From: Aldrovandia affinis
Taxonomy: Eukaryota > Chordata > Actinopteri > Notacanthiformes > Halosauridae
Assembly: GCA_029706075.1 (NCBI GenBank)
Contig: JAINUG010000116.1
Span: 783,501 to 847,500 of the forward strand
DNA: 64,000 bases
Direction: 5' to 3'
Shown here piece by piece: positions 1 to 64,000 of this stretch. A model generated the notes under the pieces. The model saw only the letters and a program-made list of their open reading frames with translations. It was not told where the DNA came from and made no database searches. A program made the position numbers and the translations under genes. The first letter of the stretch is position 1. Every line of letters starts with the position of its first letter.

Positions 1-88
1 TTTAAAAATCCATAAATCAGACCCAATATGAGAAAGATTTTAAATATGAAGCTTCTGGGAACAACAGAGTGCATGAGAGTCCGGCAGG

Positions 89-318
89 GCGGCAGTGTAG
101 TGTAATGGTTAGGGGGGAACTGGGCTTGTAACTTAGAGGTTGCTGGTTCGATTCCCAGGTGGGGGCACTGCCATTGTACTCTTGAGCTAAAGGTACATAA
201 CCTGAATTGCTTCAGTAAAATATCCAGCTGTATAAATGGATTGTATGTAAAGAAATGTAAATTGCGTAAGTCGCTCTGGATAAGAGGGTCTGCTAAATGC
301 CTAAAATGTCAAATGTGA
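89..318 (+). mobile_element. SINE-A, tRNA-derived SINE with L2-type tail
   Basis: The head resembles a tRNA (GTAATGGTTAGG, then box B GGTTCGATTCCC). A conserved body follows (TTGCTTCAGTAAAATATCC, CAGCTGTATAAATGG), then a tail containing GTAAGTCGCTCTGGATAAGA. The same layout recurs at 4388, 5949, 12424, 17869, 34975, 41878, 57325 and 62069. Family membership is seen by comparing copies within the window; the family name is a working label. Confidence 0.88.
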
Positions 319-1257
319 AAATGTAGTCCTGAAGATGAATCAAAATGGAGTCCGACAGCACAGGTTTCTGGACCCTGTGAGACTGTCTTAAACTCATGAT
401 GCTTACTGTTGCAATGTTCCGTGTTCTTGTGTCAGGACTGTGTCCGATGTGACCATTTCACCAACATGTTCACGGCAAAAAATAAAAGGCAAATAAAAAG
501 TAAATTCCTTGTAAACAGCGCTAGATTCTGAGTTATGATTTTCCTAACCCGATTCCGTTTTCTACATCCCCCAATAATTATCGGAAATATTACGCCTGTG
601 GCCAGCATTTTGTGGCTGCCCGGAAAATGCACTGGGCAAAGCTCAGGAGCAAAGGAAAGTAAAAAACAAACAATATTTATATTGCAAGCCCATTAAAGAG
701 TTACACTGAAGGATTATAAACCATAAAGTATTATAGAATGTGAACACATGGAACGTGAGTACTATTTTCAAATAATTTGGCATGCCATTTCCTGTTATGC
801 CTAGAAGTACTTAGAACTTTCACAAAGTAAACATTTTGTGGATTAATTGGTCATGAATACATGAATGTTTGTTCCAGAAAGTTTGCTATAGAATGACTCA
901 CTTGAGACCTCTCTGTAATATTCTCATAAAATCCCTTGTTGGGAAACATTACCAATGTTACAAATGTTTTCAGATTTCAACCCAATTGAACAAGCTGTTC
1001 TGGCAGCTTGCGGAGGCCCAACGCCCTATTGAGACACTTTATGTTGGTGTTTCGTTCATTTTGGCAGTGACCTGTGCCATAGCTGTAACCAAGTGATAAG
1101 AAAATTAGCTGCAAATGGGTGGTCCTCATTTAAACTAGCACAAATGTTAATCACGCAAAATAGTCCAAAACAAGTTCAGGATGATTAGCAGCTAATGCAT
1201 TTTTAGCCTCCCTCATTTCAGTGGTGAATCTTCAGCATGACCCAGGTAAATGACATG
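319..1257. other. intergenic, nothing recognised
   Basis: AT-rich sequence. Only short open frames without splice context or a recognisable protein are present, and I see no repeat-family match. Confidence 0.5.
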
Positions 1258-1671
1258 ATAAAAGTGATTCATGGCCTCCCGCATGGTCTAGCGGTTATAA
1301 CATTCGACGCTGGCCCCTGCAACTGGGGTTTGATTCCACCAGCCATGCCAGAGACGGCGGTGGCTGGGAGTGCCACTAGGGGGTGATGATTGACTGTCCA
1401 CCCCAGGGAGGGGGAGGGAAGCCGACAGGACGTTCGCTGCGCACAGGAGTGGCTCTGGGGTGCCGGAGTTACGGTCATCGGCTTGGCAAGTGCCGTCTCA
1501 GAGGAGAAGATACTCTGCCTTCGGCGCCGCCGGTCACAGGGCTACGGCAGCGAACTCACAAAGGGGGGATTGACCTGAAAATAGCAGGTGTAATTGGCTA
1601 CCAAATTGGAAGAAAAACGGGATAAAATCTGAAACAAAATAAAATAAATAAATAAATAAAAGTGATTCATG
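1258..1671 (+). mobile_element. SINE-C, tRNA-Glu-like SINE with a 16-bp target duplication
   Basis: The element body (1274-1655) starts with a tRNA-Glu-like head (GGTCTAGCGGTTATAACATT, box B near GGTTTGATTCCA). A long GC-rich body follows and the tail is AATTGGCTACCAAATTGG with an A/T-rich end. It is flanked by the perfect direct repeat ATAAAAGTGATTCATG at 1258-1273 and 1656-1671, the mark of LINE-type target-primed integration. Clean flanks suggest a fairly recent insertion. Open frames inside it are incidental. Confidence 0.92.
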
Positions 1672-2218
1672 CTCATAAAATGTTCGAAAATTTGAAATAT
1701 TATCATACAATCGTCATTTCTTCCATGTGTAAATAATGGCAACAGTCTGCACACTCTGTGTGTTTGATTTGATGGCTTGCAAAGAAAAGAGTGCCTGGTG
1801 TCAGAAGTGTAGAGGATTGCCTTTGTTTGCTTAAGGTCAGGGCCTCTTTTACGCCAGCAGTCTGGACCATGCCCTTCATCTGTTGTCACCATCCTATTCA
1901 TTTCACCCATTTCCCCCCATTTCCCTGTTCACCTTGCAGCCACGGTCTGTGAAATCTCAGTAAATTCTGTCATGGCTGAACAGACCCAGTCTGCAGGATG
2001 ACAGTCATTGACCTCATCACTTGACCCTCACACATTTTCACCATTGCCACTTTGTCACTTCACTTGTCATTGTTAAACTCTAAAGTGCACAAGTTTGCTA
2101 AAAGCATTTTACAATTTCTTGACTCATTTGCGTGAAAGCTTGTTTAATAGCACTGAGCGTCAGTATGACATTAAAAAGTGTGATGAATAGTGTCAGTTGA
2201 TTATCTTAAATATGTATA
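1672..2218. other. intergenic, nothing recognised
   Basis: Unique-looking sequence. Several open frames cross it but none resembles a known protein or has plausible splice borders. Confidence 0.45.
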
Positions 2219-2425
2219 TATACCATTTAGCAGAGGCTTTTATCCAAAGCAACTTACAGTAGTGAATACATACATTTTTCAGTATATGTGGTCCCAATGG
2301 GAATCAAATCCACAACCTAAGCGTTGTCAGCGCCATGCTCTACCTACTGAGACACACAGAACCACACTCTACCTACTGAGACACACAGAACCACACTCTA
2401 CCTACTGAGCCACACAGAACCACCA
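2219..2425 (-). mobile_element. SINE-B with three head units
   Basis: Reverse-strand tRNA-derived SINE. The tail CATTTAGCAGAGGCTTTTAT and the box B complement are followed on the + strand by three copies of the head unit (complement of GGCTCAGTAGGTAGAGC) at about 2337-2425. This is the first example in the window of SINE-B with a multiplied head. Confidence 0.88.
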
Positions 2426-2930
2426 GAAATCTAATCAAAATATAATAGATGCAGGATTCACAAATGTGCTTGACAAAAACCGTACTGAACAAAATTAATA
2501 ACCATTAAGAACACAAATTCAACGAGGTTTCCGGGACTTAATGAACACAAGCTGTGAATTGAACAGTGTCCCAAAGGCTTTCCCCTCTCTTAAATTTTAA
2601 AAGCACTCTCCAAACCTCAATTGATGGGAGAAGGAAAATCAGGCACAAAATCCATCTATATCTTCCTCCCAGTGTGAACTGCACACAAAGAGACTCTGGA
2701 AGACAGCGTGGTAAAGATAAGAGGTCACCTCTGCCTCAGAACCTCAGACTGTAAAGGTCGTGCTTTCATTTTTTAATATTCATTCACCATGACACTCACG
2801 CATCCATGCACACACACACAAACACACACTAGGACACTCATTCTGCTCATAACAGCAATAAATCATATCTATACTACTGTGACAACAGTCTTCTGATCAT
2901 CAGTTTCTAAAGTTATAAAAGTTTCATTCA
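2426..2930. other. intergenic with a short CA-rich stretch
   Basis: No gene signal. An ACACAC-rich run lies near 2810-2830. Confidence 0.45.
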
Positions 2931-3345
2931 AATTAAATGACATTTGGGGCCTCCTGGATGGTCTAGCGGTTACAACGTTTGACGCTGGCCACTGCAACCG
3001 GGGTTCGATTCCACTGGCCGTGCCAGAGCCAGCTCTGGCCAGGAGTGCCACCAGGGGGCGACAATTGGCTGTCCACCCCAAGGAGGGGGAGGGAAGCCGA
3101 CAGGAAGTTTGCTGTGTACAGGAGTGGTTTTAGAGTACCAGAGTTACAGTCGACAGCTTGACAACTGCCGTCTCGGAGACGATACTTCGCCTCTGTCACT
3201 GCCGGTCACAGGGCTACGGCAGCAAACTCATAATACGAGGGAGGGATTGACATGAAAAATAGAGGGTGTAATTGGCTACTAAATTGCAAGAAAATGGGAG
3301 AAAATCTGTAACAAATTCTTTAAAAAAATTAATTAATTGACATTT
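2931..3345 (+). mobile_element. SINE-C copy with target duplication
   Basis: Same tRNA-Glu-like head and GC-rich body as the copy at 1274. The flanks AATTAAATGACATTT (2931-2945) and AATTAATTGACATTT (3331-3345) match at 14 of 15 bases, marking the target-site duplication. Confidence 0.9.
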
Positions 3346-4387
3346 AATATCAGAGTTATTGCATTGCGAGGCCCTGACAGGTATTACTTATCTTGTAATC
3401 TAATTGCAGGTTTTTCCGCTCGCCTTACATACGTATCCAATAGTGGTCATGAATGGACATGTCAGGATAATAAATATCCCCACCTCAAGCAAAAAGCAAA
3501 AGTTACAGTACACAGCGTGTCTGATGATGCTGTGCTTGCAGGCCAGCGTGACACTGAAAGCACAGCTCTTTCAACTGACAATCGCCAGTCCTGCATACTT
3601 TGATACCATCCATTTCTCTGCATCTAGATTCTGTTCATTTGAACAGTCAACAGCAGGTTGTATGCGGGTGTCCCACATGAGGACTTTGATCCACTGAGTC
3701 ACAGAAGCAAGCCTAATGCAGAAGCCTGAATAGCACTGGAGGTTATTGTCGCTGCCAAATCCCATTAAGACTACAAAGCAGGTGAAACGAACACACAGTG
3801 GTGTGAGGACACGCCCCTGAGAAGGGCCAATGTTGAAACATCAGGCTTTTATTTTCTGCTTCTTTTCTTGGTACAGCATTGCAAAGTCACGTTTGACATG
3901 GATGGTGCTATAACAATAATCTCGGTTGGCATATTACTTTTTTAGTGCTTATGAAGATGCTACCTGTAGGACCATGCTGTAGGACCCTTCATAGAAAGTG
4001 TCTTCATCACATCTTAACATACCATCCAATCTGCTTTTACATATCATCCATGCCAACAGAAGTCTCTTTGGATTCATGCCTGTGGGAAATACTTGTGCAC
4101 ATTAACTATGAAAACAATTAAAAGAAACCCAATGCCGAGGAGAAGTAACTATAAATATGTTTACACTGGGGCCACATATTTCATCTGTTAAATTATTATG
4201 TTTAACTAGACGGAAAATCTTTTAAAAATAAAAAATAAATACATCCATCAATGCACAAAAATAAATAAATAAACATTCAATGCACAAAGTAAAAGAGTGA
4301 AACATTGACAGAAAATGGCCTACGGGCTCCGGGTTCGAGTGTCTGCAGAAAGCAGGAACACACCTCCTCAAGCTCACCATTCACATT
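3346..4387. other. intergenic, nothing recognised
   Basis: Two overlapping + strand open frames of about 90 codons (3337-3697) have no recognisable domain, no clear splice signals and no repeat kinship. I treat the stretch as non-coding. Confidence 0.4.
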
Positions 4388-4598
4388 TAGCATTTAGCAG
4401 ACATTTTACATTTTACATATCATTTTACATTTCTTTACATACAATCCATTTATACAGCTGGATATTTTTACTGAAGCAATTCAGGTTAAGTACCTTTAGC
4501 TCAAGGGTACAACGGCAGTGCCCCCACCTGGGAATTGAACCAGCAACCTCTGAGTTACAAGTCCAGTTCCTCTAACCATTACACTACACAGCTGCCCT
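4388..4598 (-). mobile_element. SINE-A copy, reverse strand
   Basis: Reads as the reverse complement of SINE-A: tail fragments first (CATTTAGCAGACATTTTACA), then body (TATACAGCTGGATATTTTTA), then the box B complement (GGGAATTGAACC) and the tRNA-like head at about 4595. Part of the tail is replaced by ATTTTACAT repeats. Confidence 0.87.
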
Positions 4599-5948
4599 GC
4601 ACAAGGGCTATAGTGTGGATACTTCACGATCCTGCAGCTGGACTTCATGACAAGGCCTCTCCCTGAGAGAGAAGGCTCCAGACATGATAACCACACAGCC
4701 CTGTCCTCGTGCGTTTCAAAGTGATTAGTGATAATAAACAGAGAAAACAGAGCGGGCTGACGAGGCCTGTGCTTTTCAGGGAAACGTTTACGATAAAATA
4801 TTTATAGACGACAACAGCCAGTGTAACAAGCCATTATTACAGCGAGGAGGAGATGTTACACCCTAACGGCATGCTACAATCCCAAAGGCAAGACTTCGAA
4901 AGAGTTCAAGATGAGAAATATGAGATACATAAATTGTGGTTTCGAGATATTTTGCCAAAGTTGTAACTTCCAGGATGCATTGCCAGGATGTGCTGTCCCA
5001 TAATTACACTGAAATATTTAAGGACTTTTTCAAAATAATTTGTATATAAATGTTTATAATTTCATATTGCCATATAGTCAAATGAAATTCATGCCCAGTC
5101 TGTGCATCAACTATTCTGCATATTTTGGGATGGATAAAATTAGCATATTATGCAGCATACAGTGGTGGTTACATCATTTTTTAACAACATTAATATTAAT
5201 GAAGTGGCACTCATAACTGTATAATAACTATTATGTTTCTTCTAATAACCTATAATATAAATTGCAGATACTGGTTACCAATTTTGTTCATAACCTGTGT
5301 GATATTTCTTTCTTTCTTTTTCTTTCATTCAATTATGTTCTATATATTATTGACTATTATTGATCTTGAAAGACAATGAAGATAATTAAAATTATGTTTG
5401 ATATCTGAATAAAACAAGAGATTAGATATAAACAAAATATTAATAATCTTAATCTTAATACATTTAATGGAACATGTAATCTGGTTACAGTCTTCAACCG
5501 TAAATTACATATTATACTAGTAATACTTAGTACTTAGTAGTACTGAGTAAAAATATATGTAAAAAAAGAGTACAAATAAATGGTGTCATCTCAGAGACTC
5601 CAGTTCAGTCCAATTCAGTTTGATGACAGATCCAAGGCAGGGAATCCCAGGAAGAGGGTGAGCAAATGACTCTTCAGCAGGCCACAGAAGATGCTGAGAC
5701 TCTCTGCTGCTCTGATGGGGGCGGGTGGCTCATTTCCCCCCCGAGTGCCCAGAGATGACAGTGTGTGTGTGTGTGTGTGTGTGGGCCTTTACTCTGGAGC
5801 CCTGGGGGGGGACTGAAGCCCAGATGGGAGGGGGCAGAGGGGCACACAGAAGTTTAGGCAGAGGCAATGCTCCAGGGTTCAGAGACTGTGCTGAGGGTGT
5901 AATATGCCAGGACCAGACTTATTGAAACAGAGGCTGCCAGTGAAGAGA
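4599..5948. other. AT-rich intergenic DNA with a GT microsatellite
   Basis: Long AT-rich stretch without gene signals. A (GT)n run of about 23 bases occupies 5761-5783, beside a G-rich patch at 5800-5860. Confidence 0.5.
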
Positions 5949-6176
5949 GGCAATGCTAGCATTATGGTTAAGGAACTGGACTTGTAATGCAAAGGTTGCA
6001 GGTTCAATTCCCAGGTGGGGGCACTGTCGTTGTACCCTTGAGCTAAAGGTACTTAACCTGGATTGCTTCAGTAAATATCCAGCTGTATAAATGGATTGTA
6101 TGTAAAGAAAATGTGAACTGTGTAAGTCTCTCTGGATAAGAGCATCTGATAAATGCCTAAGATGTAAATGTAAAAT
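5949..6176 (+). mobile_element. SINE-A copy
   Basis: Head with GGTTCAATTCCC box B, body ATATCCAGCTGTATAAATGG and tail CTCTGGATAAGAGCATCTGA are all recognisable. Substitutions in the head suggest an older copy. Confidence 0.87.
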
Positions 6177-6312
6177 GAGAGACCTCGAAGTGTTTGGGGA
6201 GAGGGAAGAATGATGAGAAGGGCACCAGCCAAGTGGGAGAGCACCAGGCCAGGAGCATCGGCTCTCTGGAGAAGGTGTAGGAAAAGGACAAGTTCCAAAC
6301 CAAACAAGAAGA

Positions 6313-6445
6313 ATCCATCCATCCATCCATTATCTAAGTCGCTTATTCCTGGTCAGGGTCGCGGGGGGGTACTGGAGCCTATCCCAGCATGCGTTCCGGC
6401 GAGAGGCAGGAATACACCCTGGACAGGTCGCCAATCCATCGCAGA
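6313..6445 (+). repeat. ATCC-headed interspersed repeat (repeat E), truncated
   Basis: Begins with (ATCC)n, then TTATTCCTGGTCAGGGTCGC, a GC-rich part with CCTATCCCAGCATGC, and ACACCCTGGACAGGTCGCCA. Related copies lie at 9405, 30659 and, reversed, at 32098. Read on the reverse strand it ends in a GGAT-type tail, as RTE/Rex3-like LINEs do; that assignment is tentative. Confidence 0.75.
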
Positions 6446-6589
6446 CAAGAAGAATCATCTGATACAAATAAATAACTTCAAAAGCATTCAGAGATGGAGT
6501 GCTGGCAAGTGTTGCTCAGAGTCAGCGAGCCGGTTTCCATGGATATAATGTGGTGCTGGACCAGAGTATATATATGTATACACCCCAGC

Positions 6590-7056
6590 AAGACCCTTCC
6601 GCTCCGCCTCCTCTGGCAAACTGACTGCCCCATCCCCCCGGGCGCCTGGCAGCCGCTCTTCGTGGTCTCGTCTCTTCTCTGTCCTGACCCCACGCTGGTG
6701 GAACGACCTTCCGCAATCGGTCAGGACCGCAGAATCACTTGCGATCTTCCACAACAGACTAAAAACCCACCTTTTCAGACTCCACTACCACTGAATTCTG
6801 TACATCTAGCTAATTGTCATCACCACTGCCTACTTGTTCAACGATATACCCCTGCTTAATAATAATTACTAACCTTTTCCTTCCCAGTGTTACAGGTATG
6901 GTATGCAGCTGCCTGCAATAATGTCTATCGCTGTATTACTGCACTGATCTCTTGCGCGAACTATGATTGTTCCTACCATGTATTTATGCACATCTTGTAA
7001 GTCGCTCTGGATAAGAGCATCTGCAAAATGCATAAAATGTAAAATGTAATGTAATG
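6590..7056 (+). mobile_element. L2-clade LINE 3' end (C-terminus of ORF2 plus tail)
   Basis: An open frame at 6597-6794 ends a LINE ORF2: motifs SRLFSVLTPRWWNDLP, SVRTAESLAIF and FRLHYH, then TGA. A 3' UTR with TTACAGGTATGGTATGCAGC and CTATGATTGTTCCTACCATG follows, ending in GTAAGTCGCTCTGGATAAGA and ATGTAA-type repeats. Related ends are at 21630, 41022 (reverse) and 63290. The element is strongly 5'-truncated and dead. Confidence 0.85.
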
Positions 7057-8448
7057 ATATACATAGCATGGCATTAAAGAAATTGTACTACTGAGATGAT
7101 AAAAGTTGAATCTGAGTGCCTCATGTTTCACACATGAGGAGACGTGAGGCTGGGCACATTCCATATTCAGTGACAGAGGCAGATCAAATCTAAGGATTGT
7201 AACAGTGAGAAAAGGCCTGCCATCGCAGCCATTGTCAAAGATTTGCATACAGCTCCGTGCTATAAATCAAAGTGGTTTGACACCAGAGATGTATCACCCT
7301 GCCACATGGCCGGATGATCATATGCCAAGCTTGTCGGACAGAAATATTGTCCTTTAGGCTTCCCACGTGGGCGACTCCCACACTGTCACACCACACGGAC
7401 GGTGTGACACGACCCAGAGACAGGTGGGACCATTTCTGTACGTGTTCTCTTGTTAGTCTAAGCATAAGCTAGGATCTTAACATTTGTGATTACACACATT
7501 GAAAGACATTTTTATAGACTTTAGGAACAGCTGGTATGGAGGAATTACAAAAAGTAGTGTATATGCACAAACAATAGAATACCGTATTGAGTAAGACTGA
7601 ATATCTACAATGGTACAAAAAATAATATCATAGGAATTGTAGTATCAGTAAAATATGTACCAACAATATGTGTATCAACATTAAACATTAGATGCATGAC
7701 TGGTATTTTTCACATAAACATTACTAATTCATTATTATTATATTGTACAGTTCAGTGGAGGTGAATGCACTGTACGGGGGTAGATATGGTATGGTGAGCA
7801 TATTCATAGGATTCCATATGATAAGGTAGGGTGTACCGCATATTTCTTGCTCATTGCAGTATAGCAGAATTGGAAGCAATTGCTGAAATATGGAGGAGTG
7901 GTGAAACGGGCACACACATTTCCCCACGGTACTTCTTTGCATTTTGAAAGGCTATGAATCCACACTGAATTTACAGGTTGTATCAATTACCCGAGCACAA
8001 GCAGCTAACTGCAGACCTGAAAGATCACCGCATCAAAGCTTGTGGACGTGGATGCTGTCATTCTGAGGAGAGGGGGAATATAATAAGGCCCCTGCAGAAA
8101 AGCAGTCATTTGCTGGTTCCTGTACAAAACTAACAAGACGAAATAAAGACCCTGCACAGGACCACGCCAGTGAGCCAACTGGGGTTGTTGTTTTTGTGCA
8201 AGTAAACGCTGGTCATTATTCTTCCTTTCCAGCACACATCTCCATCGCTGGCAGCATGATTGGAGTGGCTGGAAAAAACCCACGTTATAATTATCGGCCC
8301 CTAAGAAACACAAACGTCACTACCCTCGAGGTATTGGACTGCTTGTACGGTTGGCTATTTCTCTGGTGGCAGCGATGAGAGAAAAACATTAAAAAGGACA
8401 CATTCGACCTTCGCTGGTACGGTGCATGTTGTGGACAGTGTGTTATGG

Positions 8449-8482
<34 letters not shown>

Positions 8483-8889
8483 CAGACGACAATACCTCAG
8501 GAACTCGGCTGTCCGTAACCAAGATCAAGCTTGTTACTTGTTACACGCTGAGGAGAGAGAGATGGGGGAGACTGAGGAGAGAGAGTGAGTGAGTGAATAC
8601 GAGAGAGAGAGAATGAGAGCGAGAGAGAGTAATTGCTTCACTCCATTAGCAGAATCTTTCTGCGCCAATTCAAACATAGTAACTAAGTGCTGTGCATAAT
8701 TACAAACTGTCCATCATACAAGTACATTTCCTAGTAGGGCAATATAGGGATGCAACCTCTTTAAAATACCCCAAGCAGCAAATCATTGCAAACACATCAT
8801 TCCATCTGTACACTCTGGAATTTGTCTGTAAAGGCAAAAACAAATATAATGGAAAACGTCAGTTTCCATGGCATCACACAAATGCACAG
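7057..8889. other. intergenic with TG and GA microsatellites
   Basis: No gene recognised. A (TG)n run covers 8451-8480, and a GAGAGA/GAGTGA-rich stretch covers about 8550-8627. Confidence 0.5.
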
Positions 8890-9132
8890 GCACGTACAGG
8901 AATCTGCCAAAATAAAGGAAACACTTGAGTATATGAAGGGTACAAAGTGCACTGAAAGCAGGTGCTTCCACACAGGTGTGGTTCCTGAGTTAATTAAGCA
9001 ATTAACATCCCATCACGCTTTTGCCCAGTTGCCCATTATTTGGCCACTATGGCTAGAGGAAGAGATCTCAGTGACTTTGAAAGAGCGGTGATTGTTGGGG
9101 CACGTTTGGCAGGAGCTTCACTGATTCCATAA
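8890..9132 (+). mobile_element. Tc1-like transposon, 5' end remnant
   Basis: The left part carries TGCCAAAATAAAGGAAACAC at 8906-8925, typical of a fish Tc1-like terminal inverted repeat. An ATG at 9049 opens the transposase N-terminus (MARGRDLSDFERAVIVG), the start of the paired helix-turn-helix DNA-binding region of this family. The frame stops after 27 codons at 9132 and the rest of the transposase and the right inverted repeat are missing, so this is a truncated, non-functional copy. Confidence 0.85.
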
Positions 9133-9404
9133 CATGACATATGAAATGAATTACACGATTGACATTAATTACACCTGGCAAACTGTAAAGAGCAATTTTC
9201 AATTAGTGGCAGAAGCACTTTGCCAGCATAACTTTAACACGTTTGCCTAAAGCATCTTTTGAGGCTAATAAGCAGGCTAATCAGCTGCGATGGTCTCATT
9301 ACCTGAAATGAAATACTTACACAATGTTGCATAATAGTGTCCTTCCCCATCATACATTTACTGTATGACTGCTTTAGCCAGAGGAAATAATTTAATGTAG
9401 AGTC
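9133..9404. other. intergenic, nothing recognised
   Basis: AT-rich sequence right of the truncated Tc1 copy; no second inverted repeat found. Confidence 0.4.
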
Positions 9405-9470
9405 CATCCATCCATCCATCCATTATCTAAGCCGCTTATTCCTGGTCAGGGTCCGGGGAGCTGGAGCTCA
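9405..9470 (+). repeat. repeat E, 5' fragment only
   Basis: (ATCC)n followed by TTATTCCTGGTCAGGGTC, as at 6313 and 30659, then lost after about 65 bases. Confidence 0.7.
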
Positions 9471-10018
9471 TCTATTAAGAGCCAATGTGTTTTCAGTCAA
9501 TGTGTTTTCAGTTCTACCTGCTGGTGATTTACACAGCTGTGTACCTACCACTGCTTTCCCGGTGTGCCCTCAAAACCTAATTCAGTGCTGTGTACACACA
9601 ACATATTAATTATTAAGGTTGCGACTGATGGCGACAGCCCGCTACAGAAAACAGCACCGGCGTTAGCGTAGGAAGAGAAAACAAATTCTGCAGGTACATG
9701 GTTTACAGTGTGCTGAGTAACACGCTTACTCAGACTTTTTTGGCTTCAATTTCCATAAACAAATTCCAAATCAATATTGGAAGATTACCGCCATTATAAC
9801 CTGGCAAAAGCTTTTAAACCCGTCATGTTAATGGAAAAAGCCAATCAGAGGAAATTAAATGTGCTTTTCCACATTACTGTGTATTAAACACTCTCCCATC
9901 ATCCCTGCTGATAATGTATTAAAATGGGGAATAATTAACAAACCCATTAGGTGCCCTTCTCTATTTTCTGGCACAAAATTAGTCCTATTGAAAGGTACGG
10001 CCCGCGGTGATAACAGAA
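9471..10018. other. intergenic, nothing recognised
   Basis: Contains one short direct repeat (AATGTGTTTTCAG twice near 9485-9510). No gene signal. Confidence 0.4.
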
Positions 10019-10092
10019 CCTGACATTAAAGAATAGAACCTGACATTAAAGAATAGAACCTGACATTAAAGAATACAACCTGACATTAAAGG
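10019..10092. repeat. 20-bp tandem repeat, four units
   Basis: Four consecutive copies of a unit containing AACCTGACATTAAAG. The last unit is slightly diverged. Confidence 0.9.
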
Positions 10093-10298
10093 TACTCTCC
10101 CTCTTCGGGACTTCATCAACTTGTCTGACCCCTGAGAAGCCCAGAACTGTGAAAAATCATTAAAAATACAACAATGAACCCATTTTATCAATCATGTCTG
10201 TCCCTTGCCCCATCTCTCTCATGGCATTCCCACCCACCCCACCCTCCTACCCTATGTGCCTCAGTGGGGCTATAATGAGTGGTGAATATGAGGGGCTA

Positions 10299-10545
10299 GA
10301 ATGTGGTTCTGTGTGGCTCAGTAGGTAGAGCATGGTTCTTCGTGGCTCAGTAGGTAGAGCGTGGTTCTGTGTGGCTCAGTAGGTAGAGCATGGTTCTGTG
10401 TGGCTCAGTAGGTAGAGCACAGCGTTGGCAACCCTTAGGTTGTCGGTTAAATTCCCACTGGGACCACATATACTGAAAAGAGTATGCATTCACTACTTTG
10501 GATAAAAGCGTCTGCTAAATGGTATATATTATATTATATTGTATT
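10299..10545 (+). mobile_element. SINE-B with four head units
   Basis: Four 29-bp units carrying GGCTCAGTAGGTAGAGC (box A) run from about 10305 to 10420. A single box B region (GGTTAAATTCCCACTGGGAC) and the tail GGATAAAAGCGTCTGCTAAA follow, ending in a TATATT-rich run. Confidence 0.9.
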
Positions 10546-11409
10546 AATAGGGTTCATGGTGAAAGCTGAGCCATCTGCATCTGTACCGAGGGAGGAGGGT
10601 TACGGTAGTGGGGATGTTCCGGTACAATGGTCGGCAGCTCTACAGGCAGCAGGCTGAGCACTGAAGGAGCTATCATCGCCACGGATCAAATCCCACAGGC
10701 CCATCGCCGCGGATCAAATCCCACAGCCCGCTGCCATCTCCCCTACCCTTCTGCTCACAAGCATGGATCTAGTCAATTAATGGGCTTGATCCTAATTTTC
10801 TGCAATGATGTACACATGCAATACTTTGTAGGCACAATGGCTTTGTACCTCAAACAATAATTGACATTGGTAATGCCTCATTAAGCTATTTTGTGATTAA
10901 GCTCAGTTTTTAATATGTTATTTTAAATGATTCACTGCTAGTAGGAGTGGATTTTGAAAGATAGAAGGATTTCAAGAAGTGCAGCCCACTGATATTAACC
11001 ATGATGATAATAATTAATCAACTGATATTAAAATCATGATTTCACAGCTGACACAATCAAAACGAGCAACTATTAAGATGTGAGAGACAATAGGAAAGTT
11101 GCAAATCCCTGCTTGGTGCTAATAACCTCTAACTTAACGACCAGAACATTCATCTAACTGTTCCATTTTTCCAGCAGTAAACTGCTTAACAATTCTCCAC
11201 ATACGAGATAAAATATAATTTTCTGTACCAAATGTGCCCATTATGCTTAAATATGCAGGATTAACAGTTTAATAAATCAACGCCGACTTCAAGTAGCACA
11301 GGGATATTAACAATAATTTAGTTTCAAGGGAATAGCAATTTACCATTTTCATAACTGTACACTTTACCATAGTCCCCATGAAGTAGATTTCCATTAAGAA
11401 CACCAAGGA
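10546..11409. other. intergenic, nothing recognised
   Basis: AT-rich sequence. A 77-codon open frame at 10627-10860 contains a local duplication (GATCAAATCCCACAG twice) and no recognisable domain. Confidence 0.4.
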
Positions 11410-11857
11410 GCCTGCATGCTAACAGACACCGCTGCTAACAGAACCCTGTATGCTAACAGACACAGTTGCTAACATAACACTGTGTGCTAACATACACCGC
11501 TGCCAACAGTAGGCTACTCTGTATGCTAACAGACATGGTTGCTAACAGAACCCTGCATGCTAACAGACACAGTTGCTAACAGACGCAGTTGATAACAGAC
11601 GCAACTGATAACAGTAGGCTACCCTGCATGCTAACAGACACGGTTGCTAACAGTACCCTGTATGCTAACAGACACGGTTGCTAACAGTACCCTGTATGCT
11701 AACATACACAGTTTGCTAACAGACGCAGCTGCTAACAGTAGGCTACCCTGTATGCTAACAGACGCAGCTGCTAACAGTAGGCTACCCTGTATGCTAACAG
11801 ATGCAGCTGCTAACAGTACTCTGCATGCTAACAGACACGGTTGCTAACAGGCCCAGC
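11410..11857. repeat. minisatellite of GCTAACAG-based units
   Basis: About 440 bases of imperfect tandem repeat. Units of variable length combine CTGCATGCTAACAGACAC or CTGTATGCTAACAGACAC with GGTTGCTAACAG or GCAGCTGCTAACAGTAGG. It begins about 30 bases downstream of the stop codon of the - strand terminal exon, so it probably lies in or just past that gene's 3' UTR. Confidence 0.93.
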
Positions 11858-11885
11858 TGAATGGCCCGGGCCCCGGCTCGCTCAC

Positions 11886-12381
11886 TCACTCCCACTCTTT
11901 GCGCCGCGCCTGCGGGGTGCTCTGGATCTTGTGCGCCTGGTGGGCCCTGACGATGTCCCGCTGCTCGATGAGGCCCCCGCGTCGGCGCTTGATCACGTTG
12001 GGGCTGACGGGCATGTCGGGGTCCAGCCCCAGCGTCTGGACCTCAAACGACCCGCCCCCCTCCAGGGGGGGAGGCCCGCGGGCCGCGGGGCGCGCAGCCT
12101 GCACAGGGTGTCGAAGCTGGCCGTGCGCACAGCCAGGCTCTCCGGGAGGCCCTGGGGCTCCAGCAGGGTGCAGGAGCGGGACCCCTCCGCCAGGCCAAGG
12201 CGGTGCTTGTGCCAGCTCTCCGACTCCGGAGGCTGCAGGAGGTAGTGCGGCGGTGTGACCCCCCCGAGGCCGCCGCCCACAGCCAGAGGGACCCGCAGTG
12301 CATTGTGGTCCAGCAGGGTATGAGCGCTGACTGAATAGGTGCTCAATTCTAACATCCTGGGACCGGGTCTTCACCATAGTG
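11886..12381 (-). CDS. terminal coding exon of an unidentified vertebrate gene, frame broken
   Basis: A GC-rich exon read on the - strand. A strong acceptor (GTGCCCACAG) gives a first base at 12381; a second possible acceptor (CCTATTCAG) gives 12330. Two reading frames each look protein-like over half of the exon. From about 12355 to 12075 one frame encodes a peptide with SVSAHTLLDHNALRVPL, PHYLLQPPESESWHKH and VRTASFDTLCRL. From about 12050 to the stop at 11886-11888 another frame encodes GSFEVQTLGLDPDMP, IKRRRGGLIEQRDIVRAHQ and ends RRKEWE. The switch falls at C7/G6 homopolymers around 12055-12073 and needs one extra base, so an assembly error or a real indel is likely. The basic C-terminus looks conserved in style, but I cannot name the gene. 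KIAA1614, which lies in the same human 1q25 region as CEP350, is a guess only. Upstream exons are not visible in this window. Confidence 0.6.
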
Positions 12382-12423
12382 CTGTGGGCACAGAGGGGAG
12401 GGGAACAACAGAGAGACATTAAC

Positions 12424-12632
12424 ATTTTAGGCATTTAGCAGATGCTCTTATCCAGAGCGACTTACAGTTTACATTTCTTTACAATCCATTTATACAGCTG
12501 GATATTTTACTGAAGCAATTCTGGTTAAGTACCTTGCTCAAGGGTACAACGGCAGTGTCCCACCTGGGGATTGAACCTGCAACCTTAACGTTACAAGCCC
12601 AGTTCCCTAACCATTATACCACACTGCCGCCT
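12424..12632 (-). mobile_element. SINE-A copy inside the last intron of the - strand gene
   Basis: Reverse-strand copy with tail (GCATTTAGCAGATGCTCTTA), body (TATACAGCTGGATATTTTAC), the box B complement GGGGATTGAACC and head (CCATTATACCACACTGCC). It lies about 40 bases upstream, in gene orientation, of the strong splice acceptor at 12382. Confidence 0.9.
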
Positions 12633-15039
12633 AACAGAGACAGGGTAAATATGTGACAGGAGCGTGTTCTCTTGGTTCCGCGTAACTGTGATATAAACCT
12701 GGCCAGGGCCGCTGAGGAACCCAGCACCCTCGAACCCTCTTGGAAACTGGGTCATTTCAGGACAGAGTTAACTTGATTTAGCATTCGCCGCTATTGATTG
12801 AAGTGCCTTCCTCTGTTATCGGTACCACACTGTGATTGACTTAAATGTAACACTTTGGGTCCACAAGTCAGCCAGCATCTGTTGGCAAATGGCCTTTAAA
12901 GAGCAAAGAGGGCAGAATATTAATACCATCTGCGCCGAATTAGAGAAAATGCAGCAGAAACCACCTTAACCTGGAGGACCGAGGGAAAGCAAGTTAGTGT
13001 GAGCCGCACACCACTTCAGTTGTGGCACTTTGGGGTTTGATTCATTAGGGCTCGACTTCTGCTTCCTGTTATGTCTGATTTGAAGAACAACAAATCATTT
13101 TCTTATTAATTAAAAGAGTTATCTATTCATGATGGAAACACAAAACCATTTGTCTAATATTTTAGCAGTGATTTATAAGAGTGCGGCAAAGAGCTTCTCG
13201 GCACTTCTTGCGCTCGTGAGATTTTAAATTTGCCTTCAACTTTGACAGCGACAGAGTCGGTTCGGCAGAGAAAATGTCACGTCAATGTCATCATTCACAA
13301 GCGTCTTTTTTTTACAGCACATAATCATAATCACTGTTATTGTTATTGATCAAACCCATGGGGATAGAGAGAATACATTAAGAAGACAAGGCAATGCGAG
13401 ACAAAAAGAATAAACAGAAAAATTCCTCCGCCTTGGAAAGCCGCGATTTATCACACGAATCCTGGACAGTCATTTTAATTCACATCTCATTAAACAACTG
13501 AAACTGGGGCGGCTGATGACGGACCTGGTGAGGGGTATTTTGTTTGTACGTTTACTATATTCAACATGGTCCAGATCCCAGACCGGTCTCTCATATTATA
13601 CGCTAACCTGGCAACAGCTTCACGCAACAAAATCAGCGCAGAATTCGTTCACCCTGCGCTCCTGATTACCAAGTGCCCCCCCCCTCTCCAACAGCAAGAA
13701 AACAAAAAAATCACATCATTCTGTAATTTCAACTGCCCCCTCTCCTTCTCCCACAAAAGGGGTGACGTTTGCCCAACCAAAAGGCCACGTCAACAGAGAT
13801 TGTTAAAGACACAATTGTGTGCGAAGTGGTTAAACTCAGCCCTCACAATTCAATTGGCATTCATCTGAAATTGCAATTTACTCCAGTGGTCTTTTCTTAT
13901 ACATTGCTTTGTTTATTCAATGTTAACACTGCTCATATTTTCTGCTCATAACACCTCGCCGTATTAATATTTTCGTAATGTGAAATGCGATGGATAACTA
14001 TCTCCCACGTGCGATGTGAGACGGATCCAAAGTGAGTTAGCAATTAGTCTCAACGTCTTTATTGAGGCTGAGGGAATTATACAGGATTATTAGAACTATA
14101 CATTGTTCAGTCCTGAAGACACGTCTGTCCTACACACTACTGCTCCGTAAATCAAGCTGGATTTACGCGTCCCTGGCGTACAAACATTGATCCAAAATCG
14201 CTGGTCAATGTTGTGCATGCACTGTTGCATCTCGCGCCATTAATTAGCCTTGTCTCGTCGTGTGTCTGAAGGGCTCCGGTGCTAATCCTCTCATGTATTT
14301 AGCGCGCGGGTCACTTCTGCGCCTTTGTCTCCGAAACCCAGGAGAGCTAATGAGGGGCAGCCTGGTGACGCCAGCGCGGGATTGCGTCGGAAGGAGCAGG
14401 ATTAATTGCAGCTGCGTCGTAATGAGTGTAAACTTCCAGCTTCCAGCAGAGTCAGAAAACGAACACCCGCCAACGCCAAGATTCCCTCAAGGGCCGTAAT
14501 TAGGCTCTTTAACTTGCAATGGCGCAAGGCTGAATGAAAGTGAAGAAAGTACTATGTATATTTGCACAAACAAGAGCCGATTGAGGTTTCTGGCGCCGGG
14601 AATTCAGTAAGAGGCATCCTTTGATCGTACCCAATAATGAATCCATTTGCTAATTATTTTCTGAAACCCAGCTCTGTGATACAGTGCCAGTTAAACTGTC
14701 CCTGAGGAGAAGTAGTTGCACGAGACAACGCTGAACAGCAGTGCCTAAAATGCAATGCCTAAAATGCAATGCCTGTGTACACTACAGTACAATACAATTG
14801 TTGATTCGTTATGAAAATCAAAAGGTAAGTCAAGAAAATTGAAGCTCGCCTTCAGGAAAAATCGGACAGGTTGGCAGTGCTGTGTTTATCTCTTGCATTG
14901 TGGGTAAATACATTCATCTGAGACCTGCAAGGGCACAGTCCCTCATCCATGTGTGCTTGTGTGCTGGTCTTCATTTCATCTTTAATTGTTCTGCAATGGC
15001 CGCATGTGCTATTGCGGGTTACATGGCCCCCGGGAGTCC
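12633..15039. other. repeat-poor stretch, possible conserved non-coding DNA
   Basis: About 2.4 kb without any of the local repeat families, unlike most of the window. It contains CpG-bearing blocks (about 14220-14470), several TAATTA-type homeodomain cores and no convincing exon. It lies in the presumed intron of the - strand gene. Regulatory function is inference from the lack of insertions alone. Confidence 0.3.
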
Positions 15040-15200
15040 TATATTAAGTACTGTGCTGTTAATACACCCCAATTTTACACATCTGTGTGCTCTATCCCCC
15101 TCAACATTGGTGGTGGTTGAGGTGAGTTGCTCCTATCATTGTAAAGCACTTTGGGCTCCTTGAAAAGCGCTACTATATAAATACAATGTTCAATTCAATT
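15040..15200 (+). mobile_element. SINE-F 3' fragment
   Basis: Shares GGTGGTGGTTGAGGTGAGTT, TGTAAAGCACTTTGGG and a CTATATAAAT end with the fuller copy at 24705-25106. The head is missing. Confidence 0.75.
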
Positions 15201-15344
15201 CCACAGTAAAGTCAACCTACTTCTCTGCTGGGGTGGGACTACATTTGTTTGTTTGGCCACAAAGGGAAGCAGTCAAAAACACAGGGAATCTGGATTACCA
15301 CAAGTTTGGGTGGGGTGAAAGCTAAGACTGAATTAAGAATGAAG

Positions 15345-15668
15345 CCTACCGGGGTCTCTAGTGGTTACAACATTCGACGCTGGCCACTGTGACTGGGGTT
15401 CAATTCCACTGGCTGCACCAGAGTCAGCTCTGGCCGGGAGTTGCACTAGGGGGTGACAATTGGCTGTCTGCCCCAGGGAGGGGGGAGGGAAGCCGACAGG
15501 AAGCTCGCTGCGCACAGGAGTGGCTCTGGAGTACCGGAGTTACGGTCGACAGCCTGGCGAGTGCCGGCTCGGAGGAGACGATACTTCGCCTTTGTCACTG
15601 CCAGCCACAGGGCTATGGCAGCGAACTCACAATACGAGGGGGGGGGATTGACATGAAAAAGAGAGGGT
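15345..15668 (+). mobile_element. SINE-C copy, 3'-truncated
   Basis: The tRNA-Glu-like head and long GC-rich body match the other SINE-C copies, including GAGTCAGCTCTGGCCGGGAG. The element breaks off at GAGAGGGTG before the usual AATTGG tail. Confidence 0.87.
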
Positions 15669-16437
15669 GCTGGGAGAGCCAGTGAGAGGAGAGCAATAAA
15701 ACCACAGCAGCTTCTGCAGCTGCAAGACCAACGTCAATACACCAGCACCTTTTTCAAAGCGACTTATAAGTGCATTCAAAATGGCAAAAAATAATCACAG
15801 CTAGAGCCAACGATCAGCACAGCAACAATACCACAGATGCCATCATAGACGGATATGCCCCACACCTACAAAGCGGGGTCGAGATCTGAAATCACCTCTT
15901 TATAAATCACCTGGAGAGCTGGGGAGGGGACATGAAAGGGCCCAAAAACACAAAACAAAAAAAAACACTCATATGCATACTTTACAAAAAAGTGTGATCA
16001 AGAACGGTTTATTGAATTCATCTGCGGTTGGGAGCCAAACAGCTGCACGTTGGGCACCTCTGATATCCACCTGGCACTGTGTCCCCATCACTCACATCCA
16101 ATCGTATCAAAGCAACTGACAACCTCACCGGCTGCACGACGCTAAAAAGCATCAGGAAACGTAATTGGGAATGGATTTGACAAAACCGTGCATTCCGTGC
16201 CTTTACGCTCTTCACAAGACTTTAAATCAAAAACCCCGGGGGACGAGTATCGTGGACTAAAAGGAGAGCGAGCTTGCGAGGTGAATAACCTCCCTGAGCA
16301 CCTGCTGCCTGCGACGCTTTGCTGATTAACCACCGTGTCTCTCCCTCCTCTCCCCTCTCCCCCTCTCTCACTGTCCCCTATCCCCCTCTCCCCCTCTCCC
16401 ACTGTCTCCTCTCCCCTCTCTTTTGAATAATTCTTTT
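15669..16437. other. intergenic with a pyrimidine-rich tract
   Basis: No gene recognised. A CTCTCCCC-rich low-complexity tract covers about 16340-16425. Confidence 0.5.
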
Positions 16438-16562
16438 ATTGGTCCAGGAAGCGAGCTAATTAGTGAAATCAGGTGGTGTAGTGCGTGGTTGGAGCAAATA
16501 GCTGCAGAAACTGCGGACCTTGAGTCCTGGATTTGAATATCCCTGGTATAATAGATTGCTGG
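16438..16562. mobile_element. half copy of a hairpin MITE (same family as 57830)
   Basis: Contains GGTCCAGGAAGCGAGCTAAT, AATCAGGTGGTGTAGTGCGT and a terminus GGATTTGAATATCCCTGG. These match the right half of the complete hairpin element at 57830-58046. The left arm is absent. Confidence 0.8.
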
Positions 16563-17366
16563 ATAGAGGGCCAGGAGGTAGACCAATTAACACCTGGTCT
16601 GATCGCTGCCCAAGGAACCACCTTCAAAGGTAAACACGTTAATTCATTTGTCTCCTGTAGTTCTAGGGTCAAAGCATAAATTGAGGGTCTAGCTTTGTGT
16701 GTTTCTCTGTTGTATCTGTGTGCAATAAATTGATAGTCCTTTTATTTCTGTGTTGGTAGCGGTCTTTTCTGATGTAATACCTGAGGATCTAAGTAGGAAA
16801 TAATGCAGAGTTAATGGGTCTGTTTTGTGGATATTACTATTTTGTTCTTACAGCCCCATCTGTCTTCCCTTATCCTGGGTAGCACCCAAACCTCTAGTTT
16901 TTTCTAATACAATTTCTGGAGCCCAGTTTACCAGTGGGAACACAAAACAAATTACACAATGACATGGACCTTTATCTGGGCATGACTTACACATAAAGTC
17001 TAGCAGCAAACAAACAGAAAATATAGCACCCTGATACCCTGACACGGAGTCTGTGGAAAAACTAATTGCGTTTCCTGCACCTCGATCCGTGTGGCACAGA
17101 GTGACCTCAGGACACCTGCTTGCATCATCTGGCCAAGCACATCTCCCCTGTTAGTCTGGCAATGCTGCAGACTCTGGGTCAGACCTTGGAAATGAAAAAG
17201 CCTCCCACATTACATTCCGGTACGTTTCTACATCTCTCCACGTAATGAAAAGGAACATGTTCACCGCTGGCCACCTGAGGGGATGAGGCTGCTTGCTTAC
17301 TACCAGGTGTACAAGAAAACAACACAGAGCAAAGGGAAGTAACTCTGTCGGAACAGTGAAGTTTGA
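16563..17366. other. intergenic, nothing recognised
   Basis: No gene, repeat or structural signal seen. Confidence 0.4.
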
Positions 17367-17430
17367 ATAAAAACCTTTTTGTAAGTCGCTCTGGATGAGA
17401 GCGTCTGTTGAATGCCTAAAATGTCAATGA
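17367..17430 (+). mobile_element. solitary SINE-A/L2 tail
   Basis: Only GTAAGTCGCTCTGGATGAGA and the following CTAAAATGTCAATG part of the shared SINE-A/L2 tail are present. Confidence 0.75.
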
Positions 17431-17868
17431 AAATGGTCTGCTCCCCGAATTCCAGCAGCCTTGACAGTCGAATGCCCTTGTTTAAAGTTCAGCACTCTGA
17501 ATACTGAACACAAGTGGTATTATGCATTAAAACCCAGCACTTATCCTACATGTAAAATATATTTATTTGATTTAATTTAATAATTACTCCACAGGATACC
17601 AATGATCAATTAAATCACAGAATTTGTTGATAGGCAGAGCAGTCTGGTGGATCGACCCTAATCAAAATATACAACTCATATTTTTGTGTTTTGGGTCACT
17701 TACTACCACAAGATATCTTTTCAAGGTCGCCATTGATATGCCCCTCTCATGTTGAGAATCGTGGTGGTACCAAACACCAATAGGGCTTGGGGAAGACAAT
17801 TTGGTTTATACAGAGATGTTGGTTGAGCGGATATTTGGAGATTTGCTTTCAATCTAGTGAGCCACGGC
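17431..17868. other. intergenic, nothing recognised
   Basis: No gene or repeat signal seen. Confidence 0.4.
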
Positions 17869-18092
17869 TGGCAGTGTAGTGTAATGGTTAGGGAACTGGG
17901 CTTGTAACTCAGGGGTTGCTGGTTCAATCCCCAGGTGGGGCACTGCTGTTGTACCCTTGAGGAAGGTACTTAACCTGAATTGCTTCAGTAAAAATATCCA
18001 GCTGTATAAATTGATTGTATGTAAAGAAATGTAAACTGTGTAAGTCGCTCTGGATAAGAGTGTCTGCTAAATGCTTAAAATGTAAATGTAAA
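17869..18092 (+). mobile_element. SINE-A copy, full length
   Basis: A well-preserved copy: head TAGTGTAATGGTTAGGGAAC, box B GGTTCAATCCCC, body and a complete CTCTGGATAAGAGTGTCTGC tail. Confidence 0.9.
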
Positions 18093-19142
18093 AATGCCAT
18101 AATTATTTTCTCCATGATCCATAATTTCCAACTCATCGGTAGAACCCTGAAATTGTGGTGTGTGACACAGGCTCATAAGCTTGGTGTGCTGATCTGAATG
18201 GACTCCACTGGCTGCCAAAGCTACATAACTAAGTGCCCTGGTTTAATTCACAGAGCAATAAACCTGACAATGATGGCACCATTCAAGTTTATGAGCATTT
18301 AGGTTAGGCTGGGCCACATTCTGTTTGCCTGCGCAGGATGACCAAAATGCACTTCCCCAACATCTCAGAAGCTAATGTTGTCACACATCAAAAAGCAAAG
18401 GATTCTGAGCGAAAATGCGACAAAAAAGACAAAAAACAGATAGGAGCAAACAAAATGATACTGACGCAATGGGACATGATTCATTCTAACTTAATGTCCA
18501 TAACCATGTGATTCAGTGCTTGAATGACATAGGTTCGGAGGGAAAAAATGACAGTGTGGCGGCTGCACCCTGTGGTGGGCCCTCATACAGACATATTATT
18601 AAATGCTACATTAATTAAGACACCCTGCAGCTCGCCAACCCCTAAACATTTCCCCAACACATCACCTGCCACTCAGCTTACAGCATGACGTCATTTCCCT
18701 CCCCAAGTTTCCCCATCCTTACCCCTTTCACCTATTGTTTCTTTCCCTCTGGGCACCACCTGCTCTCAACAACATCCTCCTTCACCTGTGGCTACTGTTT
18801 ATCATTACTGTAAGTATGACATCACTGTAGTTAATAAATACTGTCCATCATATTTCTGGAGCAACTGGAGATATTATTCACATTAACAGATGAAAGAAGA
18901 CATTGTGTGTACTCCACTGGTTTCCTGGTAAATGAAAATGTGAAAGCAAAATAAAACACTATGCCAAGGGAATATTTAGTCTATTGCCATTTAGCAGGCA
19001 TGTAGTAAGCTTCTTGGCATTTGCAAGCAATCTCATTGCAAAGGATGGAATACAAAAACACAGGATTGTAACAATTTCATTACTGTCTCAAATGTCAGTC
19101 TTTTTTCTGGTTCTGTTCTTTACAGCTTTCATCAGGTATGGC
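18093..19142. other. intergenic, nothing recognised
   Basis: No gene signal; some purine-rich and pyrimidine-rich stretches only. Confidence 0.4.
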
Positions 19143-19352
19143 CTTTAGAGCAGGGTTACTCAAATCACGGTCCTTGTGGGCCGAGCGCTGCTGTTTTTCC
19201 ACCCTCCCTTTACCTGGGAGTCAGGTGTGAAGACACTCTGGCCAATCACTTGCATTCATTGTTCAATTAACTACCTGAGAGAGAGAGAGAGGGAAAACCA
19301 GGACCGGATTTGGATTCGTGGGCCAGATTTGAGGAACCCTGGCTTAGAGAAA
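19143..19352. mobile_element. hairpin MITE with hAT-like termini
   Basis: The left end GCAGGGTTACTCAAAT and the complement of the right end (CCAGGGTTCCTCAAAT) form inverted repeats that continue imperfectly inward. TTAGAG occurs on both outer flanks, consistent with an eroded target duplication. An internal GAGAGA run lies at about 19277-19292. Confidence 0.75.
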
Positions 19353-21629
19353 GTCCATGCCGTGACTTGCAGGGTAAGGAGTATATTTCCAGCTACGGTA
19401 TTTCTGCCATTTGACAACAGGATTAGATCTAAACCTTTCCTATAAAAAGCCAGCTATGTTTGAGGATCAAATGTATCCCCCAAAATCTATAAAAATACAT
19501 TCATCATCAGGTTGGTTATAAATGATAAATATTGCATAGTGTTGAAATGATATATTTTTTTGAGAATATAGTTTGATAGGAGGTTACTTTGATCTACGAT
19601 GACCCGGTTTGAAAGAGCAGACGCTAGGTGTTCTCTCCTGCAGCAGTACAGAGCCTCAATCAGGCACACAGACATCAAAAAATCCATGATGACATCAAAG
19701 CAAAAAACTTGAATATTCAAATATGTATATATTCATAGGATTGTGTTGTCATAGGGCAGGGTTTTTCATTTAACTGTTTTGTTCATTTTTATCATGAATG
19801 ATTTACAGGGGAACTCCACCAAAATATGTCTGGGCTCTTCCCACAAAAGTAGTTTCAATACTTTCATTGTTGTTGGAAATCAATGACAATAACCTCAAGC
19901 CACCACTCAGAATCCAGCACACAGCGTTAGCGTTGGGTTCTTATTAAATCACTATGCTAATCTCTCCGCTGCCTATAAAACTCCAGTATAGTATCTGGCT
20001 CTAGAACAATTGATTTGAACAAATACAAATCCATTTTCATTACTTTTTAGCTTCAAATGCGGTACGCACAATACGCCCCTTCATGGTTTTCGTTTTTTTA
20101 AAAAGTTATTGGCTGTGAGCTCTACATTCAGTGGATGAGACACTGCGCTGTTTGAATGGAACACTGATGCAAGTCAATTAAGACGAAATAATTAAGACTG
20201 TAGAAAGTTAATTACGTATAGCAGGGCAATTTCTGTTAATTGAGTGGAATAAAGGCCAGACCTGAATGAGTGAGTCATGCAGAGGAATTCAAAAATGACA
20301 ATAGGAAAAGGCTGTAGTGTTGGAGCATTATGTTATCAATATTTATTTAGTATCATAAGTGTAGGTTTTCAATTTTATTGTACTTTTTCTTCCAATTTTG
20401 GACAACCCAACAGTATCTGTAGGCCTGTCCCAGCCTTGGGGGAAAGTACAGCCTGATACGCCTGTCCTCTGAAGCGTGTCTCCAGGTTTCTCTGGGCAGT
20501 CCATCAGCTGAGCTGCGAAAGTCGTCGTGTTAGAGGGCTATGTGGCTATGAGGACTTAATGTGCAGCTAGCACAGACACCTAACTGGCCACAGCAGTCCC
20601 TCGATGAGCGTCAATGGGAACCCTTCCTCCCTGGTGTGTCGTAGCGGTACTACTTTATGTGTAGTGATACATGACACGCAGAGTAGTTATACTCACGTCA
20701 CATTTACGTGGGCAGTAGAGCGGGAGATAACAAGCTGCTATCTGTTACCTGAAGACGCTCTTAAACAAGGTACCCTCTGTATGCACAATTATCTTAATGA
20801 ATCAGTTATCTTTACGAATGCCTCGGTCTCCCATCTTGACTAACGACACACCTGTGTGTCACCCCTTGGGACTCCCAAGCCACTGAGTTGTGCAGTTTCA
20901 AACATTCATAGGAAAACACAAACAATCTTAACGTCTTATTATTAAGAGTGGAAATAAGGATTGAGCTTGTGACATGATGGACAGATGGCTCACTGTAGTC
21001 AAAGTACTTCTTGCTATTTGTATGGGTATGTCTCAATGGACATCTGATGGAAAATTCAGTTGCTTTCACTTTTTTTCACTTGTGGTAATGGAAGTTTTTG
21101 CTAAACTCGGCTGGTAAGATTATTTTTACAAAATCTTACTGTTCAAATATGCAGAGCATATTATCAATCCTACACATTAATTGTTGTAATCTTTCATTTG
21201 CTGGTGTAAAATTCTGCAGCAGCCTTTAATTTGCATGTGGTGGGATTTATTTCGTAAAGATAATTCAAGTGGGAGCCTGAAATTGTTCCAAAGCAGCATT
21301 AAAATAAATATAGACATAAGTCTACATGTTGAACATAGTCATGCAGTCGTGTCTCATTCCTTTTCCCCCCGAGTGAAGAAATCTGAGCGAAGAAGAAGTC
21401 TTTTGCTGCCAATTAAAATGAGCTTAAAGTATCATGTATATATATTTTTATGAATCTTTACAGAGTGAACCAGTTTTACAATATTTTATTGAACAAAACA
21501 TTGAATCAAGTTGAATATTCTTTTCACCATTCAAGCCACACAACTATTTTGGTTGCATTTTGATGAATGCTTTTATATTTCGGTGATCTAAATAGGAAAG
21601 TAATACAATATCTTCCTCAAGAGACTCAA
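19353..21629. other. intergenic, nothing recognised
   Basis: About 2.3 kb of AT-rich sequence. Open frames such as 20604-20843 and 20812-21069 lack domain similarity and splice context. Confidence 0.4.
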
Positions 21630-22112
21630 AACCACTGAATTCTGTACATCTAGCTAATTGTCATCAGCACTGCCTACTTGTTCAACACTTTAAACCCCTA
21701 CATACTCCATTTAATAAAAAAAATAAATAATTTACTAACCTTTTCCTTCCCAGTGTTACAGGTATGGTACACAGCTGCCTGCAATGATGTCTATCGCTGT
21801 ATTACTGCACTGAACTCTTGCGCAAACTATGATTGTTCCTACCATGTATTTATGCACATGTATTTAACAAATTATTTTGTTACCTTATATTTTTTATTTA
21901 TCTATTCTATTTCTATTTTGTTTACAAAGTGTGCTATTTCTGTGTGTATTCTGATGCTGCGAAGTTGAGGGGCCTGGCCCAAGATTTTTACTCTGGTGTA
22001 CGTAGTATCACAGATGTAACAATAAAGAAATCTGAATCTGAAATCTGAATCTGAATCTTGTAAGTCGCTCTGGATAAGAGCATCTGCTAAATGCTTAAAA
22101 TGTAACGCAATA
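21630..22112 (+). mobile_element. L2-clade LINE 3' UTR interrupted by a second element
   Basis: Parallels the LINE end at 6780-7050: CTGAATTCTGTACATCTAGC, TTACAGGTATGGTACACAGC, then CTATGATTGTTCCTACCATG. Between TATGCACATG (about 21859) and CTTGTAAGTCGCTCTGGATA (about 22056) sits about 195 bp absent from the other copies. That insert ends in AATAAAGAAATCTGAATCTG and an ATCTGA-type tail, so it looks like a retroposon end inserted in the LINE. Confidence 0.8.
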
Positions 22113-23544
22113 TGGCTCAACATGTTGGACTCTTGAGGCTGCTCCGGTAATTCAGGCAGATTTTTCCAGGGCGGGAGGCGGATATCTGAAGATTTTAATT
22201 GGCATGTTTCAGGCTTTTATTTTCTTTTTTTAGCATATTATCAGTGGACGGAATGAATTTACCATCAAAATAGATTTTAGGGTGAACTTCCTCTTTACAA
22301 ATACTGCAAATGAAATACTCTCTCTCTCTCTCTTTCAGTACAGAGACATCGACAGATGAACACGATACTAAAGTATTTGAGAGTGAAGACAATACAGCCC
22401 TGAACAACAGGCCTTCCGTGAAGGACACCACCACTTTGTTCCTCTGCTTCCAGAACATTCCTTACTGCCTACAGAGAGAAGAGAAACCATCGATGGAAGG
22501 GAAGAGGCGACATGGCCGTACTGGATTACTTTGTGAAAATGTCAGTAAATAAGCCAAAGAAACAGTGCTCCTTTAAAAGAAAAATGATCCCTTCACTATG
22601 AGCTAAATAGACACAGAGAACAATTAATTAAACGTAATGAATGTGACAAGTACAAAAAGCATAACCGCAATAATAAGACAAATGCATTTGAGCGATGGAA
22701 AATTAATATTTTGTATGGTTCAGTTCCCAGCTGAAGAATGCTTTGTTGACACCTATATTTCTGTGTAGCACAGTTATGTGACCGCGGACTAAAACACTGC
22801 ACAATGTGACATAAAGAACAACATTGTGTTTCAGGCACATGTGGTCACACATACATGTATGCTCCTCCAAACTGACGTAAAGAAAATAGTGGTCAACACA
22901 AACAGTCCAAAAATATGCATGGACAACATTTATATGACATTGATGTATCACTGTATTAACCTGGAATGCATTCTGTCTTAACAACACAATTACCAAACTT
23001 CATACAAATTGAGGTGCACGGCATGCAGTTCTGCATATATAATTCACTTAGAAATGTACAATATTCATATTTAGTTGACCACAGGGCGAAGACAGTAGAG
23101 CTGAGGTACTTTATACTCTACACGGTTTTTAGTTTCATTGTTGAGATGAATAACAAAAGGCTTTGTTGTAGTTTGCCAAATGGATTTCTGTCTTATTGCA
23201 TTTCCCATCAGGCAAGAATGTTGACAAAGGTAATAAGAGCAATTACTGTATATCATTAAGTCAATAGCCCAAATGGGGGAAACTCGTCATCATTCAAATT
23301 TCATAACAGATGGCATAACTCGATTCTCAGCTTGAGAGAAGGTTCCAAAGACAGAGCATTCAAATCAAAAACATACACATCCTTAAACTTAATTTCACAG
23401 GGTAAGATGGTCTTGCATTTAGCTATGTTGAATGTCATCTGCCAAGTTTCTGCCAATTTTTATTTATTTGTTTAAATCATCTTGGAATATTTTAGCAGAT
23501 TTCAAACTGTTCGCTAAACCCCCATGTTTTGTATCAGCTGCAAA
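22113..23544. other. intergenic, nothing recognised
   Basis: A (CT)n run lies at about 22318-22336. An 80-codon + strand frame at 22310-22552 follows it without a recognisable domain, so I do not call it a gene. Confidence 0.4.
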
Positions 23545-23805
23545 TTGCTACTAACATCCCTATCAAGATCCTTTATATAAATAAGGAGAGCAGAGGTCCC
23601 AGCACCGATCCCTGCAGGACTCCACTGCCCACAGACCTAGGTCAGATATGATCCCTCTTACAGTTACTCTTTGTATTCTACCTTGCAGCCAATTCTGAAA
23701 CCACTCTGAAATACCTACCGAATTCATTTTGAGCCTCTCGTGTGGTGATGGCTTGTAATTGCAGTTCTCTTCTGTTAATGAGTTCTGATTTGTTAAGAAT
23801 TTCAA
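23545..23805 (-). pseudogene. CR1/Rex1-like LINE reverse transcriptase fragment
   Basis: On the - strand one frame gives SVGISEWFQNWLQGRIQRVT, the region before the reverse transcriptase catalytic motif. A second frame gives SGVLQGSVLGPLLSLFI, the diagnostic LINE 'QGSVLGPLL' block. The two are out of frame with each other and the second meets a stop at once, so this is a decayed fragment. The catalytic YADD box is not present. Confidence 0.8.
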
Positions 23806-24430
23806 ACACAGTTGGCAAGCATGGCAGCAGGTGCACTGATAGCAAGCAGATAACTCATGTTACCCACTGACACAGTAATCATGCTACTGATGTTAAACTC
23901 AGACCAGCTGTCAAGCTGTCAGCTGACTTGAGGTACCAACTTTCTTTCTGCCAAATAAGGATGAAATTTAAAAACCCACCAGCTGCCACATGCCTGGGCT
24001 GCTTAAGACAACATGCAAATTACACAGCTGGGGCATGAAGAAGGTGTTTGGAGGCAGATCCAAAGTCCTATTGCAAGAGGCTGGAAATTATAACGTGTGA
24101 AAGATGCTGATCAGTTTGTTGAGCATTAGACTGAAGGTGAACCAGCACCTAAATTTGCTGGCATGCACATCCCAGGGAATGTGAAGCACATTTCTTCCTG
24201 CTTAGCACTGACATGTACAGATTTCAAAATTGTGAGAGAAAATGTGAAGATGGTGATGAAAGCAACAAAAAATTGAAACATAAATTCTCTGCACAGATTT
24301 TCACAACAATACGATGTGTTGCTGATTTACACTGACCAATCACTGTGGTATATGTCCCAAAAAGGCTAATCTTGCCTGTCATTCTCACCCACTCTGGCGC
24401 AACGCTGAATAAGATAAATAAAGTGTATTA
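23806..24430. other. intergenic, nothing recognised
   Basis: No gene or repeat signal seen. Confidence 0.4.
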
Positions 24431-24435
24431 ACTGT

Positions 24436-24704
24436 GTCTGAAACAGTGAATCACTCGATCCTCCTCTCTGCCCTATCCAGGGTGGGCCTCTCAGGCTCTG
24501 ACCTTTCTTGGTTTACATCCCACTTGTCAGCTCACTCTTGCCTGGACATGGAGAGGGTCAGTATCTACACCACACATCCTCACGACCGGTGTCCACCAGG
24601 GCTCTGTCCTAAACCCAATGCTCTTCTCCCTGTCATATCCTCACACGGACTCTCTGACCACTTTTATGCCGATGACACTCTGCTCTTTCTTTCCATCCAT
24701 TTGG
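24436..24704 (+). pseudogene. L2-clade LINE reverse transcriptase, part 1
   Basis: Encodes TVNHSILLSALSRVGLSGSD and SWFTSHLS (an early reverse transcriptase block), then, with disturbed spacing, GLSDHFYADDTLLF. The last holds the catalytic YADD motif. The 'QGSVLGP' block is present only in another frame (CCACCAGGGCTCTGTCCTAA), so there are frameshifts. The LINE is then interrupted by SINE-F and resumes at 25107. Confidence 0.85.
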
Positions 24705-25106
24705 TTCCCGTGGCTCCTGTAGCTCAGTTGGTAGAGTATGGCACTGGCAACGCCGAGGTTGTGGGTTCGATCCCACGGGACTACATGTCCGTTGTTCAGA
24801 TGGGACGGTAAAAACCGAGGTCCTGACTCTGTGGTCATAAAAGATCCCATGATGCTTTTCGAAAGAGTAGGGTGTTATCCTGGCCAAATTCCCAACCAAA
24901 AATAATATATATACATGGAATGAATTAATTCCCTCGCCTCTCCACTGTGTATCTGATGTGCAGTGAGTTTGTACTGGCGCGTGCACCCAGTTGAGTGCTG
25001 CACATTGGTGGTGGTTGAGGTGAGTTTCCCCTATCATCATTGTTGTTGTAAAGCACTTTGGGTCCCTTGAAAGGCGCTATATAAATCCAATGTTCAATTT
25101 GAAACA
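24705..25106 (+). mobile_element. SINE-F inserted in the LINE
   Basis: A tRNA-like head (GTAGCTCAGTTGGTAGAGTA, box B GGTTCGATCCCA) starts near 24715. A body with CATAAAAGATCCCATGATGC and a tail TGTAAAGCACTTTGGGTCCC plus GGCGCTATATAAAT follow. The LINE protein frame is interrupted here and continues downstream, so the SINE inserted into the LINE. Confidence 0.85.
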
Positions 25107-25690
25107 CAGGTGGGGAAATGCATCTCTGCGTGTCTGGAAGACGTCTCCGCTTGGAGGTCTGCCCACCACCTCCAGCTCAACCTGAAGAAGACAGAGCTGC
25201 TCTTCCTCCCTGGGCAGGCAGGCATGCTGGCTCCAAGGCCTCCCCATCACTATCGACAACTGCACCGTGCCCCCTGCTCAGACTGTGAAGAGCCGAACTG
25301 AGCACCTAACCGTCTTCGGCTAACGTTGCATCCATGACTCGTTCTTGTAGATTCTTCCTCCACAAAGGAAGGAAATGCCCCTTCCTCACAAGGGACGCAA
25401 CGCAGCTCCTGGTCCAAACACTTGTTATCTCTCTGCAGGGGTACTAAGACTTCTTCCTGGCCGGCCTCCCCGTTTGTGCCCTTCGACCTCTGCAGCTCAC
25501 TCAGAATGCTGCAGCATGTCTGGTGTTCAGACTTCCCAAATTCACGGCACCCCTCAGCACCCTTTAATGGCTCCTCCTGGTAGCGGCTTAGGTTCAAGAC
25601 CTTAGTGCTTGCCTACAGAAAGGTACGCAGAATGACTCCTTCATACCTCCAGGGCATAGTCAAACCATACTCCAAAACATGGTTGCTTAA
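25107..25690 (+). pseudogene. L2-clade LINE reverse transcriptase, part 2
   Basis: Resumes the ORF2 protein with ISACLEDVSAW and LQLNLKKTELLFLPG, the region after the YADD motif. Later blocks, in shifted frames, correspond to the LTRDATQLLVQ-like part and to FKTLVLAYRKV near 25592-25625. Several frameshifts and the SINE interruption make it non-functional. Confidence 0.83.
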
Positions 25691-25788
25691 TTCTGCAACA
25701 TCTGAAGCCACTAAAGCAGTGAACAGCCAAGGGTAAGAATGGAATGGTGGGATGAACTTTTAATTTTGTTCTGGTCCATCTTATATTT

Positions 25789-25840
25789 TACATTTTAAGC
25801 ATTTAGCAGACACCATTATCCAGAGTGATTTACAAGATCT
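25789..25840 (-). mobile_element. solitary SINE-A/L2 tail, reverse strand
   Basis: TAAGCATTTAGCAGACACCA and ATCCAGAGTGATTTAC form the reverse complement of the shared tail, without a head. Confidence 0.7.
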
Positions 25841-27393
25841 TTATATTAAACACTGTTGACTTTCCCAGATAATTTAGCAATAGTGCTAAGAAATGCCCCT
25901 TTGGAAAATCACAATGGAAATCACAATGGGAAGCGTGATTTGTTCTGTTGTAATGCTTGCCTGTTTGTTGATAATAAAGATCTTGATGTTGATCAGGTAT
26001 AATTGCATATCCAGATTCACGCCGCATTTGCTTGACTGGTCATTCCATAACTATGAGGTTCGTATCGCTGAGATTCCACATACTGTACAAATGTATTTCT
26101 GTATTTTGGTCCACATTGATGAGGTTTATTAGTTTAAGAGTTTACAGGCCCTGTGTGTAAAATCTATGGTATTCTGGTTCCTTTAAGGACAATTAAAAAA
26201 AGCAATAATGTATAATTTACTATACAGTATATTAGTTTGAGGGTGTGCCCATAATCTCCATAAATAAATCTCTAACATTGTTATAAATATAATTAGTCTC
26301 CATGGCAACAGAACGTTAGGAAGCCCCCAACGTTGTAATGAAAGTCAAGCATAGCGTCCCATTGCGTGATTTACAAAGCAGATTAAGTTGCTCAACAGTG
26401 TAAATATCCATTTGAAGTGTAATATATAATATATCCTATAAATTGTACTTTAATAGGCTCTCTAGATACACCATTATCAGTCCTTAAAAATATTACTAGG
26501 TCTCGTTTATAGACGATATACTGCACAGTCGCCCTTTTAAAAACTCAAATAATGAAAAATGGGCCAGGGAATTGGTTCAACTTGGATTGGAGCCACTGAG
26601 CAGCTGTGAGACTAAGCTTTAAGATCATATATGATTAGTGGGTATTCTGTTTATAATTCTCTGTTTGGAACTGTAAATAATGGTAGAATTTATGAAAACA
26701 GTGGCTGAGAGTAAAGGACAAAATAAAGGGTGATAACACAGTAGTGTGATAACACAGATAGCACCAATACCTAATAACAACAAGGACCACAATGGAAATA
26801 AGTCCTCTGACTTTTCTGTGTCATCCTTGATATGTCTTTTTAAAATGTACCTGTACATCGGGATGTATCCATGTGCTGTATTATTTTAAAGTGAAATGTC
26901 AAATAAACTAAACTAAACTAAAAACCAGTGTAGCCATCATGCACTTCCCATCTATAGGGGCCATAGGCCATGCCATAAATCACTATGAGCCTTCACCCCC
27001 CCAGGCTCATGGGACTATAAAGAATCCAAACACATTAACGCATTGACTCAAGGTTCTTCGTGGTGTGAGGGCTGATCGTTTGAATGTGCTCAGTAGAACA
27101 CGAGAAATAGACAAAGCGGCAGTTGAAACTGAGGCTAAATGACACCATTGCCTTTGAGGAAAGGAATCTGGATTTGTGTTTACTTCAGAATGGACAGAGG
27201 TGGAACCGGGCAGCAGTGAAGTGAATAAAAAGTTTCAGGGGGCCTGAGATGCAATGCCAACATGACAGCAATGCTGCTGATGAAGGGTTGGGACAAGGTG
27301 GCTCTCAGCCTACCAAGGTCTCACCTCTAAAATCTGCTCTGGTCTTCCACTAGTCAGTAAAAGCCAAATGCACATGCAACTCTTTCTTTAAGG
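25841..27393. other. intergenic, possible LINE tail near 26860-26925
   Basis: AT-rich. The stretch GTGCTGTATTATTTTAAAGT followed by three AAACTA-type units (26870-26925) looks like a retroposon 3' end, but no coding part is seen. Confidence 0.35.
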
Positions 27394-27643
27394 GGCCTCC
27401 CATGTGGTCCAGTGGTTACAACGTTCAACGCTGGCCACAGCTCTGGCCAGGAGTGCCACCAGGGCAGTCGATGGCCTGGTGAGTGCCGGCTCAAAAGAGA
27501 CGATGCTTCGCCTTCGACACCGCCGGTCACAGGGCTACGGCAGCGAACTCATAGTACGAGGGGGGGATTGACATTAAAAATAGCGGGTGCAATTGGATAC
27601 CAAATTGGGACAAAATGGGAGAAAAAATCTGAAACAAAATTTC
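27394..27643 (+). mobile_element. SINE-C copy with internal deletion
   Basis: Head GGTCCAGTGGTTACAACGTT joins directly to AGCTCTGGCCAGGAGTGCCA, then to CAGTCGATGGCCTGG, so two internal body segments seen in other copies are missing. The tail AATTGGATACCAAATTGG is intact. Flanks TTTCTTTAAG and TTTCCTTTAAG are a probable target duplication. Confidence 0.87.
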
Positions 27644-27847
27644 CTTTAAGAGAGGGGAGTCCAATCTTATCTGAGAAGGGCCGCTGTGTGTGCAGGCTTC
27701 TGCTCTAGCCCGGCAACAAAAGACTTGATTCAAGACCTTGACTGAAGATCATGATTTGTTGATTAGTTGAATCGGGTGCGTTAGTGCAAGAACGAAAGCC
27801 TGCCCCCACACCGGCCCTTCTCGGATAAGACTGGACCTCCTTTAAGA
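27644..27847. mobile_element. 188-bp hairpin MITE with 8-bp target duplication
   Basis: The element spans 27652-27839. Its left arm (CAATCTTATCTGAGAAGGGC) pairs with its right arm, whose complement reads CAGTCTTATCCGAGAAGGGC, and the pairing continues for about 60 bases. CTTTAAGA flanks both sides (27644-27651 and 27840-27847), fitting an hAT-type 8-bp duplication. Confidence 0.85.
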
Positions 27848-28402
27848 TATATCAGCAGGGTAATATCCCAGGTGGGGAAGAGTAATGCTGCTTTGACATT
27901 CATAATGTCGATTCCCATAAATTTTTAAACACGTTAGTGATTAGGACTTCAACACCCCGCATTTAAAATCACAGTGTAGGGACAAATGCTTTCTTTATGT
28001 AACCTTGTTCCAGTTCTTATCACAGAATGACTCCCAAGCACGTCGAAACTCATCCCTCACCCTGCTAATAGTCAGTCATATCAAATGCTTCCCTTTCTTC
28101 AATCCATTTCTAATCAACGGCTGACAGACGTTCACCAACACAAAGAGGGCTTTCTTGCACTTTGCATGCCGTCTCATTAGCAAGCGGTAGCCGCTGGGCA
28201 CAACCCACAAGGGTCTGAGTGGAGGGATGTGAGGTGAAGGAGTCTACTCAATTCACAGGTCATACCAAGAGGACCGTCGTCTTCAATCCAAACACAATCT
28301 ATTCACGCTGGTGCTTCGTCACGCAGCTCTTCAGCAGACTTCGTTAAAAGGTTTACCAGTAAATGTAGACCTGTGCATTTGTTTATATACAAAACTATAC
28401 TG
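27848..28402. other. intergenic, nothing recognised
   Basis: No gene or repeat signal seen. Confidence 0.4.
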
Positions 28403-29040
28403 GTCGAGCGTGCTTCTGTGTGTCTCAGTAGGTAGAGCGTGGTTCTGTGTGTCTCAGTAGGTAGAGCGTGGTTCTGTGTGGCTCAGTAGGTAGAGCGTGG
28501 TTCTGTGTGGCTCAGTAGGTAGAGCGTGGTTCTGTGTGGCTCAGTAGGTAGAGCGTGGTTCTGTGTGGCTCAGTAGGTAGAGTGTGGTTCTGTGTGGCTC
28601 AGTAGGTAGAGCGTGGTTCTGTGTGGCTCAGTAGGTAGAGTGTGGTTCTGTGTGGCTCAGTAGGTAGAGCGTGGTTCTGTGTGGCTCAGTAGGTAGAGCG
28701 TGGTTCTGTGTGGCTCAGTAGGTAGAGCGTGGTTCTGTGTGGCTCAGTAGGTAGAGCGTGCTTCTGTGTGTCTCAGTAGGTAGAGTGTGGTTCTGTGTGG
28801 CTCAGTAGGTAGAGCATGGATCTGTGTGTCTCAGTAGGTAGAGCGTGGTTCTGTGTGTCTCAGTAGGTAGAGCGTGGTTCTGTGGCTCAATAGGTAGAGC
28901 GTGGCACTGACAATGTTTAGGTCGTGGGTTCAATTCCCACTGGGACCACATATACAGAAAAATGTATGCATTCACTACTGTAAGTCGCTTTGGATAAAAG
29001 TGTCAGCTAAATGGCATATATTACCTGATATTACCTGTAT
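28403..29040 (+). mobile_element. SINE-B with 17 tandem head units
   Basis: Seventeen copies of the 29-bp head unit (core GGCTCAGTAGGTAGAGC) occupy about 28410-28900 with very low divergence (mainly GGCTC/GTCTC and GCGTGG/GTGTGG variants). The last unit is shortened. A single box B (GGGTTCAATTCCC) at about 28926 and the tail TCGCTTTGGATAAAAGTGTC follow. The unit contains a match to the RNA polymerase III box A (TGGCTCAGTAGG), so the copy carries up to 17 potential box A elements for one box B. Confidence 0.95.
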
Positions 29041-29550
29041 AAATAAAGGTTATAAATAAATAAATAATATTATTATATATATTATATGATATATTATATT
29101 ATATTACAGTTACTACACTGAAAGTTCCTACACCAAGTTACTACACAGAACACAAACACAGTCAATTCTGCTACTAGCAAAGTGGCAAACACATGCAAGG
29201 CCCCAGATGGAGCACAAGGTCTTACCACAGAGTCAAACCTGTCTTATGGTCTCTGACACAAAAAAACAGCACATTGACATTGTTCACTCACACAGGCGCT
29301 CCATGCCCTATAGAGTAATTATAATCTTTCAATACAGTGAAGAGCCGAAGATGATTGTGGGTATGAAAAATGCACCATTAACCACAAACCTTTCAATATG
29401 TTTCCTTGCTGTAGTGCTGAGACATAATGTTGATGCCAGCATGAAGTGGCACCATTGTTTTTCAGTACAACTCTGAAAAGATCTTATTTGCAGCAGTGAA
29501 CAGCATCAAGTATTCCCTGCAGCCTTAAGAGGCACAAAAGTAGGGCTGCT
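29041..29550. other. intergenic with TATATT-rich stretch
   Basis: A low-complexity TATATTATAT run (29070-29105) follows the SINE. No gene seen. Confidence 0.45.
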
Positions 29551-29927
29551 TTTTGTTATTTTATTTTTTTAATCAAATTTTTTCCAGTTTTTCTCCCAAT
29601 TTGATTGCCAATTATACCCTCTATTTTATCTCAATTCACCCTCCCCCACGAGTCCACCGCCCGTTCTCTGGGTCGAGACACTCTTTCCGGGCCGATAGAT
29701 CCGCCTCTTCTGAGACGGAACTCTACCACGGAAGCCTTTTTCCAGCTCCTCAACGGACTCGTGCCGGCTCACCCTCCCCCTCCCCCGGAGGCGGACAGCC
29801 AAATGCCAGACCACGGCCGGTCTGGTAGAGACGTGGGTTTCAAACCACTTCCCTGACAGGCAGCGCACACCACAGCGGGCCAGTCAAAGTGTGGTGCATT
29901 AGACCGCTACGCTATCCACCGCCCAAA
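29551..29927 (-). mobile_element. SINE-D, reverse strand, with target duplication
   Basis: On the - strand the head GGTGGATAGCGTAGCGGTCT is tRNA-like and a long GC-rich body follows. The tail contains AATTGGCAATCAAATTGGGA, nearly the SINE-C tail. AGGGCTGCT flanks both sides (29542-29550 and about 29927-29935). Head and body differ from SINE-C, so these are distinct families sharing a 3' end. Confidence 0.82.
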
Positions 29928-29935
29928 GGGCTGCT

Positions 29936-30285
29936 CTTTTTTAACCAATGAATTAACTGAGCCGTGTGCATCATTTTACCCCCCTGTAAGAACCACCTCT
30001 CCTGCCTCACTCACTCTGTGACCCACAAACACATTTACCCAAGGTACTGTTACTAAAGACAGGTGTTCAGAACGGAGACTGCATATTTGACCTCAGCTCC
30101 AAACCAATTTAAAAGGTGACCTGCCTGAGTTTTGATTACAGTGTAATCTACTAGACAGGGTATACTGTTTATCCTTTGAAAACACTTCCCCTTTAAAATA
30201 ATTAGAACCGATTAATCATCCATATCGATACGTATATTGGCCAATATTTGGCTTTGTGAAATCCATCAATATCAGAGTTTACCCC

Positions 30286-30327
<42 letters not shown>

Positions 30328-30658
30328 AAAAGCAGCAATCAGCCAGGCTTTCAAAATAATAGCTGATTAAAAGCTTTACATAAATAGTTAATTCTCAAAC
30401 TAGATGCATGAAATGTGTAAGACATACATAAATAGTGCAATTATAAGCAATGCTGCTATAATTTTATATAATGCTATTGAATCACATGTTGTTTCAATTT
30501 TGCAGTAATATAAAAATATCATGGACAGACATGTACATATATTATAATATGTAGCACGCACACAATAACTGCTAATATTTCTCAGTACTTTACAGTGTGA
30601 GTATTGTAGGCTGATTCGTTTAATTTATTCCAATGTGATCAATTCAATTATCACTTTC
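29936..30658. other. intergenic with CA microsatellite
   Basis: A (CA)n run covers 30289-30325. The preceding 30195-30235 stretch (ATCCATATCGAT) resembles one near 59080, possibly the terminus of an unidentified repeat. Confidence 0.45.
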
Positions 30659-30975
30659 ATTCATTCATTCATTCATTCATTCATTATCTAAGCCGCTTAT
30701 TCCTGGTCAGGGTCGCTGGAGCCTATCCCAGCATGCATTGGGGTGAGAGGCAGGAATACACCCTGGACAGGTCGCCAATCCATCGCAGGGCACACACACC
30801 ATTCACTCACACACTCATTCCTACAGGGCAATTTAGACTCTCCAATTAGTCTAACGTGCATGTCTTTGGACTGTGGGAGGAAACTGGAGTACCGGGAGGA
30901 AACCCACGCGGACACGGGGAGAACATGCAAACTCCACAGGTCCCGGGACCTTCTTGCTGTGCTATCCACTGCAGC
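30659..30975 (+). repeat. repeat E, longest copy
   Basis: (ATTC)n at the left, then TTATTCCTGGTCAGGGTCGC, ACACCCTGGACAGGTCGCCA, GGGCAATTTAGACTCTCCAA, CATGTCTTTGGACTGTGGGA and ACACGGGGAGAACATGCAAA. This long form is a very common teleost interspersed repeat. The related copies here are truncated at differing points. Confidence 0.82.
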
Positions 30976-31779
30976 ACAATGCTTTTTAAAAGTATAAAAC
31001 TTCGAAATGAATTGACATTTATGTTCAGACCATTTTCATAATATATGTATGTATATATAACATTTACAGTACAATTTATCTGAGACAAGACAAAACACAA
31101 AACAAGAATCACACCCCAAAAACAACTACAACACTGCTTAATACGTTGGCTTAACAGTGGATTTAACCTCCATGGTATATATCGCTGCCCTATTTGGCCT
31201 ACCCCCAATAATTCATACTGTATATAAATATTATGCAAATACACTATGCAGTTTTAATAGACTCTGTGAGTTCTGGCTGGCTTCATACAGACCCGATTTG
31301 GATTGCTGCAACAAATCACGGGCCAGCCACCATCCCGAGGGCCCACGTGGGCCTGACTGGTGCAGTGACAGTGGAGTCAATTTACAATGACCACAAAGAG
31401 GGAGTCCTCATTTAAAACGCAGAGCAGGGCACCAGCATGGGCTGCCTGAGCTCGATGTGGACTTTAGATTTTGCACTTGAGTTGAACATTTCACACCAGT
31501 GTCACATTGAGAATGCCGTGATGGATCTTCCTTCGACCAACCGGGAGGGAGAGACGGGCAGTTCTCTTTAGACAGTCCTGCACCAGCTAGGGAAAATCGA
31601 GGTTCGTCTTGCAAAATCTTTGTTATCGCAGTTTCCACATACCGTAGCTACGTTGTTTACCCATGTGAAACAAAGCAAAGATCCCTCTCCTCCCTTTCTG
31701 TCACTGTACTCTCACTCTCACACCATCGCTGGGCTTCTCTCTGCAGGTGCTTCACACCATCAGGTAGCATGAGCTCTTT
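30976..31779. other. intergenic, nothing recognised
   Basis: No gene or repeat signal that I can support. Confidence 0.4.
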
Positions 31780-32097
31780 TTTTTAAATTTGTTTCAGATT
31801 TTCCTCAATTTTTCCTCCCTATTTTGTCACCAATTATACCCTATATTTCTTTCAATTCACACTCCCCCACGAGCCCACTGCCCGTCACTGCGGGGCAAGC
31901 TAATTCCCCGAGGCCAGCGATGATCCGCCTCCTCCGCGACAGAACTCACCAATCTACTTTCTAGAGACACCCTTTGAGCTTCTTGGCCAGCTCGTGCCGG
32001 CTCATCCTTGGACAGCCAATCGCAGCCCCCGATCAGGGCTTCCGGCCAGGGCTGGACTGGCACACCCGGGTTTCAAACCGCGGTTTCTCGCCCAGTA
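31780..32097 (-). mobile_element. SINE-D copy, reverse strand, head lost
   Basis: Shares the tail complement (CACCAATTATACCCTATATT), CTCCCCCACGAGCCCACTGC and CTCGTGCCGGCTCATCC with the SINE-D copy at 29551. It ends abruptly at a junction with repeat E. Confidence 0.8.
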
Positions 32098-32175
32098 CAT
32101 GCTGGGATAGGCTCCCCACCCCCCCCCCTTCCCCTGCGACCCTGACCAGGAATAAATGGTTTAGATAATTCATTA
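32098..32175 (-). repeat. repeat E fragment, reverse strand
   Basis: CATGCTGGGATAGGCTCC and GCGACCCTGACCAGGAATAA are the reverse complement of repeat E. It is joined directly to the truncated SINE-D. Confidence 0.78.
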
Positions 32176-33947
32176 ATGAATTTCCATGTTATACAATTAA
32201 TTTGTATTCCTTTTACAAAATCTAGCTCATATAATTGTTCATGTATTTAAAACTTCACAATACACTCTGACCCTGCAATATGTCCCAGTATATTGTACAT
32301 AGCCATATCACGGTGTACCAGTTTGGATTGTATATGGTTCACTCCAGGTGGGAAGCATGAGCATTGTACCTGATACAATCTTTCCAGCAGAAATTGGAGA
32401 AAAAGAGGTGAAATGGTGGATGATAGAACTGAGAAAATGCAGCACTGCCAAACATGTGAAAATAAATCACCTGGAGGAAGCGAGGACAATATCCATCACA
32501 GGCACCACACAGCTCCACTGACGGCTGCTGCACAGGTGTTACACACTTTGGTACATTGGATAACCTGGACAATCTGCAGTGCAGGTTTGACCCACACGTG
32601 TACCAATAGCCAGACATCTGGAAAATAATTTAATGCCATACTGAGGTGTTATAAGAACGGTTCTTTTTAGTTTATCTCTACAACCATGTTCTTTCAAATT
32701 TAATAGAGACTTTCCTCTATTATCCTCAGGGAACTGTTCCGTCCAAATGCATTTTTTTTTTTACTAAGACTTAATTAATAGTGAGGGTGAGAGGGGTGGA
32801 CAGTAATTCCTGCAGCATATTAGCTGAGGAAGGCGTGTGTGCCAAGACTTGCCCATTCCCAGAAAAATGTCAAAGGAAATGAAGATGAATAGCTTCCTCA
32901 GAAAGCATGTCCACGTCAACAGACGGGTCAAGGAATGCATGCATGTACGTCTGTCTGCAAAGGTGAGCTGGCCGTCATTCCTGGACACACGGTGTACCTA
33001 CCACCTGTGAGCTACTCCTCTGTGTTTCATGACATTTTAATATGTACTGTATGTACATGTGTGACATTGGATCAACCATGTTTGACCACAGGTGAAAAGC
33101 AGATAATACAAGTTACACGTTGAAGTAATCTACCTTCCGTGATGCTTTGTTCAAACATCTACATGACAACTTTATATTTTTCTAGTGCTTACACATTCTC
33201 ACAACGCTGGTTGTCACTGAAATTAACAAATATTTTGCGAGACTAAAGAGTCGCTCTCCGTGGCTTGTTAAGACTTAACCCCTTATTGCCTGAATTAAAA
33301 AAAAAATTTAAATAAATGTTTTGCTGTATTAAGGTCTTAAGGGGTTTGAGGCTAATTTGCAGCAATCGTCAACAAGGGGTTAATGCTCCCTGAAACATTC
33401 AGGAAGCTCCTCCTCACTTGCAAAATAAAGGTTTTTACATATTTTAATAATGAAAGCAATTAAGGAGGCATGCAGCATGCACATCACTGCACTTTTTTGG
33501 AGAGAAATATATTTTGGAGAGGCCAACAAGCTGTAAATTCCTCAAGTAAAAACCAAGCAGGTCAGTGAGATTGAAAGACATCTTTGGAGAGGTATTTGCA
33601 TGGAACATATGGTAAGGATTCTGTGGTACAGGGGAACAGGCTGGATGCTATTTTAGGAACTGAAGTAAAATATAAGCCAGAACGGCCCTTCAGACCGCAG
33701 TAAATCTTAAAAACAATTTGGTGAAAGTTTTATAGACTTTTGTTCTATAAATTCTATAGATGCTGAAATGGTTATATCGCTCTTGGATGAAGTTCAGTAT
33801 TAACAATTATTAACAACAGTATCAACTGCCCATTGACAATATTTAAATGTAACAGCTGTACTTAACGTAGGCCAAGTGGAATGCATCTTTGCAAATCTGC
33901 TTCTGAACAACCATCTTCTCATGTTATATTAGATGACTTCCCATAGG
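32176..33947. other. intergenic, nothing recognised
   Basis: About 1.8 kb. The segment 33265-33385 carries AACCCCTTATTG and AAGGGGTTAATG in loose inverted arrangement, but no clear element boundary. Confidence 0.35.
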
Positions 33948-34465
33948 AACATAAGAACACAGAATGAAGGGAACAGGCAGTTCGGCTCGTCATCCAGGCT
34001 CATCATTTACCTGCAGTCTAGAGAACGTCCAGCACTGCGTCAAGCCTGGACTTGAATACCCCAAGTGTCTCTGCCTCCACTACATGACCTGACAAGCTGC
34101 TCCACTCATTGACAACTCCCTGTGTAAAAAAACAACTTCCTGATGTCAGTTCAGAATTCCCACCTGTGCCCTTGTGCTCGGCTAACTGAACTGAACTCAA
34201 CCTGAGAAGTATTTTGTAGTTCACTTTGTTAATCCCTTTTATGAATTTAAAAAGTGATTCTGTGTGGCTCAGTTGGTAGAGCATGTTGTTGGCAACGCTT
34301 AGGTTGTGGGTTCAATTCCCGCTGGGACTACATATACTGAAAATAGTATGCATTCACTACTGTAAGTTGCTTTGGATAAAAGCGTCTAAATGCTAAATAT
34401 ATTATATTATTATTATATTAAAAACATAAATCAAATCCCTCCTTATTCTCCTCTTGCTCAGCTTG
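33948..34465 (-). pseudogene. CR1-like LINE 3' end, interrupted by SINE-B
   Basis: On the - strand a frame ending near 34018 encodes the end of a CR1-type ORF2 (FFTQGVVNEWSSLSGHVVEA then FKSRLDAVLD). The + strand edge ACATAAGAACACAGAATGAA is the complement of the element's 3' terminus. Antisense LINE sequence resumes after the SINE as CCTCCTTATTCTCCTCTTGC. The copy is 5'-truncated. Confidence 0.78.
34256..34418 (+). mobile_element. SINE-B with a single head unit, inserted in a CR1 LINE
   Basis: One head unit (GGCTCAGTTGGTAGAGCATG), box B GGTTCAATTCCC and tail GCTTTGGATAAAAGCGTCTA. It lies inside the antisense CR1 fragment and is therefore younger than it. A one-unit copy shows that the basic SINE needs no array. 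Confidence 0.87.
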
Positions 34466-34974
34466 TATATACACCAGACCATTCATGAACTTACATACAA
34501 AGACATTGTGGCTAATGCATCTGTTTTGAAGACAAAACCTTGGGCAAAGGAAAGACTACAGCAAATAGTATACTCCATCAGCACCTCTCTGAAAAGTGGC
34601 TTATGTAACACGGCTCTAAGCGCATGGGGTAGTCTGGGTGGCTTGTCCGTGTGTTTCAGTGTAGTGATGTAGGCTAATCTTAGCGGCCGGCACTGAATCC
34701 TGACTGTGCCAGTAGGGACAGTGGTAGGCAGCCTGGAAGAACAGCGCATAATTGGCTGTAGTGTTGCCAGTCAGATGGTTTATCCCTGTCTCACCTAACA
34801 AGCGCGATTCCTCCGGTCAGTCAGGCTCCTGCAGCCTGCCTGGACCAGCAGCGCATGAGACGCATTCCTCCGGCGCATTAACTGCGCTGCTCAGTCCGTC
34901 CGAATAAAACAGGACATTCCACATTGGGAGAAAAAAATAAAATAATTGGGGGTAAAAATATGTTAAAAACTTAG
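34466..34974. other. unassigned sequence with an open frame
   Basis: A + strand frame through 34454-34672 reads plausibly as protein (for example HELTYKDIVANASVLKTKPW), but it begins inside LINE-derived sequence and has no supported start or splice context. No known domain is recognised. Confidence 0.25.
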
Positions 34975-35222
34975 GGGCAGCAGTGTTAGCATAATGGTTA
35001 GGGGAACTGGGCTTGTAACACAAAGGTTGCTGGTTCGATTCCCAGGTGGGGGCACTGCTGTTGTACCCTTAAGCAAGGTACTTAACCTGAATTGCTTCAG
35101 TTAATATCCAGCTGTAAAAATGGATTGTGTGATAAGAAATGTAAACTGTGTAAGTCGCTCTGGATAAGAGCGTCTGCTAAATGCCTATGATGTAAAATGT
35201 AAAATGATGTAAAATGTAGGAG
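34975..35222 (+). mobile_element. SINE-A copy, full length
   Basis: Well-preserved head, box B GGTTCGATTCCC, body and tail GTAAGTCGCTCTGGATAAGA, ending in repeated AAAATGTA/ATGTAA units. Confidence 0.9.
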
Positions 35223-38200
35223 CATGCATGAAAATGTAGTTGTGCAACAATTTTGGATGAAAAAATTGACTTAAAAAAGATAGGAGAATGCACATTCTAG
35301 TGTAAACCTAGACGCAATGTGCAGGTATGGTATGAGACTTTATTTAGCGACGGTAATTGGGTGGGAAGGAAACAGATGTAGGCTTACTGTGTTAGAATCC
35401 TCCATTTGCTGAGTCAGTTATACATTATTATTACTTATTATTAAACAAGGCAGCGTCAATCAATCCCCTGTAACTGAATTATGACATTCAATATTTCACT
35501 GATGAATAATGACCAATGAATGGAAATTTTCTGAAACATTGCAGTTAGGGAACAAGACTGTGATTGTGACTTGAATACTGAACTCCCACATCAATGCTGC
35601 CACTTCAAGACAACACTGCTCGGATGTAGCCATCGACATAAAATATATGCAAAATGAATGACTGGAATTAAGAAATTAAAATGAAATGTGAACTATGTCA
35701 TTACTACCTTTACAATTCAGGTTTTTCCACATTCTACACTTTAATACAAGCAGAGGCAGTGTAAACATCTAATCAGAGAGAAATTACAGTCATCTCCCCA
35801 GCAGTAATTTTCCAAGAAGTCAGCTCTCTGCTGCATTATGAGCTCCAACACACATTTTGAGATGAGAGATGAGATGAGATAATCACATTTTATCGGAAAA
35901 AACCCCAGGAATTTTGAAAGCACTTTTCCAACTCTTTAACATGGTGGTCACCATTGCCTTTCTAAACTCCATTTAAAATGTAGGAAGACTGTCTGTTCTG
36001 TTGCTCCCTGAGCATACCGCAGTATCATAAAAACATCATTTATGAGATTGAAAAGCGCTGTAATAACTTGATTGCCCTGAGTGTAATGAAAGTCCCTCCA
36101 ATATTATTTCTGCCAATTCACTAGACCCAGCGTTACTTCTCTGGTCTCAAAACAGGAAACAACGAGGGCCTAACATTTCACTGTTAAAACCCAATGCAAT
36201 ATTGACTTATCTTCCTTTAATTAGTCCCGACTCGTAATTCTTCATAAAGTATTTATGGAAAAGCAGTGGTCAAGTTACCAACCCATTGCTGATAAGCCCT
36301 CACAGAAGACAATGTGAAGAACTCAATGCACAAGGCTAAGACAGACACGGGGCACAAAGTCATTTCCACAAAATGGCAACCAAAAAAAGCATACAGGGAA
36401 GTGAAGGAGAGTGGCTCAAGGAACTCCGTAGGACCATCTACTACCTGAGGCATATCAATTTAACCAGAAAACCCTAAACCCCTTCCAGCTTCCTCTGTTG
36501 TGTGTAGCAGCTGGTAGATTCAACAATGAGATTTCAGAAATTAGACAACAGTAAACTAAAAAGAGCAAAATTGTATTTGATCCTCATCTCCATGACAACA
36601 AACAAGGAATCCTTCCTCTCCTACAAATTATGAAAAGTGCATGTCATTCAAATAGCTTCAGATTACTGCTTTTATTGAGCTGCTGCTCCCAACATCCAGT
36701 TCAAAGAACTGATGCCCCCACCAGATGCAAAGAACCTCGATCTCATATGTATGAATCACATATTTAGCCATGCACTCATGCAGATTTTAACAGACTGCAA
36801 TGTTTTTTTTCCCTATTCAATCAAATATGAGGACTCAATGAAAATATGCTTTGATACAAAAGTCATCAGAGATATCATTTTTCTGTTGATTCAACTGTTG
36901 TCCAGATGGCACCCTTAGCAGAAAGTCAGAACGATAAAACCAGTCCATTGTACTCAAACATGTCAAAAGCCCAAAGAGAAAGAGAACAAGCATTTATTTA
37001 ACTACAAAACACTCGACAATTGCATTTGCCACGGTTTTAAATATATCCTGCGATACAGACAGCTCAGCGCAAGGTTCACTCTGCACTGACATGGAGCAGA
37101 CCCCAGAGCAGAATAATCTATTAAACCGTGCAAACAAAACCCCAGGTGCGGAGCACGAGATAAATGTCAGTGGTAGACCTGGGCGGCATTTGTTTTTCTG
37201 CAGTCGGGAGTAGAATGCAATAAATAAAAAGGATATCTCGAAATCAGAGCTGCAGACAAAATACTTGTAAAACGCTCACACGCCAGAGCTCAACACTTTA
37301 ATAGATTTTGATTTCTGTTAAATCCATGCATTCGATTTTATTTTGAACACGAGATCACGAGAAAGGTCTAGGCATCATTGCAATCCACATGTGCACAAAT
37401 ACATAGTCGGATATTTTGTGTTTCAAGCCAATCCCCCTGCAGAAACACTACTGATTTCTGTATCACTGCCGCAATTTCACGTTTTCCCTTTTCGCGTTAC
37501 GCACGCTTCTGTTCGGCGCTGTGTGAGTTCTCATGTCGTTCCCCTACCATCCGGGTTACCGAATTGCCGTTGGCTGTCAATGGATACGGGTGCAGGTAGT
37601 GTCAGATTGTCAAGAAGTCAAAGGTACAAAGTTGCAAAAGTTATTTTTAAAAATTCAGCAGCAACGGTCAAATAATGTCACAGTTTGTGCATGGGCATGA
37701 CACCTTTCACAAGGTTTATCTAACATAGTGTACCACAACAGAGATGCTTCCTGGCCAATCAGCTCACTGTCTTGTCAATCAAGTTATTTAAAATAAAAAA
37801 TATTAATATAAACTTTGTGATTTACATTCACTGAAGGAACTGTGTACGGATATAAAGAGATGTACACATGAGACATGATGACATCAGAAAGAGATGTACA
37901 CTTTTGCTAATATTTAAACCACGACAATATCTCACTATAGTAATATCTCATTTATTTCCCCTCTGGGCTCATTATACTGCCTTTAAGAGATTAGGGGACA
38001 TTAAACAGCTCATTTCAGTTTCGGTCACATAAGACGTCAATATATCTTTCTCTCGCACTCTAAAACGCAAATAGTTGTCACAGATGCAGTTGGGTGCATT
38101 CGTATGAAAGGGTACAGAGTAAACACAGACAAACCATATCTCCTGTGTACAGAGCGACAGGATAATTACGCAGCACGCTTGAACGATTACCACGCAGTCT

Positions 38201-38304
38201 TCAGCTCAGAACATCAGCGCACTAACCCGCGAGCAGTCTAAATGCCATATTCCACAGTTATATGGCTAGTGAAATATGATATAATACACAATAACATTCT
38301 GAAA
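35223..38304. other. repeat-poor intergenic DNA
   Basis: About 3 kb without recognised transposons or exons. A 110-codon + strand frame at 37343-37675 has no similarity I recognise. Confidence 0.4.
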
Positions 38305-39800
38305 TATTTTCAAAATTGCTCAACTATTTGAAAGCTTTGTCTCCAGGCCAACATCAGTGACACGTGAGATAAATGAAATTCATATACCTGTGCACCCATT
38401 TTCACAATGCTCCCCTCGGCCAATGAAAAAATCAATCGAAGGAGGCTGGAGGTGAGGATCAGCCAAATCCACGGCAACAAGGTCAAAAGCACAGCCTTTA
38501 TAAAAACATACGGCCTTACTGTGCACCCAGCAATGACAACACATTTCCCCCAAAGTGCGTTGTTTTCCTCGACACGCACACTGCTAATTATGTGTGAAAT
38601 GTGACGCACGGGGGATCAGGAGGCTCGGATCCACACGACCCCGCGAGACCTGTGGGATCGTATCGCTCTACCGCGAATAAGGGACTATATTCCGTTCCCT
38701 TCCCGTGCCATTGACACTGTATATACAATTACAATTGTTGCGTTAGAGCTGCACTTCCCCCCTACTCTAAAGTATGAATGCCATTCATTGAATAACGCTA
38801 CATAACAGTTTACACTTACTGCATGAAATGTATCACCTATAACTGAAATGCGTGTCCAATAAGGTGCATGCTGTGCCAATAGCGCGGAGAGCCAGAGGGC
38901 CGTTCTGTGCCAGAGTGGATAACCCTTCAGTAACGGGTAAAGACCGCAGCCGGTGTGAGAGAGACTGCGGTCTGTTTTTCTCTCACATCCTGAGTGGAAC
39001 AAATTATTAACCAAACGATTCTCTGCGGTCGATGTCACTTCTCATCTTACGACAGTGTCTGAACACAGCATACATCGAGGAGGAAGGCGCAATTTCAGTA
39101 TATTAGAACCCCCAAATAATGTATACGAATACCTGCATATGTTAAGTTTGTATGGCCGTGCTCCGTCATTCTAAAGCAAACAGGTGGCTTGATTTGTCCA
39201 CGTTATTAGAGAAATGACAGTCAGCCGCGCATACTGTTTCGCATTCGATTAGCACGACTCTTCCGCGAGGAATGTGAAAGTTTGCGTGCTCTGTACATTT
39301 TTAAGCCTAAATGTTCGGACGCAGCCCTTCGCACGAGACCTGACCAGCGACAACCGGTAGCGCATTCAACAGCTGCTTTACCCAACAGATGAAAAGCATT
39401 TCCTGCAAACAATAGCCACCGATTCTCAAAGCTACAAGTGTCATTCGAGCAATGTCAATGCCATTTTTTTCCGGTTACACCGAAAAGCGAAAATAACGAA
39501 ATTATCTAAATATTGACATGTTACTTTACCTAAAAGTGATGTTTGCCCATGTTGCCTTGGTACTCCTTCCCGAGTAAAAAGCTTGCCGTTCACAATAATT
39601 TGTTCTTTCTCTGGGCTCAGTCTCCTTGCGTCCACACGCGATGGATGTATAGGTAAGCGCCAGGAGCAGAGCGAGGGCAGAACATTCGCCTCCCGGTTTG
39701 AAAGTGAGGTTAGAACACCAGAAGGGGGCAGACAGTCACGGAGCACGGGGTAATTACGGGAAATAAATAATTAACCGGTGTCGTGGCATATGACAAATAA
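38305..39800. other. CpG-richer, repeat-free patch; possible promoter or exon
   Basis: CpG density rises here compared with the flanks and no repeats are present. On the - strand, 38310-38609 contains a hydrophobic frame (AVLLTLLPWIWLILTSSLLR) followed by a donor-like GGGTGCACAG/GTATAT. I cannot identify the peptide, so this is only a possible 5' region of an unknown gene. Confidence 0.25.
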
Positions 39801-41021
39801 AATGACAAAAATATATATTGCCGTGAAATCTATGCCCGGTATAGCTACATTCAATCCTTGAGAAAGATCGAAATGTGACACCCTGTGCATGTCTGTTGAG
39901 AACTGCCTGCCTCACCCAGAGACATAGTTGGTTAGCGTGGGCGTCCATTCATTTCGATTCCAATCATTTCCACGGTTGCACGGAAAAGTATTAGTAACCG
40001 GTGGAATAGGCTATAAATCGCTTGAAATGTCTTTGTTAAAAAAAAAAAAAAGTCTAAAGTAATTTTTTTACCCAGTCCATAGCTAGCCTGCGTTTCTGCA
40101 GAACGACAAACACGTATATTTGTTACGGACAAAAACATTATATGGTTTTCAATGGTACTTCAATTGCGCAACGTTGATAAATCATTTTGCACAGTTTCTG
40201 CAGTCTTCCATCACTGGAGTGAATGGGTGAATTTTGTATTGTTTCTCGTGAAGTATACACACTCGCGAGTGAGTCCAGGAAGATTTATACTGTACTTGAC
40301 AATGCAAAATCCTCAATGATGAGTCAAGTGCGTTTAGAAAGTGGGGGAGGATGTTTTGATTGGGGGCACAAATCAGCACGTTTCCACTAGTGATTATCAC
40401 TAAAAAACAGTTGCCTGTCCTTATCCCTTAAAAATCACATGGACTCTGCACACGTGAATCACATGTATACCTACCACATATTGTCACGTGTCATGAGAAC
40501 ACGCTGTCACGTTTACTTCGCATGTATTCGTACGTAATCACATATATACATGCGTTTTTGGACATTTCACATCCGAGTGGTTTTTGAAAGGGACGTGACA
40601 ACAACATTCAACACACCAATACAAATACATTTGAATAGTTAATACCGTGCATTTACTAATAACATCAACGTATGTCAGGTTGTTTTGAGATACAGTATTT
40701 GAACATACGTCTATACGTTTTGATAATGATGTACGGGATTGTGTGACACGCTGGAAAACCAATATTGCACGTAGAAGGCTTGTGATTAATTTATAATCAT
40801 GAATACCTATGTATTTGATTATTTTATAAATATATTTTATTTTATATATTTGCTTCCTGACCCTAACATAAGAATCACACAAATTTTACATGTGAGATAA
40901 AACACACGTATATATGTGATTACATGTCAATACATGTTTTTTTTTTTTGAGACAGTTTTAAACATGGGTACCTATTACTAAAAGCAGTATTAAACATGTA
41001 AGCAGTGGTGATGACAATTAG
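39801..41021. other. AT-rich intergenic DNA
   Basis: Poly-A runs and many ACATGT/TACGT-type short palindromes at 40440-40580. No gene seen. Confidence 0.4.
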
Positions 41022-41440
41022 TTAAATGTACAGCTTTCTGTGGTAGTGGAGTCTGAAGAGGTGGGTTTTGAGTCTCTTGCGGAAGATCGCAAGTGATTCT
41101 GCGTTCCTGACCGAGTGTGGAAGATCGTTCCAACACTGAGGGGTCAGGACAGAGAAGAGGCGAGACCGCGAGGAGCAGGTGCCTGGGGCCCGGAGGGATG
41201 GGACAGTCAGTTTGGCCAGAGGAGGCGGAGCGGAGGGGTCTGGCTGGGGTGCAGGGTGTGATGAGTGACTGGAGGTAACGGGGAGCAGTTCCTCTAGCGG
41301 CTTAGTAAGCCAGCACCAGTGATTTAAATTTAATGCGTGCTGCGATAGGGAGCCAGTGCAGAGAGGAGAGCAGAGGGGTGACATGCGTGAACTTGGGTTG
41401 GGTGAACACTAGCCGTGCGGCAGCATTCTGCACCAGTTGC
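41022..41440 (-). pseudogene. L2-clade LINE ORF2 C-terminus
   Basis: The - strand encodes LVQNAAARLVFTQPKFTHVT and LLSSLHWLPIAARIKFKSL in one frame, then SRLFSVLTPQCWNDLPHSVR and KTHLFRLHYH in another. This is the C-terminal part of an L2-type ORF2, the same protein as at 6597-6794. The frame changes between blocks, and the 5' end and the tail are missing. Confidence 0.85.
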
Positions 41441-41877
41441 AGCTGTATAGATATATCACACACCAGCACAATGTGTTCATATGCCTCCCACTCAGTAACT
41501 GAATGAAAAGACAAGCTGTAAAAAGAGGCAGACTATGTGCCAGTTATTTTCATCTGGCTGGTGACTAATGGATGAATATTTAACATGTTTTCCATGACGG
41601 ATGTGAATCAGTGGCAAGTGTGCTGAGGCGGCCAAGAGGAGGATTTAATTTCTTGTCAAAAATCCTCAGCAAATTGGCAATTTGTGTATTTACCAAGATC
41701 TTCATACCTGCCCTAGGAAAGTCTGCTGATTGTGTTTAACTTTTAATCCATTTAAAGTGAGTCTCAGCATAAGGACTTTTCTCCACCTACTAATTCATAT
41801 GATGTCACACTGCGGTGTGGGGACTCCTAAGTATATTATTGTACATTATTGTGGGTGAGGCAGATGCTTTGATACAC
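41441..41877. other. intergenic, nothing recognised
   Basis: No gene or repeat signal seen. Confidence 0.4.
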
Positions 41878-42108
41878 AAAGCGGCATGTAGTGTAATGGT
41901 TAGGGAGCTGGACTTGTAACTCAGAGGTTGCAGGTTCAATTCCCAGGTGGGACACATCTGCCGTTGTACCCTTGAACAGGGTACTTAACCTGAATTGCTT
42001 CAGTAAAATATCCAGCTGTATAAATGGATTGTATGTTAAGAAAATGTAAACTGTGTAAGTTGTTCTGGATAAGAGTGTCTGCTAAATGCCTAAAATGTAA
42101 ATGTAAAA
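41878..42108 (+). mobile_element. SINE-A copy
   Basis: Head GCATGTAGTGTAATGGTTAG, box B GGTTCAATTCCC, body and a tail with CTGGATAAGAGTGTCTGCTA. Confidence 0.88.
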
Positions 42109-42333
42109 GGTACACAACACAGCGGATAGCTACAGCACCTCCTACAAGCCTGAGATAAATTATCTCCATAGATTCCAAGCCAGATCTGGGAGTAGAGGCA
42201 ATTTTTGATGTGGCTTTGTATCACAGAGCAGATGAATGTGGCACTCATTCAAGAAAACGTGTCTTTACAATGTATTCAACTCGCCTTTACAAAAGCCAGA
42301 AGTTTCAATGAAAAATATGTGTAGAAACTTGAC

Positions 42334-43088
42334 ATAAGCCGCATTTCCACCAAAAAGTCCCAGGAACTTTTAGTCCCAGGGACTATTTTCAAGGAACTAA
42401 AAGGTTCCTTCAGTCCATTGTAGTCTGCGTTTCCACAGGGGTCTAAATAACCGCGAAGATAAGGCAAATTAGTCCACTGACGCATGTCATTCTTTATTTA
42501 GCCTTCTTGCTTCATGAAGCGGTTCAGTTGTTTAAAAAAATGACATTTCAGGACCATGTTTTTGTTGCTAGCTAGCTAGCTAACTTGTCACTGATGTCAT
42601 ATAATATCAAATATTAGACATTTCTAATTCATTTTAAGAATAAAATCTTGTCTGGCTAAGGGGGGTTGTACGCTAGCTAACGTTAGCTTTTGGCTAGCGT
42701 AACAATAGTTAGCCTGGTTAGCTAGTTAGCTAGCCTGATCACTCTTTCTCTCCACGGATCTAAACAAAGAAATAGCATGACATCCAGCTCCATGTTGATT
42801 ATTCCAAAACACAACTGGTTTGCTACTGCCGATTTTTTAAATGGCAGTTGAAACACAACGCTGCCAATCTTTTACCATAATCGACCAATCAGAAATGTTC
42901 AGCGCTGCAAGCCCCACCTCCAAAGTTCCTGTACAAAAGTACTACCCCTTGACTAGGGACTCTTTTGGGGGTAAAGTAATGTCCCCGGAACTCAATTTAG
43001 ACCCTAGTCCCTGCGGTGGAAACGCAGTGAGTCCCTCTAAAGGTTCCTAGTTCCTGGGGAAAGTTCCTGCGGTGGAAATGCGGCTATA
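42334..43088. mobile_element. non-autonomous DNA transposon, Harbinger-like (749 bp)
   Basis: The termini AGCCGCATTTCCACC (42337) and GGTGGAAATGCGGCT (ending 43085) are perfect inverted repeats that continue inward with interruptions (CCCAGGAACTTT against AAAGTTCC). ATA flanks both ends, a 3-bp duplication as for PIF/Harbinger elements. No transposase frame is present. The interior is AT-rich with GCTAGCTAGC runs. Confidence 0.87.
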
Positions 43089-43366
43089 GAAACATTTCGT
43101 TGTCAACAACTGTCTTCAGATTCATGCCTTTAAACTTCACTCTGCCTCCTACTCATGAGCCACTCATGAGCTCACTGTGTCTCACTCCAAATGGACCACT
43201 ATCAATCTACTAAAAACACAATGTAGACAATATGGAACAAATTAGATGAACTTGGGTTTTGTACACCTAAAACATTTTTTTTTCTATTTTTAAAACTCTT
43301 GAACTGAAAGGAAAGGTTCAAAAGGACAAGTCCAGTGTGATGAAGGTTGACATGAGTTACTGCAGA

Positions 43367-43524
43367 CCTGGGGCCATATGTACAAAGATTCTAAGAGTAG
43401 GAGTGCTGATCTAGGATCAGGTTTCCCCTGTCCATATCCTAACCATATCCATTATGAGCTAAAAGGCCAAACTGATTGTAGATCAGCACTCCTGCTCTTA
43501 GAATCTTTGTACATACAGCCCCTG
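43367..43524. mobile_element. hairpin MITE, near-perfect inverted repeat
   Basis: About 45 bases at the left (ATGTACAAAGATTCTAAGAG, GGAGTGCTGATCT) pair with the right side (AGATCAGCACTCCTGCTCTT, AGAATCTTTGTACAT). The loop contains ATCAGGTTTCCCCTG. The RNA or single strand would form a long stem. Confidence 0.88.
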
Positions 43525-43662
43525 GTTATTTGTGCATGGGGAACACAGCTGAGATCATTGAAAGTGTATGTAGAGCTGACTTATCTCAGCTATTGAGAAT
43601 TAACTCACTGGATGCTATAACAGCTCTTATGTGGCAGTTATTTTCCACTCAGCAATCTTGGG

Positions 43663-43686
43663 GCACACACACACACAAACACACAT

Positions 43687-43752
<66 letters not shown>
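43663..43752. repeat. CA microsatellite
   Basis: About 90 bases of (CA)n, interrupted near 43676-43694. The Thr-His open frame across it is an artefact. Confidence 0.95.
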
Positions 43753-43753
<1 letters not shown>

Positions 43754-44112
43754 AAGTGACACCACTTTTGCATTGATAAGTATTGCTGAGGCAAATGTCA
43801 CTTTTCATGCATCTCTTATACTGTATGAGTGAAATGAAAAGTATTAATCCTATTAAAATGGTCCTGTTACAGTTCTATTGGAGTCACATTGTAGTCATAG
43901 AGGGAAAATACAACCCTCATCATTACTGTAGCAGATGCCATTGTTATCTCTACTATCATCAGTGTCGCCAACCAAGTAATCAATTATTCAGCCCATCAAG
44001 CCAACCTATCAAACAATTGCATCTTGTCTCCTTGCTACAATAATGGAGGGTCACACAAACATTGCCATTGTTTTCATTTTGCTTACGTCTGGAACGAACA
44101 GCAGACATATAC
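43753..44112. other. intergenic, nothing recognised
   Basis: No gene or repeat signal seen. Confidence 0.4.
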
Positions 44113-45050
44113 AGGGGGTAGACTAAATACTGGAAATACGAAACAATATATGAATATTTATTAAATAATAAGGAATTGGGCTACCCTTTACCTTCAGAAC
44201 AGCTTCAGTCCTTCTTGGAATGCTGTTATGCAAGTTTTTAACTGTTTCTAGTGGGATATTGGACCATTCTTCAGGAAGGAAAGCCTCCAGTTCTTTGAGA
44301 GGTTAAGGTGGTGGAAATCTACTCCACACTCTACATTCCAGAACTTCAGTGATGTTTAGATCTGGTGATTGGGGAGACCCTGGAATGTGTTTTGACTTCT
44401 TCCTGGTGTTCATGAAATCACCCTAGCAGTGTGTATGGAGGCGTTATCATCTTGAAATATAGGAACATCTTGAGGAAACAATGTTCACCTAAACATTGGT
44501 TGCCTAACATAGCTTTGTATTTCTCGGTTGTAATTCTACCATGCAGAGTAATAATCAGACCCAATGACTCCCAGGAGATGGCTGCCTATACCGTAACAGA
44601 TCCACCACCATGTTTAACAGTTGGGAACAGGCAATGTGGGTTGAAGGATTCCTTTGGCTTTCTCCAAACATAAACCTCTCCATATGTAACTAAAAGTAAA
44701 AGACGACTCATCAGACCATATTACTTTCTTACACTGCTCAGAAGTCCAGGTTTTGTGCTCATTACACGAGGTTATACGTTGTTGCCTGTTGGCTTTTTAC
44801 GTGTGGTTTCCAAATGGCAGCCCTACCATAAATATCAGCTTTGTGAAGCTCACAACTCACAGTTTTTGTTTTAAACTGGGTCAGGGAAGTGTATATTCAG
44901 TTATGTGCTTTTTGACGTGGTTGTTTTGTGGTTTTTAGCAATTAACCTGTTAGGTGTCCGTCTATCCCTGTTGGTCAGCTTCCACCTGCGTACCACTGTT
45001 CCTCTTTCCTGATGCAGTTTTTCCTTGTTTGGCGGATGTCGCCATGAATT
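44113..45050 (-). pseudogene. degenerate Tc1-like transposase
   Basis: Read on the - strand, the sequence starts in the DNA-binding part (VVRRWKLTNRDRRTPNR near 45000) and runs through the catalytic core. It shows a WSDES block (first Asp codon 44710-44712), an FQDDNA block (44443-44457) and SPDLN followed by a Glu codon at 44345-44347, i.e. the Asp-Asp-34-Glu arrangement of Tc1/mariner. The frame changes between the last two blocks and there are in-frame stops. The N-terminal domain and left inverted repeat are missing. ACAGGGGGTAGACTAAATAC near 44111 may be the remaining terminal repeat. The copy is inactive. Confidence 0.85.
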
Positions 45051-46390
45051 TACCTATAAAACATACAAAAAGGACAAATTAACTTTAAAGAAATCTGTTG
45101 AAATATGACATGATATACTTGTAATTTGAAATAAAAGTTTGAAATAAAAGTCACGTTAAATTCGTGACAGGTAGATATTCATGAGTGCGGTATATTTTGC
45201 ATTTCACGAGAATATACGTATTTTTTAAATATCGGATCTACGGAACATTGCTGTGAAAAGGTTCAGCACTACTGCTTGTCATATTGCTTTCCCGTCACTA
45301 GGTGGCAGGAGTAAATCAATTTGTAATCACCAGTTTGGGCTTCTCCGGGCCGGGCTTTGGGGTTAGAAGGTATGCACATGGTTGAGCAAGAGTTCCCCGT
45401 TTCATGTTACGACAAGTGGGATTTGTTTTACTGTACTTTTCTACCAAATATTTATTTATTTATTTATTTTTGGCGGGGCAATAAATAAATACATTGATAA
45501 GTTTCTCTCAATGCTCAAGGTAATTTAGATAGAGCTGAAATAAGAGCACCTTTCGTAACACAAGTCAAGACTTTCTATACATTTCAAAATTAGCTTTAAA
45601 TAATATTATTGAATTGTTGTCCAAGCGATGACTGATAACTCTTAAGTGTGATTATTATTATTATTTTCACAATAAGTAATGCTTTTGACAAGATGTGTTA
45701 CTCTGGTAATGGTTACTGCATTTAAACTAATTTTACGTTGTAGATTAAATCAGGTATATCATCTTTCTCAATTTTAAAATAAAATACAAATGTATATTTT
45801 GCAACGTGACATTATCTCTGCTTCTTCAAACTGTGATGATCCCAAATCTTCATCCAACCAAGATTTTAGCAGCCTTTTATGATTACCCATCTTTGAATCC
45901 GCAAACAATACACGTGAGGCAGAGCAACCTTACACAACAGTTTACATATATCCCAAATTAACCGTGGACACATTCAGTAAGGTCTGCTTTTCGCTGCATC
46001 TCCGCGAATTCGCTGATCTTTATAACATGCGGATCGGCTTGTACGGTTCAGTCGACAAGTTCACTAATCATTTGACAGATCTGCACAGATACGACTTGCA
46101 TTCGACCTTGCGATCTTTGTTTTTACTAGCAATCACGAGCAATCGTTACCTCTGGATTATGGAAAAGTAAAGCTTGCTCGCGTTAGATAACGTTAGATTC
46201 AGTTACTGTAGCTGTTTCGTTGCTTAACAACGCACAACGTTAAAATGGTATCATTTGCGATCTATGTGTCTCATAATCACGATAACAAACTCTGGCTAGC
46301 ACAATCACAGAAAGCAAAAAGTAAGTGGTTATGATATTATTCGCAACACCTGATAAACTAATAATTTTACTGGCAAGCTAAAACGCAAAA
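45051..46390. other. intergenic upstream of cep350
   Basis: AT-rich with an ATTT run at 45452-45470. CpG content rises towards 46.0 kb. A 68-codon frame at 45964-46170 is not recognised. Confidence 0.4.
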
Positions 46391-46500
46391 AAGTACTTGA
46401 TCTCGCGATATTAGCACACTCCCGCGAGGAAAGGCGCCTGCCTGGGGTCGCTGGTTTCCTGTCTTTCCCAGTTGTTTGGCTAATGGCGGACGACGGACCA
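46391..46500 (+). promoter_or_regulatory. cep350: probable cep350 core promoter
   Basis: TCTCGCGA at 46401-46408 matches the core of the TCTCGCGAGA promoter element (bound by BANP in vertebrates). ATGGCGG at 46483-46489 matches a YY1 core, which is typical just downstream of transcription starts. The surroundings are CpG-rich and TATA-less, as for a housekeeping centrosomal gene. Assignment to cep350 is inferred from strand, distance and the splice donor at 46914. Confidence 0.5.
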
Positions 46501-46914
46501 ACGGCTAGCACAATCGACATTGTAAACCGGGAAAGTCAAGTTGAGAGGCGGGTAGCTAGTTGAAATATCTCCTGGGAAACTTGTGCGCGTTCAATAGATA
46601 AGGGAAACGACTTAACGGTACAGCGAGTTCCGTTACGTTCGAGGACAAGCAAGACAGAGCAGAAGTTAGCAGGTAGCGGCTAGCTGCACAGGATTATGAG
46701 CGTCCAAGCGCTACAGGATCCAGCGGCCTGAACACTCCAGGGTTTAGGATAGCGTATACATTAACGAAGTAAACACAAACAGCTACATGTGAACGCGGGA
46801 GTGAGAACGGTATCGCCGTACAGTGCTTGTGGACCCTTGACTGCAGACATGCCACTGTATCTTCTGAGAAGGTGACATCGGAAAGAATCTGCTGTCCGAG
46901 AAGCGCCGCTGAAG
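46480..46914 (+). other. cep350: probable non-coding first exon of cep350
   Basis: CpG-bearing sequence ending at a donor (GCTGAAG/GTAACT, junction 46914/46915). No long frame and no usable start are seen, so it would be 5' UTR. It would splice over about 7.6 kb to the acceptor at 54552. The transcription start is placed only roughly, by the YY1-like core. Confidence 0.4.
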
Positions 46915-47463
46915 GTAACTGTTGGCGAGCCAAGTAAATAACCGCTAACGCCCTAGCTCACAAGTTAGCGAACTACACTGTTAATGTTAAACTAACGTAG
47001 TGCTAGCGATGGTTAATAACAAACTGAAGTCTAAGGTTAACCGATGGCTGGCTAAGGTTACTCGCATTGTTGTGTGGCTTCCCTCGCTGGCTTGTGTGCA
47101 GATATCACTGACGTGATCGGGTAACATTAACGCTAACATTAACGTTGCTAGGTAGCTAGCTGTCCAGGACCGTGGATTTGGTGTCACTGAATTGTGACTT
47201 GCCCACCTTCATAGATGACTAATGTGTGCTAATAAGGGGTGACTCGACACAAGCGATCGGTATTTAAACATGGTCGCTATTGCACAGCAACGTAACAGTT
47301 TGCCATTTGTAGCTAGCTAACTTTAGCGATGAAAAGACGTTTTTTTTCCATTCGACCTGGCGAGTTACGGCTGGCTAACATTCGCTGGCTGACTGTAACA
47401 TTAAACTTTGCTGTAACGTGGACGTAACCTTACCTAGACCGGGCGAACTGTCTTTAAGCACGA

Positions 47464-47608
47464 ATTACCTTAATGTTAACCACCTAACGTCAACTACCTT
47501 AATGTTAACCACCTAACGTTAATTACCTTAATGTTAACCACCTAACGTTAATGACCTTAATGTTAACCACCTAACGTTAATGACCTTAATGTTAACCACC
47601 TAACGTCA
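47464..47608. repeat. 29-bp minisatellite, five units
   Basis: Five nearly identical units containing CCTTAATGTTAACCACCTAA followed by CGTTAAT or CGTCAAC. It lies about 550 bases into the presumed first intron of cep350. Confidence 0.95.
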
Positions 47609-50578
47609 GCTGACGTCACGTTTGTCCAGTAGCGTTAGCGTCTGGATGAGCAAACGTTGGCTAATCGGCTTAATAATAACCGCAAATTTGGCAAGTCCTA
47701 GTCGGTCAACTTTCTTATGTCGTTGGATTCAGAGTGCTCCCCTGGTGACGTTCATCAAAAGTCGTCGTAAAAGAGAATTTACATGTACCTAGTTAAATAT
47801 ATGATAATAACAGACACCTCAATCCCGAAAGCCTAGCTTGCTAGCTAACTTTGTCACGCAAGTAAAACTGTCTGAAAACATTAACATTGAGATCTACATT
47901 GTGTCATTAGCTGATTCGTCCAAGAAGTTAAATGGCTTTCTTATTGTTGTGTTTTCGAACGTTTTATGTAGTTACGTAAATTTACTCTTGCTACGTTTAT
48001 AGTACCATATCTACAAATGTTATGTTAATTTATTTAAAACATTTATAGGTATAAAACATTACGCTTGCTTGGTTGCTACGCACAAACCACCTAGTCACGC
48101 GAAGATCCATTGATTGGCAGACGTTGCTTCCTTCAGCACAATGCACGAACTTTTAAGCTTTCATTAAATCAGTCCCTGTAGTGTGCCTGCTTGATCGTAT
48201 CGTAATTTAAACCCTTGAAGTCTATCACTGCACTTAAATCTTATAAATAAAGTCAATAAGGTTAGAAATTGGTGAAAAGCACAGGGTTAACATTTCAGCT
48301 TGTCATTACATTTTGCTTATGCTTATACATAAGAGACTTCCCTTAAATAAGATTACCTCTAATATTATTTCAATTTGATTTGTTTCATTATTCCATGTGG
48401 CCAGTGACCATCTAGGTCGGTAAGATATTAACTGGAAAAAATAGATGGAAACTGGTCAAATAGCTCACTCTACTTAAAAAGTCTGGGAAAATGTAAGAAA
48501 AAAACAACAAAAAACTGATCAAATCAAGCAGTTGAGTGTACTACCATTACTAACAAATTGACCAGCTTTCTGGCATGTATATTAAGTCTTTTAACCAAAC
48601 ATTGCTTACTGGCACCAGCAGCATCTGCAAATTGAGTTTGTCCGTACAGACAAGGGTCACAAAGAGTATTTCCCCCCACAATTCAATCGTCACAGGAGCC
48701 TGTCTTCGTTGGAATGTCATTATTGCAGCAGTAGAGAAATCAGGAAACTGAGCATTCATCCTTGAGTCATCAGTGAAAATTAATGAGAGAATAAATATCA
48801 TGTGTGAGTGGGAACCGTGTCAGTCAGTGAGCACTTTGTTCCTTTTATTTAAAGCTGTGGGAACGGTCCCCTGTCGGTTCCCCTAATGCCAGAGGAAGGG
48901 GCGTGGCCTGTGAGTGAGGGTAGACGGGACACCCTTATCTCATCTCTTTATTTTGGTTTCGCTTTGTGGCGTGTTCAGAGGGGACAGGTTGTACTTGGTA
49001 CATTAGCTAACGGAGTCAGTTGTTACTGTCTGCAGTTTTAGCATGTTAGTAACTCTGAGTTACCCCTAAATGGTTTTCAAGTGAACATGACTGATCATTG
49101 ACCTCTTTCTGTCATCATTAGCCTCACTCAAAACCCGTAGCATGTTGTTGTCTGCATTTACAGTAACTGAATTAAATGTCTCATAAGCAGAGCCTCTCCT
49201 GGGGTTATTTCAGTGGAATTCAATTTCAAACACGTAGCGCAGACAAATTGATGTTTAGAAGTTTATTGTGATGTCAGCATACAGTTGACTGCTGTACGGA
49301 GTTCTCATTTCCTCAGCGGTTAACTGCAGATGCACTCTGCAGAAGCACTGTGATGTTTCAAGTGTGTTTAAGTGTGTTTGTGTACTACACAATAGGCCCC
49401 AGAGTTACAGTACTGTGTATGTTGTTGTTTTTTCTGAGACCCTGTGTTTTATTGAACGCACTAAATGTATGAATTTATGGCTGTGACCTTTTGTTGATGA
49501 TGTTCCTGAGATGTCATGTGGAGTAGCATAATCACATGTATTATTATTATAGCAAGGGGAAGGTGGGTTGCTGCTTTTATATATGTATATGTATATACAC
49601 ACATACATGTATATTTACACACACACCCAAGCTGTACCTGTTTCCTTTGAAATTTAGATGTTGCACCAAGGGACACTGCACGTCTTTCGAAAAACAAATG
49701 TTGCATGAAGTTTACATTTCTAAGCTCATGCTTTGCAGTTAATTTAAAGATATTTTTAATCGTGCTATTTACTGTTTATCATTATTTGTTTCGAGCGGTT
49801 TCAACACCGCATCATGTGAGAATGCTGCTTTGTATTTCCGCCTTTTAAACGAACAGCATCTCTTGAATGTAATTTTAGCCATTTTGACTGAAAGTTGTCT
49901 GAAACTAACTATGAATAATGAAATTAAAAAATGAGCTCAATTAATGCATTGCAGAATCGTTATGGTGGGCTGTTGGCTGACAAAAAGAAAGGGGCATGGT
50001 CAAGGGTGGGGTTATCACTTATAGCTTGTTATCAAAACGTGGAAGTTAGTGGTCTTCATAAGAATGAAAAAACATGTTGATTCAGTAGAATTTCTAATCT
50101 GCCCCTTTACAATCCTGTGCTTTGTGATTTAAGCAAGTTCCGTATTATGAGAAGATGTAGGCCTGTCCTCCTTCATTAATCTTGTGTCCTCTAAGATGTC
50201 CTGGAGGATAGCCATGCATTGCGTAATCAATTTGATTGCGAATTGTCCACAGCTTCGTCTTTTGTCGGCAAAATGTGCCATCGTTATTGTTACACTTCAG
50301 GATCTACATTTAAATTAAATAGGTTATTTCAGTGATTACTGAAAGGGAGAAGGGCAATTTAAGAAACCAAAAACATTTTGTCAGGTGTTTCATATACAAC
50401 TGCAAGACAGAGAATCAACTCTTCCAAAGCTGTCTCCTTGTCTGTCATGCTTTTGGGCTCCTTTCAGAAGGCACAATCACCAGCTTAACTGTCTTTTGTT
50501 TGTAGCTTTTAAAACGTGAGGCACGTTGATAGCAAGAAACACCTATATGTGAAAGAACCCATTGTTTTGTATATTTTG

Positions 50579-50745
50579 TGGTTCTGTGTGGCTCAGTTGG
50601 TAGAGCATGGCGTTGACAGCGCTTAGGTTGTGGCTTCGATTCCCATTGGGACCACATATACTGGAAGAAAAAAATTATGCATTCACTACTGTAAGTCACT
50701 TTGGATAAAAGCCTCTGCTAAATGGCGTATGTTATGTTATATGTG
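50579..50745 (+). mobile_element. SINE-B with a single head unit
   Basis: One unit (GGCTCAGTTGGTAGAGCATG), GGCTTCGATTCCCATTGGGA as box B region and a tail GGATAAAAGCCTCTGCTAAA. Confidence 0.88.
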
Positions 50746-52454
50746 TGCCCAGTTAGGAGACAGTAAACTGTTGGCTCCATTAGCTGAAAGGTCTGGGAGC
50801 GCCCTGGAGGCTGGCGAGGGTTCCTCAGAGGCGAAGCGTGCCCTCTTAGATGGGTGTCTCACATGTCATTATCTTGGTTTGGGGTCAGAGTTATGCTTTA
50901 TTGTTATTGCTTTATTGGGAAGAGATATGGTTCCTCTTGCGCTTGCCGGTCTGGAGCTAGTCATTTTGTTTTTCACGAGGTGTCGTGCGAGTGAGTGCGT
51001 CGAAAATGTACAGTTCAGTCGGATGGAGTTTCAGCCAATGTTATTTGGAGAGTCCGGGTATGCCCTTAGCTGCCCCCTTCCAGCGAGTCTGAAATTGTGC
51101 TGACTTTATAGTTAGGGAGTGAAGCTGATGACCCATAACTCTTTGTGCTTGAGGAATGGCGAAACCCAAGCCAGAAAATGACAGGTACTCAGTAAATGTG
51201 TAAATGTAATCTGCAGCACTTGGGCTGTTCTTTTTCTGTGATTATTCTAGACATCCCCAGGAACGGGGAGTACTGTAAAGTAATAATACTTTTGTGCAAA
51301 GAGCTGTTTGTTTTATAAAGCCATGTTTAAATACAGTGAGTGTGTGTAATGTGAAAGATGACTAAAGCCTTTCGCTGGACTCTCTTACGATGATGGAGTG
51401 GAGGTAGAAACAGACTGGAGACTCATTTCAATACAATTCTGTTTCATCTTATTGCCTTCTCTTTCTATGTCTACCCTGAGTTGGGTGGCTGCTCATCTAA
51501 AATAATAAAGTAGAAATGTATACAAAAACATACTCCAACCCTCGCAATCTAAACATGTTTTGGAGGTGTGGGACGTGATTGCAAATAACTTATCCACTTA
51601 TATTCTGTACATGTTTTTAAAACTTTAACAGTACATTGGTTGCAGGGTGATAGTGTAATAATCCTCTAGTCTTCCATCCACCTCTTGCCTGATTGGTTGT
51701 CGGGTAAAACATCATTACTTTCATGCAGTCAAAATGGGGGGGAAAATCTTTCACTTTGCTTGGGTAGATAGGGGTGTTGCCATAGAGAGGGTAGGGGAGG
51801 CTTACATGATGAAGTGATTGAATTGGCCTGGTGCCATTGTTGCTGTGGACCCCTGAGTGTGTGCCAGAGTGAAGATCTAAATCTCAGGCCGCCTTCCTCT
51901 CCTGTCACTATTGGCCTACTCATGTGATAGCAACACAACGTTACACTGAATGTGTTTCCCATGGGGGGGGCAGAGAGGAACAGGCCTGTGGGGTCCACCA
52001 TATGAGGCAATCATAAAACATTTCACCACATAAGAGGACTACAGAACAACTGTGAAATCTTTGATTTGAGTCCCTGGAGGAAGTGTTCCGTATTGGGATT
52101 TTAGTACATAGCTGGCAGCAGATGTGAATGTGAGCAATGTTGCTCGTCCGCTCCTCAAGCATGCTGTTCTCCAAGTAGTGTTCAATTCTGTGGTGATCAT
52201 TTATTTCCATTTCCTCTTAAGTTGCATTGTTAATTAGCTTCGCTCGGCTATGTTAAGATACAATCCTAGTTCCAAAGCAAGAATGGAGGAAGTTGTCTTG
52301 TCTTGAAAACTCCAGAGGTAACATTGGGTAGATGGTAAGTATTAAAATGTGAAGCAAGCTTGCCTTTCATTGGGTTAAAAAAACGAAACAAAAGTAAACT
52401 CCAGGGTCACTCTACACCCTGTCTTGTAGCCTATCCATCGCAGATCTTGTTTGG

Positions 52455-53370
52455 GAAATGAATAGGGCTGTCCCCGACTAAAACAAATCTTGGTCGACCA
52501 ACAGTCGTCCATTTTGGTTCAAAACTTTTCCCCCCCTATATGACACACCCTATTTGTTTTAATAAATACGACTATATGCACACTGCGCTTGTCTCATGTT
52601 TTATAACTTTCTTAAGTGAATGACACAAATGAGTAACAATAGGCTAATGACTTTATGAAGCCAGAGTTCAAGATTACCTGAAAGAAAGAAAAACGTCTCC
52701 GTTCCCAGCCTCTTCATGCTGCCCTTGCAGATTCTGCCGTTGCGCTTGTGAAGTTGCAGTATGGCCACATAATAGGCTGATGCTTTTATTTGACCACAAC
52801 CATAACACATTCTAATGTGTAGGCTATGTTTTATTTAATTAACCAGGTTGATCTCATTGGGATTTAAAATCTCTAATGAGATTAACAAATGAATGATCAC
52901 ACATAGCCTAATGTCTTAAATTGTAGCCTAAAGCTGAACGTAGTGGCTATAGCCTATCGGAAATAACTTACTCGAGTCGGAGACCATACGATGGCCTACT
53001 TCCCCAATCATTTTATGTTATGGCACAGGAACACTAGCTTGTACACATTTTAATCGTTTTATTAACCATAAACCCTGCCTTGGAAAATGCACTTGCAAAG
53101 TTTTTTTTCCACTTTTTTTGGATCGTCCGCGACTAAAACGAAATGCTGCCATACTCCAGATTTTTTCTTTGCCATTCTTAAGTTATATTGAAATGAGTAA
53201 TTAAAGTATGCCTATATCACTAATCTTAACTGTAGGCAAATCCTAGGCTACAATTAAAATGCACATTCACATGCCTAAAACAAGAAGGATACAATATAGG
53301 CATAGGATACAACAGCCCATTGACCAAACAATCGACCAGTCGACTAAATGGGGTCAGCCCTAGAAATGAA
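52455..53370. mobile_element. 900-bp hAT-like non-autonomous transposon
   Basis: The element spans 52463-53362. Its ends are TAGGGCTGTCCCCGACTAAA and, reversed, TAGGGCTGACCCCATTTAGT. GAAATGAA is perfectly duplicated on both flanks (52455-52462 and 53363-53370), the 8-bp duplication expected for hAT. Subterminal AAATCTTGGTCGACCAACAG and GACCAAACAATCGACCAGTC are also inverted. No transposase frame is seen. It lies in cep350 intron 1. Confidence 0.92.
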
Positions 53371-54552
53371 CCTTGTTTAGTTTTTTTGTCTGGCAAGTTC
53401 AGAAATGATGGAAATGTTCCACGTCAGCTGGCAAAGGTCACCCCAAAGTGAAAAGATGTTTTTGGAAAGAAAAATCACTTTGGACTTTGTTCACATGGTA
53501 GTCATCATGTGCGGTACCTACTTTGACTCCTCATGTCTGGAGCGTCTTACTCACTTGGCGGAGTTTGCCAGATGAGAGACACATTCTGCCCTGCTTCAGC
53601 CTGAATCTCTGCCTTCTGGGGAATGCAGCTTCCATTGTACGCAAGCATCATTTCAAATGGTTTTGCTCGCTAATATTTCAATTGAACAAGATTATTTTTC
53701 TCTTCAAGGTCACACGGTCAGTTTTCAAAGTACCGCAATATTTTTTTTTAAAAAATTTTTATTGGCTTTTCAAGGTCATGACTTCTTAATTATGAGGAAT
53801 TGCATGACGTGTCGGGAGTGCCTGGAGTGTGAGTTAGGAGAAACGGACGCATCATCAACACAAGAACCGGATTATCTGCTTGCTTAAATGAACTGGTAAA
53901 GGTGGTGGCCTTTAGAGCCAGCGCCTGATCACTTTTCAGTGGCCTAATCATATTTGTGTTGCGTGGGGGCATGGAAAGTGTTGCTTTGTTTGTTTTCTGT
54001 TCATTTCTGCAGGTTCAGTGCAGGTTTAGCTGCAGAACCTGTTTTTGGCTGCTTTGCGGTCAGTGAAAGAAAATTCTGTCTGTCAGCAATCTGTCATAAA
54101 TGATTTATGTTTTTTTCTATCTAGGGTTTGTGTGTGTCGTGTATAATATTGTGTGGGTATAATATTTTCATAACGTGTGTATGTATGTGTGCATGAGTGT
54201 GTGTGTGTGTTATGTGTATATAATTGGGTGGGTATAATATTTTCATTGTGCGAGTGCGAGGGCGAGTGTGATTTTATCCCTTCTCAGGAAAAGTGTAATC
54301 GTTTCAGTCGGGCTGCCAGCTTGCACCCTTAGTGATGCTGCTCCAACCTGAAGCTTTCTTTTTAGGGCTCTGTGTTTATGCCCCCTTGCAATGGGAACAT
54401 CTAATGCCATGACTATATTTTAAGGATATGAATTCAGTTTATTCTAAGAGTGTCTGGAAATAACATGTTATATAGGTTACAGCCCCCCACAGATAAACAC
54501 CTCAGAGCTGTCTTCACTCATTTGACCCCCCCCTCTTCTGCTCCTCCTCCAG
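53371..54552 (+). other. cep350: cep350 intron 1, last part
   Basis: Contains TG-rich low-complexity sequence at 54125-54260 and ends with a C/T-rich tract and CTCCTCCAG at 54552. Nothing coding is recognised. Confidence 0.5.
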
Positions 54553-54629
54553 CCGGTGAACGACTGCGATGTGGGGCCGCCAGCGGAGAGAGGCGCCCCT
54601 GAGCGCCTCAGCACAGCCTGTGATTGGAG
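54553..54629 (+). CDS. cep350: cep350 exon 2, start codon exon
   Basis: Acceptor at 54551-54552 after a C/T tract; donor GTCAGT at 54630. The ATG at 54569 has G at position -3 and opens MWGRQRREAPLSASAQPVIG. The N-terminus is basic and serine/proline-containing, as in the human protein, but diverged. It ends in phase 1. CDS starts at 54569; 54553-54568 is 5' UTR. Confidence 0.8.
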
Positions 54630-57600
54630 GTCAGTCTCTTCTCCAAGCCTCCCATTGGCCGTGTGCAGTGGGTCCCTCTCAGTGTATAACTCCAATAATA
54701 ATAACAATAACGACCTTCAGTAATACTGAGGACTGGTCATGCCTTGGTAGCCATTGCATGACTGAAGGAACTCCTTTTGCCATTGCATAGATTTGTTATT
54801 ACCTCATACTTACTCTGTCTTTACCTTATACTTACTCTCAGTCTTAATATGTGGTATAAGTGGTTCTGTGTGGCTCAGTAGGTAGAGCGTGGTTCTGTGT
54901 GTCTCAGTAGGTAGAGCGTGGTTCTGTGTGGCTCAGTAGGTAGAGCGTGGTTCTGTGTGGCTCAGTAGGTAGAGCACAGCGTTGACAACGCTTAGGTTGT
55001 GGGTTCAATTCCCACTGGGACCACATATACTGAAAAATGTATGCATTCACTACTGTAAGTCGCTTTGGATAAAAGCGTCTGCTAAATGGCATATGCTATA
55101 TATTATATATTATAATATATCAGCATCTTATTAGACAGCAACCTGCACTGCAAAAAGATCAGATCTGTTATCACCTCATGCTGGGCCCCACATTCTCATT
55201 AAAACACCATTTTCGGTTGTTGTTTTTTAAAGTGAATTAATTGAAGTCATCAAAGGCCTGTTTGAACTGTACACCTTGTATTTATGTTAAAAGTATTTGT
55301 GTCTTTATTTCAGAGCTGTCGGGTGCATTCAAGAGTTTGAATCAGACCAAAGCCGCAGTAAGTAAATGCTCCTGGCTCGTAGACGGTGGCACATAAGTGG
55401 TACGCCAGTACGCATTCGCGTCCTCAAACGCCAATGCCGTCCTCAAATGTTAATTTCATACCAAGCAAGACGACAAACTCTTGAAACATACGCGACTTTC
55501 TAAGTTTGATCGGTCCATCACTGCTAAGTTAATTAACTTACCAGTGATAGACTGATCAAACTTAAACTCGCGTATGTTTCAATGGTTTGTCGTCTGGCTC
55601 GGTACGCGATTAACGTTTGAGGACGCGAATGCGTACTGGTGTACCACTTATGTGCAGCCCTGGCTTATAGTCATCCACTGAAAATGGAGACTCATTGTGA
55701 TATTTGCCATTGGCTCTGAAGTCGGTTGAAAGCGAATGCCTCGGGTGTGTGTCTAACACGGCCGGCCGCTGTCTCTCTGTCTCTCTGTCTCTCTGTCTCT
55801 CTGTCTCTCTGTCTCGCTGTCTCTCTGTCTCGCTGTCTCTCTGTAGTTGCGGCACATTGAGAACCGCCTGGAGGCCACTCCTGGCTCGGGGGTGTTGCTG
55901 GACTCTGTCATGGATACCAAGAAGACCTCGAGCGGGGCGACCAGGAAGGTTAGCCGAAGAGGTGAGGCGGACTGGGTGAACGGGCTCCACTGAGGATGCC
56001 CATTGAATGAGCGTGGTGTAAATTTACAGATAACTGAAGTGCTTTCACAAACGAGGTCTGATCAGGCTGACCTGTAACATCGGAGTAATGTAAATTAGGC
56101 TGCATAACAAAGAACACAAGAATGTTTTATGATGAGAACATGGGCAGTTCAGCCCATCTAGGCTCGTCGTTTTGCACAGCAGTCAGGAGAGTATTGGGCA
56201 CTGTCACAATGGAGAGAAGAGGCCTCCCGGGTGGTCTAGCTGTTACAACATTAGACGCTGGCCTCTGCGACCGGGGTTTGATTCCATGGGCCGCGCCAGA
56301 GTCGGCTCTGGCTGGGAGTGCCACTAGGGGTCGACGATTGGCTGTCCACCCCAGGGAGGCGGGAGGGAAGCCGACAGGAAGTTCGCTGCGCACAGGAGTG
56401 GCTCTGGAGTGCCGGAGTTAAGGTCAACGGCCTGGCGAGTGGCGTCTCGGAGGAGGCGATACTTCGCCTTTGCCACTGCCGGTCTCAGGGCTACGGCAGC
56501 AAACTCACAATACGAGGGGGGGATTGACATGAAAAAGAGAGGGTGTAATTGGCTCCTATATTGGGAGAAAATGGGAGAAAATCTGAAACTAATTCTTTAA
56601 AAAAAAAAAATAAAATATAACTAAATAGAAGAATGTGTGTGCACACACATAATGTATATTTGGAATAGATCTTTATAGTTTCACATAAAAACCATGTACG
56701 TTGTACGCCGGCGTCTTCAGGGTGTGCTTGTGTGGACGTGCTCCAGGACTAACCCGTCGTGTCTCTCTGCAGAAGGGCGGCACGCAGACCACGGCTCGCT
56801 CTCAGGCTCCGCCTCCAAGTCTGGAGCGCGGAGGCGCCGCAGCCCGGAGAAGGGCTCCCGCAGCCCCCTCAGGACCACCACGCTGGAGACCAGCCGCGTT
56901 TCCGGAGCAAAGGCCAGTGGTTCTGCTCAGTAGGTGGAGTTCAGAGAGAGCGTGGTTCTGTTTCAGTAGGTAGTGTGGTTCCTACAGGTCAGCAAAGCAT
57001 GTCAGTGGTTCTGTGTGGCTCAGTAGGTAGAGCGTGGTTCTGTGTGGCTCAGTAGGTAGAGCGTGGTTCTGTGTGGCTCAGTAGGTAGAGCGTGGTTCTG
57101 TGTGTCTCAGTAGGTAGAGCGTGGTTCTGTGTGGCTCAGTAGGTAGAGCGTGGTTCTGTGTGGCTCAGTAGGTAGAGCATGCTGCTGACAACGCCTAGGT
57201 TGTGGGTTCAATTCCCACTGGGACCACATGTACTGAAATATGTATGCATTCACTACTGTAAATTGCTTTGGATAAAAGCGTCTGCTAAATGGCACATATT
57301 ATATTATATCAGCATTCTCTCTTGACGGCAGTGTAGTGTAATGGTTAGGGGGAACTGGGCTGGTAACTCAGAGGTTGCTGGTTCGATTCCCTTGTGCCCT
57401 TGAGCAAAGGTACTTAACCTGAATTGCTTCAGTAAAATATCCAGCTGTATAAATGGATTGTATGTAAAGAAATGAAAACTATAATTCGCTCTGGGTAAGG
57501 GTGTCTGCTAAATGCCTAAAATGTAATGTAAAATGCTCTCTCGTTCTGGGACCAGAAACAGACTTTTACAATGTCGTCATTATCCGCCAGTTTATACACT

Positions 57601-60600
57601 GGCCCTGTGCTGTGAAATGAATGTCCACAGATTAATGTTTAACAGCGTCAAATAGTTTTGCTCTCTTTTGCTATGCATGGGATTATGGGTAGAGCGATTA
57701 GTTTGTCTGACCGAATAAACCTTGCAGGCAACCAGTGGGTATGAACGCAGATTATAGCCAATATATTTCCCTCACATTCACACCCTCTAGTGTTGAGGTA
57801 ATAGCGCTGCCTAACGCTGCTTGCAAGCTCTGGAGCAGAGCTATTCAAATCCAGGCCTCGAGGGCCGCAGTGTCTGCAGGTGTTTGCTCCAACCACGCAC
57901 TACACCACCTGATTTCACTAATTGGTTTACCTCCTTGGTCCAGGAAGTGAGCTAATAAGTGTAATCAGGTGGTGTCGTGTGTTGTTGGAGCAAATACCTG
58001 CAGACACTGTGGCCCTCGAGGCCCGGATTTGAATAGCCCTGCTCCAGAATCATATGACCATGGAGGAGCGTCATTTCAGACACACATAGAAGTTGTGACT
58101 CGGAGAAGGTGCATATGAATTCCCCATAAAGTGTATTTTTTTGGTTTTCATTTAAATTGAATAATACGGAAATGTATTGTGTAGAAACCCATTTGTTGTA
58201 ATCATGTGATCAATTAAAGTATTAACGGAAACATATTCTTGACATGTCAGCATTTGTGAGCAGCAGTAAATGATCATGCTGCTATGTGATGAGGTCTGCT
58301 AGCTAAGTCCCTACCCTGGCTAATGTTGTACGGTTCAGAAAACCAAACGAAACATTGTTGAATATTAAGATGAATAATGTTGCCCCAATACCACCCCTGT
58401 TCTGACATAATCCAAACATGTTTTAAGGTTCTTCATTTTATAAAGTTCAACGATATCGATAACCTTAGAGCTCTAATTAGCTAGCTACACGTTAACTGAC
58501 TGGCTAGCTAGCCAACGTCAGCTAGCCAGGCTCCTACATCTACTGTTTGCTAGGCGTCCTGTAACCTTCACTTGTTCTTGTTGTTATTAACCATTAGCCA
58601 ACACAACCTAGCCTGTTATTAATCAAGGCTAATATAATGCTCCATTATCAATACTATTTTATATGCAGTTTCGTGTTTAAGTTTGTGTGTCAAAACAGCT
58701 GGCTAGTTTGCTAGCAATGGCTAGCTAAGCATGGTTGCCAAAAAATACTGTCAAATACGTTGTTTATACGGCTATATTAGTCGGCTAGTAGAGTTGATGG
58801 TTGATATGCTTGATAATTCGAACATGCACGTTTGAGACATACGGAACTAAAAAAATATAACTTTTGAAAAAGTACTAGGATAGTTCACAATTGTGACACA
58901 AAAGTCATTGGCTGATTCATTGCATGATGAACAACCGCTAATTGCTCATTTGTCCAAGAGAAGACGTCATTATACCGCAGAGCCATTTAAGTGCATTATT
59001 TGCTGTGAGCTAATTTCTCACAATACAACAAAATATCAGTATCAGCATTGGCCTTAAAATAATAAAAATAAAAATTTAATTATCCATATCGATTGACCTC
59101 TACATTGTTTGTGACACCACACACGTGCATGAGCTTAGTGCCATCAACTAGATTCTTTGATTGACACCACATATCAATAATAGTTCAGATTTATCCACTC
59201 TATGCATACAGCATGCAGGCTACCCCAGCACATGCCTCCAGGCCACATTTGACACTGCCATGATTTGGGTGTTACCCAGGCTATTGGGTGCATCATGCAT
59301 GAGTGCACTAGGCAGATGCGGTTATGTGGTTCTGTGTGGCTCAGTAGGTAGAACATGAGGTAGAGCGTGACGCTGACAACGCTTAGGTTGTGGGTTTGAT
59401 TCCCACTGGGACCACATATACTGAAAAATGTATGCATTCATTACTGTAAGTCACTTTGGATAAAAGCGTCAGCTAAATGGCATATATTATTATATATTAT
59501 ATTATGAATGCATGTATTCATAAAGCAAAGCTTCAGCTTATTGCCAGTGGACTTGCCAGGACAAATGGGACTGAAGTGTATAATATATTTTAAATATTGT
59601 GATATTTATTGTGTTGTGTGGCCCCACCATGTGTGCGCTGTGATCTCCTTTAGTTTGCAGTCAGTCTTTAAAAGTGGACAAGAGCTTGCTAATGAAGTAG
59701 GTCCTCCAGAACAGCTTGGTTAGACTGTTAACTGCCGCTTCTGGTCTTGAAAGGAATGATGACTGTTCAGTCATTTGTTGTCGACAAGTTCTATTTCATC
59801 AGTATCAGGATACGTTCCTGTTTCTGCTCAAATACCATTCCGTGTTTGAGGATGTTACTTTGCACAAACTCTGTGTGCTGTGGGCACACCAACGTTATCT
59901 CACATTGTTTGAAATTCCAACCTTGAGACTTTGTCTTTCATTATCTCCTCACGACCAGTCTTTCAGCAAGCTAACATGGAAACGTGTTGTAGAGGCGTAC
60001 AGAACCAGAAGCCTCCTTGCACAATGATAAGTCCTCTGTTGTGGCCTTTAAATTGTTCAGTGTTAGTGTTTTGTGCGAAGCTCACGTGGCACCCGTCATG
60101 TTTGAAAGCATTAAAAACGACATGCAGAAAGTCCTGCTTGTTCCTACATGTGTGTGTTTTCACCACAAAGTATTGAAATAGCTCACAGTTGGACCACTGT
60201 TCAGTGTTGTTTTTCTCCAGTTTGAACAGTCACATTGTGACCTGGAAGATTTGGCATTTGCTTCCAGTGTGTGCCATTAAGCCTTATTGTGGTTTGCAAT
60301 GGACCCTAAAACATGACAAAATAATGATAAAATATCTATCGTTTTGAGACTCACACACACACAGACCGTGGGAGAGAGTGAGAGGGACTGGCATAATAAT
60401 ATAATATATGCCATTTAGCAGACGCTTTTATCCAAAGCGACTTACAGTAGTGAATGCATACATTTTCAGTATATGTGGCCCCAGTGGGGATTGAACCCAC
60501 AACCTAAGCGTTGCCAATGCTGTGCTCTACCAACTGAGCCACAGAGGCATGCAAGGCGTATACCTTAAGTTAGGATACGCAAGGTCTGTGTGCAATGTGC

Positions 60601-62441
60601 TGTTTGTCTGTCCAGCAGCTAAATATAGTGATGCAAGGGCAAGCTCATGTATGCACACAGATACTATAATACCAATATGTTTCTTTAAATTGTGAGAACT
60701 TGACCCTTTGTTCCCATAGTGTTTCCCCTTGGCCCATAGTGCCGTTGTAAGTACACTGTGGTTAACACTTTGTTGTACGTTGCTCTGGATAAGAGCGTCT
60801 GCCAAGTGCCTGTAATGTAATGTAATGGTTGTTGTTTTCAGGGAGGCGACCCCACCACCCCTCACTCCTCACCTGGAGTCCCTCAGCCTGCTGTCGGACA
60901 GGCCCCCCTCCCCTGCGCGGGACGCGCGCCTGAGCCAGCTGGTGTACGAGCGCGACACTCGGGACCAGCAGAGCCGCGACCCGGACAGCACCCAGTCCTC
61001 AGCGCCGGACAGCACCCTGGTGCGCTACCTCAACGACCGGCCTGCCCTGAGCGCCCTGCGGCGGCCAGGAGAGGGCGCCGGAGCCCCCCGTCCCCCCCGC
61101 GACTGGACGGACCCCGAGGGGCGGACCCAGGCCCACGAGACGTCGCAGTCCTCCAGTCCCGGCTCCGCCTCCCAGCGGCTGGAGAACCTGCGGCGCCGGC
61201 AGCCCGACGACAAGCTGGAGAAGCTGAAGGAGCGAATCCGCCGGCAGCGAGCACCTGGAGGAGGCCGCGGAGAGGGAGAGGCTGCTGGGATACCTGCAGC
61301 AGCCCGTGGGCCTGGGCGCGGCCGGCGAGACGGCGTCTGCAGCCGCGCACGCCCCCAAAGTGCGCAAAGTGGCCACCGCTCCTCCCGCGCCCATTTACAG
61401 AGGTGAGGGATGGGGTTAGGGGGAGGATTATTTATTGATTGGATTGAATTTATTAAGAACTGGTGGTTCTTTTTAATAAATCACACTGGACTTTAAGTTA
61501 AATATGAATTGTGAATCTTGTTTACATTTACATTTGAGGCGTTTAGGCAGAGCGTGGTTCTTGTGGCTCAGTAGGCGAGTGTGGTTCTGTGTGGCACAGT
61601 AGGTTGCATTTCTGTGTGGCTCAGTAGGTAGAATGGCGCCATTTATACAGCTGGATAATTTTACACTGAAAAATGTATGCATTCAACTGTAGTCGATTAC
61701 TGAAGCAATGACTTCAATTAATTCACTTAAATAAAATAACAGATTAATTATTTTATAATTATTTTTAAATCACTGGACTTTTAAGTTAAATATGGATTGT
61801 AAATCTTATTTACATTTACATTTTAGGCATTTATCAGATGCTCTTATCCAGAGCGACTTACACAGTTTACATTTCTTTTACGTACCATCCATTTATACAG
61901 CTGGATATTTTCACTGAAGCAATGACTTCAATTAATTCACTTACATAAACTACCTAAAATGGTGTTTTAATGACAATGTGGGGCTCAGCATGAGGTGATA
62001 ACAGATCTGATCTTTTTGCAGTGCAGGTTGCTGTTTAATAAGATGCTGATATAATATATAACATATTCCATTTACATTTTAGGCATTTAGCAGACGCTCT
62101 TATCCAGAGCGAGTTACACAGTTTACATTTCTTTATACAGCTGGATATTTTCACTGAAGCAATTCGGGTTAAGTGCCTTTAGCTCTAGGGTACAACAGCA
62201 GTGCTCCACCTGGGAATCGAACCAGCAACCCCTGAGTTACAAGCCCAGTTCCCCCCTCACCATTACACTACACTGCCAGCCCTATTTTATGTAATACATT
62301 ATTTTTTCTGCTTTCCCCTTGAACCAGGTTTCAACCCCAGCGAGACGAAGATCCGCGCCCCGGACGGGAGAGTGTGGCGTGAAGCGGAGCTCCAGGAGCT
62401 GAGCAGAGAGGCGTACAGAGACCTGTCACTGCAGATGACTG
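54553..62441 (+). CDS. cep350: cep350 5' coding part, centrosome-associated protein 350 (partial, with lesions)
   Basis: CEP350 is a large coiled-coil protein of centrosomes and centriolar satellites that anchors microtubules with FOP/FGFR1OP and supports centriole stability. Six coding exons are visible (54569-54629, 55314-55357, 55847-55961, 56773-56929, 60842-61402, 62329-62441), about 350 codons of a human protein of roughly 3,100 residues. Blocks matching my recollection of the human protein are QTKAALRHIEN, DSVMDTKK, SRSPLRTTTLE, VRYLNDRPALSAL, KLEKLKERIRRQ, KVRKVATAPPAP and GFNPSETKIR. Splice phases agree at every junction once one lesion is allowed. These are the low-complexity N-terminal region; the later coiled coils and the CAP-Gly domain lie outside the window. 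Lesions: an inserted stop at the end of exon 5 and a frame change in exon 6. Either the allele or assembly carries errors, or splicing compensates in part. Confidence 0.93.
54843..55115 (+). mobile_element. SINE-B with four head units in cep350 intron 2
   Basis: Four 29-bp units from about 54860, then GCACAGCGTTGACAACGC, box B GGGTTCAATTCCC and a tail with TCGCTTTGGATAAAAGCGTC, ending in a TATATTATAT run. Confidence 0.92.
55314..55357 (+). CDS. cep350: cep350 exon 3
   Basis: 44 bases between TTTATTTCAG and GTAAGT. It completes a Glu codon and encodes ELSGAFKSLNQTKAA, aligning with the human SWDALSQTKAA region. It ends in phase 0, matching exon 4. Confidence 0.88.
55389..55655. mobile_element. 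267-bp palindromic MITE in cep350 intron 3
   Basis: The outer arms GCACATAAGTGGTACGCCAG and CTGGTGTACCACTTATGTGC are inverted repeats, as are CGCATTCGCGTCCTCAAA and TTTGAGGACGCGAATGCG and the inner ACGCGACTTTCTAAGTTTGA region. The centre is AAGTTAATTAACTT near 55533. The left arm has a short extra copy of GTCCTCAAA. It fills over half of the 489-bp intron between exons 3 and 4. Confidence 0.9.
55771..55846 (+). repeat. CTGTCTCT microsatellite forming the exon 4 polypyrimidine tract
   Basis: About nine CTGTCTCT-type units run into CTCTCTGTAG, the acceptor of exon 4. The splice acceptor's pyrimidine tract is therefore itself a microsatellite, expected to vary in length. Confidence 0.93.
55847..55961 (+). 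CDS. cep350: cep350 exon 4
   Basis: 115 bases encoding LRHIENRLEATPGSG, DSVMDTKKTSSGATRKVS and RR, closely following the human LRHIENKLEVAP and DSVMDTKKSS blocks. Donor GTGAGG at 55962. It ends in phase 1. The open frame read on the other strand (Arg/Glu-rich) is a microsatellite artefact. Confidence 0.93.
56105..56215 (-). mobile_element. CR1-like LINE 3' terminal fragment
   Basis: AACACAAGAATGTTTTATGA, GGGCAGTTCAGCCCATCTAG and GGCTCGTCG parallel the + strand edge of the CR1 fragment at 33948-34030. It lies in cep350 intron 4. Confidence 0.65.
56216..56612 (+). mobile_element. SINE-C copy in cep350 intron 4
   Basis: Nearly complete: head GGTCTAGCTGTTACAACATT, body and a tail AATTGGCTCCTATATTGGGA with a poly-A-like end. 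Several long open frames on both strands inside it are shadows of its GC-rich body. Confidence 0.92.
56773..56929 (+). CDS. cep350: cep350 exon 5, 3' end altered by a SINE-like insert
   Basis: Acceptor CTCTCTGCAG at 56772. Encodes EGRHADHGSLSGSASKSG, RRRRSPEKGSRSPLRTTTLE and TSRVSGAK, matching human SRSPLRATTLE. A 21-base segment (56913-56933, GCCAGTGGTTCTGCTCAGTAG with an in-frame stop) then precedes VEFRE (56934-56948), which is also in human CEP350. Removing the 21 bases restores the human spacing between TTLE and VEFRE exactly (8 residues). A donor GTAGGT at 56930 inside the insert gives the right phase (2) for exon 6. The presumed older donor GTAGGT at 56966 gives the same phase. Which donor is used is unknown. 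Confidence 0.75.
57003..57310 (+). mobile_element. SINE-B with six head units in cep350 intron 5
   Basis: Six units with GGCTCAGTAGGTAGAGC from 57003, then box B GGGTTCAATTCCC and tail GCTTTGGATAAAAGCGTCTG. Less regular unit-like pieces extend left through 56950-57000 into the exon 5 end. Confidence 0.93.
57325..57535 (+). mobile_element. SINE-A copy directly after SINE-B
   Basis: Head GCAGTGTAGTGTAATGGTTA, box B GGTTCGATTCCC, shortened body and a tail with TCGCTCTGGGTAAGGGTGTC. About 25 bases separate it from the SINE-B tail. Confidence 0.88.
57830..58046. mobile_element. hairpin MITE, complete copy
   Basis: The two halves are inverted: CAGAGCTATTCAAATCCAGG and GCCTCGAGGGCC on the left pair with GGCCCTCGAGGC and GGATTTGAATAGCCCTG on the right. 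The inner parts (CACCTGATTTCACTAATTGG against GTGTAATCAGGTGGTG) also pair. A half copy lies at 16438. Confidence 0.9.
58047..59320 (+). other. cep350: cep350 intron 5, unassigned AT-rich part
   Basis: Contains GCTAGC-rich pieces at 58300-58780 and ATCCATATCGATTGACCTCT near 59080, resembling 30215. The element boundaries are unclear. No coding signal. Confidence 0.4.
59325..59505 (+). mobile_element. SINE-B copy with a damaged head
   Basis: One head unit with a partial second (GGTAGAACATGAGGTAGAGC), box B GGGTTTGATTCCC and tail CACTTTGGATAAAAGCGTCA. Confidence 0.88.
59506..60389 (+). other. cep350: cep350 intron 5, nothing recognised
   Basis: Open frames up to 103 codons (59716-60027) are present, but no domain or splice pattern fits an exon of cep350. 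Confidence 0.4.
60390..60545 (-). mobile_element. SINE-B, single unit, reverse strand
   Basis: Tail complement CCATTTAGCAGACGCTTTTA, box B complement GGGGATTGAACCC and head complement CTCTACCAACTGAGCCACA. Confidence 0.9.
60717..60829 (+). mobile_element. L2/SINE-A type tail fragment
   Basis: GCTCTGGATAAGAGCGTCTG and AATGTAATGTAATG units end just 12 bases before the exon 6 acceptor, so a retroposon tail supplies the sequence next to the splice site. Confidence 0.7.
60842..61402 (+). CDS. cep350: cep350 exon 6, contains a frame change
   Basis: Acceptor TTTTCAG at 60841 follows a short T/G stretch. The exon encodes EATPPPLTPHLESLSLLSD, VRYLNDRPALSAL, SASQRLENLRRRQPDDKLE and KLKERIRRQ, matching human NDRPAIDAL, SQRLDILKRRQ and KLEKLKERIRKQ. 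Around 61245-61255 the frame must change: the initial frame continues as APGGGRGEG, whereas another frame gives EHLEEAAERERLLGYLQQ and then KVRKVATAPPAPIYRG, which matches human and joins exon 7 in phase 1. A one-base surplus or two-base loss explains it. The exon is very GC-rich, so a sequencing error is plausible. Donor GTGAGG at 61403. Confidence 0.92.
61540..61700 (+). mobile_element. scrambled SINE-B head and SINE-A body fragment
   Basis: Three diverged head units (GTGGCTCAGTAGG, GTGGCACAGTAGG, GTGGCTCAGTAGG) are followed by TTTATACAGCTGGATAATTT, which belongs to SINE-A, and then AAAATGTATGCATTCA from SINE-B. A mosaic of the two families. Confidence 0.7.
61815..61935 (-). mobile_element. 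SINE-A tail and body fragment, reverse strand
   Basis: TTTAGGCATTTATCAGATGC, CTTATCCAGAGCGACTTACA and TTTATACAGCTGGATATTTT are present; the head is missing. Similar sequence at 61500-61530 and 61700-61790 suggests a local duplication. Confidence 0.8.
62069..62285 (-). mobile_element. SINE-A copy, reverse strand, before exon 7
   Basis: Complete reverse copy from GCATTTAGCAGACGCTCTTA to the head complement CCATTACACTACACTGCC. It ends about 43 bases before the exon 7 acceptor-adjacent border. Confidence 0.9.
62329..62441 (+). CDS. cep350: cep350 exon 7
   Basis: 113 bases between TGAACCAG and GTGAGAACA. Completes a Gly codon, then encodes FNPSETKIRAPDGRVW, REAELQELSREAYRDLSLQ and MT, closely following human FNPSETKIRTPDGKVW and SRELYRDL. 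It ends in phase 1. It is the last cep350 exon recognisable in the window. Confidence 0.95.
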
Positions 62442-62470
62442 GTGAGAACAGACGACCGGCGCCCGCAGCC

Positions 62471-63132
62471 TAAAGGCCAGTTTATGCTTTATGTGACAAG
62501 TGTCGCACGACACGTCACAGGACAGAAGTGATGTCAGAAGGACAGAAATGTGTGGCGGAGGAGCGTCGCGGACGGTGTCGCGTACCTCCAGGAAAAAAAC
62601 GAAAGGTCGCAGACCCTGTCATAAAATGTCACGTAATCTGATTGGTTGGAATGACGAGGTAAACTCCATTGCCATGGAGATATAGAATACTACTTCCATC
62701 TGACTTTGTTTTGTTGTTTTGCAACGGACGGTTTTTAATAATTGTTTAGCGGAGCAGGTGAGGGAAGTATCCTCAAATTTATAACTCCTCAAGAAATTAT
62801 TATAAAGACGCCATAAAGACGGCCAATTAATGGGGGGGGGATTCAACAGAGATGAGCTGCAATGCAGATATAAGTGGAAACAGTTGCAAGACTGTTAAAG
62901 AATATCTATGTTAACATTAGCTAAGCGAAACTATCGATATCTGGCTAGCTATCAACCTGGTATCACGGCCAGATGAAGCTTGCTAACGTTAGCCTTTTTT
63001 GTCGAAGTAAATAAATGTCAGTTTGCTCAGCTGGTTACCATAGAGACGACGCGATGCTTGTCGCGGAAAGTATGAATGCTCAAAACTCTAAGCGTTGTGG
63101 GATGTGTCACGTAAAGCGTAAACTGGCCTTAA
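62471..63132. mobile_element. Harbinger-like non-autonomous transposon in cep350 intron 7
   Basis: The 656-bp element (62474-63129) has ends AGGCCAGTTTATGCTTTA and TAAAGCGTAAACTGGCCT, inverted repeats with one mismatch. TAA flanks both ends (62471-62473 and 63130-63132), the TWA-type duplication of PIF/Harbinger. No transposase is present. It starts 30 bases beyond the exon 7 donor. Confidence 0.9.
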
Positions 63133-63284
63133 GAGAGTGAGGCAGAGACACAGAGGGTCAGGGGAAGAACACACACACACTGACAAGAGGCTGTCAGCCT
63201 GAGACCAAGGATGACACAGAAGTGAGAGACAGATAAATGAAGTGTGAGCATCTCTTGTTGAGCTTTAAGGCCATGAAGACATTT

Positions 63285-63445
63285 GTGTTACAGATACGGT
63301 TTGCAGCTGCAAACGATTATGTGTATTATTGTATCACGACACTGATCTCTGGCGCGGACTATGATTGATCTTAGCATGTATTAATGCTGCACATCTTGTA
63401 AGTCTCTCTGGATAAGAGCGTCTGCTGAATGCCTGAGATGTAAGA
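63285..63445 (+). mobile_element. L2-clade LINE 3' terminal fragment
   Basis: TTACAGATACGGTTTGCAGC, GGACTATGATTGATC and GTAAGTCTCTCTGGATAAGA follow the LINE ends at 6890-7050 and 21750-22110. No coding part. Confidence 0.8.
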
Positions 63446-64000
63446 CGCAGTGCACGCATTCACATAGAGTCGCCGCTCAACAGGCCACGGCCTTGCTGAG
63501 GTCAGTGTGGATGCAGAAACACAAAGGCGTAAAAGCAGATGAACTCTCCACTCTAGAGTTTTCAAATCACCACAGTGGTGCCCTGCACTGCCTCTTCAAA
63601 CTGCACTGGAGATAAACTGGAATTAGTCTTGGTCCAGTCTCAAAGAAACAGAAAGCGCTGGATGCTGTCTTCCAATTATGTGATTTTGAGGAAATTCCAT
63701 TTCTGACCTCCCAGAACAGCATTGTGGTGTTCGGTATAACTGGGAAGGGTCCTTGTATCCCACTATACACCGTTTTGACGCGTTTCTCCCTCCAATTCTC
63801 AATTTGTAGGCACTGCTTGTTTTTAAACATTTTTTTGTAATTTTTATTGATCTACCGTATCACAAACCTTTTACAAATTGTCAGGCAATAATTGTAAAAC
63901 TTTGCATAGATGCCTGCCTCACCCCAGCCCAGACACCCGAGCATCTCGGTCCAAGCTTTGGAAAACGTGACGCACACACAGAGCTTTAAGAACCAAGCCA
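63446..64000 (+). other. cep350: cep350 intron 7, remaining sequence
   Basis: No further exon of cep350 recognised before the window ends. Confidence 0.4.

Follow-up and report, generated by a model that had tools for sequence, protein, structure and literature searches.

In the fish Aldrovandia affinis, the 29-bp head of a tRNA-derived SINE, which carries a box-A-like motif, is repeated in tandem at many loci, and we regard these arrays as probably a SINE-derived minisatellite that grew after insertion and was homogenised between loci. The window is the whole 64-kb stretch of DNA that was analysed (C180:783501-847500), and the assembly searched comprises 1.22 Gb in 2,576 contigs. This explanation is supported because arrays are regional, a T variant at unit site 14 (T14) is pooled among loci and unlinked to the adjoining SINE body, units are uniform, units at array edges are diverged, and some arrays show block periodicity.

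The longest array in the window consists of 17 in-phase 29-bp units at 28410-28900, each box-A-like, followed downstream by a single box B and a single UnaL2-type tail. TRF calls it at 28402-28904 with a period of 29, 17.4 copies, 95% matches, and a score of 894. All parts of the locus lie on the forward strand. Sixteen units are full (28410-28873, consensus GTGGTTCTGTGTGGCTCAGTAGGTAGAGC), and the last, 17th unit (28874-28900) has 27 bp and adjoins the SINE body. TRF, the sequence, and Rfam agree with the 17 box-A units before a single box B and tail that the initial annotation had described. At the 5′ edge, where the TRF call begins (28402), an 8-nt remnant of a further unit is found at 28402-28409 (GGTCGAGC, compared with the unit 3′ end GGTAGAGC). 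Site 14 is T in place of G in five of the 16 full units at 28410-28873, namely the 1st, 2nd, 13th, 15th, and 16th. Together, the last unit and the body form a tRNA-like structure (28876-28948) that matches Rfam RF00005 with 60.1 bits and is tRNA-Val-like according to ARAGORN. Motif scoring used TRGYNNARNNGG, which we take to be the box A consensus; by this measure the first box-A-like motif of the array is at 28421 and the last, TGGCTCAATAGG, at 28883-28894. The only box-B-like motif of the locus, GGTTCAATTCC, was placed at 28927-28937 with what we assume to be the box B motif. The 54-nt UnaL2-type 3′ tail at 28967-29020 (RF00436, 63.3 bits) is presumably the recognition site of an L2-clade LINE. 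With a tRNA-like head containing box A and box B and a 3′ end apparently in common with an L2-clade LINE (RF00436), the element has the features of a tRNA-derived SINE, and the proposal of such a SINE with a box-A-containing 29-bp head is thus borne out by both Rfam matches and by ARAGORN.

Other family copies in the window carry 1, 3, 4, or 6 units, confirming the variable unit number reported earlier. A copy with three units (2337-2423), body, and tail lies on the reverse strand at 2217-2423. On the forward strand are two copies with four units, at 10303-10540 (units 10303-10418) and at 54860-55095 (units 54860-54975, site 14 reading G,T,G,G), a copy with six clean units (57005-57178) and degraded unit-like sequence upstream at 57005-57309, and a degraded copy with about three imperfect units at 61544-61698 (array near 61544-61632). 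Single-unit copies with the CTCAGTTGG head type are found at 34254-34410 and 50578-50742 on the forward strand and at 60401-60546 on the reverse strand, and a single-unit CTCAGTAGG copy at 59326-59490 on the forward strand contains a short internal duplication that is partial. By eye, six of the seven window copies with CTCAGTAGG heads have arrays (one of the six degraded), while all three CTCAGTTGG copies are single; this family count leaves out a tRNA-Ala-like element at 24713-24784, which has no UnaL2 tail and probably represents another tRNA-derived SINE or an older one. The window holds 25 exact unit-unit junctions. In GC content and other tandem repeats it is not clearly distinct from a sample of contig C668, and a Pfam scan of four of its eight reading frames of at least 130 aa gave no match at E 0.01. 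A further minisatellite of period 29 bp, five copies of AATTACCTTAATGTTAACCACCTAACGTT at 47463-47606, has no sequence relationship with the SINE head, and a nested complex minisatellite with TGCTAACAGACACAG units and periods of 16, 34, 39, 73, and 105 occupies 11411-11859.

Genome-wide, exact unit-unit junctions with an upstream unit of the CTCAGTAGG type number 42,416, and a reversed control pattern gives none. Junctions with an upstream CTCAGTTGG unit number 337, or ~126 times fewer, yet CTCAGTTGG heads are as numerous: exact head-body junctions amount to 5,469 for CTCAGTTGG and 5,112 for CTCAGTAGG (10,581 in sum). Age, too, can explain this shortage. A 60-base probe of two units plus body, allowing up to 3 mismatches, finds 975 places, and 16 loci picked among the 100 places listed have between 2 and 28 units. 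Much longer arrays exist as well. In L064, on the 39-kb contig C2536, units fill all 4 kb fetched (n = 140), and L065 (C1882:492200-494900) has 88 units and ends mid-unit, with no SINE body in the next 13 bases fetched; L065 is perhaps an orphan array, and by eye it shows a repeated T14/G14 block.

Arrays had been described as always at the 5′ edge and always in phase. This is accurate for most, as 34 of 45 aligned stretches have their array 5′ edge within unit positions 1-5, and "always" is too strong, as the 8-nt remnant at 28402 illustrates. Two of the 11 off-phase stretches, L064 and L066, are clipped by the ends of the fetched stretch; the other off-phase edges are those of the 28402 locus, L035, L039, L063, L065, L069, L079, and the window copies at 10303 and 57005. 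Flanking repeats of at least 8 bp occur in just 2 of 39 loci, compared with 1.1% of shuffled pairs, and target site duplications are weak overall.

The distribution of arrays is strongly regional. Contigs C1 and C2 make up 35.1 Mb, or 2.9% of the assembly, and contain 99 of the 5,112 exact CTCAGTAGG head-body junctions but only 7 of the 42,416 unit-unit junctions, all seven at one locus; arrays therefore do not occur wherever single copies insert. Among hand-picked C1 and C2 loci, all 17 with a visible head are single-unit, and the 18th copy is incomplete. Two of these contigs' single copies, L048 and L053, have zero substitutions at the scored body sites. In the C668 sample (twenty 10-kb blocks, 200 kb), six family copies cover box B and there are no exact unit-unit junctions; C668 does bear arrays near 7.76 and 8.79 Mb. 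On C224 (9.70 Mb), a 3.6-Mb segment internal to the contig (2.14-5.69 Mb) contains all but one of the 15 array or T14 loci. The first 100 of 204 telomere-repeat places are on 11 contigs, including C180, C1035, C1435, and C1995, which bear arrays or T14. The listed places are mostly interstitial, and the C1995 tract is at ~260 of 264.7 kb. Short interstitial (TTAGGG)n is also seen on array-bearing contigs at C180:1473799-1473864 and C1435:322509-322580.

The T14 variant provides a marker for exchange. Site 14 of the unit is either G or T, with T14 in 114 of 425 units (27%) in 27 arrays of at least 5 units, and both forms coexist in 26 of the 27; ~5% of the T14 variance lies between loci. In samples outside arrays, T14 makes up ~1% of heads. 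Last units with T14 are found at 244 places genome-wide, one of them on C1 and none on C2, and for C1 and C2 together this one compares with 99 head-body junctions, the T14 pattern being the stricter one. Among CTCAGTTGG heads the count is 38 vs 5,469, and the T14 rate in arrays is ~39 times higher. Both of these comparisons reject T14 as a plain mutation hotspot.

If the array variant and the body were inherited together, T14 loci would be expected to differ from others in their bodies. Body haplotype classes are 40/18/38/3 in 99 T14 loci and 50/21/27/1 in 99 C1/C2 loci (p = 0.24), and T14 and body are thus unlinked. Head site 21, in contrast, is tied to the same body site (29/56 vs 3/81 on C1, p = 4e-11). 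A body ~20 bp from the head unit is therefore linked to a subfamily marker and unlinked to an array marker, which fits the exchange of units between loci and is not what clonal retrotransposition of multi-unit elements yields. T14 alters the third base of what we take to be the box A consensus, breaking it, and on this ground T14 is unlikely to have spread by retrotransposition. The assumed consensus is intact in 286 of 422 units and absent in 136; it is therefore unlikely that arrays are kept as promoters, and this counts against a selected promoter array. Because 7 of the 14 T14 loci fetched are single-unit (L071, L073, L074, L076, L077, L078, and L079), the T14 set is not purely one of arrays. 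Three of these seven are on contigs with arrays among those listed (C591, C613, and C1335), and T14 single-unit loci may represent arrays that collapsed, heads altered by conversion, or a T14 form that transposes.

Units vary less than the bodies next to them. In 28 array loci, chosen by hand from best-match or exact-match lists, units differ from the consensus at 1.34% of positions (121/9048, leaving out sites 1, 14, and 29, the last unit, and any unit with over 6 mismatches), compared with 4.3% for adjoining bodies and 5.3% for the bodies of 18 single loci; L030 was dropped from the comparison for its broken body. At unit sites 2-13 the difference is 1.9% in array units (79/4224) and 5.4% in 17 single heads (11/204). 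Some of the divergence among bodies may reflect subfamily variation that they inherited. Singleton variants in a set of 60 bodies amount to 1.5% per site in array bodies, 2.3% in single, and 2.1% in T14 single bodies, and because this private rate is close to the unit value, the gap in uniformity between units and bodies may be smaller than it looks. No variant private to a locus is in the majority at any site in 32 arrays (sites 1, 14, and 29 excluded), which does not fit arrays grown from a resident head that had aged. Units at array edges, not counting last units picked by pattern, have diverged further than those inside (38/1605, 2.4%, vs 94/9087, 1.0%; p = 4e-5), as expected if exchange works less well at edges.

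At site 14, adjacent units show no excess similarity (0.634 vs 0.657 expected). Block periodicity has p < 0.05 in 5 of 27 arrays (combined p = 0.0017 over 25), so local block duplication is at work as well. The T14 share varies from array to array (p = 4e-4), unit variants apart from T14 are common to at most 5 loci, and L039 has a locus-specific variant in 4 of its 13 units. Two candidates were set aside. A unit order anchored at the body and common to loci was suggested by G,T,G,G and G,G,G,T,G,G, which resembled nested truncations, and in the larger set the site-14 strings, compared by eye, have no common order; the idea that in-phase lengths stem from a multi-unit source with alternative Pol III starts was dropped for the same lack of common order.

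Taken as a "SINE family with a variable-number promoter array", the initial annotation holds in part: the tRNA-derived SINE, the box-A unit, its variable number, the 5′ position, and the mostly in-phase arrangement all stand, and a multi-unit head that transposes family-wide is not supported. Single copies of this head type are present on C1 and C2 and in the C668 blocks, but arrays are rare there; T14 shows no linkage to the body; and units are more uniform than bodies, with the caveat of the private variants.

On our preferred explanation, a tRNA-derived SINE with an UnaL2/L2-type tail would insert single-headed, as seen on C1, C2, and in the C668 sample. The first 29-bp duplicate probably arose by misalignment of GTGG at position 1 with RTGG at position 30, which would give a 29-bp unit beginning at the SINE 5′ end. 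In certain genome regions, CTCAGTAGG-type heads would then expand into arrays at the DNA level, and arrays at separate loci may trade units through ectopic conversion, unequal exchange, or circular array DNA reintegrating into a resident head. Dispersed arrays would in this way draw on a common pool of unit variants, whatever SINE body they adjoin, as is seen for T14, and local block duplication operates too at some loci. Counting against this explanation are the T14 share that differs between arrays, the restriction of other variants to at most 5 loci, the lack of likeness between adjacent units, the T14 single-unit loci, a private body rate near the unit rate, and the hand-picking of array loci.

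Multi-unit SINEs may instead themselves retrotranspose, an L2-type reverse transcriptase recopying the 5′ 29 nt or jumping between RNAs at the unit, so that in-phase mixed arrays form at insertion and are later lost or selected against outside some regions. We consider this unlikely, and it keeps some weight because it covers phase (34/45 stretches), random unit order, and unlinking, since template jumping likewise separates head from body. Also in its favour are the two-unit L036, where a duplication of at least 22 bp flanks array and body, the closeness of unit divergence to private body divergence, and the existence of T14 single-unit loci; some of the latter are on contigs without arrays among those listed, which adds slightly to the weight of retrotransposition. 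Its weak point is regional confinement, with one array locus on C1 and C2 despite the substitution-free single copies L048 and L053 there. It must also contend with the damage that T14 does to the assumed box A and with the shortage of junctions for the equally numerous CTCAGTTGG heads, which age also explains. A more specific form, in which the reverse transcriptase of the partner LINE builds arrays at insertion, seems decidedly unlikely. Here the cDNA end would re-anneal from GTGG (position 1) to RTGG (position 30) of the same or another SINE RNA, adding 29-nt promoter units to the 5′ end much as telomerase does; elements with several box A motifs would start Pol III at several phased sites, and arrays would survive only in some regions.

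Ordinary local slippage, with every array grown alone from its resident head after insertion and zero exchange between loci, would account for the block repeats that some arrays show (by eye in L065 and L032), for the L039 variant in 4 of 13 units, and for unequal T14 shares. However, unit identity within a locus (0.979) is hardly above that between loci (0.976), T14 and G14 occur together in 26 of 27 arrays, a private variant of the resident head is in the majority in 0 of 32, and T14 is ~39 times as frequent in arrays as in CTCAGTTGG heads, all of which makes slippage alone very unlikely. An assembly artefact or repeat collapse might be suspected from the 140-unit array on a contig of 39 kb; with arrays of 2-28 units inside megabase contigs, and with flanks that differ by eye, it is extremely improbable.

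Several known systems resemble these arrays in part. Eel UnaSINE is an UnaL2-tailed tRNA SINE, and SINEs of this kind (RF00436) share with ours the UnaL2-matching 3′ tail and a tRNA-like head, whereas here the heads are in tandem. Arrays of 5′ monomers in the LINE-1 promoter are likewise promoter units in variable number at the 5′ edge of a retroelement; they travel with transposing elements, unlike the present arrays, in which T14 and body are unlinked. Tandem repeats from tRNA-derived retroposons are reported to occur in the newt and in plethodontid salamanders, and, judging by the titles cited in PMC10702118, there, too, tRNA or SINE sequence was made into tandem DNA.

The closest known kind is found in squamate reptiles, whose SINE-derived satellites (sSats) are described, in the passages available from PMC10702118, as having units of ~70-290 nt and a mainly subtelomeric location. 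As in those passages, the tandem unit in A. affinis is part of a tRNA-derived SINE, and one longer end unit runs on into the SINE. Loci are many and dispersed, some with very many units (975 places; 140 units in L064), and they cluster regionally. Units are alike within and between loci (0.979 and 0.976), as in homogenised sSats, together with the unlinking of T14 from the body. The differences from that description are the unit, which here has 29 bp, lies at the 5′ end, and contains box A only, and the host, a fish with another SINE family. The arrays are thus best filed, on what these passages describe, with squamate sSats, the much shorter box-A-only 5′ unit and the many short dispersed arrays being new here. 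Simple repeats lie upstream of some SINE copies in Coilia (PMC6951006), and PMC3292006 describes a 5-bp motif at the 3′ end; the passage seen from each mentions no head arrays. Among the matches listed from open-licence PMC papers, there was no description of a SINE with a box-A array.

For the biology of SINEs, these results carry a caution, in that repeated SINE heads need not mean transposition or promoter selection. In the A. affinis genome, one satellite family is represented by roughly a thousand scattered arrays, most of them short (975 places with up to 3 mismatches), each on a SINE insertion that may serve as an age tag. How a SINE gives rise to a satellite, and how scattered loci exchange units, thereby become directly measurable, and the head-body linkage test needs a genome sequence alone.
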